64,000 nt of DNA from Thiomicrospira aerophila AL3 (lineage in GTDB: Bacteria; Pseudomonadota; Gammaproteobacteria; Thiomicrospirales; Thiomicrospiraceae), in assembly GCF_000227665.2 (NCBI RefSeq), contig NZ_CP007030.1, positions 1,736,001 to 1,800,000 on the forward strand, in the 5' to 3' direction. Below are positions 1-64,000 of the stretch, piece after piece (the stretch's first letter is position 1; every line of letters begins with the position of its first letter). Below the pieces are notes generated by a model. That model searched no databases. It had not been told where the DNA came from and saw nothing but the letters and a program-made list of their open reading frames with translations. The position numbers and the translations under genes were made by a program.

Positions 1-360
1 GATAATGATCAAACACGCGCCGATATCTGCCGAGCCTTTGAACTGGCTGTTGCCGAAACCCTCACCGTAAAGTGCAAACGCGCCCTTATTGCAACAGGTA
101 TGAATCGGTTGGTGGTATCGGGTGGAGTCAGCGCAAATCGTGCTATCCGTGCCAGCCTAACTGAACTCATGGCACAACGCGGTGGCGAAGCTTTTTTTCC
201 CCGACTCGAGTTTTGTACCGACAACGCGGCGATGATTGCGTTTGCCGGTGCCATGCGTTTGCAAGCGGGTCAACAGAACCCATCACTCAATTTTTCAGCC
301 AAAGCGCGCTGGCCGCTTGACCAGCTTGAATCACCTATGCCAACTAGGGCGAACGCTTAA
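1..360 (+). CDS. tsaD: TsaD, tRNA threonylcarbamoyltransferase (C-terminal part)
   Basis: C-terminal part of the ASKHA-fold subunit that, with TsaB and TsaE, puts threonylcarbamoyl on A37 of ANN-decoding tRNAs. The window opens inside the gene: the frame is open from base 1 to the TAA at 358-360, giving 119 residues. The stretch [13 protein letters not shown] matches the conserved GGVxANxxLR block, and [12 protein letters not shown] matches the DNxAMIAxAG block near the C-terminus of the family. The 3' end overlaps the convergent plsY gene by 17 nt. The start and the N-terminal metal-binding histidines lie outside the window. Confidence 0.93.
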
Positions 361-946
361 AGGTTTCTTCACCACGAACCAAGCGACCAATATTACTGCG
401 ATGACGCCAGAATAATAACAAGGTCATCGCAAGCGTTAGCCAAACCCAGCTTAGCTCACCGGTTAAAAAGTAAAGATAAACCGGAGCAAGCAGGCTGGCA
501 ATCAGCGCCGAAAGCGACGAAATCTTCAACCCCTTGGCGATAAATAACCAGGTTGCCGCCACCAGCAGGCCTGCCCAAAAATGCACCGCAAGCATCACCC
601 CAATAAAGGTGGCGACACCCTTGCCACCTTTAAACTGGAAAAACACCGGGTACAAATGCCCCAAAAATGCCGCCACCCCAACCAATATCACCCATAAAGG
701 TTCAAAGCCTAACGCATGGGCTAACAGCACGGGCACCACCCCTTTAAGCATATCACCCGCAAGCGTTATCCCTGCGGCACGCTTACCTTTTTCACCACCA
801 ATGCGTAATACATTCGTTGCACCCGGATTGCCCGAGCCCGCTTCTCGTGGATCACCCAACCCCATAATGCGACACACAATAATGGCGCTTGAAACCGAGC
901 CCAATAAATAAGCTGCTACCAATAGCAAGCCAAAAATTACTTCCAC
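344..946 (-). CDS. plsY: PlsY, acyl-phosphate:glycerol-3-phosphate acyltransferase
   Basis: Inner-membrane enzyme of the PlsX/PlsY route; it acylates the sn-1 position of glycerol-3-phosphate from acyl-phosphate, the first step of phospholipid synthesis. 200 residues, the usual size. Two family motifs are visible: SGNPGATN at about residues 38-45 and [18 protein letters not shown] at about 96-113 (the glycine- and lysine-rich phosphate-binding loop). Several hydrophobic segments agree with a multi-span membrane protein. It is divergent from folB, with 45 bp between them, as in many gammaproteobacteria, and its 3' end runs into tsaD. Confidence 0.95.
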
Positions 947-991
947 AACGCCTCCGATATTCGATAAACTGCGCGCTATTATAGCTTTTTA

Positions 992-1387
992 ATGAAAAAA
1001 TTATTAAACATGAACAGGTCATCACCGCCTTCAGATTTCATCTTCATCGATAACCTTCGCATCAACACCCTAATAGGCATCCATGCTTGGGAACAGGTTC
1101 AACCCCAACCTTTGGTGTTCAGCTTAAAGCTCTATTGTGACTTTACGCCGGTTTTTAATTCCGCCCAACTAGAGGATTCGATTGATTATGCAGCCGTCGC
1201 CAGCACCATCGAACTGCACTGCCAAGCTAAAGCGCATCGACTGATTGAAACACTAGCGCACGATATTCTTACCCGCCTGCTGAACGACTTTCCGTTAATC
1301 CAAGGGATCGAACTTACCCTTGCCAAACCTCATGCAGTGGCCGCCAGCCAACAAGTTGGCTTACAAGTCACCCGTTGGCGTACATAA
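992..1387 (+). CDS. folB: FolB, dihydroneopterin aldolase
   Basis: Folate pathway enzyme that cleaves dihydroneopterin to 6-hydroxymethyl-dihydropterin and glycolaldehyde. 131 residues, somewhat longer than the usual ~120. The core reads FIFIDNLRINTLIGIHAWEQ, the family's start-of-domain pattern, followed by a DSIDYAAV segment with the conserved tyrosine, LIETLAHDI, and a late AKPHAV lysine. The first about 14 residues are extra; an in-frame ATG at 1010 would give a more usual N-terminus. The MidA-type methyltransferase gene follows after 5 bp, suggesting one transcript. Confidence 0.93.
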   Translation: MKKLLNMNRSSPPSDFIFIDNLRINTLIGIHAWEQVQPQPLVFSLKLYCDFTPVFNSAQLEDSIDYAAVASTIELHCQAKAHRLIETLAHDILTRLLNDFPLIQGIELTLAKPHAVAASQQVGLQVTRWRT

Positions 1388-1392
1388 ATTAA

Positions 1393-2580
1393 ATGAAATC
1401 AACCATGAATGGACTTCCCACACCCGATAGCGATGCGCTCACTTTAAGCAACGAGTTGACCCAGTATATTCGTCGCCGAATTCAACGACACGGCAATCCA
1501 TCCTTTGCCAATTTTATGCAGATGGCCCTTTATACGCCATCACTGGGTTACTATGCTAACGGCTTACCCAAAATTGGAGCCGGTGGGGACTTTACCACAG
1601 CACCGGAAATAAGTCCGATCTTCTCAAAATGCCTCGCTAACCAGGCCTGGCAAGTGTTAAATCAAATGAACGATGGCCATATTCTGGAGTTTGGTGCGGG
1701 ACGAGGCACCATGGCTAAAGATATCCTGCTTCATCTAGCCGACCATGCAGACCAGTTTAACCACTACTACATACTAGAAGTCAGTGCCGCACTAAGAGCG
1801 CAGCAAACCGAGACACTTAGCAGCCTGCCTGAAAAGCTGCGTAATAAAGTCATTTGGCTTGACCAACTTCCTAAGCAACCCTTTAATGGTGTTATCTTGG
1901 CGAATGAGGTACTCGATGCCATGCCTGTTGAACGCATTCGACTTGAACCTGATCAACAACTCCAAGCCTTTGTGAGCTGGGATGATGCGCAACAACACTT
2001 TAGCTGGGCCTATCAACCCATCACGGATACCCGACTGCAAAAAATCGCCAATCGTTTACAGCAGGCGATTGGTGAACCACCGATCCGTGGCTATCATGCT
2101 GAAATTAATCTTAATATACAGCCTTGGTTAAGAAGTCTTGACGAGCTGCTTAACCAGGGAATGCTATTGTTAATAGATTATGGTTATCCACGCAAAGAGC
2201 TTTGGCAGCCCGCTCGCTATATGGGGACGCTTCGTTGTCACTATCAACAACGTGCCCACAACAACCCGTTTTGGCATCCTGGCCTACAAGACATTACGGC
2301 GCATGTTGATTTTACGGCAGTGGCGGAAGCCGCTTATGCGGCGCACTTTAAAGTGGCTGGCTACACCACCCAAGCCCACTTTTTAATGGGTACGGGCTTA
2401 TTAGAGTTTAGCTTGCAGCAAGATCAAGACGTGGTCGTGCAATTGCAACTTTCGCAACAAATAAAACGCCTTACCCTGCCCGATGAAATGGGGGAAAGCT
2501 TTAAAGTCATGGCCTTGACGAAACAGTTCGACTCGCCCTTGATTGGTTTTCAACAGCGAGATTTACGCCACCAACTCTAA
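1393..2580 (+). CDS. MidA-family SAM-dependent methyltransferase
   Basis: 395-residue member of the MidA/NDUFAF7 family (DUF185, COG1565). The mitochondrial relative methylates an arginine of a complex I subunit; the bacterial substrate is not established. Family hallmarks are the N-terminal block around residues 50-77 (LGYYAN... GDFTTAPEISPIF) and the SAM-binding loop ILEFGAGRGTMAKDIL at about 97-112, followed by VILANEVLDAMPVER, the motif typical of this family. It sits 5 bp behind folB. The palindrome CAGGCCTG at 1642-1649 codes QAW in this protein. Confidence 0.88.
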   Translation: MKSTMNGLPTPDSDALTLSNELTQYIRRRIQRHGNPSFANFMQMALYTPSLGYYANGLPKIGAGGDFTTAPEISPIFSKCLANQAWQVLNQMNDGHILEFGAGRGTMAKDILLHLADHADQFNHYYILEVSAALRAQQTETLSSLPEKLRNKVIWLDQLPKQPFNGVILANEVLDAMPVERIRLEPDQQLQAFVSWDDAQQHFSWAYQPITDTRLQKIANRLQQAIGEPPIRGYHAEINLNIQPWLRSLDELLNQGMLLLIDYGYPRKELWQPARYMGTLRCHYQQRAHNNPFWHPGLQDITAHVDFTAVAEAAYAAHFKVAGYTTQAHFLMGTGLLEFSLQQDQDVVVQLQLSQQIKRLTLPDEMGESFKVMALTKQFDSPLIGFQQRDLRHQL

Positions 2581-2634
2581 CCAAATGTTATGATTGTGCA
2601 GATTTAAACCCACTAATTTAGTAAGACACCTCCT

Positions 2635-3402
2635 ATGGATATATTTCACGCTATTGTTCTCGGTATTATTGAAGGTCTCACCGAGTTTTTACCGATTTCA
2701 TCGACCGGTCACCTGATTGTCGCCGCCGAACTGATGGGATTGCACCAGGACGACCACAATACGGCGTTTAAAATCATTATCCAACTGGCGGCGATTTTAG
2801 CGGTTTTTGCCACCTATGCCGAACGCTTTCACCCCAGCCAATATCAACTGTGGATTAAGGTGTTTATTGCCTTTTTGCCAATCGCCAGCATCGGGTTTTT
2901 ATTTGCCGACTCGATTGAAGCCCTGTTTAATGTGGCCACGGTGGCCTGGATGTTTATTATCGGCGGGATCATCTTTTTGGTGGTCGAGCATTTTTACAAA
3001 GAAAGCCAGCATACCGTGCGCAATCTCGATCAACTGACTTATAAACAAACCCTATGGGTTGGCTTTGCACAAATTTTTGCCCTGATCCCCGGTACCAGTC
3101 GTGCCGGCGCGACCATTATTGGTGGCATGCTGACGGGGCTGGACCGCAAAACCTCGGCAGAGTTTTCTTTTTTACTCGCCTTACCGGTATTAACGGCGAC
3201 CTCCGGTTACTCCCTACTAAAACACTATGATGCCTTTGCCCAAACCAGTTTCACGCCTTTAATAGTTGGGTTCGTAGTTTCTTTTCTAGTCGCCTGGCTA
3301 TCAATTAAATTGTTCTTAAAATTTTTACAACACTTCACCTTTCGTGCCTTCGGCATCTACCGTATTTTGCTTGGCAGTGCGTTATTGATTTGGTTTGTTT
3401 AG
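2635..3402 (+). CDS. uppP: UppP, undecaprenyl-diphosphatase
   Basis: Integral membrane phosphatase (BacA/UppP) that recycles undecaprenyl pyrophosphate to the monophosphate carrier for peptidoglycan and O-antigen precursors. 255 residues with about eight hydrophobic spans. The two catalytic blocks are clear: [15 protein letters not shown] near residues 13-27 and [14 protein letters not shown] near 152-165 (conserved Ser, Arg). Preceded by an AAGACACCTCC-type ribosome site 54 bp after the upstream gene. No terminator is obvious behind it, but a strong new promoter follows at 3441. Confidence 0.95.
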
Positions 3403-3440
3403 CAGGTTATTAGAGCAATAAAATAAATTTATAGACAAAC

Positions 3441-3469
3441 TTGACAAACCAAATTATCCCTTTTATAGT
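3441..3469 (+). promoter_or_regulatory. Sigma-70 promoter for the omp-mgtE transcript
   Basis: TTGACA at 3441-3446, a 17-bp spacer, then TATAGT at 3464-3469. A perfect -35 with optimal spacing, the best promoter match I saw in the window. Predicted start of transcription is near 3476. Confidence 0.8.
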
Positions 3470-3502
3470 TTGCACAGTTTTTCAATTAACGGAGATCCTT
3501 TA

Positions 3503-3562
3503 GTGGACAGTAGTTCTGGTGACAGTTGTTGCTTACATACTATTTTAAATAAACCCGCTTAG
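3503..3562 (+). CDS. Possible 19-residue leader peptide
   Basis: GTG-started ORF ending in TAG, placed about 27 nt after the predicted transcription start. GGAG at 3491-3494 is 8 nt before the GTG, a good ribosome site. The product contains GDSCCLHTI, with paired cysteines and one histidine, which would suit a metal-responsive or ribosome-stalling peptide. A 9-bp hairpin begins 18 nt after its stop. I do not recognise it as mgtL or any named leader peptide; it may be a chance ORF. Confidence 0.3.
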   Translation: MDSSSGDSCCLHTILNKPA

Positions 3563-3859
3563 GTCTCGCATTCTGTTAGTTTGCTTGTCTCCCCTGCGGT
3601 AACAAGCAAATCAAATCATCGTCTTCCGACAATCATTGTTTTGCTCAAAATTAAAATACAACGCCTTTAAAGGGTATGTGTAGCTTTAGGCTAATTATTT
3701 AACCTAAATCTGCCCAACTTTTTGATCTTTTCACACCTATTGTTAAATTACAATTTGGTGCGATGGCGTATGTGCATCCCTTATCCAAGCCTGCTTGATA
3801 AAAACAGGTCTGGTCATGCACAACTATGTAAAACACTTAATCGAAAATACACCACTAAA

Positions 3860-3880
3860 GTCTCCCATAACTAAGGAGAC
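3860..3880 (+). promoter_or_regulatory. Hairpin sequestering the ribosome site of the 3887 gene
   Basis: GTCTCC (3860-3865) and GGAGAC (3875-3880) form a perfect 6-bp stem with a 9-nt loop. The 3' arm contains the GGAG ribosome site, 8 nt before the ATG at 3887. Closing the stem should lower translation, so an upstream structure or a factor could switch it. Confidence 0.45.
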
Positions 3881-3886
3881 CGTGTT

Positions 3887-4597
3887 ATGAAAACACGTTT
3901 CAAGCTAAAAAAACTTACCCTGGCAACGCTGCTTGCTGTTCCAGTCACGGCTTTCGCCGGCTCACCAATGAACGTTGATGATGCTGGCATCCTAGACCAC
4001 AAATCTTGCCATGTTGAAGCTTGGGTAGATAACTATTCTAAAGCGAATGAAATTTGGGTTGCACCGGCTTGTAACTTAAATGGTCATTGGGAACTAGGCT
4101 TTGCGCTGGGACACGCTAACTTTGATGATGCAGACAGCTTTAACCTGTACGGCCTAAATGCCAAAACGATGCTTACCGAACAAGACGGTTGGGCGGTTGC
4201 ATTGAGCCTGGGCGTGGTCTTGGCCGACAAAATTGAACATGATCAAGCCGTTTATACATTGCTCGCACCGATCAGCTTTAACCTATTGGATGATCAATTA
4301 GATTTACACCTAAATCTTGGACTCAGCCGTGATCAAACCCTAAAAAAAGACTTTGCGCTTTGGGGTATCGGTGCGGAATACCATTTCACCGATTCTGTGC
4401 GCGGCTATGTTGAAGCTTTTGGCAATACCGAAAGCGGTGACCATGAAACACGCGGTTATCAATTCGGTGCGGCCTTTAATGTCACTGACAAATGGCAACT
4501 GGATATCAGCTATGGCGACAGCTTAAAAGACGCTGATAATGAAACCAACTATGTCCGCTTAGGTTTTGTCTATGAAACCGCAAGCTGGCTGAAATAG
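3887..4597 (+). CDS. Predicted outer-membrane beta-barrel protein
   Basis: 236 residues. Residues 1-24 form a Sec signal peptide with a lysine-rich start, a hydrophobic core and a likely cut after VTAFA. The mature part alternates polar and hydrophobic residues in short strands separated by Asp/Asn/Gly turns (for example DKWQLDISYGDSL, NYVRLGFVYE), as in small 8- to 10-strand outer-membrane barrels. Two cysteines near the start of the mature chain (KSCHVE and PACNLN) could form a disulfide. I cannot assign a substrate. It shares a leader with mgtE1, 124 bp upstream of it, so a link to divalent-cation supply is possible but unproven. Confidence 0.6.
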   Translation: MKTRFKLKKLTLATLLAVPVTAFAGSPMNVDDAGILDHKSCHVEAWVDNYSKANEIWVAPACNLNGHWELGFALGHANFDDADSFNLYGLNAKTMLTEQDGWAVALSLGVVLADKIEHDQAVYTLLAPISFNLLDDQLDLHLNLGLSRDQTLKKDFALWGIGAEYHFTDSVRGYVEAFGNTESGDHETRGYQFGAAFNVTDKWQLDISYGDSLKDADNETNYVRLGFVYETASWLK

Positions 4598-4721
4598 AGC
4601 GAAGGCTTTTTAAACCCTGTAAGGAGAGACCCTTGTCTTACCCCCCTGAAACCAAGCCAAATCACTGAGCATTATTATGTCCAGTGGCTTGGCGATAATA
4701 ACCAAGATACTGGAGACAATA

Positions 4722-6080
4722 ATGATCCGCGAAGAACTCTTTTATAAAGTGAACGACCTGCTCAAAGCAAATGATGATAAAGGCTTTGCCCGCCTAGTGC
4801 GCAATACCCCGAGCGCTGATCTCGCTGAAATGATGGACAATGCGAAAGCCGAGTTTAACCTTGGCTTGTTACGTAAACTCCCCAGCGCACCTCGTGCCGG
4901 ATTATTTAGTCACTTTTCGGCGAGCCTGCAAGACCTGTTGCTTCACTACATGGAGCTTGAAGAAATAGCAGAACTATTTACGCATATGCCATCTGATGAC
5001 CGGGTTGATATTTACAACCGGATGCCAGACGGCCGCCGCGTTCAAGTGATGCAAGGCATGGCTAAAAAGGAAAGAGAGGACATTTTAAAAATGGCCTCCT
5101 ACGCCGAAGGAACAACCGGCTCCATCACCACCAGCGACTATGTTTCAGTCCCTGCTGGTATTAGTGTCCGCGATGCGTTGCAACGCGTTCGTGCCCAAGC
5201 ACCTAATAAAGAAACTATTTACACTATTTATGTGGTTAACCCCAATCGCCAATTGGAAGGCGCCCTTTCACTGCGTGATCTCATCATGGCAGACGAGAGT
5301 GCCGCGATAGAAAATATTATGAAAACAGAGGTCGTCTACGCCAAAGCAGAATGGCCATGCGAACAAACGGCTAATTTAATTAGCCGCTATGACCTACTAG
5401 CGATTCCGGTGACCAACGGCGGCAACAAATTAATTGGCATTGTGACCGTGGACGATGCGATGGATGTCAGCGAAGAAGAAGCCACCGAAGACTTCCACAA
5501 AGGTGGCGGCACCATGGCGTTAAAAAACATTTCGATGAAAGACGCGACCGTTGGGCTGCTCTATAAAAAGCGCGTATTTTGGCTGGTGCTATTGGTGTTT
5601 GGTAACATTTTCTCCGGTGCGGGTATTGCCCACTTTGAAGAAACCATTTTGGCTTATGTGGCATTGGTATTCTTCTTGCCGCTATTGATTGACAGCGGCG
5701 GAAATGCCGGCGCCCAGTCTTCAACCTTGATGGTTCGCGCACTAGCAACCGGTGATGTCATACTTAAAGACTGGTTCTCGATGCTGGGCCGTGAGTTTAG
5801 TGTTGCACTCCTACTTGGATTATCAATGGGACTCGCGGTAGCCACATTAGGTATTTTCCGTGGTGGTTATGAGATTGCCTTGGTGGTATCCATGTCAATG
5901 GTGGCGATTGTTATTGTAGGCAGTGTGATTGGTATGAGTTTGCCGTTTATTTTGTCACGCTTTAAGCTTGATCCGGCGGCGGCCTCAGCACCGTTAATTA
6001 CTACCATTGCCGATGGTGTGGGCGTCATCATCTTCTTCTCAATCGCAGTGATGATGCTCGATATGCCAACCGATGTTTAA
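4722..6080 (+). CDS. mgtE: MgtE-type magnesium transporter, copy 1
   Basis: 452-residue inner-membrane Mg2+ channel/transporter. The order is the family's: N-terminal helical domain (about 1-125), two CBS domains (about 130-255), then a five-helix membrane domain with FLPLLIDSGGNAGAQSSTLMVR, the GNAG pore motif. I choose the ATG at 4722 because GGAG at 4712-4715 is 6 nt before it and MIREELFYK is a normal family start; an ATG at 4677 would add 15 unlikely residues. The stretch GTTGSITTSDYV at the CBS entry departs from the more usual TAGxLMT. An ORF continues in the same frame behind the TAA. Confidence 0.92.
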   Translation: MIREELFYKVNDLLKANDDKGFARLVRNTPSADLAEMMDNAKAEFNLGLLRKLPSAPRAGLFSHFSASLQDLLLHYMELEEIAELFTHMPSDDRVDIYNRMPDGRRVQVMQGMAKKEREDILKMASYAEGTTGSITTSDYVSVPAGISVRDALQRVRAQAPNKETIYTIYVVNPNRQLEGALSLRDLIMADESAAIENIMKTEVVYAKAEWPCEQTANLISRYDLLAIPVTNGGNKLIGIVTVDDAMDVSEEEATEDFHKGGGTMALKNISMKDATVGLLYKKRVFWLVLLVFGNIFSGAGIAHFEETILAYVALVFFLPLLIDSGGNAGAQSSTLMVRALATGDVILKDWFSMLGREFSVALLLGLSMGLAVATLGIFRGGYEIALVVSMSMVAIVIVGSVIGMSLPFILSRFKLDPAAASAPLITTIADGVGVIIFFSIAVMMLDMPTDV

Positions 6081-6100
6081 TTTATAACCTTAAAACAAAT

Positions 6101-6122
6101 TGACCACCAGGCATGGTGGTCA
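6101..6122 (+). repeat. Nine-bp perfect hairpin behind mgtE1
   Basis: TGACCACCA, loop GGCA, then TGGTGGTCA: a perfect 9-bp stem ending one base before the GTG at 6123. No T-run follows, so it is not a standard terminator. Its centre, CCAGGCATGG, differs by one base from CCAGGCCTGG, the palindrome repeated across the window, so it may be a decayed copy. It would also occupy the place of a ribosome site for the next ORF. Confidence 0.6.
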
Positions 6123-6362
6123 GTGATTGCGCCAAAAGAACCCCAAAACGAAGCATTTGAGCTTATGGAAATTATTTTGGAAAAAGCCAAGTACCCCTGC
6201 CAGAATGTCGAAATTAATGTCTTTGGTGAACATGAAGTCGAAATTGAAGCCAAACTGGTATCTCAGTCGATTGATGGCGATGACTTTGAAAAGGTGGTGG
6301 ATCGCTTACGTCGCTCACCTTTTGCAACTCAAGTATTCTGGTCTGCCACTACCTCTGAATAA
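6123..6362 (+). CDS. Small acidic protein of unknown function behind mgtE1
   Basis: 79 residues from a GTG. The pattern of two amphipathic helices and strands (FELMEIILEKAKYP, VEINVFGEHEVEIEAKLV, DDFEKVVDRLRRS) resembles a small ACT/ferredoxin-like alpha-beta domain, but I cannot name a family. It is exactly in frame with mgtE1: the codons from its TAA (6078-6080) to 6123 are open and also read like protein (QIDHQAWWSV). Start is uncertain. The GTG at 6123 directly follows a hairpin and lacks a ribosome site, and an ATG lies at 6165. A C-terminal extension of MgtE reached by stop-codon readthrough is an alternative. Confidence 0.55.
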   Translation: MIAPKEPQNEAFELMEIILEKAKYPCQNVEINVFGEHEVEIEAKLVSQSIDGDDFEKVVDRLRRSPFATQVFWSATTSE

Positions 6363-6469
6363 TGACCGAAATACTGGTAGATTCTTAAGCTAAGGCAACA
6401 AGATTAATTAAGCTGTAACTAATTTTTGTTAAACTAGTCCATAATTTAAAAAAACAAAAAAGTAAGATT

Positions 6470-7867
6470 ATGAGCTATCCATGGGAATATGACCCCTCAC
6501 ATAATGCCAAGGTTTACCACGACCGCCTCGACGAATTAGAGCAACTGCTTAATCAACGTCAATTTGATAAAATCCGCCAACGCATTCAACTGATCGAAGT
6601 ACAAGACACGGCTGAACTGCTTGAAGGTCTTGCCAAAGCCACGCAGATTCTATTTTTTCGGACTCTGCCGCGTAAAACGGCCGCTGCCGTCTTTGCCTAC
6701 TTGTCACAGCCTGCTAAAGAAGACCTCATCTCACACCTAAGTGATGAAGACAGTTTGCACCTAGTTAAAAGCCTAGAAGCTGACGACCGCGCGGCTTTTT
6801 TAGATGAGCTCCCTGCTGAGATAGTCAAAACCCTAACCCAAAAACTTCCCCACGAGCAATTACGTGAAGTGCAATTATTATTGGGTTACCCAGCAGATAG
6901 CGTTGGGCGGGTAATGCGGCCAGATTATGTCGCTATTCATAAAGATTGGACAATTAAATACGCGCTAGATTATTTAAAAAAACTCAATCAAGACACCACA
7001 AGACTGAATACTTTATTTGTACTAGATGAAGATAATATCTTATTAGATGCCCTGCATATTCGAAAACTCGCCTTAGCACTTGACCCTAATGCCACTATTG
7101 CCGATTTAATGGACCATAAGGTTATTTTTATTGAGGCGACAGAAAATCAAGAAAAAGCTGTTGAGATGATGCAGCATTATGACCTCAACTCCTTACCGGT
7201 CGTCGATATTGATGGCGAGTTAGTTGGGATGGTCACGGTCGATGATATCTTAGATATTGCTGAGGCTGAAACCACTAAAGATTTCCATAAAATGGGCTCT
7301 GTCGGCGTAATCAACTTTAATATTAGCGAAGCGAGCCCCGTATTGCTCTATCGCAAACGTATTGGCTGGTTATTACTTTTAGTGTTTGTCAATATTTTTG
7401 CCGGTTTGGCTATTGCCACCTTTGAAGACACAATTGCTGCCGTCGTGGCGCTAGTATTCTTTTTACCACTCATTATTGGTAGCTCCGGTAACGCTGGCTC
7501 ACAAGCCTCCACCCTGATGGTACGGTCATTGGCCACAGGGGATGTTGAACTGCGTGACTGGGGGCGGTTAATCTTAAAAGAGGTCAGTGTTGCGGCTGCA
7601 CTTGGTATCACGATGGGTATTGCTATAGCTTCAATTGGCTATTGGCGTGGTGGCTGGGATTTAGCTGCAGTGGTCGCTATCTCAATGGTCGTAGTGGTAA
7701 TTGTTGGCAGCTTAATGGGCATGAGTTTGCCATTTTTACTGTCAAAGCTCAAAATTGATCCGGCTACGGCAAGCGCGCCCTTAATTACCTCAATGGCTGA
7801 TATTGTTGGCATTCTTATTTATTTTAGTATTGCTGTCGCCATTTTACCCACTAGCCCACCTATTTAA
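6470..7867 (+). CDS. mgtE: MgtE-type magnesium transporter, copy 2
   Basis: 465 residues with the full MgtE layout: N-terminal helical superhelix (1-140), tandem CBS domains (about 145-270, ending in VDDILDIAEAE), and a membrane domain with FLPLIIGSSGNAGSQASTLMVR. Here the canonical GNAGSQ pore motif is intact, while copy 1 has GNAGAQ. The two proteins are clearly paralogous across the CBS and membrane parts, but the N-terminal parts differ. A separate 107-bp upstream region lies before this gene, so it may be expressed independently. A terminator hairpin follows at 7889. Confidence 0.93.
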   Translation: MSYPWEYDPSHNAKVYHDRLDELEQLLNQRQFDKIRQRIQLIEVQDTAELLEGLAKATQILFFRTLPRKTAAAVFAYLSQPAKEDLISHLSDEDSLHLVKSLEADDRAAFLDELPAEIVKTLTQKLPHEQLREVQLLLGYPADSVGRVMRPDYVAIHKDWTIKYALDYLKKLNQDTTRLNTLFVLDEDNILLDALHIRKLALALDPNATIADLMDHKVIFIEATENQEKAVEMMQHYDLNSLPVVDIDGELVGMVTVDDILDIAEAETTKDFHKMGSVGVINFNISEASPVLLYRKRIGWLLLLVFVNIFAGLAIATFEDTIAAVVALVFFLPLIIGSSGNAGSQASTLMVRSLATGDVELRDWGRLILKEVSVAAALGITMGIAIASIGYWRGGWDLAAVVAISMVVVVIVGSLMGMSLPFLLSKLKIDPATASAPLITSMADIVGILIYFSIAVAILPTSPPI

Positions 7868-7888
7868 ACCCAAGACATTTAAATAGAT

Positions 7889-7915
7889 ATAAGGACGCAA
7901 AATACGCGTCCTTAT
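7889..7915 (+). terminator. Rho-independent-like terminator after mgtE2
   Basis: ATAAGGACGC, loop AAAATAC, GCGTCCTTAT: a 10-bp perfect stem followed by TAATTTAA. The 3' tail is only moderately T-rich. Confidence 0.7.
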
Positions 7916-7935
7916 TAATTTAAGGCACACCCTGT

Positions 7936-7965
7936 TTGTAAAATGCTTAATACATAGCGTATTAT
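7936..7965 (+). promoter_or_regulatory. Sigma-70-like promoter of the H-NS-family gene
   Basis: TTGTAA at 7936-7941, 18-bp spacer, TATTAT at 7960-7965. The 5' leader to the ATG at 8017 would be about 45 nt. Confidence 0.5.
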
Positions 7966-8016
7966 TAATAGTTGTAAGAATAGTCCATTCAGTAACAATT
8001 TAAAACAGGATATATT

Positions 8017-8331
8017 ATGAACTTAGATCAAATGAGTGTGGAAGAGTTAATTCGTCTTGAAAAACAAGTACAGAAAATGATTGAACAAAAACAACAGGCA
8101 GAAAAAAAGCAGTTAATTGATGAGTTTAAAGCGCGTGCGGCAAGTTTAGGTTTATCAATTGATTTAGTAATTAATGATGAAAAGCCTGCCAAAAAAACGG
8201 GCGCTAAAGTCGCACCAAAATATCAACACCCATCAAACCCAAGCCTGACGTGGACCGGACGTGGCCGCACACCAAAATGGGTTGAGGAACAAATCAGCGC
8301 AGGTCGCAGCTTAACATCACTTGAAATTTAA
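8017..8331 (+). CDS. H-NS family nucleoid protein
   Basis: 104 residues, shorter than E. coli H-NS (137). Residues 1-45 form a charged coiled-coil for oligomerisation (EELIRLEKQVQKMIEQ...). A lysine-rich linker follows. The C-terminal part KYQHPSNPSLTWTGRGRTPK matches the H-NS DNA-binding domain, with the TWxGRGRxPxW AT-hook-like loop that reads the minor groove of AT-rich DNA. Single gene with its own promoter; convergent with folA. Likely a silencer of acquired AT-rich DNA such as the toxin-antitoxin segments elsewhere in the window (inference). Confidence 0.9.
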   Translation: MNLDQMSVEELIRLEKQVQKMIEQKQQAEKKQLIDEFKARAASLGLSIDLVINDEKPAKKTGAKVAPKYQHPSNPSLTWTGRGRTPKWVEEQISAGRSLTSLEI

Positions 8332-8346
8332 ACCGCATATTTATAT

Positions 8347-8853
8347 TTATGTGCGTTTGTGATATTCGACAAAATCAAACGCAAAAGGATGGCGCGCATC
8401 CGCAGGGTGATGCTGGCGTGACACTTCACGCCAGGCCTGCCGATCAATGACCGGAAAAAACGCATCACCCTCAGGCGCGGCATCCACTTCAGTAATCAAT
8501 AAACGATCAACCTTATCCAGCCATTGCGCATAAAGTTGTGCACCGCCCATAATCACCACTTCGTCAGCCTCTGCCACCGACTCAATAGCCAGCTCAACAG
8601 AATCAAACACCTGAATACCCTCGGCTTGAAAATCAGGATTACGGCTAATCACTAAATTAGGGCGATTAGGTAAAGGGCGCGCACCAATTGATTCAAATGT
8701 TTTACGGCCCATAATGACCGGTTTATTTAAGGTTTGCGCTTTAAAATATTTTAAATCGTCCGGCAAATGCCAAGGCATTTGATTGTCTTTGCCTATCATG
8801 CGGTTTTTCGCCATCGCAACGATCATCATTAATTTTGGCCGCTTAAAACTCAT
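8347..8853 (-). CDS. folA: FolA, dihydrofolate reductase
   Basis: Reduces dihydrofolate to tetrahydrofolate with NADPH, regenerating the cofactor spent by ThyA. 168 residues, normal size. Visible motifs: [22 protein letters not shown] (substrate site with the Trp-His-Leu-Pro block and the catalytic Asp at LPDDLKYFK), [12 protein letters not shown] (NADPH binding) and VIMGGAQLY. Its start overlaps the thyA stop by 4 bp (ATGA), so the two are translationally coupled. Confidence 0.96.
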
Positions 8854-9683
8854 ACCGACACCTGGGCTTTAATATGCGGGTGCGATTGATAATTGACTAT
8901 TTCAAAGTCGTCAAATTGATAATCAAAAATCGAATCGGGTTTACGCTTAATCACCAGGCCTGGTAAAGGTAAAGGCTCACGCGTTAATTGCAATTTAGCT
9001 TGCTCAAGGGTGTTGTTATACAAATGCACATCGCCGCCCGTCCAGATAAATTCGCCCACTTCATAACCGGTTTGCTGTGCAATCATGTGTACCAATAAGG
9101 CATAGCTGGCAATATTAAACGGCACCCCCAAAAAGGTGTCGGCACTGCGCTGATAGAGTTGGCAAGATAAACGGCCATTAGCGACATAAAACTGAAAAAA
9201 AGCATGGCAGGTCGCCAGCGCCATTTTGCCCTGCTCGACATTGGCTTGCGGGCTGATTGACTCATCCGGCAAATCGGCCGGGTTCCAAGCCGTGACGATC
9301 ATACGCCGACTGTTCGGATTGGTTTTAAGCGTATCCACCACTTGTTGAATTTGGTTAATCACCTCACCATTAGGGCTTTGCCACGCCACCCATTGCTTGC
9401 CATAGAGCGGGCCTAAATCGCCGTTTGGCGTCGCCCACTCGTCCCAAATCCGCACCTGATTGTCTTTTAAATATTGAATATTGGTATCACCGGATAAAAA
9501 CCATAACAGCTCATGAATAATCGAGCGGATATGCAATTTTTTGGTGGTCACCAACGGAAAACCCTGCTGCAAATCAAAGCGCATTTGATAACCAAACACC
9601 GACAGCGTACCCGTACCGGTGCGATCACCCTTCTGCACCCCATGATCGATAATGTGTTGCAATAAATCTAAATATTGTTTCAT
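8850..9683 (-). CDS. thyA: ThyA, thymidylate synthase
   Basis: Methylates dUMP to dTMP with methylene-tetrahydrofolate. 277 residues from the ATG at 9683, the start that gives the family N-terminus [12 protein letters not shown]; an in-frame ATG at 9698 adds five residues. Motifs include [13 protein letters not shown], the catalytic cysteine in [13 protein letters not shown], and [19 protein letters not shown]. It is downstream of the Schlafen-like gene and coupled to folA, giving a pyrimidine-folate pair. Compared with other gammaproteobacteria, the usual direct lgt-thyA adjacency is broken by one inserted gene. Confidence 0.96.
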
Positions 9684-9720
9684 ACGATTTCTGTCCAAAC
9701 TTTTCTGTTATCAGTTTACT

Positions 9721-11037
9721 TTATTCTACAATCTTCCAATAGCCACTTTTTGTACTGCCCACACGCTTAAGAGCACCTGATTTTTTAAGCCTTTCGATAT
9801 GTTCTTTAATGGTAGCATCTGCCTTACCTAATCGTTGCGCCATTTCTTTTCGGGTGATTTTCGGATTGTGTTTGATCAAAACCAGCAACTTTTCTTGGGT
9901 GGTTTCTTGGGTGGTTTCTTGGGTGGTTTCTTGGGTGGTTTCTTCCGCTTTAAAAAAGGTAACATTCACCGAATGAAAACTGTATTCGTAACGGGGTTCG
10001 GGCAAGCCCATCTTTAAGCATTCTTGCACAATATTGTTGGTGCCTTTGCCCCAGCTTTCAACAAATCCGGCTTTGTAGAACACATTGGCAATCACCGGAT
10101 TAAACGGTTTCGATGTATGCTCTTGGTTGAACTTTTCGATTGGCACTTCGGGCGAGAGGGTCGCACCGTTACTCATCACAAGCCGCTCGTCGTACACACG
10201 AATTTGCAACACGGTTGTATCGCTATAGTCACGATGAATCAGCGCGTTTATTACCGCTTCACGTATGGCTTCATAAGGATATTCCAGCGTTTCGATGCGG
10301 TTTAGTCCGTCGTAGCTGATATAACTTTTTAGATATTTGGCACGCAACACATCAATAACTTGTTCAAGCTGTTGAAACAAATTACCTTCAATAATATCAC
10401 TGGTAATCAATTCGGTTGGACTTAAAAAACGCCCAATCTTGGCGTGTGCTTGAATAAAGTGTTTTTGCGGATTCTTGGCAAACAGTAACACAGCGGCACG
10501 CTTGAGTTTGTCGCCTTCGTACAGATTTAAGCGTTCAAGTAGTGTTTTGAGATCACGCTCATTAGCAATGGCAGGTACACGCTTTCGAGCCCAGTTTTTA
10601 AATGCTTCGATGGTGTCGAGATTAATGTCATCTAAAGTGAAATTATCGACTGCAACATCATCCCAGGTTTTGCCGTATTTTTTGAGTAGAAAGTTGGTGA
10701 GATTGCCGCCATTGAGTTCGAGTGTGTTACTCCCGCTGCGCTGATAAAACTTGCCTGATAAGGAAACCGGGGCGTAAGTGGCAGGTACTTTTATTTCTAA
10801 ATAATCAAGCTCCTGCTGGCGATGGGCTTTTATGTCAATAATCACGCCTAGACGGTTGTTAATTTTATTGGGCAGGGTTTCAAGCAGTTCGTTTAGGTTA
10901 TGAATACCAATCACTCGGCCTTGATCGTCCAAGCCAACGTACAACGAACCACCTTGCGTATTAGCAAAGGCACAGATGGTTTTGAGATAATCATCTTGCC
11001 AAACCCGTTTAAACTCGGTGGTTTGTGACTCAATCAT
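9721..11037 (-). CDS. Schlafen AlbA_2-domain protein with C-terminal winged helix
   Basis: 438 residues of the COG2865 type: N-terminal AlbA_2 (Schlafen-like) domain with [24 protein letters not shown] and [17 protein letters not shown], a middle region with [20 protein letters not shown], typical of the ATP-binding module of this family, and a C-terminal winged helix ([32 protein letters not shown], shown here only in outline). Between the last two sits a TTQE tandem repeat encoded by a 12-bp DNA repeat. Family members are called transcriptional regulators, but some act in stress or phage defence. It overlaps lgt by 4 bp and sits 37 bp before thyA, inside a housekeeping operon. Confidence 0.8.
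9891..9944. repeat. 12-bp tandem repeat, four full copies
   Basis: Unit TTTCTTGGGTGG at 9891, 9903, 9915 and 9927, plus six further bases, all identical. On the coding (minus) strand this encodes four TTQE units in the linker before the winged helix of the Schlafen-like protein. As the unit is a multiple of three, slippage would change linker length without a frameshift. Confidence 0.95.
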
Positions 11038-11831
11038 GGTTGTTTTTCAGCTTTTTTATACGCCCAAACCATTAAGCCGACCCCGATCACTATCATGGGC
11101 AGTGACAACAACATACCCATCGTGAGCCAGTCGCCCGCAAGATAACCTATGTGGGCATCCGGCACGCGAAAGAACTCGGCGACGATGCGAAACACACCAT
11201 AGGCAGCTAAAAACAGACCGGCGACCGACCCGGCCGGACGCGGCTTGGATGAATACCACCACAGCAACACAAACAGCACCAAGCCCTCCAAAAATGCCTG
11301 CAACAGCTGGCTTGGATACTTTTGCACCACCTCATTCAACATCGGATCATACACCCACATTCCCAATGGCGAATCGGTGATTTTGCCCCAAAGTTCGCCA
11401 TTGATATAATTGCCAATCCGCCCCAAACCTAAACCAATGGTGACCAGTGGCGCCACAAAATCGGCCACCGAAAAAATCGACAGGCCTTGTTTACGCGCAA
11501 ACAACCACATCGCCAGCGTGACACCTAACAGCCCGCCATGAAACGACATGCCGCCTTGCCACACCATCACCAATGACAGCGGATTGGCCACCAGGCCTGC
11601 GAAGTCGTAAAACAACGCATACCCTATGCGACCACCCAGCACCACACCCAACGCCGAATAAAACAGCAGGTCGCCGACCTTGTCCTTATCCCAAATCGGC
11701 GACGATTTGGCGCGATACACACCCAACAGCCAGGCGGCACCAAACCCCAGCACATACATCAGTCCATACCAGTGAATAGCAATCGGCCCAAGTGCTAAGG
11801 CCACAGGATCAATGACAGGATAACTCCACAT
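11034..11831 (-). CDS. lgt: Lgt, prolipoprotein diacylglyceryl transferase
   Basis: Inner-membrane enzyme that adds diacylglyceryl from phosphatidylglycerol to the lipobox cysteine of prolipoproteins. 265 residues, about seven membrane spans. Motifs: [14 protein letters not shown] at the N-terminus (conserved His-Trp-Tyr-Gly), [11 protein letters not shown], and the Lgt signature [15 protein letters not shown] at about 138-152. First gene of the operon with the Schlafen-like gene, thyA and folA on the minus strand. Palindrome at 11592. Confidence 0.95.
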
Positions 11832-11983
11832 AGCGGCTCAATCCTTAATGATAAAAAAATATTCCTAGTGTAAACCAATGCGCCACTGGCTACAATTAGA
11901 TAAAACCATCCGTAATGACTGTATTTAACCCCACTGTCATATTCAGCTTTTAGGATACATCTCAACTGATTAGGTAACCCATC

Positions 11984-12352
11984 ATGAGTAAAGCAACTGA
12001 CAAAACCATCAAATCCGGCTCAAATGTGTTTGAGCACCAATCACTGCAAAGTTTAGATGCCGTGCTTAATTATCTCGACACCATTCGGGATGGCTTTAAA
12101 CAAGGCCACCTCAAGCTCAGCCAAGAGGACGATGAAGTCACCTTAACGCCAAAAGGCTTAACCCGGGTCAAAATCAAGGCGAAACAAGCCAAACAGCATC
12201 AAGAAATTCGCATTACCCTGGCATGGATTCCAGATGAAACAGCGGGTGAGCATGATCAAGCCGATGCTTTATTATTAAGCAGTAAAGCAGGCAGCAAAAC
12301 GAAGAAGTCAAAAAAGACCAAGAAAAAACACCTTGACCAGGATGACGCATGA
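11984..12352 (+). CDS. Amphi-Trp domain protein (GAK-type locus)
   Basis: 122 residues. The part around residues 16-75 (VFEHQSLQSLDAVLNYLDTI, GHLKLSQEDDEVTLTPKGL, RITLAWIPD) fits my memory of the amphi-Trp domain, a small domain found almost only beside an HprK-related kinase and an ATP-grasp enzyme. The tail is very rich in lysine and serine/threonine (TKKSKKTKKKH), a possible target for modification or nucleic-acid contact. First gene of a tightly packed four-gene operon; it overlaps the next gene by 4 bp (ATGA). Function of the domain is not established. Confidence 0.75.
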   Translation: MSKATDKTIKSGSNVFEHQSLQSLDAVLNYLDTIRDGFKQGHLKLSQEDDEVTLTPKGLTRVKIKAKQAKQHQEIRITLAWIPDETAGEHDQADALLLSSKAGSKTKKSKKTKKKHLDQDDA

Positions 12353-13962
12353 AACCCAATGATGCCACGCCTGATGCACTGATTTTTTTATTATTAGAGC
12401 TGCAAAAACAAGTTCAGTGGCTACTGAAAGGCCTACAAAACAATGCGTCAGAAAGCATCACCAAAAGTCAAACACGCATAGCCTATATTAATAACTTTGT
12501 TAATCAACTGGGTTCACAGTTAGCTGCATTGCCTAACCCGCTGGCCTGGGCGCAACTAGGTTTTCATGGTCAACAAGCCAGTCAACAACTTACCACCCTC
12601 GCCAAACTGGTCGAAAAACAATCTGCAAAGACCGAGTCCGCGAAACTACACAAATCTCTCAGTAAACCTTTAAAACTGGCGGACAATGTGTTGCAGCAAT
12701 TGATTGAGCAACTCAAGCCTAGCTCGCCACATAGTGTCGAAGGTGTCACTGAAAACACTTTAACGAAAACCCGACTTCAACAACTTGAAATCTTTTCGCT
12801 GAAACTGCCCGATAGCCTGAACGACTATAAGCTGACCCTGTGTTTAGCGCAGTTTAGTGCCCAACTTAGCCAACTCACCGAACGCATTAGCCAACTGGCT
12901 GAGGGCGTTCACACCCAACCTGAACAATGGCGCGCAGTACAGGCGACACTGGCTCAAAGTGAAGCCGATAATCTCACCCGCGATGCGGGTAGCCTGCAAC
13001 TTGAAACCCTTGCCCATACTAAATCGGGTTGTGTGATTAGCAAGGTCGCCGCTGAGCATGAACCCCATGCCCCCCTTGGTGTGGTTAAACAAGGGCAGCG
13101 TGCCAAAATTAAACAAGAAAAAAGCCAGTTTGCTCGTTGGCAAAATTATGCACCAGACCTGGTACCCGATGTCTATGGCTATCATCGCGAAGGCGAGCAA
13201 GCGGCGTTATTTGTTGAATTTTTAGATGGCATTCGCCTCGATCACTGGCTGACTCAGGCCAAACCGAAAGGCTATTTAGCCAGCCTTGCGTTGGTATGCG
13301 AACGGCTCGAAGAGGTGTGGCGCAATCAGGCCATCACCCTAGCCAGCAAAGACAACCCGCCCAAACTGTTTATGCAGCAATTACAAGATCGTCTTAATGA
13401 TGTTTGGCACGTGCACGGCAACTTCAAAAAAGAACTGCATCAACTCGGTTCGCTTAAAGGTGTTAAGCTGCGCCAGTTAATTAAACAAGCGCATAAACTC
13501 GAACTGCAACTGCAACCGCCTCAGCATTATTTTTGTCATGGCGACCTGAATCTCGACAATATTTTATTGCGCCCAGACAACCAACAAATTTTTTTAGTTG
13601 ACCTCCATCGCTCCGGTTACCAAGACTATCTGCAAGATATTGCGGTGCTGATGGTGTCACACTTTCGGTTACAGCTATATGATGCCGAACACCGCCAACT
13701 GATTGGTCAAAGCATGACCCAGCTCTATCAGTTTGCTGAAACCTTTGCCGCATCACAACAAGATGCCATGATTCACCCGCGTTTGGCCCTTGGCCTTGCG
13801 CGCTCGTTTATTACCTCAACTCGCTTTGTATTAGATGAAACCCATGCTCGCGCCTTGTTTGATCGTGGTCGCTTACTGCTCACTTTACTGCTAGACTACG
13901 CCAAAAGCCATGATCCTGCTGACTTTCGGATAGATACGGAGATTTTTTATGGTCCTTACTAA
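12349..13962 (+). CDS. APH-fold phosphotransferase with helical N-terminus (GAK-type locus)
   Basis: 537 residues. The N-terminal half (1-200) is rich in Gln, Leu and Ala and mostly helical, without a recognisable domain. The C-terminal half looks like an aminoglycoside-phosphotransferase/choline-kinase-like fold: HYFCHGDLNLDNILLRPDN carries the HGDxxxxN catalytic loop and IFLVDLHRSGYQD the metal-binding Asp. An earlier VFVEFLDG-like hinge (ALFVEFLDGIRLDHW) also fits. Closest general analogues are LPS-core kinases and APH enzymes, so a small-molecule or sugar substrate is as likely as a protein. The gene overlaps both neighbours (4 and 14 bp). Confidence 0.7.
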   Translation: MKPNDATPDALIFLLLELQKQVQWLLKGLQNNASESITKSQTRIAYINNFVNQLGSQLAALPNPLAWAQLGFHGQQASQQLTTLAKLVEKQSAKTESAKLHKSLSKPLKLADNVLQQLIEQLKPSSPHSVEGVTENTLTKTRLQQLEIFSLKLPDSLNDYKLTLCLAQFSAQLSQLTERISQLAEGVHTQPEQWRAVQATLAQSEADNLTRDAGSLQLETLAHTKSGCVISKVAAEHEPHAPLGVVKQGQRAKIKQEKSQFARWQNYAPDLVPDVYGYHREGEQAALFVEFLDGIRLDHWLTQAKPKGYLASLALVCERLEEVWRNQAITLASKDNPPKLFMQQLQDRLNDVWHVHGNFKKELHQLGSLKGVKLRQLIKQAHKLELQLQPPQHYFCHGDLNLDNILLRPDNQQIFLVDLHRSGYQDYLQDIAVLMVSHFRLQLYDAEHRQLIGQSMTQLYQFAETFAASQQDAMIHPRLALGLARSFITSTRFVLDETHARALFDRGRLLLTLLLDYAKSHDPADFRIDTEIFYGPY

Positions 13963-14866
13963 GACCACGCTACACTCGCTCAAAATTGCTGTAATCGGCA
14001 TTCCTGGCAAATGGTCTAGTGAGCTGCTTGCTGACGCGCTCGCTGCCCGCACCGGCTTTAAACTGGTTATCGACTTGGGTGAAGTCGCGGCCGACTTAGC
14101 TAACAGTCGTTTGCTCTATCGTGGGCAGGATTTGGCTGAGCTTGATGGTTTAGTGATTAAAAAAGCCGCCACCCGTTATCATCCAGGCATGATTGACCGT
14201 TTAGAAATGCTGCGCATTGCCGAATACCGCGGCGTGAAGGTGTTTTCATCACCGGAAAAAATTATTCGTCTTGTCGATCGTCTAAGCTGTACTGTAGCGC
14301 TACGTCAAGCCGGGATTGCTATGCCGCCCACCCTGGCAACCGAAAGTCTGGATGAAGCCCTTGAGGCAGTGCAATATTTTGGTGAAGCGATTATCAAGCC
14401 GCTCTTTTCAACTAAAGCCAAGGGGATGATTTGGTTGTCAGCCACAACGCCGTTAAAAAAACTGCGTGATCAACTGACTGAGTTTCAGCAACAACAAGGC
14501 TTTTTTTATATTCAACAAAAAATTACCCTGCCCAACCAGGATTTAGGCCTGATGTTTTTAGGCGGGCAGTATCAAGGCACCTATGCACGGGTTAATCAAA
14601 AACATAGTTGGACCACTAGCACCAGTGAGGGCGGCAAATATGCCCCGGCCGAGCCTCAGCCAGATACGCTCGCGATGGCTGAACGGGCCCAAGCGGTATT
14701 TAACCTTGATTTCACCACGGTAGATATGGCCGAAACAGCCGATGGCCCCATGTGCTTTGAAGTGTCCGCATTTGGTGGCTTTAAAGGGGCATACGATGCA
14801 CTAGGTATGAATATGGCCGAAAAATATGCCGACTATGCTATTCAACAGATTCAGTCTGCCAAATAA
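13949..14866 (+). CDS. ATP-grasp enzyme of the GAK type
   Basis: 305 residues with a RimK-like ATP-grasp layout: an N-terminal pre-grasp domain (to about 105), the subdomain with FGEAIIKPLFSTKAKGM (ATP-binding lysine and glycine loop), and a C-terminal part with VDMAETADGPMCFEVSAFGG, where Glu/Asn-type metal ligands are expected. Such enzymes ligate a carboxylate to an amine or thiol through an acyl-phosphate. Order amphi-Trp, kinase, ATP-grasp, HprK-related kinase matches the neighbourhood called GAK. The start overlaps the upstream gene by 14 bp. Substrate unknown. Confidence 0.78.
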   Translation: MVLTKTTLHSLKIAVIGIPGKWSSELLADALAARTGFKLVIDLGEVAADLANSRLLYRGQDLAELDGLVIKKAATRYHPGMIDRLEMLRIAEYRGVKVFSSPEKIIRLVDRLSCTVALRQAGIAMPPTLATESLDEALEAVQYFGEAIIKPLFSTKAKGMIWLSATTPLKKLRDQLTEFQQQQGFFYIQQKITLPNQDLGLMFLGGQYQGTYARVNQKHSWTTSTSEGGKYAPAEPQPDTLAMAERAQAVFNLDFTTVDMAETADGPMCFEVSAFGGFKGAYDALGMNMAEKYADYAIQQIQSAK

Positions 14867-14890
14867 TTATTAAATAGAAAAGTACCGCTT

Positions 14891-16030
14891 ATGACTGCAG
14901 ACCAACCCGCAGACCAGACTTCAGCCACGCAACTTATTCGTCTTACCGGCTGGCAACTGTTGATTCGTGCGCAAGATGCGCGCCTTCGCAAACAACTCGC
15001 CGACTACTTTGGCCCACTTATTAGCCATGACCAACAAGCGATTGTTGCGCACCTGCAACAGGATAATGCGCCTTGCTTAACCCTACATCTCAGCGCTTCC
15101 GAGCAGTTAACGCAACTCTATGCGCTGCCTTTTCAAGATTGGCAACGCGAGCCAGGTAAACAAGGTCGCAAAGAAGCCGTATATGATTTAAGCCCGAGTG
15201 ATCGGCTCGTTCACAAGGTTCGCACTGGCTTAATACTCTGGCAACATCCGACCCAGTTGCGTGCGATGGGTGATCTGCTCGCCCACCCCAACCAAGTGAT
15301 TAATTTTATACTCAGTCAATACTTAAGCTGGCGGCTCAATCAAAGTGCGCCCAATCAATCTGCAAACCAACTCGGCCATTGTGCTGCGCTGCGTTATCGC
15401 AATTATGGCATTGCCATCGCTGGATTTTCAGGCGGCGGAAAATCAACACTGATGCTGCATTTATTACGCGAAGGCGATGCCTTTATTAGCAACGACCGGA
15501 TTGTATTGCAGCGCATGGCTAATCAAGATCAATCAGCTCAGCCCAAACTCATTTGCTATGGCATCCCCAAGCAACCCCGAGTCAATCCGGGCACCTTGCT
15601 CAATAATCCGGCATTAAGCGGCATTTTGCCAGACCCTGCGCGCTATAAGGCGTTAAGCGAGCCTGCATTGCGGGCGCTAGAAGAAAAGTACGATGTCATG
15701 GTGACTAAACACTTTCCCAACCAACCCTATCAGGCCAGCACACCACTTGATCTGCTGATTATTTTAGATTGGCAGGCAGACGCCACCGACCCGACCCGGT
15801 TGGTGCCGCTCAATATCCAAGCCGAACCTAAGTATTTATCGGCTATTATGAAATCGGCCGGCCCGTTTTATCAAAATGCACAAGGTCTTACCCCCACACA
15901 ACCGCAGCATCCCAATCCATACGATTATTTGCCATTATTGCAAGACTGCACCATGATGCGCTTAACAGGTAAGGTTGATTTTCAAGCGGCCAAAGCCACA
16001 ATCGATGCCTATATAGCCCAGCATAACTAA
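14891..16030 (+). CDS. HprK-related kinase B (GAK-type locus)
   Basis: 379 residues. The central YGIAIAGFSGGGKSTLMLHL contains a P-loop of the HprK/PEP-carboxykinase type (GxSGxGKS), followed by DAFISNDRIVLQ, the usual Asp-containing strand. The N-terminal 150 residues are poorly conserved. HPr kinases phosphorylate a serine on a small carrier protein; no HPr gene is near, so the lysine/serine-rich amphi-Trp protein in the same operon is a candidate partner (inference). The stop is at 16030, touching the convergent arsJ stop at 16031 with no spacer. Confidence 0.78.
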   Translation: MTADQPADQTSATQLIRLTGWQLLIRAQDARLRKQLADYFGPLISHDQQAIVAHLQQDNAPCLTLHLSASEQLTQLYALPFQDWQREPGKQGRKEAVYDLSPSDRLVHKVRTGLILWQHPTQLRAMGDLLAHPNQVINFILSQYLSWRLNQSAPNQSANQLGHCAALRYRNYGIAIAGFSGGGKSTLMLHLLREGDAFISNDRIVLQRMANQDQSAQPKLICYGIPKQPRVNPGTLLNNPALSGILPDPARYKALSEPALRALEEKYDVMVTKHFPNQPYQASTPLDLLIILDWQADATDPTRLVPLNIQAEPKYLSAIMKSAGPFYQNAQGLTPTQPQHPNPYDYLPLLQDCTMMRLTGKVDFQAAKATIDAYIAQHN

Positions 16031-17233
16031 TCAAGCAGACTGATTAACACCTGGCTTATTCACGTCCATCTTAATCACCACCAGGCCTGCTATTAAGACA
16101 AATACGGCTGAAATCGCCAAGCAGGCTTCCATACCGGCTACTTGATAAACATAGCCCGATAACAGGGTGCCGACTAAGCGTCCAGCGGCATTCGCCATAT
16201 AATAAAAGCCGACATCTTTCGATGTCCCGTCATGACTGGCAATCGACACGATCAGATAGGAATGCACCGCAGAATTTAGTGCAAACAAAACACCAAATAT
16301 TAACAGCCCCACCACGATGACTGTTTGCGGTGCCCAGTCCAGCAGCAACGCCATCAATAAGGGAACGCCAGCTAAACTAAGCGCTAAAAAACGTGCGGTC
16401 CCCGCGCTTGGGTTTTTGCCAGACTTCCACCCGGTTAGTTTCGGCGACAAGGCCTGAACAATACCGTAGCCAATCACCCAGAGCGCCAAATACGCACCCA
16501 CATAAGTATGATCCCACTCCAATACCGACACCAAAAACACCGGCAAGGCCACCACAAACCAGACATCACGGGCACCAAATAGAAAAAAGCGCGCGCCTGA
16601 CAGCCAGTTAAGCTGCGGGTTTTTAGAAAACATCTCATTAAACTTAGGTTTATGTTTGGCCTTGCCTAAGCGACCATCCAATAGCAGCATGGACACCAAT
16701 AAAAATACCGTTAACACCCCAGCCATTATCCACATAGCCGCAGCAAACCCGACCCAAGCTAACAGCAACGCGCCGACAAAAAAACCGACCCCTTTCAAGG
16801 CATTTTTTGATCCCGTTAACAAGGTTACCCAACGATAGAGCTGGCCGGATTGATCGGAAGCCAGATTTTTAATGGCACTTTTCGCGCTCATTTTATTTAA
16901 ATCTTTGGCAATACCCGATAAGGCTTGCGCAACCATTACATAAACCACGCCTAGCCATTCGGCCGGCACGGTCAGCATCAACAAGGCCCCCACCTGCAAG
17001 GCCAAGCCAATATTCATCGTCACATTCAACCCCCAGCGTGCGCCTAACCAGCCGCCCACCAGATTAGTGACAATGCCAAAAAATTCATAAAACAAAAATA
17101 ACAACGCGATTTCAAGCGGACTATAACCCAGTTGCCAAAAATACAGCACCACCAGCATCCGCAACGCGCCATCGGTAATAGTAAAGGCCCAGTAATTACC
17201 GGTTACCAGGCCATATTGCTGCAACGGACTCAT
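16031..17233 (-). CDS. arsJ: ArsJ, organoarsenical efflux MFS transporter
   Basis: 400-residue, 12-span major facilitator protein. Its sequence (GNYWAFTITDGALRMLVVL at the start, GIAKDLNKMSAKSAIK, FLFGARDVWFVVALPVFL) and its pairing with a GAPDH gene identify ArsJ, which exports 1-arseno-3-phosphoglycerate, the product made when GAPDH uses arsenate instead of phosphate. The compound falls apart outside the cell, giving arsenate resistance. Its ATG overlaps the gapdh stop by one base (TAATG), so translation is coupled. Faces the arsR gene across gapdh. Confidence 0.9.
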   Translation of the reverse strand: MSPLQQYGLVTGNYWAFTITDGALRMLVVLYFWQLGYSPLEIALLFLFYEFFGIVTNLVGGWLGARWGLNVTMNIGLALQVGALLMLTVPAEWLGVVYVMVAQALSGIAKDLNKMSAKSAIKNLASDQSGQLYRWVTLLTGSKNALKGVGFFVGALLLAWVGFAAAMWIMAGVLTVFLLVSMLLLDGRLGKAKHKPKFNEMFSKNPQLNWLSGARFFLFGARDVWFVVALPVFLVSVLEWDHTYVGAYLALWVIGYGIVQALSPKLTGWKSGKNPSAGTARFLALSLAGVPLLMALLLDWAPQTVIVVGLLIFGVLFALNSAVHSYLIVSIASHDGTSKDVGFYYMANAAGRLVGTLLSGYVYQVAGMEACLAISAVFVLIAGLVVIKMDVNKPGVNQSA

Positions 17234-18255
17234 TAGCAGGCCTGGTTTAGTTTAGCGGACTTAATAGCCAATTCGACCCAACGCGCAACATAACCGACTT
17301 CATTGTCGTACCAGGCGAGGACTTTAACCTGCGTGCCATTCACCACGAGTGTTGATAAGCCATCAATCACAGATGAACAACGCTCGCCCTCATAATCCGC
17401 CGACACCAATGGCCGATTTTCGAAACCTAAAATACCTTGTAAATAGGTTTGCGCCGCTTGTTCAAACAAACCGTTGACTTCCACTACACTGGTTTCGCGA
17501 TCCATTTCCATCACCAAATCGGTTAGCGAGGCATTCATAAACGGCACGCGCACCGCCAAGCCGTTCAGCTTGCCATTCAGTGCTGGAAAAATCGTGCCGA
17601 TCGCGGTTGCCGAACCCGTAGTGGTCGGAATCAATGATTGAAAACTCGCCCGCGCCCGACGTAAATCAGCATGACCGTGATCGACGACTTTCTGGGTATT
17701 GGTCAAATTATGCATGGTGGTAATCGTGCCATGCTTAATACCAATTTGTTCATGGAGCACTTTAATCACCGGTGCAATACAGTTGGTGGTACAAGAAGCG
17801 CCGGTAATAATTGGGTCTTGCCCTGGCACAAAAATGTCGTCATTAATGCCCATGACGATATTCTTAATGCCCTCTTTCATCGGTGCGGCCACCACCACCT
17901 GCGGCACGCCTTGATCAAGATAAGGTTGCAAGGCGGATTGAGTTCTAAATTTACCGGTAGCTTCTAACACCACATCCAAATTCATCTCGCCCCAAGCGGT
18001 GTCCTCAATAGCTTTATTCATCGAATAACCTATGCGCTGACCACCCACTTCAATTGCATCACCCGCATCACTGGCCTTAGCTTCATGCCACCAACGCCCA
18101 TGCGCCGAATCAAAATTCATTAAATGGGCTGAACTTGCCGCATCACAAGCGGTTTCATTAATATGCACCACCTCAACGTCGTTTAGCTCCATCAAGTCTC
18201 TTAGCGCCAAACGTCCCATCCGTCCAAATCCGTTGATAGCCACTCGAATTGTCAT
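17233..18255 (-). CDS. ArsJ-associated glyceraldehyde-3-phosphate dehydrogenase
   Basis: 340 residues from the ATG at 18255, which follows an AAAGGA site; an ATG 15 nt earlier would add MKGYK. N-terminal NAD-binding IRVAINGFGRMGRLALRDL, catalytic cysteine in ITGASCTTNCIAPV, and the phosphate-binding LIPTTTGSATA loop. It makes 1-arseno-3-phosphoglycerate from glyceraldehyde-3-phosphate and arsenate, for export by ArsJ. The arsenic role rests on its coupling to arsJ; the enzyme could also serve glycolysis, though a separate gap gene is expected elsewhere. Confidence 0.9.
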   Translation of the reverse strand: MTIRVAINGFGRMGRLALRDLMELNDVEVVHINETACDAASSAHLMNFDSAHGRWWHEAKASDAGDAIEVGGQRIGYSMNKAIEDTAWGEMNLDVVLEATGKFRTQSALQPYLDQGVPQVVVAAPMKEGIKNIVMGINDDIFVPGQDPIITGASCTTNCIAPVIKVLHEQIGIKHGTITTMHNLTNTQKVVDHGHADLRRARASFQSLIPTTTGSATAIGTIFPALNGKLNGLAVRVPFMNASLTDLVMEMDRETSVVEVNGLFEQAAQTYLQGILGFENRPLVSADYEGERCSSVIDGLSTLVVNGTQVKVLAWYDNEVGYVARWVELAIKSAKLNQAC

Positions 18256-18290
18256 CTTGTATCCTTTCATGCTTTTTAAGGGTTGATTAG

Positions 18291-18319
18291 TTGGTCAAGT
18301 TAACGGGCTTCGCTATAAT
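18291..18319 (+). promoter_or_regulatory. Sigma-70 promoter of arsR-yeeE-dsrE
   Basis: TTGGTC at 18291-18296, 17-bp spacer, perfect TATAAT at 18314-18319. Transcription would start near 18326, leaving a leader of about 97 nt that contains the palindrome at 18369. Confidence 0.6.
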
Positions 18320-18368
18320 TAAAGCTAGTTTAAAACGAGCTTGTTAGCCAGTGCGTTAACCTTAACAC

Positions 18369-18388
18369 ATATATGCTTAAGCAGATAT
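18369..18388. promoter_or_regulatory. Candidate ArsR operator
   Basis: ATATATGCTTAAGCAGATAT: a 20-bp inverted repeat with nine of ten pairs matching. It lies between the promoter and the arsR ATG, about 45 bp after the predicted start of transcription, a place where bound ArsR would block its own transcript. Length and AT-rich ends fit ArsR/SmtB-family operators. Confidence 0.5.
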
Positions 18389-18422
18389 TAACCGATTTAG
18401 CACCGAGGATGGTTGCATTTTT

Positions 18423-18764
18423 ATGACAAACTTTTGGCACAGTCTCCCGCTAGACCAGCTCGCAGCCCATGGCAAAGTCATCAGTGACCCGGTACGCTTA
18501 CGACTATTAACCCTGTTAGCCAGTCAGCCGAGCCTATGTGTCTGTGAACTGGTCAGTGCGACCGCCCTCGGACAAAGTCTTATTTCCCGGCATTTGGCCT
18601 ATTTAAAACGCCATGGCTGGGTCGATGCCCAACGCCAAGGCGCGTGGATGCATTATCAACTCATCACCCCACTGCCCTTACCCATCGAGCCTTGGTTGCA
18701 GGCCTGGCAAACTCACCCCGATTTTGTCGCTGATTTTGCCCGTTTGAGCGCGCCGACATGCTAG
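18423..18764 (+). CDS. arsR: ArsR/SmtB-family repressor
   Basis: 113-residue winged-helix repressor. DPVRLRLLTLLASQP opens the fold, and SLCVCELVSATALGQSLISR holds the CVC cysteine pair in the ELCVCDL position used for As(III)/Sb(III) sensing in classic ArsR, followed by the recognition helix (LGQSLISRHLAYLKRHGW). It is divergent from gapdh-arsJ and overlaps the next gene, yeeE, by 7 bp, so it may control both sides. A thiol-pair sensor for sulfur species, as in the BigR/SqrR group, is an alternative given the sulfur genes behind it. Confidence 0.88.
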   Translation: MTNFWHSLPLDQLAAHGKVISDPVRLRLLTLLASQPSLCVCELVSATALGQSLISRHLAYLKRHGWVDAQRQGAWMHYQLITPLPLPIEPWLQAWQTHPDFVADFARLSAPTC

Positions 18765-19990
18765 CTACTCGCCTCACGCACTGGCGTAGCCATTACGGTT
18801 TAGCACGTCAAATCATGCTTATCACCAGTGCCGGCCTATTAATAGTCGCGTTAAGCTGGTTAGTCTTGCAAGGGGCGTGGGTATCAGCAGGCCTGCTGCT
18901 GGTCGGCATGGGCTTAGGTGCAACACTAAATTATTTTGTGTTTGGCTTTAGTAGCAGCTGGCGCAAATCCATTTTAGAGGGCAACACGCTTGGCGCACGT
19001 GCGCAAGTGATTATGCTCGCCGCAGCGCTCATGTTGTTTAGCCCACTGTTGTGGCTAGGGCAGTCTGATGACGGGTCTTTTCAGGGGTTAGTACGCCCAG
19101 CTGGTTGGTCGGTGATTCTGGGCGCATTTTTGTTTGGGATTGGGATGCAGTTGGCGAGTAATTGCTCATCAGGAACGCTTAACCGCGCCGGCCAACTGCA
19201 AGCGCTGCCAATGGTGTCACTACTGATGATGTTTGTCGGTGGCGTGCTGGCAGCTTATAGCTTTACCTACTGGGATGCCTGGCCAGCGTTGCTGCCCTGG
19301 TCTTTTACCCTGGATTGGGGCCTAGCAGGCCTGCTGGTGAGTCTGGGCTTACTGGCGCTAATCTATTGGGCATTAACCCGCTATGAACAACAGCGCACCC
19401 AGCAACTTACTCAGTTACTTAGCCTAGAGTCAAAATGGGGCGCGACGCCCTATGCGCCATCATCAAGCAGCGGTTTAGCCCTCAGCCGCGCACACCAGCT
19501 GCTGTTAGCAGGCCTGCTACTCGCGCTCCTTAGCACCTTTATTTTATTGTTAGCGGGGCAACCCTGGTCGGTGGCATCGGTGTTTGCTCTCTGGCCGTTT
19601 AAACTAGCCGAGTGGATTGAATTACACACCGGCTGGATGCTGTTAGACTGGTCGTTTTGGGATATTGCCGGTCACTATCAAGACCGTGTCGCTCGGCCGC
19701 TTTGGTTAGATCATGTCAGCATGACCACTTTAGGGGTTATATTCGGTGCGCTAGCCGTCACCCTTCTACAACCCAAGGCGATCACCCCCTTACCTGACGG
19801 CCAGCACGCCATTGGCTATTATGCGCTCGGCGGTTTGTTAATGGGCTTGGGTGCTATGCTATCTTACGGCTGTAATATCGGCGCGCTCTTTAGCGGCATT
19901 GCCTCGGGTAGCTTACATGGCTGGCTATGGCTCATCGCCGCCGTTATCGGCAATATGGTGGCGCTAGCTTGGCTTAATCGCTCAAAATAA
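18758..19990 (+). CDS. YeeE/YedE-family sulfur transporter
   Basis: 410 residues, about ten membrane spans, two YeeE repeats. Each repeat has its conserved cysteine in a glycine-rich loop: GIGMQLASNCSSGTLNRAG in the first and GAMLSYGCNIGALFSGIASG in the second. In TsuA, the thiosulfate importer of this family, such cysteines guide thiosulfate through the pore. The gene is coupled to arsR (7-bp overlap) and followed after 11 bp by a DsrE-like gene, which suggests uptake of a sulfane-sulfur compound and handing it to a carrier. Four copies of the window's palindrome lie in or near it (18699, 18888, 19326, 19509). Confidence 0.87.
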   Translation: MLATRLTHWRSHYGLARQIMLITSAGLLIVALSWLVLQGAWVSAGLLLVGMGLGATLNYFVFGFSSSWRKSILEGNTLGARAQVIMLAAALMLFSPLLWLGQSDDGSFQGLVRPAGWSVILGAFLFGIGMQLASNCSSGTLNRAGQLQALPMVSLLMMFVGGVLAAYSFTYWDAWPALLPWSFTLDWGLAGLLVSLGLLALIYWALTRYEQQRTQQLTQLLSLESKWGATPYAPSSSSGLALSRAHQLLLAGLLLALLSTFILLLAGQPWSVASVFALWPFKLAEWIELHTGWMLLDWSFWDIAGHYQDRVARPLWLDHVSMTTLGVIFGALAVTLLQPKAITPLPDGQHAIGYYALGGLLMGLGAMLSYGCNIGALFSGIASGSLHGWLWLIAAVIGNMVALAWLNRSK

Positions 19991-20001
19991 CAGGATAATT
20001 T

Positions 20002-20514
20002 ATGGAACAAGCGAATCGACTGACGATTATTCAAACGAAAGGCTCACTGGATTGGGCTTATCCAAGCTTGATTCTTGCCAGTACCGCTCGGACGCTCGAC
20101 CAAGACGCACATATCTTTTTTAGCTATTATGGCATTCGCTGTTTACTAAAAGACACCCGTAGCTTGCGTGTATCACCCGTTGGCAATCCGGCGATGCCGA
20201 TTCGCTCACCCATTGGCCCAGCCAGCTTAAAAGCCATAGATTGGCGAGGTTACACCCCTGACCTACTGTGGAGTTTACCGGGGATGACGCGCTTGGCGAC
20301 CTGGGCTTTCAAACGCCAATTAGCCAGCCACGGCCAACTTCCTTTTGCAGAGATGCGAGAACTGTGCTTAGAACTCGGCGTTAAAATGACCGCCTGCCAA
20401 ATGAGCATGGAACTATTAGGGTTTAACGCAGCGGATCTGATTGATGGCATTGAATATGCCGGTGCCGCCAGCTATCTCGCCGATTCGGCACGAGACCAAA
20501 GTTTATTTATTTAA
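20002..20514 (+). CDS. DsrE/DsrF/DrsH-like sulfur carrier protein
   Basis: 170 residues. The pattern RLTIIQTKGSLDWAYPSLILA at the start and the late VKMTACQMSMELLGFNAADL, with the single conserved cysteine, are those of DsrE/DrsH-like proteins, which carry or transfer persulfide sulfur in the cytoplasm. The family's middle helix-rich insertion (GMTRLATWAFKRQ...) is present. Third gene of arsR-yeeE-dsrE, 11 bp behind the transporter, hence likely the acceptor of imported sulfur. No TusA gene is visible next to it. Confidence 0.82.
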   Translation: MEQANRLTIIQTKGSLDWAYPSLILASTARTLDQDAHIFFSYYGIRCLLKDTRSLRVSPVGNPAMPIRSPIGPASLKAIDWRGYTPDLLWSLPGMTRLATWAFKRQLASHGQLPFAEMRELCLELGVKMTACQMSMELLGFNAADLIDGIEYAGAASYLADSARDQSLFI

Positions 20515-20537
20515 CAAGCGCTATTTCACGGCTAGCG

Positions 20538-21692
20538 CTATTCATCAGCTAGCAACGGATCACTGACCTGACCAGTGGTTAATTCATCAAACACGCTTAA
20601 CGCATTGCGTAAAAACAGTTGACTATACATCGGACGATCTCGATAGGCCGGCATCTCAACGTGCCGTGCTAAATCCTGGCGCGCCACACCCTGCTCAATC
20701 GCTTGCTTGACCACCTCCTCTAAATCTTTAAAGTAATCATAAGTTTGGCGGGTTAATTCGGTTAAATTGGACGCCCCACCGTGACCAGGAATAACCAAAA
20801 GATTGTCTAGATCCGGCGAATGGGTGGTCACATAGTCCACCATGCGTTCAAAAGATTGCAACCATTCACTGTAAGACGAGCCATGTAGCAGGCCTGGTAA
20901 ACGCTCTACAAACCCTAAATCACCGGTAAACAAGATGTTCTTGCTTGGAATAAACGCACCGGTCATGGTTGGGGTATGCCCACCGCCAAAGTTGACTAAA
21001 TGTACCTCATCCCCGGTACCTTCATTAATCACCAAGCGATCTTCAAAGCGTGTATAGCGATCAGCGACATTACGCACCGGCTGAATTAATAACGGCCCAT
21101 ACTCACTGACCCGCTGCACGGCACGATCAAAGCCACGAACCTGCCAAAAATCCGCCGCCGCCTGCTCGCTATATAGATTATGCACCCCAACATCCATCCA
21201 GTAACTGGCCCCTAAGTTTGCATGAGATTGGTAGTTTTCTATCGCCAACCATTTAATCGGCATCGCAGTATGACGCTGCAATTTTTGATGAAAACTATAA
21301 GCAACGGCGGGATTAGAACCGGTGTTATACACAAAAATACCTGACTCAAGCTCGACAGCCGTAATATTGTTATTCAAACCGAAATTTTCCAGCGTGCCCC
21401 ACATTAACGCACCTTTCACAAAAAACACCCCCGGCGCGACTGCTTCTATCGCCGGAATCGGCAAGACACGACCTATATAACCATGTTGTTGCAACAAGCG
21501 TTCATGTTGCGCGGTATAGTTTAAGATCGACTGCGCCAACACCGGATCATTAAGTTGCGCAGCGTACTGCTTAAATGCCCGCGACCACTCATCTTCATAG
21601 GCATTATTCGATGCCTGACCATAAGCGAGAGGGGTCGTTAGCAGGCCTGCTGCCAAGGCGAATATAGCTGATGTTTTAGTCAATGAATTCAT
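20538..21692 (-). CDS. Periplasmic MBL-fold protein with altered metal motif
   Basis: 384 residues from the ATG at 21692, which gives a clean signal peptide (MNSLTKTSAIFALAAGLLTT..., cut near YGQA); a longer reading to 21752 lacks this. Parts of the metallo-beta-lactamase fold are visible: VNFGGGHTPTMTGAFIP, NILFTGDLGF and LLVIPGHGG. The first metal motif HxHxDH is replaced at about residue 154 by NYQSHANLG, so the usual binuclear zinc site looks incomplete. It lies next to sulfur genes and resembles SoxH/quinoprotein-relay hydrolases in general shape; activity is uncertain. Confidence 0.7.
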   Translation of the reverse strand: MNSLTKTSAIFALAAGLLTTPLAYGQASNNAYEDEWSRAFKQYAAQLNDPVLAQSILNYTAQHERLLQQHGYIGRVLPIPAIEAVAPGVFFVKGALMWGTLENFGLNNNITAVELESGIFVYNTGSNPAVAYSFHQKLQRHTAMPIKWLAIENYQSHANLGASYWMDVGVHNLYSEQAAADFWQVRGFDRAVQRVSEYGPLLIQPVRNVADRYTRFEDRLVINEGTGDEVHLVNFGGGHTPTMTGAFIPSKNILFTGDLGFVERLPGLLHGSSYSEWLQSFERMVDYVTTHSPDLDNLLVIPGHGGASNLTELTRQTYDYFKDLEEVVKQAIEQGVARQDLARHVEMPAYRDRPMYSQLFLRNALSVFDELTTGQVSDPLLADE

Positions 21693-21947
21693 ATCATGAA
21701 TATCCTCTTCGTTATTATCTAAGTTATTAAACACTATTCGGTCATTATGCACAGGTCCCCTTTGACGTCATCAGCCAAAACTCAAACCTCTTCAATTTGA
21801 GCACAAGTTTCTACCAAAATAAACGCCATGGTATTGTCTATGTTATACACCTGTCTTCGATTCATTTAGATAATGTTTAGCAATATACCAGTGACTAAAG
21901 CCAATAAATACGGGCATTGCTTGATTAAACTTTTTTTACAAAAACTA

Positions 21948-21975
21948 TTGCAAAGTGATTTTTAGGCTCTATAAT
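21948..21975 (+). promoter_or_regulatory. Promoter of tRNA-Asn
   Basis: TTGCAA at 21948-21953, 16-bp spacer, TATAAT at 21970-21975, then 32 bp to the tRNA. The rest of the stretch between 21753 and 22007 shows no gene. Confidence 0.7.
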
Positions 21976-22007
21976 ACGCCACATCAAACGCAAGTTTGAA
22001 CGACTAT

Positions 22008-22083
22008 TCCCCAATAGTTCAGTTGGTAGAACACCGGACTGTTAATCCGTATGTCCCTGGTTCGAGTCCAGGTTGGGGAGCCA
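22008..22083 (+). tRNA. tRNA-Asn (GTT)
   Basis: 76 nt with CCA encoded. Acceptor arms TCCCCAA/TTGGGGA, D-loop AGTTCAGTTGGTAGA, anticodon GTT at 22041-22043, T-loop GGTTCGAGTCC. A terminator follows directly. Confidence 0.97.
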
Positions 22084-22090
22084 AACATAG

Positions 22091-22122
22091 ACCCTAAGTA
22101 ATTGATTTACTTGGGGTTTTTT
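22091..22122 (+). terminator. Terminator of tRNA-Asn
   Basis: CCC and AAGTAA pair with TTACTT and GGG around a short loop, followed by six T residues (22117-22122). Confidence 0.75.
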
Positions 22123-22163
22123 GTTTATAGGCTGTAGCAATAGCGTAACTAACACCTCAAAAC

Positions 22164-22976
22164 TCAAAGCTGTGGCAACCAATGCTCAGCAAGCCACTCT
22201 CGTGTGTAGCTATCAAACGCCCAAAAAGCTTCAATCCAACTGTCCACATCTTGAGCAGCCAATTCATCACACGCGGCTTTACTGCGATAGAAGTTAGAAA
22301 CCAACTCAGCGCACTTAACCTCAAATGCAGGACGCTGCTGGCTGGCTTGAGCCAGCTCCCCTACCCAATCCATCCAATCACTAGCTGAAACCTGACGTCT
22401 AATCTCCGCGCCTATTGGATGGAAAAGATGATCGTAACGCGACAATATCATCACGCTCACCCACACAAACCTAAACGCAACCTGCTCGACTTTAAATTGC
22501 CACTGCAATGTAACCGGGCTCAGTGTGTTAGATTTAATCGACGCAAGCTCAGCTATAAAAAAGCGTGAGTTATCAAGGGTGCGCAGAATTTTGGCTTTCC
22601 TAAAGTTCGGAAATGCTGCAATCAGCATTGCTTCATCGTGAAATTTATTCAGCAGATCTAACAACACCTGTGGACGCCGTCCTTCTGCCAATATTTGCCT
22701 TTTATATTCAATAGCAGGATCAATAATCATATCGAAAGTGAGGTCAGTGCGCACCAACTCAACCCATGCTGAATCAATAATGCTATCCTGGCTTGCCGGC
22801 AAAAAAACATCTAGGTCAGAATCTAGCCAATATTGACACTGCGCCACCGAACCGACCACCAAAACCTCAACCAGGTACCGCTGTTCGAACGCAACCAGTT
22901 TTTGCAACAAGCCGCAAAGCGATTGCCGTTTAAGTTTTAGCAATTTAACAAGCTTTGAATTATCGAGATCGTTCAT
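22164..22976 (-). CDS. Nucleotidyltransferase-domain protein, function unknown
   Basis: 270 residues. Near residue 40, VLVVGSVAQCQYWLDSDLDVFL fits the pol-beta-type nucleotidyltransferase signature (GS, about ten residues, then DxD), and DLTFDMIIDP may supply the third acidic residue. The C-terminal 150 residues are helical with no motif I recognise, perhaps a HEPN-like or substrate-binding part. Stand-alone proteins of this kind include MNT antitoxins and antibiotic nucleotidyltransferases. It stands alone on the minus strand in the accessory stretch between two tRNA genes. Confidence 0.55.
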   Translation of the reverse strand: MNDLDNSKLVKLLKLKRQSLCGLLQKLVAFEQRYLVEVLVVGSVAQCQYWLDSDLDVFLPASQDSIIDSAWVELVRTDLTFDMIIDPAIEYKRQILAEGRRPQVLLDLLNKFHDEAMLIAAFPNFRKAKILRTLDNSRFFIAELASIKSNTLSPVTLQWQFKVEQVAFRFVWVSVMILSRYDHLFHPIGAEIRRQVSASDWMDWVGELAQASQQRPAFEVKCAELVSNFYRSKAACDELAAQDVDSWIEAFWAFDSYTREWLAEHWLPQL

Positions 22977-23041
22977 TTATCTAGCCAAAAAGTGGACACA
23001 TGCAGACCTAGCGTTTTACATAGACTTTAAAATTCTAAGTG

Positions 23042-24232
23042 CTAAAACTCCGGCATAATCCGCTTCATAAATCCATCAAACAATGGCACGGTAAAAGCCG
23101 TGTCGCCATGGGATGGACTATAGATCATCCCCTTGAGAATCAGCCTTGCTCGAATGGGTGCCACGGTTGACGCCCCCTTCCCCAGCAGCTCAGAAATATC
23201 ACCGGAACGATGTGGCCCTTCGCCCAGTTCGGCCATCGCCCGCATATAATGCTTTTCAGCAGGGGTTAATCGATCAAAACGTACCCTAAAAAAGCTGTCA
23301 TCCAATTCTGATAACGCCACATCCGTTGCATTTAATGCATCCTTTTTTTGGATAGGTGAAGACTCGGCTAAATCCCAAACATGCTTGCCCCACTCCTGAA
23401 TAAAATAGGGATACCCTTTTGTTTGCGCAATAATTTCGTCAATCGCGTCATCGGTAATTTGGGTTGATTCATGTTCCAGCGGAATTTGGATGGCTTGCTT
23501 TGCGGATTCGTTATCCAGTGCATCAATGGATACGAACTCAAACAGGCGTTCGGCATAGGACTTGGCTTTACCCATTTGACCAAGCAACTGAGGCAGACCC
23601 GCACCCAGCAAGGTAATCGGCAATTGCTTTTGACTCGCACGGTGTAACGCGGCGATCAGGGCAGATAATTGTTCCTCTGGCACATACTGCAATTCATCAA
23701 TAACCAACACAATCGGTTTTTTATGATGTTTGGCGGACTCACCAACAGTCACAATCAAGTCGGTAAGGTCGCTTTCAAAGTCGCCACTATCGGCCAAACC
23801 TTCTTCAAAATCAAAGTCGATGTTGACTTCAACATCATCAAAGCGCAACTTAGCGGCCTTAATGAAACCGGCCAACGCACTCTTCGCTTGACTAAGAGAC
23901 GCTACCATCACAGCCTTGGCTTGATTGAGCTTGCTCATCTTAATTAAAGCCGTACGTAATGCCGGACCCAACATCGCCGGCAAAGATCGATATTCTGGCG
24001 CTTCAATCACCACAGACAGATAACCCTCTGCTTCAGCTAGATCAGTGAGTTTATGCAGTAATACTGTTTTACCGACTCCACGCAGACCATACAACACCAC
24101 ACTTCGTGCGGCACGACCTGCTGCAATACGGTGCAATGAAATCGTGGCGCGCTCGATAATATCATCACGACCTGCTAACTCCGGTGGCGGTATGCCTGCA
24201 CCCGGCGCAAAAGGATTGTAACGGGGATTCAT
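23042..24232 (-). CDS. AAA+ ATPase, ORC/STAND-like
   Basis: 396 residues from the ATG at 24232, preceded by AAAGGTGAG; a longer reading to 24259 adds nine residues. NPFAPGAGIPPPELAGRDD opens the domain, VVLYGLRGVGKTVLLHKL is Walker A, and IVLVIDELQYVPEE is Walker B. ALHRASQKQLPITLLGAGLPQ is the sensor-1 type strand found in orc1/cdc6-like and MalT-like ATPases. The C-terminal 110 residues (LTPAEKHYMRAMAELG... GKGASTVAPIRARL) look like a winged helix. Such ATPases with a bare winged helix are common cargo of islands. Role unknown. Confidence 0.75.
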   Translation of the reverse strand: MNPRYNPFAPGAGIPPPELAGRDDIIERATISLHRIAAGRAARSVVLYGLRGVGKTVLLHKLTDLAEAEGYLSVVIEAPEYRSLPAMLGPALRTALIKMSKLNQAKAVMVASLSQAKSALAGFIKAAKLRFDDVEVNIDFDFEEGLADSGDFESDLTDLIVTVGESAKHHKKPIVLVIDELQYVPEEQLSALIAALHRASQKQLPITLLGAGLPQLLGQMGKAKSYAERLFEFVSIDALDNESAKQAIQIPLEHESTQITDDAIDEIIAQTKGYPYFIQEWGKHVWDLAESSPIQKKDALNATDVALSELDDSFFRVRFDRLTPAEKHYMRAMAELGEGPHRSGDISELLGKGASTVAPIRARLILKGMIYSPSHGDTAFTVPLFDGFMKRIMPEF

Positions 24233-24330
24233 AAAACTCACCTTTAACAAAATATTCACTAGTTAACAAATTTTGTTAATTATAGTCAATTTAGGTATAA
24301 ACTTGAACTGATTATAAATTTTTACTGAAA

Positions 24331-24420
24331 AAAAAACGCTATAAGATATTGATTTTACGTTACTGCGGGCATAAAAAAGCCCGAATGAGACGGGCTTTTC
24401 TTGAAAATGGTAGCTACACC
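24331..24420. repeat. Direct repeat, left copy (tRNA-Met 3' end and terminator)
   Basis: 90 bp that match 26148-26238 with about six differences and one one-base gap. It contains the terminator stem AAGCCCG/CGGGCTT and ends in TGGTAGCTACACC, matching the last 13 nt of tRNA-Met except for one base. Beyond that the tRNA match ends. I read this as one end of an insertion at the tRNA gene. Confidence 0.8.
24377..24397 (-). terminator. Terminator behind the toxin-antitoxin-chaperone operon
   Basis: AAGCCCG, 7-nt loop, CGGGCTT; on the minus strand it is followed by TTTTTT. This is the left copy of the tRNA-Met terminator and now ends the operon that stops at 24488. Confidence 0.7.
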
Positions 24421-24487
24421 AGAAACAACTAGTAGAAAGTGTTTCCTGATAAGGGAAAGATCCGCAAAGCAAAATACAGAACTTAGA

Positions 24488-24943
24488 CTAGGGCTTTTTT
24501 GCTAACTGAATAGTAGGTAGCGCGACTCTTGGTAAGTGCATGCGTGCGGCTTGGTTCATTAAAAGCTCGCGCCAGTATGGCCAAACATGGTAACTAGCAT
24601 TTTGAAGAGCAAAAGCGTCTATCGATTCTTTTTTAAGCTCCTCGGCCATGAAATATTCAACCACAAACACAGCTTCAATCTGCGCTTTTAGCCCTAGCTC
24701 TTCTGAATTGGCAGTTGGATCAACCCAGCGCACGCCTAAATTTATAAAAACACGCATGAACTTTTTAGCATCCAGCTCAACAACATCAACTTTCTCGACA
24801 AAGTGCTTTGATGCAATATCGAGTGTTTCTAAATTCGGATAATACTTGGGCTCAAAATCACCATAACAATGCGCAGTCATATCACGCACATAGACATCCG
24901 TAATCTGCAACGCATCTTTTGCTTTTTGTAGCGCATCCGTCAT
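24488..24943 (-). CDS. SecB-like chaperone of a toxin-antitoxin-chaperone system
   Basis: 151 residues related to the export chaperone SecB. The C-terminal half is diagnostic: AQIEAVFVVEYFMAEE, then NASYHVWPYWRELLMNQA and LPRVALPTIQL, the SecB pattern of strands plus the Y-x-x-x-R-E motif. In TAC systems such a chaperone binds a C-terminal tail of the antitoxin, keeps it folded and lets it neutralise the toxin. It overlaps the antitoxin gene by 4 bp. General SecB is expected elsewhere in the genome; position and partner genes argue that this one is dedicated. Confidence 0.82.
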   Translation of the reverse strand: MTDALQKAKDALQITDVYVRDMTAHCYGDFEPKYYPNLETLDIASKHFVEKVDVVELDAKKFMRVFINLGVRWVDPTANSEELGLKAQIEAVFVVEYFMAEELKKESIDAFALQNASYHVWPYWRELLMNQAARMHLPRVALPTIQLAKKP

Positions 24944-25491
24944 GCCACAGACTCCAATCTATGATAACTTGCCGAATCATCTAACTTGAAACTGTGAACC
25001 AACTTGATTCCAGAGCCGACCTTATTCATCAAATTGGTTGTTTTATGATAACTATGGTCGCTATCGACGCCATCCAAACCGGCCTGTTCTTTTAACCATA
25101 CAAACACATCCGGTGCATACCATGCGGCACGCAACAATTTATCCATACCTTCAGACTGCATAACATCGTTATTTTCGTACTTAGAAAATGCCACTGGGCC
25201 ACCACCAAAAATAAGGGCGGCTTGTTTTTGGTCAATACCCCATGCTTCACGCATGCGACGAATCTCTTCACCAGAAAGTAAGCCATCAACGCGCTTTTTA
25301 AAAGCAATCATGACACGCTTATTCATACGCATTTCATTAGCGCCAGCCTGCTCAGTTTCGCAAACATCGCATACACTAAAATAGTTGGCTATTTCGCCAG
25401 TTTTTCCGTGATATTCAACTGATACCAATTCACTATGTGCGCTTAAATGCCCTTCACCACAAACCGGGCAAATCGGTAGTTCTTTACTCAT
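24940..25491 (-). CDS. MqsA-family antitoxin with C-terminal chaperone-addiction tail
   Basis: 183 residues. The N-terminal zinc part has CPVCGEGH at residues 8-15 and CDVCETE at 41-47, so the four zinc-binding cysteines are present. LSGEEIRRMREAWGIDQKQA and VAFSKYENNDVMQSEGMD form the HTH of MqsA. E. coli MqsA ends near residue 131; here about 40 further residues follow (from YHKTTNLMNKVGSGIK), the place and length of a chaperone-addiction domain. Such antitoxins are unstable without the SecB-like partner. It is preceded by the toxin gene (12-bp gap). Confidence 0.85.
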   Translation of the reverse strand: MSKELPICPVCGEGHLSAHSELVSVEYHGKTGEIANYFSVCDVCETEQAGANEMRMNKRVMIAFKKRVDGLLSGEEIRRMREAWGIDQKQAALIFGGGPVAFSKYENNDVMQSEGMDKLLRAAWYAPDVFVWLKEQAGLDGVDSDHSYHKTTNLMNKVGSGIKLVHSFKLDDSASYHRLESVA

Positions 25492-25503
25492 TGTATTCTC
25501 CTC

Positions 25504-25902
25504 CTAGGAAGACAAATGACAGGACACGATTAAAATCAAGGCGCCAGTCTTACCTATTGCAAACTTAAAATAATAACTGAGGTCGCCGTCATTCAAACGA
25601 TAAGCATCACAAGCCGCACAGCTCACGCCTGATTTAAGCCAAGTCCATTCAGAGCCTAAATATCGACCATTCACCACAGCCCTTTCCAAATAAAGCGCTA
25701 AGTCATCCGCATCCCAATCCAAGTTTTGTGCGTCAATATTAGCCTTGCGAGTCGCGATCTTTATTGCTTCAGATGACTTCAAAAGCTCAATCACTTCGGC
25801 TACTGGGTATAAAGGCCCTTCACTAATCTTACGATTATCGCTAACCAGCTTATCATCGGAAAAGCCATCAGTGAAACGGCTCAGAATTTTAACACTTACC
25901 AT
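25504..25902 (-). CDS. MqsR-family toxin (mRNA interferase)
   Basis: 132 residues. The end is like MqsR: LDWDADDLALYLERAVVNG, then YYFKFAIGKTGALILIVSCHLS, matching the YLKITVxxxxLIVSFK strand pair of the RelE-fold toxin. MqsR cleaves mRNA at GCU. Three of its cysteines (VSCAACD and SCHLS) are not in E. coli MqsR. Gene order toxin-antitoxin-chaperone is that of mqsRA plus SecB-like genes. Its ATG lies inside a perfect palindrome (25896-25910), a likely operator. Confidence 0.75.
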   Translation of the reverse strand: MVSVKILSRFTDGFSDDKLVSDNRKISEGPLYPVAEVIELLKSSEAIKIATRKANIDAQNLDWDADDLALYLERAVVNGRYLGSEWTWLKSGVSCAACDAYRLNDGDLSYYFKFAIGKTGALILIVSCHLSS

Positions 25903-25910
25903 TATGGTAA
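25896..25910. promoter_or_regulatory. Candidate MqsA operator over the toxin start codon
   Basis: TTACCATTATGGTAA, seven-base arms around one central base, covering the ATG of the MqsR-like toxin. Spaced palindromes at the start of the operon are the autoregulation sites of the MqsA antitoxin, although E. coli uses a different half-site. Confidence 0.45.
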
Positions 25911-26147
25911 TCCATATTTAGTTTTCCAATCGCATTTTTTTATTAAATACCCAAAACATCACAAACTTAAGCTATTTTTAACACAAACCAGATTCAATCA
26001 AGCAGAAAGCACTTTATCAGAATCATATATGGCAATTTAATATTAAAAACTAAGCATCTAATAGCAACACGCAAGGATCACTCCAAGGAGTAAGTATGGT
26101 TGTTTAGCACGCGTTTTGATGGGATGCAAAATATCAGCTGGGACGGC

Positions 26148-26238
26148 AAAAAACGCTATAAGATATTGATTTTACTTTACTGCGGACATAAAAAAAGCCC
26201 GTACGAGACGGGCTTTTCTTGAAAATGGTGGCTACACC
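26148..26238. repeat. Direct repeat, right copy (tRNA-Met 3' end and terminator)
   Basis: Matches 24331-24420. Starts in AAAAAACGCTATAAGATATT and ends inside the tRNA-Met T-arm side at GGCTACACC. This copy joins the intact tRNA, so it is the functional one. Confidence 0.8.
26195..26215 (-). terminator. Terminator of tRNA-Met
   Basis: AAGCCCGT, loop ACGAG, ACGGGCTT; on the minus strand followed by a T-run. The stem is 8 bp, one more than in the left copy. Confidence 0.8.
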
Positions 26239-26302
26239 GGGATTCGAACCTGGGACCCCATCATTATGAGTGATGTGCTCTAACCAACTGAGCTATGTAG
26301 CC
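26226..26302 (-). tRNA. tRNA-Met (CAT), elongator
   Basis: 77 nt including CCA. The gene reads GGCTACATAGCTCAGTTGG at its 5' end, has anticodon CAT in ACTCATAATG, and closely matches E. coli metT, the elongator tRNA, rather than the initiator (which lacks a paired first base) or tRNA-Ile2. Confidence 0.95.
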
Positions 26303-26315
26303 AAAAGATGGGCGT

Positions 26316-26343
26316 ATTATAAGGAAGTTTTAGCGTTTGTCAA
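26316..26343 (-). promoter_or_regulatory. Promoter of tRNA-Met
   Basis: On the minus strand TTGACA (26338-26343), 16-bp spacer, TATAAT (26316-26321), then 13 bp to the tRNA. Both hexamers are perfect. Confidence 0.8.
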
Positions 26344-26350
26344 AACTTTC

Positions 26351-27442
26351 TTACACATTAAACCTAAAGTGCATCACATCACCGTCTTGCACAATATAGT
26401 CCTTGCCTTCTAGACGCAGCTTACCGGCTTCTTTTGCACCTTGTTCGCCGTTATATTTAACATAGTCATCATAGGCGGTGACTTCGGCACGAATAAAGCC
26501 TTTTTCGAAGTCGGTATGAATCACACCGGCGGCTTGTGGTGCGGTCGCGCCGACCTTAACCGTCCAGGCACGCACTTCTTTAACACCGGCGGTGAAATAG
26601 GTTTGTAGGCCAAGCAAACTATAGCCAGCGCGAATCACACGATTCAAACCGGGTTCATCCAACCCCATACCCTGCAGAAAATCGAGTTTATCCTCGTCAT
26701 CCAATTCAGCGATCTCAGATTCAATCGCCGCACACACCGGCACCACGGCGGCACCTTGTTCTTGTGCAAAGGCAGTTACCGCATCCAAATATGGGTTGTT
26801 TTCAAACCCATCCTCATTAACGTTAGCGATATACATCATTGGCTTAATGGTGAGCAGGTGTAAGTCATACAGCTCCGCCTGCTCATCCTTCGACAAATCA
26901 AGATTACGCACCAAAGTACCTTCTGCGATACCCGCCGCGACTTTTTCAAGCGTAGCAAGACGCGCTATCGCTTCTTTGTTACCCGTTTTCGCAACACGCT
27001 GCACCTTAAGAATCGCTTTATCAATCGATTCCATATCCGCCAACACCAACTCGGTATTAATAATCTCAATATCAGACAGCGGATCGACCTTACCGGCCAC
27101 ATGCACGATATCGTCGTTTTCAAAACAACGCACCACCTGCGCAATTGCATCGGTTTCGCGGATATTAGCTAAAAACTTATTACCCAACCCTTCACCCTTC
27201 GATGCACCCGCCACCAGGCCTGCTATATCAACAAACTCCATGGTCGCGGCCATAACACGCTCAGGCTTGACCATCTCTGCCAATTTGTCTTGACGTGGAT
27301 CAGGCACTGGTACAATGCCCACATTCGGCTCTATAGTACAGAATGGATAGTTAGCGGCATCAATGCCGGCATTGGTGAGCGCATTAAATAAGGTTGATTT
27401 TCCAACATTCGGCAAACCGACAATGCCGCACTTAATTCCCAT
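26351..27442 (-). CDS. ychF: YchF, Obg-like ATPase
   Basis: 363 residues, the family length. N-terminal [20 protein letters not shown] is the P-loop; this family binds ATP rather than GTP because the G4 motif reads NVNED in place of NKxD. A coiled-coil insert (about 125-200) and the C-terminal TGS domain ([13 protein letters not shown]... [10 protein letters not shown]) follow. It associates with ribosomes and affects stress responses. It follows pth after 29 bp, the conserved gammaproteobacterial pair. Palindrome at 27215. Confidence 0.96.
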
Positions 27443-27471
27443 GGTAAATGTCCTTATAGTCTGAAATGATA

Positions 27472-28059
27472 TTAACTGGCAGCAGGCCTGGTATGGAGCT
27501 GATTCATCGCTTTAGCAAAATCACCCTGTACCACATCAGCCATCACCCGCGTGGCATCATAAATCGCATCATCAATCGCTTGACGATCAAGCTTTGAAGG
27601 TGCTTTAAGTACATAGTTGACGACTTCTTTTCGATCACCCGGATGATCAATACCCAAACGTAAACGATGAAAATTTGGACCACCCAAGGCTGCAATGGTA
27701 TCTTTTAAACCATTATGGCCACCATGACCACCACCCGTTTTGAGTTTGGCTATCCCTACCGGCAAGTCAAGTTCATCATGGGCCACTAAGATAGCCTCTA
27801 CTGGAATCCGATAAAAATTAGCGAGCGCCTGAATGGACTGGCCAGAGCGATTCATAAAAGTCGTGGGCTTTAATAACCACACGGGACGATGATTAACACT
27901 AATTTTGGCTACTAAGCCTAAAAATTTGGTTTCTGGACGAAACACCTCACCGGCTTGGCGAGCCATTTCCTCCACAAACCAAAAACCAGCGTTATGTCGG
28001 GTCTGTTCATATTGTTCGCCGGGGTTACCCAAGCCGACAATCAGTTGTACAGATGACAT
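27472..28059 (-). CDS. pth: Pth, peptidyl-tRNA hydrolase
   Basis: Releases peptides from peptidyl-tRNA that drops off ribosomes. 195 residues. [21 protein letters not shown] holds the catalytic His of the TRHNxG signature near residue 22, [14 protein letters not shown] is the second block, and [11 protein letters not shown] with [12 protein letters not shown] is the third. The last residues contain the repeated palindrome (27483). Minus-strand order prs-rplY-pth-ychF, as in other gammaproteobacteria. Confidence 0.96.
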
Positions 28060-28105
28060 AAGCGCTGGTTCCTAGTCAACCTAGCTCTGACGAGCCGAGG
28101 TTTAA

Positions 28106-28687
28106 TTAACGTCTAACTTTACCAATACCTACAACAGCTTGGTCATAGTCGGCACTACCGTGTAAGAGTGCAACCACTTCAACGCCTTCTGGCAATTGAA
28201 GATCAGATAAACGTAAGCTTTCGCCTGCTTCCATCGTTGAAACATCAATTTCAATTGCAGTAGGTAGGTTTTTAGCTGAACAACGAATTTCAACCGTCTT
28301 CTGGAAGAAGGTCATCAAGCCGCCCAATTTAACGCCTGGTGCTTTTGCAGCGCCAGCAAATTTAATCGGTACACGCTTAACAACGCGGCCATTGTCGGTC
28401 ACACGCTGCAAATCGATGTGCATCACATCAGCACGTGCTGGGTGACGCTGCATATCTTTAATAACCACGTTTTCTTGGCTTGCGCCTTCAACATCAACAG
28501 TCAAAATAGTGTTGTAAATGTCGTTATTCATTAATGCTTTTTTTACAAAATTTGCATCCAAGGTAACCGATACGGCGTCTTTATCGCCACCATAAATGAT
28601 ACCTGGGATTTGGCCCGTATGACGAAGGCGGCGGCTCGCACCTTTCCCCTCAGTCGAACGAACTTTAGCTGTCCATAATGCGCTCAT
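28106..28687 (-). CDS. rplY: RplY, ribosomal protein L25 (Ctc form)
   Basis: 193 residues, the long TL5/Ctc form: an N-terminal 5S-rRNA-binding L25 domain (WTAKVRSTEGKGASRRLRHT, GQIPGIIYGGDKDA) and a C-terminal beta domain (residues 95-193) absent from the 94-residue E. coli protein. It lies between prs and pth, 46 bp before pth. Residues PGVKLGGLMTFFQKTVEIRC mark the domain junction region. Confidence 0.95.
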   Translation of the reverse strand: MSALWTAKVRSTEGKGASRRLRHTGQIPGIIYGGDKDAVSVTLDANFVKKALMNNDIYNTILTVDVEGASQENVVIKDMQRHPARADVMHIDLQRVTDNGRVVKRVPIKFAGAAKAPGVKLGGLMTFFQKTVEIRCSAKNLPTAIEIDVSTMEAGESLRLSDLQLPEGVEVVALLHGSADYDQAVVGIGKVRR

Positions 28688-28835
28688 AGCGTTACTCCAT
28701 CAATGAGGTTGCCCTCGTTACAAAAACTTTCACCCGCGACCAGGCAAAAATAAAGGCCGTATTATACTGATTTAATGTTCAATAGCCAATAATTTTCAGA
28801 CACTTAGCTAAAAATAGCCGGCTAAAAACAACAAA

Positions 28836-28852
28836 CCCCGCTAAATGCGGGG
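28836..28852 (-). terminator. Terminator behind prs
   Basis: CCCCGC, loop TAAAT, GCGGGG; on the minus strand it is followed by TTTGTTGTTTTT. It lies between prs and rplY and may separate them or act as an attenuator. Confidence 0.7.
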
Positions 28853-28885
28853 CTTATTATAGACCATAAAGCTCAATCGAATAAA

Positions 28886-29851
28886 TTACATCGCTGGCAT
28901 CAGCGCGGTAACCGATTCTTCATTATTTACGCGACGAATTGTTTCGCCTAAAATATTAGCGACTGATACCTGACGAATCTTTTCGCATTCCATCGCATCA
29001 AGCGTTTGCGGAATAGTGTCCGTCACCACCAGTTCCTTTAACATCGACTTACGAATATTTTCAACCGCCGGCCCAGATAACACCGCGTGGGTCGCATAAG
29101 CCGTTACACTCTTCGCACCGTTCTCTATCAAAGCCGCCGCTGCTTTACACAGGGTGCCTGCGGTATCGACCATATCATCAACAATGATACAATCACGGCC
29201 TTTAATGTCGCCAATAACATTCATAACCTGCGAAACGTTAGCTTTAGGGCGGCGCTTATCAATAATGGCCAACTCTACATCTAATGCTTTAGCAACAGCA
29301 CGCGCACGCACCACACCACCAACATCCGGCGAAACTACAGTAATATTAGATACATCTGAACTTGACTGCGCCAACATGTCTTCAACCAACACGGGTGAGG
29401 CATAGATATTATCAACGGGAATATCAAAAAAACCTTGAATCTGATCTGAGTGCAAATCAATGGTAATCATGCGATCAGCACCGGCTACTGTAATCATATC
29501 TGCGGCTAAACGTGCTGTAATCGGTACACGCGCTGAATGAGGACGACGATCTTGGCGCGCAAAACCATAATAAGGCACTACCGCTGTAATACGTTTAGCC
29601 GAAGCACGTTTAAGCGCATCGATCATCACCAACATTTCCATCAAGTTGACAGCAGGCTCAGGCGTACAGGTAGGCTGTAAAACATAAACATCTTTACCAC
29701 GCACAGATTCGGTTATCTGCACCATGATTTCGCCGTCACTAAAACGACCGACATTTGCTTTACCCAGGGGTTGATCTAAATAGAGGGAAATTCTCTCAGC
29801 AAGGGTGACATTTGCATTACCGGCAAATATCATAACGCTTTTGTTAGCCAT
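28886..29851 (-). CDS. prs: Prs, ribose-phosphate pyrophosphokinase
   Basis: Makes PRPP from ribose-5-phosphate and ATP for nucleotide, histidine and tryptophan synthesis. 321 residues. [20 protein letters not shown] (ATP region), [18 protein letters not shown] (flexible loop), and the PRPP-binding [19 protein letters not shown] are all intact. The tRNA-Gln gene lies directly upstream on the same strand, the usual arrangement, here without the lolB-ispE genes that often precede it. Confidence 0.97.
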
Positions 29852-29900
29852 ATAATGGCAGCTCCTGTGGAGGAATAGAATTCTTTATGCGGATGAGAGA

Positions 29901-29975
29901 TGGCTGGGCTGGAAGGATTCGAACCTTCGCATGACGGGATCAAAACCCGCTGCCTTACCGCTTGGCTACAGCCCA
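29901..29975 (-). tRNA. tRNA-Gln (TTG)
   Basis: 75 nt with CCA encoded. 5' end TGGGCTG, D-arm AGCCAAGCGGTAAGGCA, anticodon TTG within GGGTTTTGATCCC, T-arm AAGGTTCGAATCCTT. Placed 50 bp before prs and probably cotranscribed with it. Confidence 0.96.
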
Positions 29976-30001
29976 ATATCTCTGTCCGAAGACAGGTGCG
30001 T

Positions 30002-30029
30002 ATTATGCCAAGATCTAAAAAAACTGCAA
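30002..30029 (-). promoter_or_regulatory. Promoter of tRNA-Gln-prs
   Basis: On the minus strand TTGCAG (30024-30029), 16-bp spacer, CATAAT (30002-30007), 26 bp before the tRNA. Confidence 0.6.
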
Positions 30030-30102
30030 GCGCATTTTTAAAAAAACTGTAAAAAATTTTGTTTAGACACAGCTTCTGATCACTTGGAAACCTTTAAAAC
30101 AA

Positions 30103-30128
30103 AAAAGCCAGCAAAATGCTGGCTTTTT
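30103..30128 (-). terminator. Terminator of rpsT
   Basis: AAAAGCCAGC, loop AAAAT, GCTGGCTTTT; A- and T-runs on both sides make it effective in both directions. Confidence 0.85.
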
Positions 30129-30150
30129 CTAGTAATCACAACAAACGTAA

Positions 30151-30426
30151 TTAAGCTAAGGCTTTAATACGTGCGTTGATACGGCTCTTAGAACGAGCTG
30201 CTTTGTTCTTCTCAATGATGCCTTTACGCGCCATTTTGTCTAATTTAGACTGAGCTGCTACAAATAACGCGGTAGCTTGCGCTTTATCGCCACTATTGAT
30301 TGCTGCTAATACTTTTTTAACGGCAGTACGCATATCAGAACGCTGTGATGCGTTACGTAGACGACGAACTTCGGCTTGCTTAGCGCGTTTTGCTGCTTGT
30401 GCTGAATTGGCCACAATAATCTCCAA
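30151..30426 (-). CDS. rpsT: RpsT, ribosomal protein S20
   Basis: 91 residues, helical and strongly basic. [20 protein letters not shown] at the start and [20 protein letters not shown] near the end are the S20 hallmarks. Binds 16S rRNA early in 30S assembly. Single gene with its own terminator. In E. coli its start codon allows autoregulation; here the start is a normal ATG, so the same control is not evident. Confidence 0.96.
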
Positions 30427-30577
30427 AAATCGGTAAAAATCTAAAGTAAACCTGGGTTTTTCAAGTTGTCAGATTCACAACTCAGCCAGAAAAAATACCA
30501 TAGGGTTTGAAAGGATTGCGTGATTATACCTGTCTTATCCACAAGGTCAAGCGCTGCGCAACATTATTCATCAAGAT

Positions 30578-31048
30578 TTATTCGCGATGATAAGGATGGT
30601 TTTGCAACACCGACCAAGCTCGATATAACTGCTCGGCTAGCATCACTCTGACCAAAGGGTGTGGCAGGGTTAAGTTAGATAAGCTCCACATCCAACTCGC
30701 TTGTGCACGAATCGACTCATCTAATCCATCTGGCCCGCCGACTACCAACGCCACATCCTGGCCACCACCCAGCCAATCGGCCAATTTGTCAGCTAATTTT
30801 AACGTGGTAGGTTGTGCGCCCTTTTCATCCAATACAATTAAGCGGGCATTTTTGGGCACGGCAGCCACAATACGCTTGGCTTCTTCTTGCTTATATTGAC
30901 TGACTGAACCGGTTTTGCCACGCACCGCCATCGGCAGTTCAATTAAATTTAGACTACAGCTTTTAGGCAGGCGTTTAGCATAATCGTGATAGGCATCTTG
31001 CACCCATTTGGGCATTTTTTGACCCACACAAATCAGGTGAATAATCAT
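30578..31048 (-). CDS. rlmH: RlmH, 23S rRNA pseudouridine-1915 N3-methyltransferase
   Basis: 156 residues, SPOUT-fold. LICVGQKMPKWVQDAY opens the protein, VLDEKGAQ and VALVVGGPDGLDESIRAQA form the knotted SAM site, and the C-terminal LAEQLYRAWSVLQNHPYHRE is fully conserved. Third gene of nadD-rsfS-rlmH, 3 bp behind rsfS. Confidence 0.97.
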   Translation of the reverse strand: MIIHLICVGQKMPKWVQDAYHDYAKRLPKSCSLNLIELPMAVRGKTGSVSQYKQEEAKRIVAAVPKNARLIVLDEKGAQPTTLKLADKLADWLGGGQDVALVVGGPDGLDESIRAQASWMWSLSNLTLPHPLVRVMLAEQLYRAWSVLQNHPYHRE

Positions 31049-31051
31049 AAA

Positions 31052-31414
31052 CTAGACGTTAGAGGAGTCGACCGTTGCTTTTGGTGCGTCGTCTTTAACC
31101 TGCCAAAGTTTTTCTAATGAATAGTAGGCTCGCGCCTGCTCAGTCATCACATGAATTACAATATTGCCGTGATCCACCAACATCCATTCTGGCTGTGGGC
31201 CACTTTCTGCACCTAAACAAGGATCATTGGCGTCTTTAAAGGCTTGCTCTACCATGCCGCCCAAGGCTTTAACATGGGTCGTTGAAGTACCGGTTGCCAC
31301 CACCATACAATCGGTAAAGCTAGCTAAACCCGTCACATCAATTACTTGAATATCACGCGCTTTGCCATCGTCCAATGTTTTCGTTACCAGCTCAATTGCT
31401 GCGTTTAATTCCAT
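31052..31414 (-). CDS. rsfS: RsfS, ribosomal silencing factor
   Basis: 120 residues (YbeB/RsfS/DUF143). GKARDIQVIDVTGLASFTDC and MVVATGTSTTHVKALGGMV form the family core; WMLVDHGNIVIHVMTEQAR is the second. It binds L14 and blocks joining of ribosomal subunits during starvation. Between nadD (2-bp gap) and rlmH (3-bp gap). Confidence 0.96.
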   Translation of the reverse strand: MELNAAIELVTKTLDDGKARDIQVIDVTGLASFTDCMVVATGTSTTHVKALGGMVEQAFKDANDPCLGAESGPQPEWMLVDHGNIVIHVMTEQARAYYSLEKLWQVKDDAPKATVDSSNV

Positions 31415-31416
31415 AG

Positions 31417-32091
31417 CTATCCTTTTTGATAAAGCCTATTAGTCTCAATAAAATCTTGCACCGCTTTGGGCACAAGCTGGTCAATCGGTTTGTTAAATTG
31501 GATTAAATCACGGATTTGCGTTGCGCTCAAATCCAATTGAGTCACCGCCACTTCAATAATCTGTCCGGCCGGTTTCGACAAATGCGTAACGTGATGCTGC
31601 GTTAGCAGGCCTGCTAACGCACCCTCTTGTGGCATCAACTCACCTGGACGATGCATCACCGCAATATTGGCTAAGGTTAAGATAGTTTGCCACTGATGCC
31701 AGTGCATAAATTTAGCAAACGCATCCATTCCCATAATAAGCACCAGGCCTGCTTGCGGAAAGGCTCGCTTTAGGGTGCGTAACGTATCGACCATATAGGA
31801 TGGCCCTTGACGATCCAGCTCAGTTGAATCAAACACACATTGCGGATAATCCGCCAAGGCCAATTTAACCATTTGTGCACGCTGAGCCGATGAGGCCTGC
31901 GGCGTCCCACGATGCACCGGCTGATAGCAGGGAATAAAATGAATGCGCGTTAGGTTTAACTGCTGCTGTATATCCAAAGCCGGGCGCAAATGCCCATAAT
32001 GAATGGGGTCAAAGGTGCCGCCCAATACTCCAATCCATTCTATGTCTTGTTTAGCGACTTGCTCACCAGGCCTGGTTATTACCACCCGCAT
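31417..32091 (-). CDS. nadD: NadD, nicotinate-mononucleotide adenylyltransferase
   Basis: 224 residues. WIGVLGGTFDPIHYGHLRPA is the HxGH nucleotidyltransferase motif and VTQLDLSATQIRDLIQFNKP the C-terminal ISSTxIR type motif. It makes NaAD in NAD synthesis. Start: the ATG at 32091 touches the AAGGG ribosome site, while a GTG at 32085 is six bases behind it and is the better start. Contains three palindrome copies, including a 24-bp one at 31598-31621. Confidence 0.95.
   Translation of the reverse strand: MRVVITRPGEQVAKQDIEWIGVLGGTFDPIHYGHLRPALDIQQQLNLTRIHFIPCYQPVHRGTPQASSAQRAQMVKLALADYPQCVFDSTELDRQGPSYMVDTLRTLKRAFPQAGLVLIMGMDAFAKFMHWHQWQTILTLANIAVMHRPGELMPQEGALAGLLTQHHVTHLSKPAGQIIEVAVTQLDLSATQIRDLIQFNKPIDQLVPKAVQDFIETNRLYQKG
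31598..31621. repeat. 24-bp perfect palindrome in nadD
   Basis: An extended copy of CAGGCCTG (31606-31613): eight further bases on each side are symmetrical, from TGCGTTAG on the left to CTAACGCA on the right. It is within the nadD reading frame. Confidence 0.95.
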
Positions 32092-32107
32092 CCCTTAGTA
32101 TAGTGTG

Positions 32108-32599
32108 ATGAATTCTCGCATTATACCCCATGACTGGCTCGTCAGTCGCGCCGACACACCAATTGGACTCCTCTACCTCGCCACTTGGCAAGGCCGCCTT
32201 GTCCGCGCCAGTTTTGCCCCATTCGATGATGCCGCGGATGAGCAGGCACTCACCTCACAGACCGACCATAATCAAACCCACCAGGCCTGGTTAGACGCGA
32301 TCCATACCGGTGTACTGCCGGGTAGTTTGGCTCCAAAGGGCACTGATTTTCAACTCAGCGTATGGCAGGCCTTGCAACAGATTCCACTCGGCCAAACGCG
32401 CAGCTATCAACAGCTTGCTGACCAACTGGGGCGTCCGCAAGCAGTCCGCGCAGTGGCGAATGCAATCGCCGCCAATCCGATTGCCTGGTTTATTCCTTGC
32501 CATCGTGTCATTCGCAGCAACGGCGAACTCGGTGGTTATGCCTGGGGTTTAGCCCAAAAACAACAACTGCTGGATTGGGAAGCAACCCATGCAAACTGA
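32108..32599 (+). CDS. ogt: Ogt, O6-methylguanine-DNA methyltransferase
   Basis: 163 residues from the ATG at 32108 (a GTG at 32105 is possible). DFQLSVWQALQQIPLGQTRSYQQLA and AVRAVANAIAANPIAWFIPC are the HTH and active site; the acceptor Cys is in IPCHRVI, followed by SNGELGGYAWG. It repairs alkylated guanine by suicide transfer of the methyl group. Divergent from nadD (14-bp gap); overlaps the next gene by 11 bp. Confidence 0.95.
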   Translation: MNSRIIPHDWLVSRADTPIGLLYLATWQGRLVRASFAPFDDAADEQALTSQTDHNQTHQAWLDAIHTGVLPGSLAPKGTDFQLSVWQALQQIPLGQTRSYQQLADQLGRPQAVRAVANAIAANPIAWFIPCHRVIRSNGELGGYAWGLAQKQQLLDWEATHAN

Positions 32600-33212
32600 T
32601 CAACTTGACCCTCAGTTACTTAATGATCTGTTGACGCTGCTGCTGCAACACCCTGACGGCATTGCCGAACACCAACTGCTCAAAGCACTCGCTGAGCAGG
32701 GTTATCAAGCCTTCCAGCCAAGCCTGGAACCGCTGGCGCTATTTCAGGCACACTTTTTACTGTTTCACCTGCTCTATCGGCAACAGCAGGCCTGGTATCA
32801 ACAGGGTCACGGTTGGCTTCAGATTGATTGTTTAAAGATTCAATTTCAGCCGCAACGCCCCCATCAGCCCACTCACGACACGCAATCAACCCCTCCGCAA
32901 CTGGATGACCCGTTGCGGCGTTATTATTTGGATATTGAACAGTATCGGCAAACACAAACGGACGATGTGATTGAACTGCTGGACAGTTTTTGGCGCAGCC
33001 TCGCTCGGTCGCCGGACACAACACAGATCCAACAAGCGAAAGGCTTGCTTGAAATTACAGAAGAGACAATAACACTTGAACAGGTCAATCGACACTATCG
33101 CCGATTAAGCCAGATTCACCACCCAGACAAGGGCGGTGACAGTGAACGATTTCGACAGATCAGCCAGGCAGCAGAGACTTTACGAAAAAGCTTAGGTTAC
33201 AAAAAAACCTAA
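32589..33212 (+). CDS. DnaJ-domain protein with DNAJ_related N-terminus
   Basis: 207 residues. The N-terminal 95 residues (LLTLLLQHPDGIAEHQLLKAL, LFQAHFLLFHLLYRQQQAWY) fit the DNAJ_related domain, a small helical domain found only in proteobacterial J-proteins. The J-domain is at the C-terminus, about residues 148-205, with the HPD motif in SQIHHPDKGGDSERFRQIS. A partial DnaK cochaperone, client unknown. The J-domain at the C-terminus is the usual layout of this family. Overlaps ogt by 11 bp. Palindrome at 32787 codes QAW. Confidence 0.85.
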   Translation: MQTDQLDPQLLNDLLTLLLQHPDGIAEHQLLKALAEQGYQAFQPSLEPLALFQAHFLLFHLLYRQQQAWYQQGHGWLQIDCLKIQFQPQRPHQPTHDTQSTPPQLDDPLRRYYLDIEQYRQTQTDDVIELLDSFWRSLARSPDTTQIQQAKGLLEITEETITLEQVNRHYRRLSQIHHPDKGGDSERFRQISQAAETLRKSLGYKKT

Positions 33213-33215
33213 AGC

Positions 33216-34469
33216 TTATTGGCGGATATGGCCATCACCCAATACGATATATTTCTGCGAGGTCAATCCCTCTAGCCCAACCGGGCCACGCGCATGGAAT
33301 TTATCAGTACTGATGCCGATTTCCGCGCCTAAGCCATATTCAAAGCCATCGGCAAAACGGGTTGAGGCGTTGACCATCACCGAACTCGAATCGACCTGCG
33401 CCATAAACTGACGCGCTTTGGTATAGTTTTCGGTAATAATCGACTCCGTGTGCGCCGAACTGTATTGCGCAATGTGCTCAATCGCCATCTGCATATCCGA
33501 TACCACGCGAATCGACAACACGGGTGCCAAATATTCGGTCTGCCAATCTTCCTCAGTCGCCCGCTTGGCCTCAATCAGCGCACAGGTTTTTTCACAACCA
33601 CGCAATTCGACGCCTTTTTCTTGATAGAGTTTGGCTAATTCAGGCAAAACCTCAGCCGCCCGCGATTCAGCAACCAATAGGGTTTCCATCGCATTGCACA
33701 CGCCATAACGGTGGGTTTTGGCATTCAACGCCACCTTAATCGCCTTATCTTTATCCGCATCATCATCAATATAAACATGACAAATGCCGTCCAAATGTTT
33801 AATCACCGGCACACGCGCATGTTCGCTAATTCGCGCAATCAGCCCCTTGCCGCCGCGCGGGATAATGACATCGACATATTTCGGCATCGCAATCAACTCG
33901 CCTACCGCTTCACGGTCGGTGGTTTCAACCACTTGCACCGAGGCTTTTGGCAGGCCTGCTTGCTCTAATCCGGCCTGAATACAAGACGCTAAAGCACGAT
34001 TTGAATAGGCCGCTTCCGACCCACCGCGCAAAATCGCGGCATTGCCGGATTTCAAGCACAGCGCCGCCGCATCAATCGTCACATTCGGGCGCGACTCATA
34101 AATAATGCCCACCACCCCTAAAGGCACGCGCATTTTGCCAACCTGAATGCCGGACGGACGATAACGCAAATCGGTAATTTCACCAATCGGATCCACCAGG
34201 CCTGCTATTTGACGCAGCCCTTCTGCCATCTGCGCCACACCTTGATCGGTAATCGCCAAACGATCCAACATCGCCGCATCCAAACCATTCGCCTTGCCCG
34301 CGTCGAGATCCTTGGCGTTTTCCGTTTTCAAAAATTCCGCATCCGCTTCCAACTGCGCCGCCATCGCCAATAAGGCATTATTTTTTTGTTCGGTGGTCGC
34401 TGTCACCAACACGCGAGACGCCGCACGCGCCGCCTGCCCTAAATCCTGCATATACTCTTTAATATTCAT
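33216..34469 (-). CDS. proA: ProA, gamma-glutamyl phosphate reductase
   Basis: 417 residues from the ATG at 34469; an ATG six bases earlier adds MA. Reduces gamma-glutamyl phosphate to the semialdehyde for proline synthesis. The catalytic Cys is in [14 protein letters not shown], and [32 protein letters not shown] (in parts) is the conserved C-terminal block. No proB is next to it; in many gammaproteobacteria proA stands near nadD-rlmH, as here. Two palindromes (33951, 34197). Confidence 0.95.
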
Positions 34470-34589
34470 CGCCATCTCTTTTATGTTTAATCTGCTTTTT
34501 TATCTGCACTTGTTTATCTGACTAAGATACCCATCTCGTCATTTTAGCCTTATTAATAAAGCTTGCCAAACATCAGCCTTCCGAGGGTT

Positions 34590-36167
34590 TTAAGGGTTAA
34601 GACTCAGTTGTTCCCATTCAAACTGGGCGATGTTCTTTTGTTCGGCGTTAAAGTGGATACCGATTAGATAAATGGGTTTTTTCACGGCAAGGTATTTGTC
34701 GACATAGCGTTTGTCTTTGATTTGTTGCAACGCGTTGGTGCTGGATTGGCTGCTGGGTTTATCTGGGTGATCGACTTTAAACTCCATGATGTAAATCGCG
34801 TGATCCATGATGACGGTGAGATCAATTCGGCCTTGATTAGTGACGTCTTCGCCGATGATGTTGAGGCCTAAACTTTGCAAATAGACATAGATGACGCTGG
34901 CGTAAAAGCCTTCATAGTTTTGAATGGCGTTGTGGGTGTAGTTGTTGTAGGGAATGCTGGCGAACATACTGCTAAGCGCTTGTTTGAAACTGTCCATATT
35001 ATTTTCCAGCAGCGCCATGTGGGTATTGACTTGAATATCCGCTTGGTTGCTTGGGCTGTTGTTGAACAGCTTTAAGATATAGTCCGTGAGTGACGCTTTA
35101 ACTTCAAGATTGGGCAGTTTAAGGTAATAGTAGGTTTTTACGCCCAGCGTTTGCACTCGATCAATGGTGAGATACCCGCTTTGATACAGAATCACTTCTA
35201 AATCCAGGTTGTCGATGTCAAAACTGTTGAGCAGTTTTTCATCGACGCGCAAGTTGGTCAGACTGGGCAGGAAATAATGTTGTTTTTTAATCAGTTCAAT
35301 TAAAAAGGTCGGTGTGCCGCTTTCAAACCAGTAGTTTCTGAAGGTATGTTCATTGGCGATAAACTTGAGAATATCAAACGGGTTGTACATCTGACTGCCA
35401 AGGAAGTTATAGCCGTTGTACCATGCTTTGACCTTTTCTCTATCGACCCCTTTCATATAAGGGGCAAAAGTGGTGTCGACGTCGTGTTGGCTATAACCGC
35501 AGATATCGCCGAATTTTCGATTTAGTGAAATATCGGTGATATTGTTTAAGCCACTAAAAATCGAGGTTTTAGTAAACTTGCTGACCCCGGTTAAAAACGC
35601 AAAGCGCAAAAACTCGTCACTGCCTTTGATCACGCTGTAGAAGTTGACCAGGCCGTCGCGGATTTCTTTTGCTACGGCCGTGTCCGTGATATTGTCGAGA
35701 ATCGGTTTGTCGTATTCATCGACCAGCACCACCACTTTTTGGTTGTATTTAGCATGGGCTTTGCGGATGAGTTCGCTGAAGCAACCGGCGACGCTATCCC
35801 GCTCTTCACATTCAATGTCGAGGTAGTGCTGGTTTTCTCTAAGTGTACGTAAAATGCTTTCATCCAAATGTGCACGGTTCTCAATCTTGCCTGAAGCAAA
35901 ACTAATCCGAATCACCGGATAACGAACAGCCCAATCCCATTTATTCTCAATCGCCAGGCCTGCAAAAAAGTGTTTATTGCCTTCAAAAATATTGCGCAGG
36001 GTATCGAGAAACAAGGATTTGCCAAAACGACGTGGACGGCTTAAAAACACATACTTGTAGCTTTGCAATAATTCATAAGCCAATGCCGTTTTATCAATGT
36101 AAACGTAACCGTCTTCACGAATTTCGCTAAAGGTTTGAATGCCAATGGGGAGTTTTTTCAGTGTCAT
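34590..36167 (-). CDS. AAA-ATPase-like / PD-(D/E)XK nuclease-like protein
   Basis: 525 residues of the DUF1703 type. LPIGIQTFSEIREDGYVYID and KYVFLSRPRRFGKSLFLDTL hold the degenerate Walker A (RPRRFGKS) and VVVLVDEYDKPI the Walker B of the AAA-ATPase_like domain; the C-terminus (GRIDLTVIMDHAIYIMEFKVD) has the D-x-n-E-F-K pattern of PDDEXK_9 nucleases. These genes spread horizontally and are thought to be linked to mobile or defensive functions, but none is proven. Next to two toxin-antitoxin relics (36256, 36332). Palindrome at 35955. Confidence 0.8.
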   Translation of the reverse strand: MTLKKLPIGIQTFSEIREDGYVYIDKTALAYELLQSYKYVFLSRPRRFGKSLFLDTLRNIFEGNKHFFAGLAIENKWDWAVRYPVIRISFASGKIENRAHLDESILRTLRENQHYLDIECEERDSVAGCFSELIRKAHAKYNQKVVVLVDEYDKPILDNITDTAVAKEIRDGLVNFYSVIKGSDEFLRFAFLTGVSKFTKTSIFSGLNNITDISLNRKFGDICGYSQHDVDTTFAPYMKGVDREKVKAWYNGYNFLGSQMYNPFDILKFIANEHTFRNYWFESGTPTFLIELIKKQHYFLPSLTNLRVDEKLLNSFDIDNLDLEVILYQSGYLTIDRVQTLGVKTYYYLKLPNLEVKASLTDYILKLFNNSPSNQADIQVNTHMALLENNMDSFKQALSSMFASIPYNNYTHNAIQNYEGFYASVIYVYLQSLGLNIIGEDVTNQGRIDLTVIMDHAIYIMEFKVDHPDKPSSQSSTNALQQIKDKRYVDKYLAVKKPIYLIGIHFNAEQKNIAQFEWEQLSLNP

Positions 36168-36255
36168 GTTCGTTCTTAGATTAAAGCTATAGATTCAGTA
36201 TAGCAAAATCAATACACTTGCTAATTCAAAAAATCGAAGCGATAAGAACATAACC

Positions 36256-36303
36256 AACTTAACACGCATTTTGGCTGAAGTAAGAGTGAAAGTTAAGGCA
36301 TAC
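36256..36303 (+). pseudogene. Remnant of a Phd-type antitoxin gene
   Basis: The 48 bases align with 36577-36624 of the intact antitoxin gene: ACTTA, then GCATTTTGGCTGAAGT identical in both, then a decayed tail ending in an AGG-ATAC match. Together with the HTH remnant directly behind, this points to a second, broken copy of the module. Confidence 0.5.
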
Positions 36304-36331
36304 AGTGTCTAGCTTGGCAGACAATGCATAG

Positions 36332-36493
36332 GTTGAGTTTAAACCTTATTTAAATTCACGAGGTACGCTGGCTAAAATAGAATCGAAAGTGCGCCGCATA
36401 ACAGATATTGAAGTCGCACTTCTCGCACAAGCATTGAATCGACCTATCGAATGTCTGTTTGATCAGGCCTGCTCAACAACACGGCCATCTTGA
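36332..36493 (+). pseudogene. Truncated XRE-family HTH regulator
   Basis: A stop-free frame of 53 codons ending in TGA at 36491, with no start codon and a stop immediately upstream. It reads RGTLAKIESKVRRITDIEVAL and LAQALNRPIECLFD, the second half of an XRE/HigA-type helix-turn-helix domain; the first half of the gene is gone. The palindrome at 36464 lies in it (one of the three copies lacking an S flank). Confidence 0.7.
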
Positions 36494-36548
36494 CAAGTTG
36501 TCAACAAAAGTTATGGTAAACCAATATGATTTACTAAGGACAAGAAAA

Positions 36549-36794
36549 ATGCACTCATTACACGTCGCTGAATTTAAAGCTAACTTATCGAGCATTTTGG
36601 CTGAAGTTAAAACAAAAGGTGAGGAATACATTGTTGAGTTTGGCCGCAATCATGAAAAAGTAGCGGTGCTGATTCCCTATGAAAAATACCAACAGCAGTT
36701 TCAACAAGGCATAAAACTCGGCTTATTTGCAGACACAGCCTCTGTTGAATTTAAACCCGACTTTAAAATGACCGATAAACAAGATCAGCTATAA
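36549..36794 (+). CDS. Phd/YefM-family antitoxin, orphan
   Basis: 81 residues. MHSLHVAEFKANLSSILAEV is the Phd/YefM N-terminal DNA-binding pattern, and EEYIVEFGRNHEKVAVLIPYEKY the strand plus linker typical of the family. AAGGA at 36536-36540 sits 8 nt before the ATG at 36549, so I reject the upstream start. No toxin gene follows; the next gene, holA, is on the other strand 34 bp away. It is preceded by a decayed copy of itself and a broken HTH gene. Confidence 0.8.
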   Translation: MHSLHVAEFKANLSSILAEVKTKGEEYIVEFGRNHEKVAVLIPYEKYQQQFQQGIKLGLFADTASVEFKPDFKMTDKQDQL

Positions 36795-36827
36795 GCAGGC
36801 CTACTGATTAACACCGAAAATTCAAAA

Positions 36828-37844
36828 TTAGCGCGCTATTTTCATCGCTAAATCGGACAGACCCAACCAGGGATCGCCCAGTTGCAGCCCTTTGACTTGG
36901 CGATCTATTTGATAGGCATCTAACAACAGTCGATGCCAAACTTTGAGAGGATGCCGCGACAAGGCTTGACGATATTCGGCTTGCTTACTGGCCCAAATCC
37001 GCTGTTCTTTCATCGCTAAATGAACATTGCTTGCCTGTGCCAGTTCAATCAGCGTGCGTAACTCTTTAGTAAACAACCACAACACGATAGGCGCTTCCGT
37101 GCCCTCTTGTTGCAAACGGTGCAACACATGTAACGCCTGTTTTGCCTCACCCTTTAATAGCAGACTGCTTAAAGCAAATAACTGGTAATGCGCCTGATCA
37201 ACCACCTGCTCGGCAATATCGGCATCGGTAAGCTGCTTAACACGTCCCTCTCCGGCACTCGCTGGATAACGCAAACTCAACTTAATCAATTCTTGTTCGG
37301 CAGCGAGCATGTTGCCTTCTACCCGTTCAGCCAACAAGGCGGCCGCATCGGGAGTTAATTGCAACTGATGAGAAATCGCTTCCTGCTGACACCAACGCAC
37401 CAATTCCTGCTGCGCCAAGGGCTTGGCTTGCACCACCAGGCCTGCTGATTCAATGGCTTGTGCCCATTTGGCCTTAACTTGACGACTTTCTAAACGCTCA
37501 CAATAGATGACCAACACGCAATCCTGCGGCGGTTGCTTACACCAGTTCAACACAAACTGGCTGCCTGGCGTGCCCGGATTGCCACTTGGCATGGCTAGCT
37601 CTATTAAGCGTTGATCGGCAAATAACGACCCTGTTTGGGTTTCCATCGCCAAGCCTTGCCAATCAAATTGCGCATCGACATCATAACGGTCGCGTTGCAA
37701 AAAACCTTGGGCTTTAAAATACTGGCGCAACGCATCGGTGACGCGCCGCACATACAACGGCTCCTCGCCATACACCAGCATAATCGACGGATAGCGCCAA
37801 TGGCCTTGATGAAGCTGGTTAAGAAAGGCCGGCGCCAATAGCAT
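36828..37844 (-). CDS. holA: HolA, DNA polymerase III delta subunit
   Basis: 338 residues. Sliding-clamp loader subunit that opens the beta ring. MLVYGEEPLYVRRVTDALRQYF and LLAERVEGNMLAAEQELIKL are the recognised delta blocks; the rest is weakly conserved, as usual. Starts 1 bp before the lptE stop codon ends. Order leuS-lptE-holA is that of E. coli. Palindrome at 37437. Confidence 0.94.
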   Translation of the reverse strand: MLLAPAFLNQLHQGHWRYPSIMLVYGEEPLYVRRVTDALRQYFKAQGFLQRDRYDVDAQFDWQGLAMETQTGSLFADQRLIELAMPSGNPGTPGSQFVLNWCKQPPQDCVLVIYCERLESRQVKAKWAQAIESAGLVVQAKPLAQQELVRWCQQEAISHQLQLTPDAAALLAERVEGNMLAAEQELIKLSLRYPASAGEGRVKQLTDADIAEQVVDQAHYQLFALSSLLLKGEAKQALHVLHRLQQEGTEAPIVLWLFTKELRTLIELAQASNVHLAMKEQRIWASKQAEYRQALSRHPLKVWHRLLLDAYQIDRQVKGLQLGDPWLGLSDLAMKIAR

Positions 37845-38368
37845 TAGCGCGCCGGCTCTGCAGGGAGTTGACGGCTGACGCGATCTAAAATGTTACGCGC
37901 CAACTCTTGCCACATGGGCTCTTGCAAATCACGCCGTTCACGCTCCGCCGCTAAACTGGCGGCAGGATCCACTTGCACATCGCGCATCACCATCACTTGG
38001 GTGTCTAGTAACAATTGTTCATTGGCGACATCATGCAGGCGAATTGCTTGCGTCATGCGGATCAGCTCACCAATCACTTCACCCGCTTGGTTGCGCGCGC
38101 TAGTCGTGGTTCGTGTTTCATAACGGCCTAATTCCAAGTGATAAGGGGCTTGCGCCAAACTGCTTACTCGCTCAACCCCAGCGGCATCAAGCTGTTGATT
38201 GAGCGCCGCTAACAAACCCGCTGGACTAGCGCCCGTAATATAAATAGCTGACATAGTAAGCTGGCCGCTAAAGCCACCGGTGCCGCGCAATCGAAAACCG
38301 CAACCGGACAAGGCTGCAACCGAACCGGTGACCAGGCCTGCTAACAATCCACGGCGCGTAAGTGTCAT
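37844..38368 (-). CDS. lptE: LptE, LPS-assembly lipoprotein
   Basis: 174 residues. Signal peptide with lipobox LSGC, lipidated Cys at residue 23, then GFRLRGTGGF. LptE plugs and folds the LptD barrel that inserts LPS in the outer membrane. The signal sequence begins TLTRRGLLAGL, with a twin-arginine pattern, but a single Tat-like motif is common in lipoproteins of this group and does not prove Tat export. Two bp behind leuS, overlapping holA by 1 bp. Palindrome at 38333. Confidence 0.9.
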   Translation of the reverse strand: MTLTRRGLLAGLVTGSVAALSGCGFRLRGTGGFSGQLTMSAIYITGASPAGLLAALNQQLDAAGVERVSSLAQAPYHLELGRYETRTTTSARNQAGEVIGELIRMTQAIRLHDVANEQLLLDTQVMVMRDVQVDPAASLAAERERRDLQEPMWQELARNILDRVSRQLPAEPAR

Positions 38369-38370
38369 GG

Positions 38371-40902
<2,532 letters not shown>

Positions 40903-40938
40903 TTATAACAAAACAATCTCAACCCTAAGGAGACAGTG

Positions 40939-41319
40939 ATGTCACTATCAGATAAATTACAAGCGGCCTATAACCGATTAACCGACCAGCTTTTAATCAA
41001 TATGAAATCGGCAGAAGACACAAGCTTGCATTGGCTAGGCGAACAGCTGGACCATCTGCAGCAAAATGCTAAAGAATTGGGTTCTGAATTAGCGGTGCTC
41101 ACCGAGCATGAACTGCATGAAGTGCAAGACATCCTGCAACGCGATATCGAACAAGCCGCTGAATATTTGGAAGACAGTGGCCAAGGGCTCGAGGCGTTTG
41201 TTGAAAATGATTGGCCATTAATTGAAGGCATCCTGTCGGAAAAAGCGCTGTCACTGGCCGACCCCAGCCAAATTCAACACCTCAAACTACGCTTGCAAGC
41301 CGCCATGAATAAAGACTAA
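40939..41319 (+). CDS. YbeL-like protein without zinc ribbon
   Basis: 126 residues from the ATG at 40939, 7 nt behind AAGGAG. Helical and acidic: ELGSELAVLTEHELHEVQDI, RDIEQAAEYLEDSGQGLEAF and WPLIEGILSEKAL match the N-terminal helical part of DUF1451 (YbeL), whose E. coli gene also lies beside leuS. YbeL proteins end in a CxxC zinc ribbon; here there is no cysteine at all, so the ribbon is missing. Divergent from leuS. Function of the family is unknown. Confidence 0.65.
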   Translation: MSLSDKLQAAYNRLTDQLLINMKSAEDTSLHWLGEQLDHLQQNAKELGSELAVLTEHELHEVQDILQRDIEQAAEYLEDSGQGLEAFVENDWPLIEGILSEKALSLADPSQIQHLKLRLQAAMNKD

Positions 41320-41426
41320 CGAAGGCTCATTTAAGCAAAATCTGATACCCCGACTGCACCGTAAAATTTTTGCTATGCTTAAGTTAGATTCTGTTACTGG
41401 GCTTCCATGACCTAAGGGGTATCAAA

Positions 41427-41933
41427 ATGAATACTTTTTTCAGATCATTTATTTTATGTGTGGTTTTATCACCAGGCCTGGTGATGGCAAATTCTAGCAT
41501 CACAAAGCCTTCAGATAGCCGCGCCCTTGCCGGGCTTGAACAGGGCAAAATCCTCTGGGATATCACCCTCGCGCAGCCCGATGCCTTGATCGCACGTTTA
41601 AATGTGCTGGAAGAAACCTACCATGACATGGTGCGTCAAAACCTCACGCCAAATATGATGTTCACCTTCCGTGGTGGCGCAGTACAGCACCTTGCCCAGG
41701 ATTTAAGCCAGCGGGATTTAGACCAAGCAGCCGCCAGCCTAGCGGTGCAACAAAAATTATCTGAACTGCTTGCTTTACCCGGCATCCACATGGAAGCCTG
41801 TCAAATTGCCACTCGGCGTTTTAATTTAACGCGCCAAGAAGATTTGATGCAGGGTGTTACTTTAGTCGGCAACACCTTTTTGTCGATTATGGGATATGAA
41901 AACCAGGGATACACCACCATCCGCATCGACTAA
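41427..41933 (+). CDS. Secreted DsrE-like protein
   Basis: 168 residues. Signal peptide (NTFFRSFILCVVLSPGLVMA) with a likely cut after VMA. The mature part has MMFTFRGGAVQHLAQDL, then GIHMEACQIATRRFNL and VTLVGNTFLSIMGYENQGYT, the order of strand, cysteine loop and final helix of DsrE/F-like proteins. Members with a signal peptide occur in sulfur oxidisers. A palindrome copy lies in the signal peptide (41473) and another directly behind the stop (41937). Single gene. Confidence 0.6.
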   Translation: MNTFFRSFILCVVLSPGLVMANSSITKPSDSRALAGLEQGKILWDITLAQPDALIARLNVLEETYHDMVRQNLTPNMMFTFRGGAVQHLAQDLSQRDLDQAAASLAVQQKLSELLALPGIHMEACQIATRRFNLTRQEDLMQGVTLVGNTFLSIMGYENQGYTTIRID

Positions 41934-42032
41934 CACCAGGCCTGGTGGTGTTTAAATAACTCCATCATAAACATGGATATGACTTATAGGCACATGTATA
42001 ATTTAAGCTTAATAATTCAAGCATAGAGCTCA

Positions 42033-42284
42033 ATGATGCAAGTAGTTAACTCCTCCGACATCTTACGCAAACCCGCCTTACTCAGCTCGCCCGAGATTCT
42101 GTATATCGAAGACGGACGTAAACACGTGTTAAAAAGCGTGTTATTGCCGATTGATTTATACGAAACAGTTCGAGAGCAAATCGAAGCCGAATTGTATTTG
42201 CGCGAAAACGCCAAGGCGTTGGGAGCCGACGCTTATGCCGAATTTAAAGAGATTGAGGTGGTGGCAGAGGATTTTGCAAAATGA
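42033..42284 (+). CDS. Antitoxin of a MazF-type pair
   Basis: 83 residues, no recognised family beyond its place. The C-terminal half is acidic (LRENAKALGADAYAEFKEIE), as in antitoxins that wrap a basic toxin; the N-terminal half has strand-like ILYIEDGRKHVLKSVLLPIDLY. It overlaps the toxin start by 4 bp (ATGA). ATG codons lie at 42033 and 42036. TATAAT at 41997-42002 may be its promoter element. Confidence 0.7.
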   Translation: MMQVVNSSDILRKPALLSSPEILYIEDGRKHVLKSVLLPIDLYETVREQIEAELYLRENAKALGADAYAEFKEIEVVAEDFAK

Positions 42285-42631
42285 TTCGACGAGGCGAGAT
42301 TTATTTGGTCAATTTCGGCAAGCAATATAACAGCGAATTTGGCAAAGTTCGACCGGCACTCATCATTCAAAACAATCTAGCCAATCGTGTCTTAGACAAG
42401 GTGCATTTTAAGGGTGTCACCGTCATTCCACTGACCACAAACCTCGTCGGAGGTCGATTGCGTGTTCAGATTAAGGCGCGCGATCATCTAAAACAAACTA
42501 GCGAAATTTGTATTAATGAACTCTGCACGCTCGACCTTTCGCGTATTCAGCAAGACTTGGTTTTAACTCAGCTCCAACAGGACGAAATCACCGAGGTTGA
42601 ACAAAAACTGCGGCAGCATTTAGCGCTCTGA
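42281..42631 (+). CDS. MazF/PemK-family toxin
   Basis: 116-residue mRNA interferase fold. MIRRGEIYLVNFGKQYNSEF opens the barrel, KVRPALIIQNN is the RPxLIIQN core, VTVIPLTTNLVGG the next strand, and SEICINELCTLDLSRI the CxxI-ELxTLD-type conserved region. Cleaves mRNA when free of its antitoxin. Stop is followed 20 bp later by a palindrome copy (42651). Confidence 0.88.
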   Translation: MIRRGEIYLVNFGKQYNSEFGKVRPALIIQNNLANRVLDKVHFKGVTVIPLTTNLVGGRLRVQIKARDHLKQTSEICINELCTLDLSRIQQDLVLTQLQQDEITEVEQKLRQHLAL

Positions 42632-42695
42632 ACTCAGATAAATAAACCACCAGGCCTGGCGGGGTGCAAATGGGTTTTGGCGGGAATTAGGGTCA

Positions 42696-42992
42696 TTAAC
42701 TTTTAGAATAAACCGCTTTGCGGTGACGAATTTTGACGACATTAATCACAACACGCTGCTCAATGATTTCATAAATGACGCGATAGTTACCCACACTAAA
42801 ACGATAATAAGGCGATAAGTCACCGACGAGCTTTTTGCCGATAAAAGGATTCACCACTAACTTGGTTTTAATCGCCTCTAGAATTTTACGCTGCCAGGCC
42901 TGGTCAATTTTTTTTAGGTCTTTAATCACCTTGTCATCAAAAACCAATTGATAGCTTTGTTCAGTGCCCAAGCGCTTTTTCCAATTCTTCAA
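42696..42992 (-). CDS. RelE-family toxin
   Basis: 98 residues. YQLVFDDKVIKDLKKIDQAW, NPFIGKKLVGDLSPYYRFSVGNYRVIYEI and VVINVVKIRHRKAVY form the RelE/ParE fold; the final R-H-R-K-x-x-Y is the usual end. The ATG at 42992 gives a 32-bp overlap with the antitoxin. A TTG at 42971 would give a shorter overlap and a more usual start (MGTEQSYQ). Ribosome-dependent mRNA cleavage is expected. Confidence 0.85.
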   Translation of the reverse strand: MKNWKKRLGTEQSYQLVFDDKVIKDLKKIDQAWQRKILEAIKTKLVVNPFIGKKLVGDLSPYYRFSVGNYRVIYEIIEQRVVINVVKIRHRKAVYSKS

Positions 42993-43170
42993 TGCTTATC
43001 AGGTTGCGATCTTGCGAATTGCTACGAGTCTGTGCCTCCAACCAATCCTGCATATCTTCTTTATAATTTTCTAATGCATTTTTCACAAAAAAACTTTTAG
43101 GACGCTGGGTTTGCTCAGCCAAAGTATTAAGAAAGTTTTCCATTTCAGCATCTAATCTGACAGTTAACAT
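42961..43170 (-). CDS. RelB/DinJ-type antitoxin (ribbon-helix-helix)
   Basis: 69 residues from the ATG at 43170, which is 6 nt behind a perfect AGGAGG; a longer reading to 43254 adds 28 unlikely residues. MLTVRLDAEMENFLNTLAEQ and RPKSFFVKNALENYKEDM form the ribbon-helix-helix domain, followed by an acidic tail that would bind the toxin. It overlaps the toxin gene. Two inverted repeats just upstream (43187-43209) are likely operator sites. Confidence 0.85.
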   Translation of the reverse strand: MLTVRLDAEMENFLNTLAEQTQRPKSFFVKNALENYKEDMQDWLEAQTRSNSQDRNLISIEELEKALGH

Positions 43171-43186
43171 AACATGCCTCCTATGC

Positions 43187-43209
43187 AATACATGTATTAC
43201 ACATAATAC
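43187..43209. promoter_or_regulatory. Candidate RelB operator
   Basis: AATACATGTATT (43187-43198), a perfect 12-bp palindrome, overlapping GTATTA-CACA-TAATAC (43194-43209), a second inverted repeat. They lie upstream of the antitoxin start, as RHH-protein sites do. Confidence 0.5.
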
Positions 43210-43283
43210 ACTAAGCCCTACATCTGTCAATCCACCAGGCCTGGTGATGAGCAAATGGGTTTGGGCGGGAATGAGGCCTGGGC

Positions 43284-45272
43284 TTAATCTTTAGCTAATT
43301 GGTCGCGGAACACCTGCTCAAACATCGGCACCAAATATTTATTGCCGTATTCGCTGAGGTGGTCATCGTCATAATACAACGGGCGACCATTGCGTGAGCC
43401 GTAACAATATTTGTCATCACACAAATAGGGCAAAGGATCGAGGATTTTGACGCCGCATTGCTCGGCGGCTTGGTCTTGCGCCTCCCATACCAAACCATGT
43501 CTTTCAAAATATTCTTCTCTTGTAATTTTCAGATCACTGATTTGGCTATTTCTTTTAAAAATCATTTCCCTACTCATGTAGTTTGGGACATGTTGGTTCA
43601 TAACGGGTATTGGTCTAACAACGAAAACCTGTCTATCTTTTTGAAGCATACAAGCAGTTTCAGTTATCCCAGTTAAAAGCTGTTGTCTTAAAACCGGGTG
43701 ACTACGACTGTCGTACTTAATATCAAAAAAATGATTTGGTTTTGTATCCCTTTCAGGATTGAGATTATCTCCGATTAATGCGCCGTCATAACGGTTCACC
43801 AGAACAACTGGTATTTTTGAATCTAATTCGTTTACCAAGTTAAAAATATGATTGTTTCTTTCTACACAAACATCATTGTTTACCAACTTAAAACCAATTA
43901 TCGTTCTACACCCCCCTTTCCCAAATAATAAAACACCACCACTTAATTCTTCAGCAACAGCTCCTAAAGAAGTAAATGTAGCTGAAGCATGGCTGTCTCC
44001 AATCATTACAGCAAGAGTTTCGTTATTGCCATAGCTACAAAAGTGAGGCAACTTATCATTACTTGAATAGTCTGATTTGCATAATTTTTCATAAGACATC
44101 GTGTTTTGACTTTCTGCGGCCACCGCCTGAATATTTGCAGGCAAACGGTTTTCAAAGGTAAATAGCTGAACACTGACCGCCGCTAAGCCAATCACCAGGC
44201 CTGCAAGGGCGATGGCAAAAACCTCTTTACGCAGGCCAGATGCACCAAGATAGGAACGAGTGGGTACTTCGACAAGATGATAAGACAAGTGCGCTAAAAT
44301 CAAACTTAACGCAATCGCACCGCTGACCCAAAGCCAATCATTTTGCAGTCCGGCAAAATACAGCGCCACCACCAGCGGCCAATGCCATAAATACAATGAA
44401 TAAGAACGATCACCCAACCATTGCGCAATGGGATTCACCGTCAGTTTGGCTTGGCTTTGATTGGCGAGAATAATCAATACCGTGCCGAGCACCGGCAATA
44501 GCGCCCAACCGCTAGGCCAAGCGTAGGAGCTGTCCAATAGCGCAAACGCCAAAACCCATAAAGCAAAGCCACTCCAAAATAACGGCTTGGCAACACGTTG
44601 CAACCCGAGCACTTCACGGCCAATTAAAAACGCCAACCCACCGGCGGCGAGCTCCCAACCACGAGTCGGGAGTAAATAAAACGCGGCAGCAGGTTTCCAA
44701 CTACTCGCGACGATGCTCAACGCCAACGAGGCAATAAACACCAGCCCTAATCCCCAAAATAGGGTTTTAAGTTGTGGTTTGATTTTCCACAGAATGATTA
44801 AAAAGATCGGAAACAGCAGATAAAACTGCGCTTCAACCGCTAAAGACCAGGTATGCAATAACCATTTTTCATGCGCGGCGGCATCAAAATAACCGGTTGA
44901 ACGCCAAAAATGAATGTTTGATAAAAACGACAGTGAATAGGCCGACTGTGACCCCAGGGCTTGATAGTCCGGTGTTGGCAGAAAAAACCAGCCCAGCGCC
45001 AAAAGCACCGCAATCACCACCATCAACGCGGGCAAAATGCGCCTTGCGCGCGCCATATAAAACTTCCAAATCGAGAAGTTATCGCGCTCCAAGCCTTTGA
45101 CAATAATCGCGGTCATTAAAAAACCGGAAATGACAAAGAAAATATCCACGCCAAAAAAGCCGGCACCCAGGCCTGGTAATTGGAAATGGAACAATAACAC
45201 GGCGATCACCGCCCAAGCGCGTAAGCCATTAATGTCTTCGCGGTAGGCAACGGGGGAAGGTAGGTGCTTCAT
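43284..45272 (-). CDS. OafA-type acyltransferase with SGNH domain
   Basis: 662 residues. The N-terminal 350 residues carry about ten spans of the acyltransferase-3 fold: INGLRAWAVIAVLLFHFQLPG, GVDIFFVISGFLM, WFFLPTPDYQALG, HTWSLAVEAQFYLL (with its conserved His and Arg/Glu). The C-terminal part, outside the membrane, is an SGNH hydrolase: AVMIGDSHASATF and, near the end, YDDDHLSEYGNKYLV supply its Ser, Asp and His. O-acetylates O-antigen or other surface glycan. Bases 43500-44100, covering the middle of the SGNH part, are visibly more AT-rich than the rest. Confidence 0.9.
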   Translation of the reverse strand: MKHLPSPVAYREDINGLRAWAVIAVLLFHFQLPGLGAGFFGVDIFFVISGFLMTAIIVKGLERDNFSIWKFYMARARRILPALMVVIAVLLALGWFFLPTPDYQALGSQSAYSLSFLSNIHFWRSTGYFDAAAHEKWLLHTWSLAVEAQFYLLFPIFLIILWKIKPQLKTLFWGLGLVFIASLALSIVASSWKPAAAFYLLPTRGWELAAGGLAFLIGREVLGLQRVAKPLFWSGFALWVLAFALLDSSYAWPSGWALLPVLGTVLIILANQSQAKLTVNPIAQWLGDRSYSLYLWHWPLVVALYFAGLQNDWLWVSGAIALSLILAHLSYHLVEVPTRSYLGASGLRKEVFAIALAGLVIGLAAVSVQLFTFENRLPANIQAVAAESQNTMSYEKLCKSDYSSNDKLPHFCSYGNNETLAVMIGDSHASATFTSLGAVAEELSGGVLLFGKGGCRTIIGFKLVNNDVCVERNNHIFNLVNELDSKIPVVLVNRYDGALIGDNLNPERDTKPNHFFDIKYDSRSHPVLRQQLLTGITETACMLQKDRQVFVVRPIPVMNQHVPNYMSREMIFKRNSQISDLKITREEYFERHGLVWEAQDQAAEQCGVKILDPLPYLCDDKYCYGSRNGRPLYYDDDHLSEYGNKYLVPMFEQVFRDQLAKD

Positions 45273-45385
45273 ACTACTTAGGTCTTAGAAATAAAACCCG
45301 AAGTTTAACAAAAATTAACTATCTTGTTTAATTAAGTAAACCACTAGTTAATTCACTATGGCGATTTCATTTAACTTTTTGTTAC

Positions 45386-45781
45386 ATGAATGAAGCTCAA
45401 ATGTTTAGTGAACGTCTTAAAGAAGCCATGCTCAATAATGGCTATGAACTCAGACCAATCGTGATTGAACGCGAGTTTAATCAACGTTATTGGGGTAACT
45501 CCATTTCCTTTCAAGCAGCTCGCCGCTGGCTTCATGGGGAGGCGGTACCGACACAAGACCGCCTCCAAGTCCTGGCCGAATGGCTGAATGTCGATCCGCA
45601 TTGGTTGCGGTTTGGTGAAAAGTTGTCCGGCTCGGTGCAACAACAGCGCAAACGCTGGGATGCGAATATGACCCCGCAAGAACGCCAGGTGGTGGAAACC
45701 TTTATGAATCTGCCGCCGGAAAAGCGCAAAATCGTTGGCGAAATCGTATTCGCCTTTGCGCATTCGTTCCCTAAAGCTTGA
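45386..45781 (+). CDS. Phage-repressor-like HTH protein
   Basis: 131 residues. FSERLKEAMLNNGYELRPIV and WGNSISFQAARRWLHGEAVP look like the CI/Cro-type HTH, then RLQVLAEWLNVDPHWLRFGE, the usual end of such a domain. The C-terminal 45 residues (MTPQERQVVETFMNLPPEKR) are a short helical tail, with no peptidase part. Near no phage gene. Regulator of unknown targets. A palindrome copy (45788) begins 7 bp after the stop. Confidence 0.65.
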   Translation: MNEAQMFSERLKEAMLNNGYELRPIVIEREFNQRYWGNSISFQAARRWLHGEAVPTQDRLQVLAEWLNVDPHWLRFGEKLSGSVQQQRKRWDANMTPQERQVVETFMNLPPEKRKIVGEIVFAFAHSFPKA

Positions 45782-45886
45782 ATGTACCAGGCCTGGTCTT
45801 GGCTAATATCGAAAAACTTGCACAATAAATCGTCAAACTTATACGACACTATAGTCATTGTTCATCATGGTTAAAGGTTGGTTGTT

Positions 45887-47521
45887 ATGGCGCACGCTCG
45901 CGCAGTTTTAACAAGGTTGGTAGGTTTGTTGGGATTAAGCTTGGGCTTGATAAACACGCCCTTAATGGCCAATACTCTACCCACAGGCCTGCTGCAACAA
46001 GCTGAACCCAAGCAAGGCTTTATCAGTGAAGCGCGGTTTTTTCCAACCCAAGATCGCCGTTTGCAATACCAAGCCATCGGCACGGGTCAGCAAACCGTAC
46101 TCTTGCTAGGCGGCGGCCCAGGCTTTAGCAGCTGGAACCTCACTCCGATTCAACACTACCTGAGCGCCGATTTTCGCGTGCTGTTAATGGATATGCGTGG
46201 CATTGGCACCAATAAGCACCCAGATGACCAACCCGATGCCCTACTGCAACAATGGCTTGCTGACCTAGAAGACCTTCGCCGCTATGAACAAGCGGGCCAA
46301 TTTATTTTGATTGGTCACTCATGGGGCGCACTGATGGCACAGGCCTATGCGCAAGCCCATCCAACGCGCGTCCAACGATTAATTTTATTAAATCCGGTGG
46401 ACCCAGAACTCACCGCGCTTAACGACCTGAGCCAGCAAATAGACGCAAAACGTCGTGACTGGGGCTTAATCAATGAACCCGATGATCCGTTTGAGCAGGT
46501 CATTCAGCCGGTGCTAACCGAAGACGAGTTGGTAAACCAACAACTCAGCCAAGTGTTGCCCACCTATTTTCATCAATTAGCCCAGGGGCAAGCCTACGCG
46601 CAACTGTTTAATCGTGAGGATTTTGAGCTAGCGATCAATCATGCCGTGTGGCAATCCTATCGCCAACAACCACTCGATTTAACCCAGATGACCGAAATTG
46701 CCAAACGCCGAGCGATTGAATGGATCGGCTGCCGCGAGGATATTTTAATGCCAGGCGCGCTAACCGGCTACCAGGCCTGGTTCCCCAAGCTTTCCTACCA
46801 ACTGCTTGAGCAATGCAATCATTTTCCTTGGGAAGAACAACCCGCCGCGTTTTATGCCGCGCTCGATCAAGCACTCACCAATCCACCGCCTGAGGACGAT
46901 TACAGCGACTTAACCGAAGCCGAACGCGCTTGGTTATTAGATGACAGTGGTTTGGATGAACTGGCACGCGCCTTAGATGCCACCAAACGCCATGCCCGCT
47001 TTAGCGAACCCTTTAGTCTTGAAAAAGACTATTACATGACCAACCACATTACCCTAGGCGCTACTGCGATGACCGATGGTTGGGGCACCTTAACTCAATG
47101 TCATTACAATTTGGATCCTGTCGGCAAGTTGCAAATCGTCTATAACCCAGACCGCACTGAAAACATTAGAATTCTTTCTGATGAAGGGATTGCGATGGCC
47201 TGGGTTGAAGGCCCGACCGTGCAGCTTGATGACATTAAACGTGGCGCAAGTATTTGTATTGAGGCCGACACCCATGCGTTAATCCAACGCGATGACGACT
47301 ATGTGATCGAGCGTGGGCCATTTATGCGCCGCTTTTTAGATGGTTTTTACCCACTACACGTCAAACTATCCGTTGATTGGAACGACTTACCACTGGTCGC
47401 CACAAGCATGAGCCCACCGCAACAAACCGGCGTGTATCTGGAGCAGACCTCCAACCAAGTAACCATTGATTACTGGTTTAGAGGTGAACTGCGCACCCAA
47501 ATAATACTCAAGCCTAAGTGA
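45887..47521 (+). CDS. Secreted alpha/beta hydrolase with extra C-terminal domain
   Basis: 544 residues from the ATG at 45887 (AAAGG 9 nt before it; a TTG at 45878 is less likely). A signal peptide ends near LMANT. The hydrolase core has LLLGGGPGFSSWNLTPIQ (oxyanion GGGPG, as in proline iminopeptidases), LLMDMRGIGTNK, and nucleophile Ser in LIGHSWGALMAQAYA; the late His in EQCNHFPWEEQ is likely catalytic. Residues from about 350 form an unassigned beta-rich domain (ITLGATAMTDGWGTLTQ...). Substrate unknown; it could be a peptidase or esterase in the periplasm. Palindromes at 45984 and 46772. Confidence 0.75.
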   Translation: MAHARAVLTRLVGLLGLSLGLINTPLMANTLPTGLLQQAEPKQGFISEARFFPTQDRRLQYQAIGTGQQTVLLLGGGPGFSSWNLTPIQHYLSADFRVLLMDMRGIGTNKHPDDQPDALLQQWLADLEDLRRYEQAGQFILIGHSWGALMAQAYAQAHPTRVQRLILLNPVDPELTALNDLSQQIDAKRRDWGLINEPDDPFEQVIQPVLTEDELVNQQLSQVLPTYFHQLAQGQAYAQLFNREDFELAINHAVWQSYRQQPLDLTQMTEIAKRRAIEWIGCREDILMPGALTGYQAWFPKLSYQLLEQCNHFPWEEQPAAFYAALDQALTNPPPEDDYSDLTEAERAWLLDDSGLDELARALDATKRHARFSEPFSLEKDYYMTNHITLGATAMTDGWGTLTQCHYNLDPVGKLQIVYNPDRTENIRILSDEGIAMAWVEGPTVQLDDIKRGASICIEADTHALIQRDDDYVIERGPFMRRFLDGFYPLHVKLSVDWNDLPLVATSMSPPQQTGVYLEQTSNQVTIDYWFRGELRTQIILKPK

Positions 47522-47535
47522 ATCATGCGATATGT

Positions 47536-49371
47536 TTATAAAAAACGCTGATAAACAACTTCAGTTTTGAATGATGAATTATGATTAATTCTGATTCCTA
47601 AAGCAGATTTCGTGTCAAAAAAATAATTTAGACGAAGATTATATTCAAAATCATCACTATTATTTTGGTGGGAAAATAACCGTGACAACTTGAAATCACC
47701 TAGAATCTTATCACCACTATAAGACCATTCAAAATAGGGTTTTAAATGAATAGTAGCATCATTTTCCTCCCAAGCCAGAGCATTGATGCCAAAGAGATAA
47801 AGAAATCGATTTTGTTGCCAGCCATCAAAAAGACCCATTTCTAATGCTGGTTTAAGATCATCATTTTTATTTCTTCGTAATGAAAAATTCAGCTCCCAAG
47901 CAACTTCATACATTCCACTAATGTTCATTTTTGGAGCAGGCATCTTCCTTATGTCAATAAAGTCTAGCCTGTCTATTTCTAAATTATTACTATTAATATT
48001 AATGCTTGTATTTAATACGACTAACTTACCACCGTTTAAACTATTAAGCCCAATTGAATCATAATGAAATGGCGACCACTCTAATTTAAAAAAACCATCA
48101 GATGAGGTTGCGTCATACGCACCGCCAATTGCAATTCGCATTGGTGGCGAAGATTCAGATGGCGAAGGCAAAGCATCAATCTTATCAATATCTGTGGCTT
48201 TTGGTTTTAATAAAAATCTTTCCAGCATCACCTTTCTTTTTAAATTTTTATACTTACGATCCTCAAAGTTCATTAGTGCAACATCTTTGAACTCATAATA
48301 GACAATCAAAGCATTAAGAACTTTAATCCGCTGATCTTCATTCAAATAATCATAATCAAAGTTTTCATTTTTAACAAAATAATTGAATGCTTTAACTTCA
48401 TCATGATCCAAATCAGAGAGCTTGGTGTGCAACTGACTTTGATAAGATGGAACAAATGTAATATTTTGAATATAATCGTAATTTTTTAATTTGTTTAAAT
48501 CATCGATTCTGTTAAAAAGTTCAACGGGGGCATACCAAACTTTAGAGCGCTGGGTTAAAGGATTGTTATCTTCTAAAATTTCCAGAATCTGCGCTAAACG
48601 AAATGCACAGTTCTTTGTCAGAAAGTAGTAATCAAATCGCTCACCTGACACCTCCCACAAATGCGAAATTAGCAGATCCCTTTCAAAGTCTGTTAAATTT
48701 AACTCATAATCCCACATATCTCTAAATTCTGTTCTAGAGTAAACCATGTCTTGCGAGAAGAAATAACCATCTGAAAAACCAGATTCATAGCCACCAAAAA
48801 TACCTTTCCATATATAGCGAATCATATTTTCATTTTCAGGTACAACCGCACCGTAGTTAAATGTTAGATCCAAATACCTTGATTCCGCTGGTCCATTAAA
48901 CTTTAGTAGTGAGTGGCCAAATGTTGAGGCAGGGTTTCCAAAATACCCACTGACCATAATCGCACTAATGGATTCAACTTCATCATATTTTGCCCAACTC
49001 TCAAGATTTACACATGCATTTTGCCTAAAGGTATAATCTGGGAGAGTTAAAAACTGACTTAACCATAAATATCTTGCAGGAAACCTACATAATGGGGAAT
49101 TGTTACTTTGTGCCACAGGCTCATAAGCAGCTAAAATTGCTTTTAACTCGTCACGAGGACTTGAACGACCTGTATCCGACAAAAAGAAACTATCGGACAA
49201 AACTTCGCTCTTTAATTTAATTGAGTCATAAAAAAGAAGCTTTAACCAGGTTGGGTGCGTGTCTAAATTCAATTTTAAAGCCTCTTCAACCAATTTCTGG
49301 TGAGTGTTATTGGCCGCTAAAAGAGGTGTTGTCTGCAACAGCAGAATGATAAGTACTGAAAGATATTTCAT
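47536..49371 (-). CDS. DUF4105 (Lnb-N-type) periplasmic protein
   Basis: 611 residues. Signal peptide (KYLSVLIILLLQTTPLLAAN) and then a papain-like domain: MVSGYFGNPASTFGHSLLKF has the conserved His and YYFLTKNCAFRLAQILEIL the conserved Cys of DUF4105, related to the N-terminal part of Lnb lipoprotein N-acyltransferase. From about residue 380 a beta-rich, barrel-like C-terminus with repeats of aromatic strands (LKPYFEWSYSGDKILG). The gene is clearly AT-rich compared with its flanks. DUF3015 follows on the same strand side upstream, a frequent pairing. Confidence 0.82.
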   Translation of the reverse strand: MKYLSVLIILLLQTTPLLAANNTHQKLVEEALKLNLDTHPTWLKLLFYDSIKLKSEVLSDSFFLSDTGRSSPRDELKAILAAYEPVAQSNNSPLCRFPARYLWLSQFLTLPDYTFRQNACVNLESWAKYDEVESISAIMVSGYFGNPASTFGHSLLKFNGPAESRYLDLTFNYGAVVPENENMIRYIWKGIFGGYESGFSDGYFFSQDMVYSRTEFRDMWDYELNLTDFERDLLISHLWEVSGERFDYYFLTKNCAFRLAQILEILEDNNPLTQRSKVWYAPVELFNRIDDLNKLKNYDYIQNITFVPSYQSQLHTKLSDLDHDEVKAFNYFVKNENFDYDYLNEDQRIKVLNALIVYYEFKDVALMNFEDRKYKNLKRKVMLERFLLKPKATDIDKIDALPSPSESSPPMRIAIGGAYDATSSDGFFKLEWSPFHYDSIGLNSLNGGKLVVLNTSININSNNLEIDRLDFIDIRKMPAPKMNISGMYEVAWELNFSLRRNKNDDLKPALEMGLFDGWQQNRFLYLFGINALAWEENDATIHLKPYFEWSYSGDKILGDFKLSRLFSHQNNSDDFEYNLRLNYFFDTKSALGIRINHNSSFKTEVVYQRFL

Positions 49372-49394
49372 TTGACCAACTTTAAAAAATAAAA

Positions 49395-49414
49395 AGGCAA
49401 GCTAATGCTTGCCT
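49395..49414 (-). terminator. Terminator behind the DUF3015 gene
   Basis: AGGCAAGC, loop TAAT, GCTTGCCT; on the minus strand followed by TTTTTATTTTTT. It lies between DUF3015 and DUF4105, so DUF4105 is partly separated from DUF3015. Confidence 0.8.
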
Positions 49415-49440
49415 AAAAGTCAAACTTAAAAAATTAAGTT

Positions 49441-49944
49441 TTAGATATTACATGATGCAGCAGCATGCTTAATAAACTGTTGATGTAAAGTTTCAGCCTG
49501 CTCAAATCTTGTTTTTGAAGTATAACTATCAGAAGATACTGATTGTGCAAAATCAGGTCTTAAATTATTTACTACTTCAGAATGGTGCTCAGTAGCGCAG
49601 CCTGCCGCATTTAAAAGGCTCGTTAAATGCATACCTTCACCCATAGCTAAATCGCTCTCTAATTGTGGGTAGGTCTGGATAATTAAGGCAGCCGTTTTAA
49701 CTTCACCACCCGAACAGCTTGCAGGTGAAGATACGTTAGAGCTGATTGCAGTTGTACCCAAGTCCCAGGTAACGTTAGTAGAGATAGCTACTAAGTTTCT
49801 TGTTTCTTGATTTTCAAAGGCAGAACCAATAATACCACCTAAACCACACTCAGTATAAATTTGACCTAAAGTTCTATCTTGAGCGTACGCAGTAGATCCA
49901 AACATCAGTGCACTTGACATTAAAGCTAAAGTAAGTTTTTTCAT
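49441..49944 (-). CDS. DUF3015 periplasmic protein
   Basis: 167 residues, signal peptide (KKLTLALMSSALMFGSTAYA). CGLGGIIGSAFENQETRNLV and AISTNVTWDLGTTAISSNVS, then SPASCSGGEVKTAALIIQTY are family blocks; six cysteines, several probably paired. Function unknown. Upstream of the DUF4105 gene (69 bp and a hairpin between). Often found beside it, so the two may act together on the outer membrane, which is an inference from neighbourhood only. Confidence 0.82.
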   Translation of the reverse strand: MKKLTLALMSSALMFGSTAYAQDRTLGQIYTECGLGGIIGSAFENQETRNLVAISTNVTWDLGTTAISSNVSSPASCSGGEVKTAALIIQTYPQLESDLAMGEGMHLTSLLNAAGCATEHHSEVVNNLRPDFAQSVSSDSYTSKTRFEQAETLHQQFIKHAAASCNI

Positions 49945-50064
49945 ATGTTTCTCACAATTAATAAGTTAAATATAGCAGACACATTTTATTCAATATTTTT
50001 TCAAAAGCAAGCAACTATGAATAATTCCGCACTTCTAAACGCATAATTGTAGTGATTAAAAAAT

Positions 50065-52821
50065 CTAACCCTCCATCACCCTTTGCCAAATAGCGCTGAC
50101 TTCGTCGCAGGCCTGCTGATAAGGCTTGCGCTCCACCATACTCGCATCCTTTTGCAAGGCTAAACGGTGATAAGCACTACGATAGGCACGGTAATGATCT
50201 TGCAGCGCCTGCACCTGATCATCAGGCAGCAGATCAACCGCTTTAAGGGCATCTAAAATCCGCATATTATCGGGATATTCGGCGAGGCTCGGGTAACGTG
50301 ATGCAAAGGCTAGCACCCAATACTGCACCATAAACTCAATATCGACAATCGCCCCCACGCCATGCTTTAAGTCCAACCAATGTTCATCAGACTTATCCAA
50401 GGCTTCACGCATTTTTTTTCGCATCGCCACCACCTCGTCACGCACTAGGTGACTTTCACGTGCCTGAGTCAAAAACGCTTGCCGAAACTTTTCAAACGCC
50501 GCACAGTTTTGCGCCTGCCCAACCAATGCGCGGGCACGAATAAGCGCTTGATGCTCCCAATTCCAGGCTTTTTCGCGCTGATACTGAGCAAAACTCTCCA
50601 AACTTGACACCATCATGCCACTGGCACCGTTGGGGCGTAATCGGGTATCGACTTCGTAAAGCTGGCCAGCAGGCATCATGGTGGTCAAGACTGAGATAAT
50701 TTTCTGACACAAGCGCGTCATAAACGGCCCATGCTCCAATGAACGCGCGCCACTGGTCCGCCCCGTTGCTTCAATACCATGATACAAAAACACGATATCT
50801 AAATCTGAACCATAACCCAACTCGATGCCGCCGAGTTTGCCATAGCCAATGATCATCAACGGCGATGCCTCGCACCCTGCTGGCAAGCCATGCTTCGCGG
50901 TTAAATGTTGCCAAGCGTAATCATGACTCACCTGCAAAACGGCCTGGGCAATCCAGGTTAAATAATCACTCACCTTCATCACCGGTACCTGACCGGTGAC
51001 ATCGGCTGCCGCTACTTTAAATACCTGCGCATGACGCCAATGACGCAGTTGCAACATAAAGGCCTCATCATCATCGCTGTAAGCTCTGCGTAAGTCGTCA
51101 GCCTCCGCCAACAATTCCGCTAGGCTTAACGGGCGATACAGACTGCGCAAATCGAGCAACTGATCCATCAATGCCGGATATTTCACCAACATTTCAGTCA
51201 ACCACGGACTCACCTCACACAAAATTAACAAGTGGGCTAACGCCTGCGGATTTTCTTTGAGCAACACCAAATAGACACTGCGTCGCACCACCGCTTCAAT
51301 CACCGCTAACACCCGTTGCAATGCCAGCTCTTGTTGTTCGCGCTCCGCCAAGGCTTTTAATATGAGCGGCATCACCTGTTCTAAACGGGTAGTCGCTTCG
51401 CTACTCATGTGGCTCAGCGCGCGGGCCTTTTTAAACTGGCGTAATAAATGCAAAATCTCGCCAGGATGCTTAAAGCCAAACTGCGTGAGGATAATGAGCG
51501 CATCATCTTCCAATGGCCCTTTCCACGCCTGAGCTAACGCATCGGTTAAATCGCACACATCCGCCTCATCGGCAAATACATCATCAAAATGCTGTTGTAC
51601 CAGGTTACGATGCTCATTGAGCACGACCATAAATGCGGCATAATCCACAAAGCCCATCGCCTGTGCGAGCATTAACTGCTGATGCGCTGATTCTGGTAAA
51701 TCATGGGTTTGTTGATCATTCCAGGCCTGCAAACGATTTTCGGTTAAGCGTAAAAACGCATAAGCCTTGGCTAAATCATCCGCATCCTGTGGGGCGATAT
51801 AGTCTTGCGCCGCTAAATACTGCAAAGTAGGCAGCAGTTGGCGGCCTTGTAAATGTCGATCACGCCCGCCATGCACCAATTGAAACGCCTGCACAATAAA
51901 CTCGACTTCGCGAATGCCGCCCCGTCCGAGTTTGACATTTGACTCCATGCCTTTTTTGCGCACTTCGGCCATAATCATGCGTTTTAAATCACGCAAGGAA
52001 TCCATCGCGGTGTAATCCACATAACGGCGATAGACAAATGGGCGCAAAATATCAAACAGCTCCTCAGCTAAATCGGCCGGCCCGGCAATTGCGCGTGCCT
52101 TCACCAATGCATAGCGCTCCCAAGCGCGGCCATGGGCTTCATAATAATGTTCCATGCCAGAAAAACTAATCGCTAAGGGACCGGCATCACCAAAAGGACG
52201 CAACCGCATATCGACTCGATACACAATGCCATCTTCAGTCATTTCTGTCAGCGATTTGTTTAAGGCTTGACCGAGTTTGCCAAAAAACTGATCATTGGAA
52301 ATTTGTCGCGCGCCATTCGTACTACCCGCTTCAGGGTAAACAAAAATTAAATCTATGTCGGATGAAAAGTTAAGCTCATGCCCACCCAACTTACCCATGC
52401 CAATAATGACCATTTTTTGTGGCATACCCGAATCGCGCCCAATCGGCTGGCCAAATTTTTGCTCAAAAACCGGCTCCCAATAAGCTAATGCACCACCAAC
52501 CAACCCGTCAGCGAGCTCAGATAAGCTACGTAAGCTTTCGGTTAAACTGGCCGCCCCGGCTAAATCACGAATGGCGATACTTACCATAATTTCACGGCGC
52601 AATTCGCGCAATACCTTCACTAGCTCCGCATCCGTTTCAACTTGCGCTAGCCGTTTCAAACAATAGTCCTTAACCTGCCCCGCTTGCCAGGCCTGCTGAT
52701 AATCACGCTCGGCCAAACTGGGCACACGCGCCAGTTCACGGGTTAAGTATTCACTCCAGGGCTGGAGCAGGTGGGGATTTGTGAGCGCTTCAGGACGAGA
52801 ACAACCAGGCAATAGCGACAT
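50065..52821 (-). CDS. glnE: GlnE, glutamine synthetase adenylyl-transferase/removase
   Basis: 918 residues (E. coli 946). Two nucleotidyltransferase halves: N-terminal GMGKLGGHELNFSSDIDLIFVY, which removes AMP, and C-terminal GYGKLGGIELGYGSDLDIVFLY, which adds AMP, joined by the regulatory linker that reads PII. It adjusts glutamine synthetase to nitrogen status. It shares its control protein with the glnK-amtB pair located 1.1 kb away. Behind the methyltransferase gene by 12 bp. Palindromes at 50108, 51722 and 52688. Confidence 0.96.
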   Translation of the reverse strand: MSLLPGCSRPEALTNPHLLQPWSEYLTRELARVPSLAERDYQQAWQAGQVKDYCLKRLAQVETDAELVKVLRELRREIMVSIAIRDLAGAASLTESLRSLSELADGLVGGALAYWEPVFEQKFGQPIGRDSGMPQKMVIIGMGKLGGHELNFSSDIDLIFVYPEAGSTNGARQISNDQFFGKLGQALNKSLTEMTEDGIVYRVDMRLRPFGDAGPLAISFSGMEHYYEAHGRAWERYALVKARAIAGPADLAEELFDILRPFVYRRYVDYTAMDSLRDLKRMIMAEVRKKGMESNVKLGRGGIREVEFIVQAFQLVHGGRDRHLQGRQLLPTLQYLAAQDYIAPQDADDLAKAYAFLRLTENRLQAWNDQQTHDLPESAHQQLMLAQAMGFVDYAAFMVVLNEHRNLVQQHFDDVFADEADVCDLTDALAQAWKGPLEDDALIILTQFGFKHPGEILHLLRQFKKARALSHMSSEATTRLEQVMPLILKALAEREQQELALQRVLAVIEAVVRRSVYLVLLKENPQALAHLLILCEVSPWLTEMLVKYPALMDQLLDLRSLYRPLSLAELLAEADDLRRAYSDDDEAFMLQLRHWRHAQVFKVAAADVTGQVPVMKVSDYLTWIAQAVLQVSHDYAWQHLTAKHGLPAGCEASPLMIIGYGKLGGIELGYGSDLDIVFLYHGIEATGRTSGARSLEHGPFMTRLCQKIISVLTTMMPAGQLYEVDTRLRPNGASGMMVSSLESFAQYQREKAWNWEHQALIRARALVGQAQNCAAFEKFRQAFLTQARESHLVRDEVVAMRKKMREALDKSDEHWLDLKHGVGAIVDIEFMVQYWVLAFASRYPSLAEYPDNMRILDALKAVDLLPDDQVQALQDHYRAYRSAYHRLALQKDASMVERKPYQQACDEVSAIWQRVMEG

Positions 52822-52833
52822 GCGAACTCCTTA

Positions 52834-53652
52834 TTAAACCGATTTCTGATACCAGTATAAACGAGTTGGGTCGGTTTCGCCGAGCTCCCAAACATCTGTC
52901 AGCGTTAAATGATGGGCGGCACAATCTTGCTCACTGATAGCGAATTCATAACTAACTAACCAGGCCTGCTGCTGCAACCCTTGCCCAGCCTTTTCGGCGA
53001 CTTTTGCCATCACTGCAGGTGATAAATAAACATAGACTAAATCAAACGCTCCCCAGTCTTGCTGCCAAAAGTCTTGGCGAACAAGCTGGATTTTAGATGC
53101 CGATTTGCCCGGGTGACGCTTTTGCCAGGTGAACAAACGCCAACGTGCAAGCCAATAGGGCAACCAAGCGGTTTCATAACCATAGAGTGTGCTGAGCACG
53201 GGGTGATCTGCCAAATTAAATAATAAGCGCCCATCACCACAACCCATATCAGCCAATCGCAATCCGCTTGCTCTGGGCGAACTTTCATCGAGCCAAATAC
53301 GTAAAGCCGTAATGACATCGGTCGATGAGCGATAAAAAGGGACCTGATGCCCCGCACCATTGCGATAAACCAACCAAAGCACTAGTGCAATAACCAATCC
53401 CCAAATTGGGGCAATAGCCAGCGCAAACCAGCCATAAACGAACAAGGGGATAATCAGACTCACGCCACGCCATAAAGATTTTAGCGGCCAGCTAAACAGA
53501 GCCGCACCGAACAACCAACCTAGTAGCAACCAATGATCTGCAAAGGGCGGCTCCAGCCATTTTGATGCGATAAGCACCAAAATAAACAACCACAGGCCTG
53601 CTGCTAATTGAACCGCCAATAACCTTGCTATTACCTTAAGCTGACCCATCAA
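52834..53652 (-). CDS. Membrane-anchored class I methyltransferase
   Basis: 272 residues. The first about 85 residues hold three hydrophobic segments (VQLAAGLWLFILVLIA, WLLLGWLFGAALFSW, PLFVYGWFALAIAPIWGLVI). A class I SAM-methyltransferase fold follows: RLADMGCGDGRLLFNL, then YGYETAWLPYWLARWRL and FDLVYVYLSPAVMAKVAEKA. It resembles bacterial ATPSc-KMT-like lysine methyltransferases in overall layout, but substrate is unknown. Upstream partner of glnE on the minus strand, likely cotranscribed. Palindromes at 52961 and 53593. Confidence 0.75.
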   Translation of the reverse strand: MMGQLKVIARLLAVQLAAGLWLFILVLIASKWLEPPFADHWLLLGWLFGAALFSWPLKSLWRGVSLIIPLFVYGWFALAIAPIWGLVIALVLWLVYRNGAGHQVPFYRSSTDVITALRIWLDESSPRASGLRLADMGCGDGRLLFNLADHPVLSTLYGYETAWLPYWLARWRLFTWQKRHPGKSASKIQLVRQDFWQQDWGAFDLVYVYLSPAVMAKVAEKAGQGLQQQAWLVSYEFAISEQDCAAHHLTLTDVWELGETDPTRLYWYQKSV

Positions 53653-53665
53653 CGCGCCTCAACAC

Positions 53666-53694
53666 TTGCACCAAGTTATTCAATATTGCACCAA
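53666..53694 (+). promoter_or_regulatory. Pair of candidate NtrC half-sites
   Basis: TTGCACCAA occurs at 53666-53674 and 53686-53694, exactly 20 bp apart, two helix turns. GCACCA is the left half of the NtrC consensus; the repeats are direct, not inverted. They lie about 100-125 bp before the sigma-54 promoter, a usual enhancer distance. Confidence 0.45.
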
Positions 53695-53789
53695 CTTAAA
53701 ATATAAAACGCAATTAAAATGCAAAACCAGCTAAAAACCCAACAAAAAAATATCGCAAATACTTGTTTTTTATTTATTTTTTTATAAAA

Positions 53790-53803
53790 GGCACAACAAA
53801 CGC
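53790..53803 (+). promoter_or_regulatory. Candidate sigma-54 promoter of glnK-amtB
   Basis: GGCAC, then ten bases from GG to GC at 53802-53803, then TTTT: a -24/-12 pattern with correct GG-N10-GC spacing. About 100 bp before the glnK ATG, in a strongly AT-rich stretch. Nitrogen-regulated expression is expected. Confidence 0.6.
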
Positions 53804-53892
53804 TTTTAACACGGCGAGATCTTTTTTTTAACTCCATTTTTAACCGGTTTTGATCAAAAACACCTAAAGACCGCGTTAGAAATGTTTTTTAG

Positions 53893-54243
<351 letters not shown>

Positions 54244-54277
54244 CGCCCAATACTAAATTAGCAGAAGGAATTTTATT

Positions 54278-55519
54278 ATGGAACAACAAGTCATCGAAGT
54301 CAGTTATGCACTCGATACCTTTTACTTCCTCATGGCCGGTGCATTGGTTATGTGGATGGCAGCAGGCTTTACTATGCTAGAAGCCGGCTTAGTGCGTAGC
54401 AAAAACACGACTGAAATCCTGGCCAAAAACATTGGTCTTTTCTCTATCGCATCATTAATGTATATGATTGTTGGTTACAACATTATGTACGGTGAAGGTG
54501 TTAATAGCATCATCCCAAGCCTAAGCTTTTTATTAGGTGGTGATAACACGCTTGAAGAAGTTGTAGCCGGCGAAGCTTATTATTCAAACCTAGCTGACTT
54601 CTTCTTCCAAGTGGTATTCGTTGCCACGGCGATGTCAATCGTGTCGGGTGCGGTTGCAGAACGTATGAAGTTGATGTCTTTCTTCGCGTTCGCAGTGGTA
54701 CTGACTGCGGTCATCTACCCTGTACAAGGTTACTGGACTTGGGGTGAAGGTTTCCTTGATGAGTTAGGTTTCTCTGACTTTGCAGGTTCTGGTATTGTTC
54801 ACATGGCCGGTGCCGCTGCGGCTCTAGCAGGTGTATTGGTGCTAGGCGCACGTAAAGGTAAATATGGCCCTAACGGTGAAGTCCGCGCGATTCCAGGTGC
54901 GAACATGCCACTCGCCGCACTAGGTACTTTTATCCTATGGTTGGGTTGGTTCGGCTTTAACGGTGGTTCACAGTTACAAATCACCACTGTTGAAGATGCA
55001 AACGCTGTAGCCGCGGTATTCGTAAACACGAATTTAGCTGCAGCAGCAGGTGTGATCGGTGCGATGGTGGTCTCTAAGATCCTATTCGGTAAAGTTGACT
55101 TAACCATGATCCTAAACGGTGCATTAGCAGGCCTGGTATCTATTACGGCTGAACCTTTAGAGCCATCTCCACTAGGTGCAGCAATTGTTGGCTTCATTGG
55201 TGGTGCGATTGTAGTCTTCGCTATCCTAGCCTTGGATAAGAAGTTCAAAATTGACGATCCAGTTGGTGCGATTTCAGTACACGGTGTGGTAGGTATCTGG
55301 GGTCTTATCGCAGTCGTATTCAGCAATGGCGACGCGAGCATTGTGTCTCAGCTAATCGGTATCGTGGTTATCTTCAGCTGGGTATTCCTTGCCAGCTTAC
55401 TAACCTGGTTTGTAATCAAAGCGATCATGGGCGTACGCGTCACGGAAGAGCAAGAGTACGAAGGTTTAGACAAGTCTGAATGTGGTATGGAAGCTTATCC
55501 AGAGTTCAACAACAAGTAA
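54278..55519 (+). CDS. amtB: AmtB, ammonium transporter
   Basis: 413 residues, eleven spans. AAGFTMLEAGLVRSKNTTEI and GSGIVHMAGAAAALAG, then ISVHGVVGIWGLIAVV carry the twin histidines that line the pore. No separate signal peptide, unlike E. coli AmtB. GlnK plugs its cytoplasmic face when nitrogen is abundant. The 3' end is followed by a terminator at 55547. Codon use is unusually biased to optimal codons (for example repeated GGT), suggesting high expression. Confidence 0.96.
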   Translation: MEQQVIEVSYALDTFYFLMAGALVMWMAAGFTMLEAGLVRSKNTTEILAKNIGLFSIASLMYMIVGYNIMYGEGVNSIIPSLSFLLGGDNTLEEVVAGEAYYSNLADFFFQVVFVATAMSIVSGAVAERMKLMSFFAFAVVLTAVIYPVQGYWTWGEGFLDELGFSDFAGSGIVHMAGAAAALAGVLVLGARKGKYGPNGEVRAIPGANMPLAALGTFILWLGWFGFNGGSQLQITTVEDANAVAAVFVNTNLAAAAGVIGAMVVSKILFGKVDLTMILNGALAGLVSITAEPLEPSPLGAAIVGFIGGAIVVFAILALDKKFKIDDPVGAISVHGVVGIWGLIAVVFSNGDASIVSQLIGIVVIFSWVFLASLLTWFVIKAIMGVRVTEEQEYEGLDKSECGMEAYPEFNNK

Positions 55520-55546
55520 TCTAACTAGCCTTAGCCTACAAAACAG

Positions 55547-55572
55547 CCCCATCCTTGTGATGGGGTTTTTTT
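55547..55572 (+). terminator. Terminator of glnK-amtB
   Basis: CCCCATC, loop CTTGT, GATGGGG, then seven T residues: a classic intrinsic terminator. Confidence 0.92.
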
Positions 55573-55610
55573 ATGCTTGAATATTAACGTTAAGTATTAG
55601 GGTTTAAATT

Positions 55611-56039
55611 TCACAGATTACGAATTTTATATAACAACTCTAACCAGCGCATTTTTAAACTCGGCTTATATTCAATAGGATGCTTAAACTCCAACACCAC
55701 CGGCTGCGTGGTAGGGTTAAATAAATCATGCTCTGGCCAAGCCATAATGTCCTCATACTCAAACCCGGTATCCAGCGCCACCAACTGCCAAGGTAACTCT
55801 TGATCGCGCTCTTTAACATGCGCACCTATAGCATCAAAGGTCACCGGCCACTTACCGGCCACAATCACCTCTTTAGTTTTGCCTGACTCCATCCAAATGC
55901 GCACCACCTCGTCCACCTGCAACAAGGTGCCATAGGGTAAAAACAAATAATTAGCCTCTAAGCTAGTTACAGAATAGTCGGTTAACGGTGGGCCTGGCGG
56001 AAACTGAAAATTACAAAAACCCTTGCCACAACAACTCAT
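55611..56039 (-). CDS. Conserved-looking protein of unknown function
   Basis: 142 residues. N-terminal SCCGKGFCNFQFPPGPP has three cysteines in the first ten residues, like a metal site, though no fourth ligand pair is near. LPYGTLLQVDEVVRIWMESG, KEVIVAGKWPVTFDAIGAH and EHDLFNPTTQPVVLEFKHP have no family that I know. Cytoplasmic, no signal peptide. Convergent with amtB and divergent from the flagellin gene (74 bp apart). Confidence 0.6.
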   Translation of the reverse strand: MSCCGKGFCNFQFPPGPPLTDYSVTSLEANYLFLPYGTLLQVDEVVRIWMESGKTKEVIVAGKWPVTFDAIGAHVKERDQELPWQLVALDTGFEYEDIMAWPEHDLFNPTTQPVVLEFKHPIEYKPSLKMRWLELLYKIRNL

Positions 56040-56113
56040 TAGAGATCCTTCCCAATTTTTCTTCTTTGGCGTATTATAGAATTAAAGCAGCAAGATTCTG
56101 TGGAGATTTTAGT

Positions 56114-56896
56114 ATGAGCATAAATGCAACTAATACCGGTGGCGCAAACTTTTCGAGCTTCAGCCCTACCGCCGCGAGCATGACTTCGGGTTTACAAATT
56201 AACCGCGCTGCCGATAACCCTGCCGGACTTGCCGTCACCACGGACATGACCACCGAAATTATGAGCAAGTCAGTTGGGATGCGTAATGCATCAGATGGTG
56301 TATTGCTTTTGCAAACAGCCGATGGTGCAGCACAAAGCATGACGGCTAACTTGCAACGTATGTATGAGTTGTCAATTCAATCTATGAACGGCACCCTAAA
56401 TCCTTCGCAACGTAACATTTTGAATAATGAGTTTCAGCAAAACCTACAAGAACTGGGTCGAATAGCAGAAACAACCCAGTTTAATGGCGTGGCGCTATTT
56501 AACGGTGAAAACCCCGACATAAACATCGAACTGGGTGATAGCTCAGCGAGTTTAACGATGCCGACGCTAAACAATGATGCCTTGGGCTTAAGCGGCCTAG
56601 ATATCAGCAACCCCGCCAATGCAACGGCGACTACTGATGCCCTTAGAACCGCATTAGATACATTGAGCAGCTCACAAGCTCAATTTGGCGCACAACAAAA
56701 TGGTTTATTTTCAGCCATATCCAACATGGCTACAGGGCAGCAAAATGATTATGCGAGTCGTAGCCAAATTTTAGATACCGATTTTGCGCGCGCCTCAATG
56801 AACAAAGCGCGTGAAGATGTCTTAAATCAAGCCGGGATCATGATGCTAGCCCAAAGCAACCAAGATAAGGCAAATGTGCTACAGCTTATTAGATAA
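56114..56896 (+). CDS. Short solitary flagellin
   Basis: 260 residues from the ATG at 56114, 8 nt behind GGAG. The conserved ends are present: SGLQINRAADNPAGLAVTTD near residue 25 and VLNQAGIMMLAQSNQDKANV with the final LQLIR. The N-terminal D0 segment is about 18 residues shorter than in normal flagellins (the LSSGLRIN-equivalent is usually near 43), and the central surface domain is very short. No other flagellar gene lies within the window. It may be a variable extra filament subunit, a flagellin-like protein, or a decaying copy. Confidence 0.8.
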   Translation: MSINATNTGGANFSSFSPTAASMTSGLQINRAADNPAGLAVTTDMTTEIMSKSVGMRNASDGVLLLQTADGAAQSMTANLQRMYELSIQSMNGTLNPSQRNILNNEFQQNLQELGRIAETTQFNGVALFNGENPDINIELGDSSASLTMPTLNNDALGLSGLDISNPANATATTDALRTALDTLSSSQAQFGAQQNGLFSAISNMATGQQNDYASRSQILDTDFARASMNKAREDVLNQAGIMMLAQSNQDKANVLQLIR

Positions 56897-56963
56897 CTAA
56901 CCCTTTGATTTTACTCGGCCTGGTCGATTTACAACTGCCTGTCTAGGCCGATCAAAATTCTGC

Positions 56964-57668
56964 TTGCAAAGCCACAATTCTGGCCGCATAATTCGCGATT
57001 ATCCTTCTGAGCATACCATCTTGTTCAACTTACAATTAGAGTCAGAGTCTATTAATACGGCGATTGACGCCCTTGTCGATAAAGGTTGGTATTTTTGGCA
57101 CAACGCTATTCCCACATCACTTTGTGATGCACTCTATTTTGAACTCCAACAACGCCAACAGGATGGTGAGTTACAGCAAGCCGGTATTGGGCGCGGTCAA
57201 GAGCATCAACTTAACCAACGTATTCGACGCGATGCCATTCACTGGCTTGAACGTCAAACACCTGCACAAGCACAATACCTCGATCTGATGCAACAGCTGC
57301 AACTCGAACTCAATCGTCAATTATTTTTGGGCTTATTTGAATACGAAGCCCATTTTGCCCTCTATTCACCAGGGGATTTTTATAAAAAACATCGTGACAG
57401 TTTTCGCGGTGCGGCCAACCGAATGGTCACCAGCGTGACTTACCTGAATCCCACTTGGCAAGCTGACTGGGGTGGTGAACTTGTTTTATATAACGAGGAA
57501 GATACGCAAGAACTTACACGACTCATGCCACAGTGTGGCGCGCTGGCGCTGTTTATGAGCGAACAATTGCCGCATGAAGTCTTACCGACACGACAACCAC
57601 GTGCCAGTATTGCCGGTTGGTTTCGGTGCAACACCTCAACCCACGACCTAGTCAATCCACCAAAATAA
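56964..57668 (+). CDS. 2OG-Fe(II) oxygenase, SM-20/PKHD-like
   Basis: About 234 residues from a TTG. The double-stranded beta-helix shows YSPGDFYKKHRDSFRGAANR (His-x-Asp iron ligands in HRD) and ALFMSEQLPHEVLPTRQPRA (the distal His and the 2-oxoglutarate Arg). Members hydroxylate proteins or small molecules; substrate unknown. The start is uncertain because no ATG exists; a TTG at 57021 is another possibility and would remove a weakly conserved segment. Placed between flagellin and valS. Confidence 0.75.
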   Translation: MQSHNSGRIIRDYPSEHTILFNLQLESESINTAIDALVDKGWYFWHNAIPTSLCDALYFELQQRQQDGELQQAGIGRGQEHQLNQRIRRDAIHWLERQTPAQAQYLDLMQQLQLELNRQLFLGLFEYEAHFALYSPGDFYKKHRDSFRGAANRMVTSVTYLNPTWQADWGGELVLYNEEDTQELTRLMPQCGALALFMSEQLPHEVLPTRQPRASIAGWFRCNTSTHDLVNPPK

Positions 57669-57764
57669 TCGACTGCGTTTTCAAATCCGCATAATCCTTC
57701 GCACCTATTTATAAACGCTTGTTATAATTAACGCTATTTTTATCAAGACACACACAAGCAGATC

Positions 57765-60533
57765 ATGGATAAACATTTCGACCCGACAACGATTGAAGCC
57801 AAGTGGTATCAAACTTGGGAAAACGCCGGTTATTTCTCGCCTAATACCGACTCAGACAAAGCGCCCTATTGCATTATGATTCCGCCGCCGAACGTGACCG
57901 GCAGCCTGCACATGGGACATGCCTTCCAAGACACCATTATGGATACCCTGATTCGCCTCAATCGTATGCAAGGCAAACCGACCCTGTGGCAACCGGGAAC
58001 GGATCACGCCGGTATCGCCACCCAAATGGTGGTTGAGCGCCAATTGGCCGCCAAAGGCTTGAGTCGCCATGATTTAGGCCGCGACAAGTTTATTGATGAA
58101 ATCTGGAAATGGAAAGCCGAATCCGGCGGCACCATCACCCAACAATTACGCCGCTTGGGTGCATCGCCTGACTGGAGCCGTGAACGCTTTACCATGGACG
58201 ACGGCTTATCCAACGCGGTGAAGGAAGTATTTGTGCGCTTATATGAAGAAGGCTTGATTTATCGCGGCAAACGCTTGGTCAACTGGGACCCGGTGCTCCA
58301 CACCGCCGTGTCAGACTTGGAAGTTATTTCCGAAGAAGAACAAGGCAATATGTGGCATTTACGTTATCCGCTCACTAACGGTAACGGTCACCTTGTAGTC
58401 GCCACAACGCGCCCCGAAACCATGCTGGGCGACCAAGCGGTGGCGGTGCATCCTGAAGACGAGCGTTATCAGCACCTGATCGGCCAAACTATTACTTTGC
58501 CGTTAGTTGGGCGTGAGATTCCGATTATCGCCGATGACTATGTTGACCCTGCGTTTGGAACAGGTTGCGTCAAAATCACGCCCGCGCACGACTTTAACGA
58601 CTATGAAATGGGCAAGCGTCATAACCTGCCGATGTTAAATGTGTTCACCCAAGACGCAGCGATTAACGAAGAAGCGCCGGAAAAATATCTAGGTCTCGAC
58701 CGTTATGAAGCACGTAAACAAATCGTCGCTGATTTGGAAGCGCTCGGTCTGATGGAGAAAATCGAACCGCATAAACTGATGGTGCCACGTGGTGACCGAA
58801 CACATGCGGTGATCGAGCCGATGCTGACCGACCAATGGTATGTCGCGGTGCAAGAACTAGCGAAACCGGCGATTGACGCGGTGAAAAACGGCGACATCGA
58901 ATTTGTACCGAAAAACTGGGAAAACACCTATTTTGAATGGATGAACAATATTCAAGACTGGTGTATATCGCGCCAAATTTGGTGGGGACACCGCATTCCG
59001 GCTTGGTATGACGACCAAGGCGGCGTGTATGTCGGACGCGATGAAGCCGAAGTGCGCGCCAAACATAATTTAGGTGATCGTCCGTTACATCAGGATGATG
59101 ATGTGTTGGATACCTGGTTCAGCTCGGCGTTATGGACGTTTTCGACGCTGGGCTGGCCGGAGCAAACACCGGAACTGGAAAAATTCCACCCGACTTCGGT
59201 CTTGGTAACCGGTTTCGACATTATTTTCTTCTGGGTCGCACGGATGATTATGATGACGCTGAAATTCACCGGCCAAGTGCCGTTTAAACAAGTCTATGTG
59301 CATGGTCTGGTGCGCGATGCCGAAGGCCAGAAGATGTCCAAATCCAAAGGCAACGTGCTTGACCCGATTGACTTGATTGACGGCATTGATTTGGAAAGCC
59401 TGGTAAATAAACGCACCTACGGCATGATGCAACCGGAAAAAGCCGCCAAAATTGAAAAAGACACCCGCAAACAATTTGCCGACGGTATTCCCGCATTTGG
59501 CACCGATGCGATGCGTTTCACCTTTGCCTCGCTCGCCTCAACCGGACGCGATATACGGTTTGACCTCAATCGTTGTGAAGGCTACCGCAACTTCTGCAAT
59601 AAATTGTGGAACGCCACCCGTTATGTCTTAATGAACACCCAAGGGTTTGATACCGGGGTCGATGAAAGCCAACCGATTGAGTTATCCTTGGCAGATCGTT
59701 GGATCGTATCGCGCCTACAAACGCTAGAAACCGAAGTGGTACGCCATTTTGAACAATACCGTTTTGATATGGCGGCGAATTTATTGTATGAGTTTACCTG
59801 GAACGAATACTGCGATTGGTATTTAGAGCTGGCGAAACCGATTCTTAACAAAGACTCGTCCGATGCGGCCAAACGCGGTACGCGCCAAACCCTGGTTCGC
59901 GTGTTGGAAACCTTGTTGCGTTTATTGCATCCGGTGATGCCTTATATCACCGAAGAGGCTTGGCAGTCGGTCGCGCCCTTGGCCGGTAAACAGGGCGACA
60001 CGATCATGTTGCAACTTTACCCGGAAGCAGACGACAGCAAAATCGACAGCACCGCCGAAGCCGAATTGGACTGGGTGAAACAATTTATTATGGGTGTGCG
60101 TCGTATCCGTTCGGAAATGGATATTGCACCGGGCAAACCCCTGCCGGTATTACTCAGCAAAGTATCGGCGCAAGACCAGGCCTGGTTAGATAACAACCGT
60201 CTGTTCTTAATGACACTAGCGAAGCTTGAATCCATTGAAGTCTTAGCCAATGAAACTGATGCGCCGGAATCTGCTATGTCACTGGTTGGCGAGATGAATA
60301 TTTTGATCCCCATGGCCGGTTTAATTGACAAGGATGCGGAACTCGCCCGCTTGGATAAAGAAATCAGCAAACTGAAAGCCGAATTTGAACGTTTGAACGC
60401 TAAACTGAGCAATGAAAGTTTTGTCGCACGCGCACCGGAAGAAGTGGTTGCCAAAGAGCGTGACAAACTTGCTGACATTCAATCGGCCTTAACTAACTTG
60501 GAGCAACAACATGACAAAATTACTGCGCTTTAA
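57765..60533 (+). CDS. valS: ValS, valyl-tRNA synthetase
   Basis: 922 residues. HIGH in [20 protein letters not shown], editing domain with [18 protein letters not shown] in [16 protein letters not shown], and a C-terminal coiled-coil tRNA-binding arm ([18 protein letters not shown]). Promoter element TTATAATTAACG lies about 45 bp before the ATG. Overlaps the next gene by 23 bp. Palindrome at 60177 codes QAW. Confidence 0.97.
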
Positions 60534-61221
60534 GCGCCAAACCCTTGGCATACTGCTTGTTGCAGGTAGTTTAAACCTTGGCATGATGACCAGTAGTACT
60601 GCCTTTGCACAAGAATTCACCCACTATGTCAGTGATAACGTTGAACAACCGATTAGACGCGGTGCCGGTGTTGAATTTCGGATTGAACGGATGTTGCCGC
60701 CCGGTACGCCGTTAAAAGTACTCGAAACGCGTGATGGTTGGTCACGGGTTGAAGCCAACTATAACAATCGTGTATCACAAGGTTGGATCCACCAGGTTTC
60801 TATTCAGAATCAACCACCTGCTCGTACACTGCTCAATGAACAACGTGCTCGCTTCAATGAGCTTGAAACCCGTTTTAATGAACAAACCAACGATTATGAG
60901 CAGTTAAAAATTAACCATGATGAAGTGGTTAGCGAGTTAACCGAGCTGAAACAAGCCCACTTTGAAGCGCGCCGTGAATTAGAGCAAATCCGACAAATTT
61001 CTGGACAAGCCGTTGATTTAGATCAGCAAAATCGCGAAATGCGTCAAATCATTAATGAACTAGAAGCGCAGCAGGTGATTATGCGCCAACAAATTGCCCA
61101 AGCGGGTGATGCGGTCAAACGCCAATGGTTTTTAACCGGTGCTGGCGTACTGTTATTAGGTTTATTATTGGGCCGCTTCTTTAGAATCCCGAAACGTCGC
61201 AGCAGTTGGGATAGCGTTTAA
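60511..61221 (+). CDS. SH3-domain protein, YgiM/TIGR04211 type
   Basis: 236 residues. Signal peptide (residues 1-34, cut near TAFAQ), bacterial SH3 domain ([36 protein letters not shown]), a coiled coil from about 100 to 195 ([20 protein letters not shown]), and a C-terminal span with a short positive tail ([19 protein letters not shown]). So it is anchored in the inner membrane with the SH3 part outside. Envelope role assumed; not shown. Overlaps valS by 23 bp, so translation is coupled. Confidence 0.85.
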
Positions 61222-61250
61222 ACGCGTTTAAGCGTGCTACCGCACTAACA

Positions 61251-61280
61251 AAAAAGGCATTGCAACCGCAATGCCTTTTT
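61251..61280 (+). terminator. Bidirectional terminator after the SH3 gene
   Basis: GGCATTGC, loop AACC, GCAATGCC, with AAAAA before and TTTTTT after. It also lies behind dsbC on the minus strand. Confidence 0.9.
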
Positions 61281-61322
61281 TATATCAATACGACTAACTT
61301 TATTAGCCAATCTGAGCTTAAA

Positions 61323-62039
61323 TCAGTTTTGCAATAATGCCGGAATTAACTCTTCCGCAGGGACAAAACCGGGCACCATTTGGCCATCATCAATAATCAT
61401 CGTCGGCGTGCCCGATACATTAAAGAATTGGGCCGCTTGGAAGTGCGACATCACCGGGTTTTCACAACGCTTAGTTTCAGGATCTAAACCATTTTTAGCG
61501 TCATCCATAGCCTTAACCGGGTTGGCACTACACCAAACCGACTCCATTTTAGTAAAGCTTGGCGTACCTGGGCCAGAGCGTGGAAACGCCAAATAACGCA
61601 CTTCAATGCCGGCGTCATTTAACTTGGCCACTTGGTTATGGAAACGCTTACAAAACGGGCAATCAATATCGGTAAAAACAGTAATTTGACGCTTGGTCTC
61701 ACCCTTCGCTTTAAAAATAATCATCGAATTGGGGTCAATCGCATTCAACGCATCTAACCGAGCCTGTTCTAAGCGCTGCTCTGTTAGATTGACACCCTGC
61801 TCTAGGTTAATCAAGTTACCGTTAAACAAATGTTTCCCATCAGCGGTCATATAAAACACGGTTACACCCAGCACCACTTGGTACATTCCCGGCACGACGG
61901 TTTCTTGAATATCTGCCGCCGGTGCGCCTGGTGCCATTTGCGATAATACTTGCTGAATACGTTGTTTGTCTGCCATGGCGGGCATCATCGCACTCGCGCC
62001 CATCAGTGCCGCCAATGCCAAGGTTTGAATCGGTTTAAT
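61323..62039 (-). CDS. dsbC: DsbC-type disulfide isomerase
   Basis: 238 residues from the ATG at 62039, with GAGG 8 nt before it; longer readings to 62189 run into xerD. Signal peptide (IKPIQTLALAALMGASAM, cut near PAMA), N-terminal dimerisation domain, and thioredoxin domain with active site CPFC in FTDIDCPFCKRFHN; the E. coli site is CGYC. SGTPTMIIDDGQMVPG is the cis-Pro loop. Isomerises wrong disulfides in the periplasm. It shares the minus strand with xerD (22-bp gap). A pair of cysteines (SVWCSANP, TKRCENP) lies outside the active site. Confidence 0.9.
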   Translation of the reverse strand: MKPIQTLALAALMGASAMMPAMADKQRIQQVLSQMAPGAPAADIQETVVPGMYQVVLGVTVFYMTADGKHLFNGNLINLEQGVNLTEQRLEQARLDALNAIDPNSMIIFKAKGETKRQITVFTDIDCPFCKRFHNQVAKLNDAGIEVRYLAFPRSGPGTPSFTKMESVWCSANPVKAMDDAKNGLDPETKRCENPVMSHFQAAQFFNVSGTPTMIIDDGQMVPGFVPAEELIPALLQN

Positions 62040-62061
62040 CATAGTCTGTCCTCTAATCCGG

Positions 62062-62964
62062 CTATCCGCGCGGATGATGTTGTTGATGAAGCTGTTTGAG
62101 TCGCGCTTTAGCGACATGGGTATAAATTTGGGTAGTAGATAAATCGCTGTGTCCAAGCAGTAACTGCACACTGCGTAAATCCGCTCCATGATTAATTAAA
62201 TGCGTCGCAAAGGCATGCCGCAACCCATGGGGTGATAGTGTACCAGTGAGACCCGCCTGTTGCGCAAGATTATGGATACGATGCCACAATGTTTGTCGTG
62301 TCATCGGGCGACCGATTCGTGAAACAAACACCTCATCCAGCACGGCGCCCGGTTTAAGCAGGCCTGGTCGGGCACGCGCTAAATACTGCGACAACCAATC
62401 CTGCGCCCACTCACCTAGCGGAATAATCCGTTGTTTATTGCCCTTCCCCACCACCATCAGCAGGCCTGCTGCTAAATCCACCTGTGCAATCGGCAAGCTA
62501 ACGACCTCAGATACTCGTAAACCAGTTGCATACATCAGCTCTAAAATAGCACGATCGCGCAACCCTAACGCTGTGCTGACATCCGGTGCGGCCAGTAACG
62601 CATCAATATTTTGCTCTGACAACACCTTAGGAATCGCTTTTAAACGTTTGGGGGCTTGCAACTGTTGTGCTGGATGCACCGACAACCAGGCCTGGTGCAG
62701 AGCAAACTTATACAGACGCTTGATAGCCGCCAAGCGTCGGGCAAGCGTTTGCGGTTTAGCTTCTGCCGATAACCCCGCTAAATACTGACGAATATCAGCC
62801 TCTTGCCAAGTTAGCCAAGCAGCGGATGTCAAGGCTGTTTCACCGCCAGTCCGCAGCACAAAATCACGTAAGTCACGCTGATAAGCCTGTTGTGTTGCAC
62901 GGCTTAAACCTTGCGCAAGATGCAAATAACGCATAAAGGCGGCTAAGGCTTGATCAAATGGCAT
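62062..62964 (-). CDS. xerD: XerD, tyrosine recombinase
   Basis: 300 residues from the ATG at 62964; a TTG at 62985 adds seven residues. N-terminal SAM-like domain, then catalytic Arg in YATGLRVSEVVSLP, HGLRHAFATHLINHG (His-x-x-Arg), LLGHSDLSTTQIYTHV (second His and Tyr nucleophile). Resolves chromosome dimers at dif with XerC. xerD next to dsbC is the E. coli order. Palindromes at 62359, 62461 and 62687. Confidence 0.94.
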   Translation of the reverse strand: MPFDQALAAFMRYLHLAQGLSRATQQAYQRDLRDFVLRTGGETALTSAAWLTWQEADIRQYLAGLSAEAKPQTLARRLAAIKRLYKFALHQAWLSVHPAQQLQAPKRLKAIPKVLSEQNIDALLAAPDVSTALGLRDRAILELMYATGLRVSEVVSLPIAQVDLAAGLLMVVGKGNKQRIIPLGEWAQDWLSQYLARARPGLLKPGAVLDEVFVSRIGRPMTRQTLWHRIHNLAQQAGLTGTLSPHGLRHAFATHLINHGADLRSVQLLLGHSDLSTTQIYTHVAKARLKQLHQQHHPRG

Positions 62965-63009
62965 AAGAGACCCACCCCTCTCCAAATTAACGCAGTATAA
63001 AACAAAAAA

Positions 63010-63040
63010 CCCCGGTTAGCAGGCCTGCTGTTAACCGGGG
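63010..63040 (-). terminator. Terminator whose apex is a palindrome copy
   Basis: CCCCGGTTA (63010-63018) pairs with TAACCGGGG (63032-63040); the loop region GCAGGCCTGC (63019-63028) is itself self-complementary. On the minus strand it is followed by TTTTTTGTTTT. It ends the RND gene. Confidence 0.85.
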
Positions 63041-63078
63041 TTGATCTGTCATCACCAACAGAGCATATTGTTCAAGAC

Positions 63079-64000
63079 TTAAGCCTTCGACAATAACTCT
63101 TTTTCAATTTTGGCCATATCCGTTAACTCTGGCGGAGACGGATAATAGGTCTGCCAAATAAAGTACATCAACGGAATAACAAACAAGGTCAAGACCGTCG
63201 ATGAAATCACCCCAAAGATTAAGCTGATCGCCAAACCACCAAATACGGGGTCTGGAATCATCACAATCGAGGCAAAAATAATCGTCAAGGCCGTTAGGAT
63301 AATCGCTTTGGCACGCACTTTACCGGCCTCGATTACCGAGTCACGCAAGGACATCCCTTCTCGTTGATATTCCAGCGTAAAATCGATCAACAGCAGCGAG
63401 TTACGCACCACAATCCCCGCTAAAGCAATCACCCCAATCATTGAGGTCGCAGTAAAGGCCTGACCTAGCAACCAATGCCCTGGGAAAACCCCAATCATTG
63501 TCAAGGGAATCGCGCCCATCACAATAAACGGCAACATAAACGAGCGATAGTAGCCCACCAAAATCAGATAGATAAACACTAACGCCACCATAAACGCACT
63601 CCCCATATCGCGGAATACGTCCAGGGTGAGGCGCATTTCGCCACCCCATAATAAGGTGTAATCCATCACACCTTTCGGTTGTGCCTCAATAAAGCCTAGG
63701 TTGGCAGTTTGGAAGGTCACGCCTGATTCCGGCAAAGTGACATTGTCGAGCATTTTATCGAGCGTCAGTACGGCATACACCGGACTAGAGCGCAAAAGTT
63801 CACCACTCACCATGGTCATTGAATGCTGATCACGACCCATAATCGGTTTCGCCAAAATACGCTCTTCGATCGTGGCAATCGCTGATAACGGAACCGCCTC
63901 ACCTGAGAAGGAATTAACCCGCAAGGTTAACAACTGCTCCGGTACGGTACGTTCCGCACGAGGTAAACGCACTACAATATTGACCGGTTCACGGACGTTG
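63079..64000 (-). CDS. RND efflux permease (C-terminal part)
   Basis: The frame is open to the window edge; 307 residues are visible. The periplasmic part with IVVRLPRAERTVPEQLLTLR and AIATIEERILAKPIMGRDQH, then five-plus spans (FVGYYRSFMLPFIVMG-like, TATSMIGVIALAGIVVRNSL, LTALTIIFASIVMIPDPVFG) match the C-terminal half of AcrB/HAE-type pumps. The Asp of the proton relay would be further upstream. Substrate not predictable. Last gene of a minus-strand unit, ended by the terminator at 63010. Confidence 0.9.
   Translation of the reverse strand, partial: NVREPVNIVVRLPRAERTVPEQLLTLRVNSFSGEAVPLSAIATIEERILAKPIMGRDQHSMTMVSGELLRSSPVYAVLTLDKMLDNVTLPESGVTFQTANLGFIEAQPKGVMDYTLLWGGEMRLTLDVFRDMGSAFMVALVFIYLILVGYYRSFMLPFIVMGAIPLTMIGVFPGHWLLGQAFTATSMIGVIALAGIVVRNSLLLIDFTLEYQREGMSLRDSVIEAGKVRAKAIILTALTIIFASIVMIPDPVFGGLAISLIFGVISSTVLTLFVIPLMYFIWQTYYPSPPELTDMAKIEKELLSKA

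Follow-up and report, generated by a model that had tools for sequence, protein, structure and literature searches.

Five protein family models, TIGR04354 to TIGR04358, are grouped in what we take to be a single GAK system, a grouping that is partly visible in the model names. Literature searches found no paper describing its function, which bears out the original prediction that GAK biochemistry is absent from print. A possible analogue, we presume, is the yvcI-yvcJ-yvcK-crh set of B. subtilis (Nudix, CofD-like and HPr-like). The other systems to which the GAK proteins can be compared are the RimK/MptN/LysX ligases, HPr kinase/phosphorylase, PhoU, and the APH-fold small-molecule kinases such as 5-methylthioribose kinase and APH(3'). 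Here we describe a GAK operon in a 64,000-nucleotide stretch of the Thiomicrospira aerophila AL3 chromosome (the window). Four open reading frames were verified at window positions 11984-16030, all on the + strand; two of the junctions overlap, by 4 and 14 nt, and the third is a gap of 24 nt. The features are as follows.

11923..11940, +, direct repeat resembling a Pho box, ATTTAAC-CCCA-CTGTCAT; matches the consensus at 10 of 14 positions, with a perfect second unit; lies 61 nt upstream of the amphi-Trp gene
11984..12352, +, amphi-Trp protein, 122 aa; TIGR04354, 68.4 bits (cut-off 31); PF20068, 31.3 bits
12349..13962, +, PhoU-APH fusion kinase, 537 aa, constant GAK member; PF01636, 45 bits (cut-off 23.2)
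12373..12900, +, predicted diverged PhoU-like helical region of the kinase, residues 9-184, six long helices (family profile against 4q25; predicted model)
12988..13959, +, APH-fold kinase domain; catalytic HGDLNLDN at 13537-13560, DLHR at 13600-13611
13949..14866, +, GAK ATP-grasp enzyme, 305 aa; TIGR04356 grasp_GAK, 453.5 bits (cut-off 300)
14891..16030, +, HprK-related kinase B, 379 aa; TIGR04355 HprK_rel_B, 249.2 bits (cut-off 200)
15422-15445 and 15488-15499, +, P-loop GFSGGGKS and SNDR motif of HprK-related kinase B; invariant residues in 32 sequences

Consistent with the original assignment to GAK, an NCBIfam HMM search placed three of the four proteins (amphi-Trp, grasp_GAK and HprK_rel_B) above the curated cut-offs. 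The window's own genome gave no match to CofD_rel_GAK (TIGR04357), a model that reaches 541 and 449 bits elsewhere, and none to the XXXCH protein (TIGR04358), the latter in a search run without a positive control. Among the loci longer than 13 kb within the best 80 of 492 confirmed ATP-grasp matches, a CofD-like gene is present in 20 of 56, and we therefore did not treat it as GAK-defining. In the examples scanned, none of the GAK-named models matched the PhoU-APH kinase or the histidine phosphatase, metallophosphatase and SixA-Nudix proteins described below.

The APH-like kinase had been proposed to be an addition to the GAK neighbourhood. Instead, it proves no less constant than the ATP-grasp enzyme. 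In a sample of 299 Pseudomonadota genomes, the kinase (E 1e-20 or better) was found in exactly the 12 that encode an ATP-grasp protein over the cut-off; this count excludes one genome (G033) whose ATP-grasp gene is incomplete (273.7 bits, under the cut-off; locus L043) and is not adjoined by the kinase. Of the 62 genomes in the window's family, Thiomicrospiraceae, 33 have both genes and 29 have neither, and in one of the 33 (G349) both are broken. Neighbourhood mapping showed the kinase to be linked: it lies in 76 of the best 80 loci, the remaining four being truncated by contig ends, and both it and the amphi-Trp gene are present in all 56 loci longer than 13 kb. Distant GAK loci fall outside this set of the best 80. 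GAK outside Pseudomonadota is represented by one Rhodopirellula locus (L106). We conclude that the PhoU-APH kinase is a constant core member of GAK and not an extra. The smallest loci, of the Sulfurivirga type, retain the amphi-Trp, PhoU-APH and ATP-grasp genes; therefore these three probably carry the core reaction.

The catalytic motifs of the kinase, HGDLNLDN and VDLHRSG, are present as first quoted and look active, with H397, D399, N404 and D418 invariant in 72 aligned sequences. The predicted model (mean pLDDT 82.7) finds its closest structural matches among small-molecule kinases, with which it shares the fold and the HxDxxxxN / D catalytic residues, although the protein scores below the cut-offs of the NCBIfam APH models among the matches listed and carries an additional domain. 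A search with PADLOC for phage defence gave just a weak kinase match (PD-T4-6, 23.9 bits), and we set this candidate aside.

The N-terminal 200 residues of the kinase had been considered novel. Judged by sequence profiles and by six predicted helices, this region of about 200 residues appears to be a diverged PhoU domain. PF01895 (PhoU) matches 59 of 72 members of the kinase family, and the family profile retrieves five solved PhoU sequences (4q25 with E 1.9e-11, over profile positions 18-223) and also the stand-alone PhoU proteins of genomes of the window's family. The window kinase by itself gives no PF01895 match, and Foldseek and a repeat structure search returned, among the matches listed, the kinase half only and no PhoU fold. 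The ExxxD-type motif of PhoU is a metal motif. Many relatives of the window kinase keep forms of it such as EQMGD, but it is lost in the window protein, which reads AQFSA at the aligned place, and in that of locus L044. In contrast to PhoU itself, the putative domain is the N-terminal part of a fusion to an APH-fold kinase.

The ATP-grasp enzyme shares with the RimK/MptN/LysX ligases the fold and the residues K150, Q189, D198, R214, D259 and E271. However, Ser273 (codon 14765-14767) stands where RimK-type ligases have a metal-ligand Asn, so that the ExN metal ligands read E271-V-S273 in the window protein. This position is Ser in 81 of 81 GAK ATP-grasp proteins and Asn in 17 of 17 RimK-type sequences, of which five were checked against NCBIfam and all five exceeded the RimK-family cut-off. 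R71K, K111R, Q156K and R200G likewise distinguish all 81 GAK proteins, and N224 is replaced by T or S in 80. The window protein scores 98.6 bits against TIGR00768 (RimK-type; cut-off 143.4). The identity of the predicted carboxylate-amine ligase as an ATP-grasp enzyme holds (TIGR04356), whereas the ligase role appears doubtful: because Ser replaces the usual metal-binding Asn in all GAK proteins compared, ligase activity is not assured. HprK-related kinase B shares with HPr kinase/phosphorylase the P-loop and the NDR motif after it, both invariant in 32 sequences. Its profile matched P-loop proteins, one unrelated protein and, weakly, HprK 1jb1 (E 0.017) among solved structures, but it belongs to a family of its own and lies far below the TIGR00679 cut-off (23 bits against 240).

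For the amphi-Trp protein, the predicted structure (mean pLDDT 75.8) comprises a helix at residues 24-40, four strands and a disordered Lys-rich tail. A fold search gave no match better than E 1.2, and we therefore assign no fold-based function. In an alignment of 60 sequences, F16 and P56 are invariant, and H18, S20, Q22, G37, G41, D47 and W81 nearly so, with Ser20 present in 59. The Lys-rich character originally ascribed to this small protein is real: its tail is the longest in the family (41 residues, the same length as in L044). After the last Trp, tails carry 4-10 Lys in 12 of 15 proteins of the window's family, whereas outside the family nearly all are 15-23 residues long with 0-6 Lys (one row, L071, was not measurable in the same way). 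The Lys-rich tail is thus mostly a trait of the window's family. The small protein may carry or receive a group, as originally suggested; the family-bound tail speaks little for this, but the retention of Ser20 is compatible with it.

In most GAK operons there are, in addition, genes for a histidine phosphatase and for a metallophosphatase, and SixA-Nudix is another frequent neighbour; a CHAD gene lies upstream in L036, the one locus in which it was identified. The window lacks the histidine phosphatase, and its metallophosphatase is encoded elsewhere in the genome. Within the window's family, strong metallophosphatase matches (E <1e-100) occur in 25 of the 33 GAK genomes and in none of the 29 GAK-less ones, a count that leaves out short weak matches (E 1e-3 to 1e-7, around positions 104-169); histidine-phosphatase matches occur in 21 of 33 and 0 of 29. 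Weak short metallophosphatase-like matches do appear in GAK-less genomes, and three of the 25 strong matches (G346, G322 and G358) have a stop within the matched stretch. The catalytic residues of both phosphatases are invariant. The histidine-phosphatase profile matched no solved structure at E 1e-8, and the metallophosphatase profile matched only 2z72, a protein-tyrosine phosphatase (E 9e-4).

The repeat upstream of the window operon lies just below our Pho-box threshold of at least 11 of 14 positions; a score of 10, also seen upstream of L044, is weak alone, since 6 of 130 control genes reach at least 10. Repeats in the corresponding position (-60 to -63) score 11/14 in L146 and L148 and 13/14 in L153. 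In the window's family, 10 of 15 GAK upstream regions reach the threshold, compared with 1 of 130 other genes from the same loci, and replication gave 10 of 13. Over 29 regions of the family, 20 reach the threshold at spacer 4, although the genomes behind these counts are related and thus not independent; two pairs, L151/L064 and L150/L047, are probably the same genomes and were each counted once. As controls on the 29 regions, other spacers from 0 to 8 gave 0-6, the opposite strand gave 1, and permuted units gave 0.53 on average, although a single permuted unit, equivalent to the motif moved by one base, reached 14. A wider scan of both strands in 75 usable loci found 18 at or above threshold, against about 3.8 expected from shuffles, and the narrower test places this excess in the window's family. 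There was no enrichment in other clades (1 of 58, compared with 6 of 413 control genes), in Sulfurivirga-type loci (0 of 3) or ahead of operons that begin with Nudix (0 of 18), so phosphate control of GAK may be local to the window's family. Of 10 pstS promoters from the family, examined as a positive control, only 3 reach 11/14. In G322 the two phosphatase genes have been relocated, and both resulting pieces carry a 13/14 Pho box, the one left behind lying 85 nt ahead of the amphi-Trp gene. A 10/14 site also precedes the solitary metallophosphatase gene in the genome of the window, and likewise that of G358.

Our best explanation, to which we give an even chance, is that GAK here is a phosphate-regulated phosphorylation and dephosphorylation pathway, adding phosphate to, and removing it from, a small molecule or protein group. 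PhoB would bind the candidate upstream repeats and turn the operon on under phosphate limitation in the window's family, and the PhoU domain would inform the kinase of phosphate (or Pst/PhoR) state. The ATP-grasp enzyme might activate or join a carboxylate, or itself phosphorylate; HprK-related kinase B would provide a second phosphorylation step, the phosphatases would reverse the product, and the amphi-Trp protein may be scaffold or acceptor. As part of the same explanation, the window operon would be a compact, reduced version of the GAK set with the PhoU-APH kinase as core enzyme, in a lineage from which the histidine phosphatase and the PhoU motif have disappeared and in which the metallophosphatase persists elsewhere in the genome.

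We weighed this against three other readings. The substrates of HprK homologues are proteins or peptides, and the constancy of the amphi-Trp gene in the large loci, the conservation of Ser20, the Lys-rich tails and the presence of lexapeptide kinase-like LxmK among the structural matches of the kinase (Z 18.8) would suit a protein or peptide modification, RiPP-like or HPr-like, in which the amphi-Trp protein has an amino acid ligated to it by the ATP-grasp enzyme and is phosphorylated by both kinases, with Ser20 of FxHxSLQ as the site. However, the kinase matches small-molecule kinases best in structure (5-methylthioribose kinase, Z 21.9), the tail is short or missing outside the window's family, the ligase Asn is replaced, and the presence of Nudix and phosphatase genes points to metabolites of the phosphoanhydride or phosphoester kind; we consider this modification unlikely. 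That the kinase is an aminoglycoside-resistance gene sitting by chance in a GAK operon is extremely improbable: three of five plasmid records name homologues 'aminoglycoside phosphotransferase family protein', but the window kinase scores 47.6 bits against the APH(3') model NF033068 (cut-off 205), is fused to the putative PhoU domain and co-occurs one-to-one with the ATP-grasp gene.

Signalling by a phosphorylated metabolite, like inositol-pyrophosphate or polyphosphate turnover, would have the ATP-grasp enzyme act as a kinase and the Nudix, SixA-like and metallophosphatase proteins hydrolyse its product. The PhoU domain and Pho boxes fit such signalling, and the combination of ATP-grasp, histidine phosphatase and Nudix resembles the parts of eukaryotic PPIP5K/DIPP turnover (PMC11836120). 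CHAD binds polyphosphate (PMC6537752), and the CHAD gene of L036 points the same way, but it comes from that one locus; moreover, the ATP-grasp sequence is closest to RimK/MptN amino-acid ligases, and we found nothing that directly links either inositol phosphates or polyphosphate with the proteins of the window. We regard this signalling as improbable.

More broadly than the even-chance pathway above, we tentatively suggest, at somewhat less than an even chance, that GAK is an unrecognised phosphate-economy pathway, in which a small-molecule kinase gated by PhoU, an ATP-grasp enzyme with an altered metal site and an HprK-like kinase would build a phosphorylated compound or amphi-Trp mark that dedicated phosphatases and Nudix enzymes dismantle, the whole being regulated by PhoB in one or more families. 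To our knowledge, no enzymatic role was assigned earlier to a kinase-fused PhoU domain, and this reading, if true, would provide the first. For PhoU-APH genes the label 'aminoglycoside phosphotransferase family protein' is misleading. Together, the constant PhoU-kinase and, in the window's family, the two phosphatases found only with GAK and the Pho-box repeats single out phosphate limitation as the growth condition of interest and delimit a set of enzymes.

The four co-directional ORFs at 11984-16030 of the window overlap by 4 nt and 14 nt and are separated by a single gap of 24 nt. The amphi-Trp, grasp_GAK and HprK_rel_B proteins all (3/3) score above the curated GAK model cut-offs, which bears out the original assignment of the operon to this gene set. 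The remaining, 537-aa protein contains a kinase domain of APH type (PF01636, 45 bits) and lies far under the NCBIfam APH cut-offs (47.6 vs 205 bits for APH(3')). The window genome is a single contig of 2.16 Mb; its nearest named relative among the matches listed is Thiomicrospira sp. ALE5, whose ATP-grasp protein is 96% identical to that of the window; by this relative we take the phylum to be Pseudomonadota. We found no relevant paper in the open-access literature for amphi-Trp, GAK, HprK-related kinase, or combinations of PhoU, ATP-grasp, HprK and APH. Upstream, a 438-aa ORF (9721-11037, minus strand) that carries consecutive TTQE repeats close to the C-terminus sits between thyA (8850-9698) and lgt (11034-11831), both named by eye from sequence; it looks like an insertion, because lgt and thyA adjoin in the sister genomes of loci L146 and L147.

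The original prediction treated the APH-like kinase as added to GAK. Among 299 genomes drawn from the phylum, the ATP-grasp model TIGR04356 exceeded its cut-off in 12 (199 had some match at E 0.001, those beyond the 12 being weaker and RimK-like), and a search with the kinase alignment (E 1e-20) returned the same 12 and none besides. In all 11 non-window loci from these genomes, the kinase gene lies directly 5′ of the ATP-grasp gene. Within the window family, 32 of 62 genomes carry the ATP-grasp gene over cut-off and the same 32 carry the kinase (E below 1e-100); both genes are broken in one genome, G349, and absent from 29. Neighbourhood mapping of loci retrieved with only the ATP-grasp sequence as query (the best 80 of 492 matches) placed the kinase in 76/80, so that it is linked elsewhere too: directly before the ATP-grasp gene in most, and further along the same cluster in L059, L074, L086 and L091. 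In the four kinase-less loci the sequence breaks off near the ATP-grasp gene: L075 starts 139 nt before it, and L055, L060 and L061 end 0.7-1.6 kb past it, with the gene order of L059 (kinase after ATP-grasp) as far as their sequence runs. Of the loci exceeding 13 kb, all 56 have the kinase. Among plasmid records, kinase and ATP-grasp gene were each found in five, and the five are identical. We conclude that the kinase is no addition to the GAK operon.

Two of the plasmids (L157 and L158, from Pseudooceanicola algae and Tritonibacter mobilis) carry the operon from kinase to amphi-Trp; both have marine Rhodobacterales hosts and are predicted to be non-mobilizable, and the plasmid kinase is annotated as 'phosphotransferase' or 'aminoglycoside phosphotransferase family protein'. 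In the decaying operon of G349 (C5:178610-183389), the kinase gene is interrupted by a stop and a break and the ATP-grasp gene is in two pieces, with the histidine phosphatase and metallophosphatase ORFs still open.

The common gene order is kinase, ATP-grasp, HprK-B, (SixA-Nudix fusion), histidine phosphatase, metallophosphatase, amphi-Trp, often accompanied by a divergent CofD-like gene. In the same set of 56 loci above 13 kb, we counted amphi-Trp in 56, HprK in 54, histidine phosphatase and metallophosphatase in 51 each, SixA-Nudix in 30 and CofD in 20. Another Nudix family is represented in 22 of the best 80 loci and, by motif search, lies directly 5′ of the kinase in 18. The window family has the order histidine phosphatase, metallophosphatase, amphi-Trp, kinase, ATP-grasp, HprK; the operons of the window and of its sisters, L044 and L146, have lost both phosphatases. 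HprK was not seen at locus level in L083 or in the Sulfurivirga-type L056, L064 and L152. These last three (L064 probably being the same as L151) are the smallest loci, with only amphi-Trp, a strongly diverged kinase and ATP-grasp. Elsewhere, L086 (15632-17434) and L091 (16474-18246) encode longer CofD-like proteins of ~600 aa, scoring 188 and 176 vs about 450-550 for most others, in the rearranged order ATP-grasp, histidine phosphatase, metallophosphatase, kinase, HprK. At L036 (1094-2590), a CHAD-domain gene and a gene that by eye is ParA-like lie just 5′ of the kinase; CHAD is reported to bind polyphosphate (PMC6537752).

The N-terminal region of the kinase, previously called novel, is by family sequence profile a diverged PhoU domain. 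Pfam PhoU matches 59/72 family members at E 0.01 (the window kinase alone has no match at this threshold), and positions 18-223 of the family profile match PhoU proteins of solved structure (4q25, E 1.9e-11). The profile also matches separate proteins in genomes of the window family, mostly of 245-260 aa, over approximately positions 18-233. The two that we fetched are both PhoU by Pfam; by eye, one gene lies downstream of a pstB-like ABC gene, and genes for a response regulator and a histidine-kinase-like protein come next in both cases. Structure prediction gives six long helices across this region of the window kinase. Many members keep forms of the PhoU ExxxD-type motif such as EQMGD and others have altered it; it is lost in the window, its closest relative L044, and the Sulfurivirga-type L056 and L064. 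In the kinase half no catalytic residue is missing: H397, D399, N404 and D418 are invariant in 72 sequences, in agreement with the earlier view that its motifs look active. By structure, this half is best matched by small-molecule kinases, headed by 5-methylthioribose kinase (Z 21.9, rmsd 4.3, 313 aligned).

Comparison of 81 GAK ATP-grasp sequences with 17 of RimK type showed that K150, Q189, D198, D259 and E271 are common to both. However, none of the 81 GAK sequences retains any of the RimK-type residues R71, K111, Q156 and R200, and N224 is Thr or Ser in 80/81. Two residues past the metal-binding Glu, all 81 have Ser where the RimK type has Asn, which serves as a metal ligand in known ATP-grasp enzymes. 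These replacements suggest that the GAK enzyme is no plain ligase, and ligase chemistry should not be assumed.

In the window family, both phosphatases go with GAK: strong metallophosphatase matches occur in 25/33 GAK genomes and histidine-phosphatase matches in 21/33, with 0/29 for each in GAK-less genomes. Both families have invariant residues at the motif positions. The window genome has its metallophosphatase away from the operon (C1:469550-470749) and no histidine phosphatase of the GAK-associated family, in the same search that matches 21 genomes. A weak PstS-like match (C1:462204-463022), which may be chance, lies ~6.5 kb before this lone metallophosphatase.

The Pho-box consensus is CTGTCAT, 4 nt, CTGTCAT. 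We scored its 14 positions in the 140-150 nt that precede the first GAK gene, taking mechanical ORF starts as operon starts. At least 11/14 positions were matched at 10/15 window-family loci vs 1/130 other genes of the same loci; of 13 further family genomes, 10 reach this threshold, one region being that of a moved phosphatase pair in genome G322. Of 29 regions, including that of the window, 20 are at threshold with the 4-nt spacer, as against 0-6 with any other spacer length between 0 and 8 and 1 on the opposite strand; permuted units give a mean of 0.53 (highest 14, from a one-base shift of the unit). Median identity among the regions is 42%, and 18/24 reach threshold when one of each of five pairs of ~70% or more identity is left out. 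The site of the window operon falls just below this threshold:

11923-11940, Pho-box-like site, 10/14 positions, one unit perfect

Its position matches boxes at L146 (11), L148 (11) and L153 (13). The lone metallophosphatase has the upstream site TTGTCAA-GCAA-GCGTCAT (10/14), also present in genome G358. We saw no enrichment in other clades (1/58 regions) or in Nudix-first operons (0/18), and just 3/10 pstS promoters of the window family, a control, reach 11. Computed p-values overstate the case, since related genomes are not independent. Better evidence for the predicted phosphate control comes from the spacing test and from the split operon of G322, whose histidine phosphatase and metallophosphatase genes now lie ~190 kb away: both pieces have a 13/14 box, and at the remaining piece it ends 85 nt short of the amphi-Trp gene.

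Given that nothing else is left in the smallest loci, the kinase, ATP-grasp and amphi-Trp trio would be the core of the pathway. Ser20 of the amphi-Trp protein, kept in 59/60 sequences, could be a modification site, but it is also located immediately ahead of the predicted amphi-Trp helix (24-40). Like the substrate and the step order, the part that the amphi-Trp protein plays is an inference. In the proposed phosphate-regulated pathway, the kinase would phosphorylate a small molecule or a protein-borne group, the ATP-grasp and HprK-B enzymes would extend or fix the phosphorylated product, and the phosphatases and Nudix enzymes would undo it.
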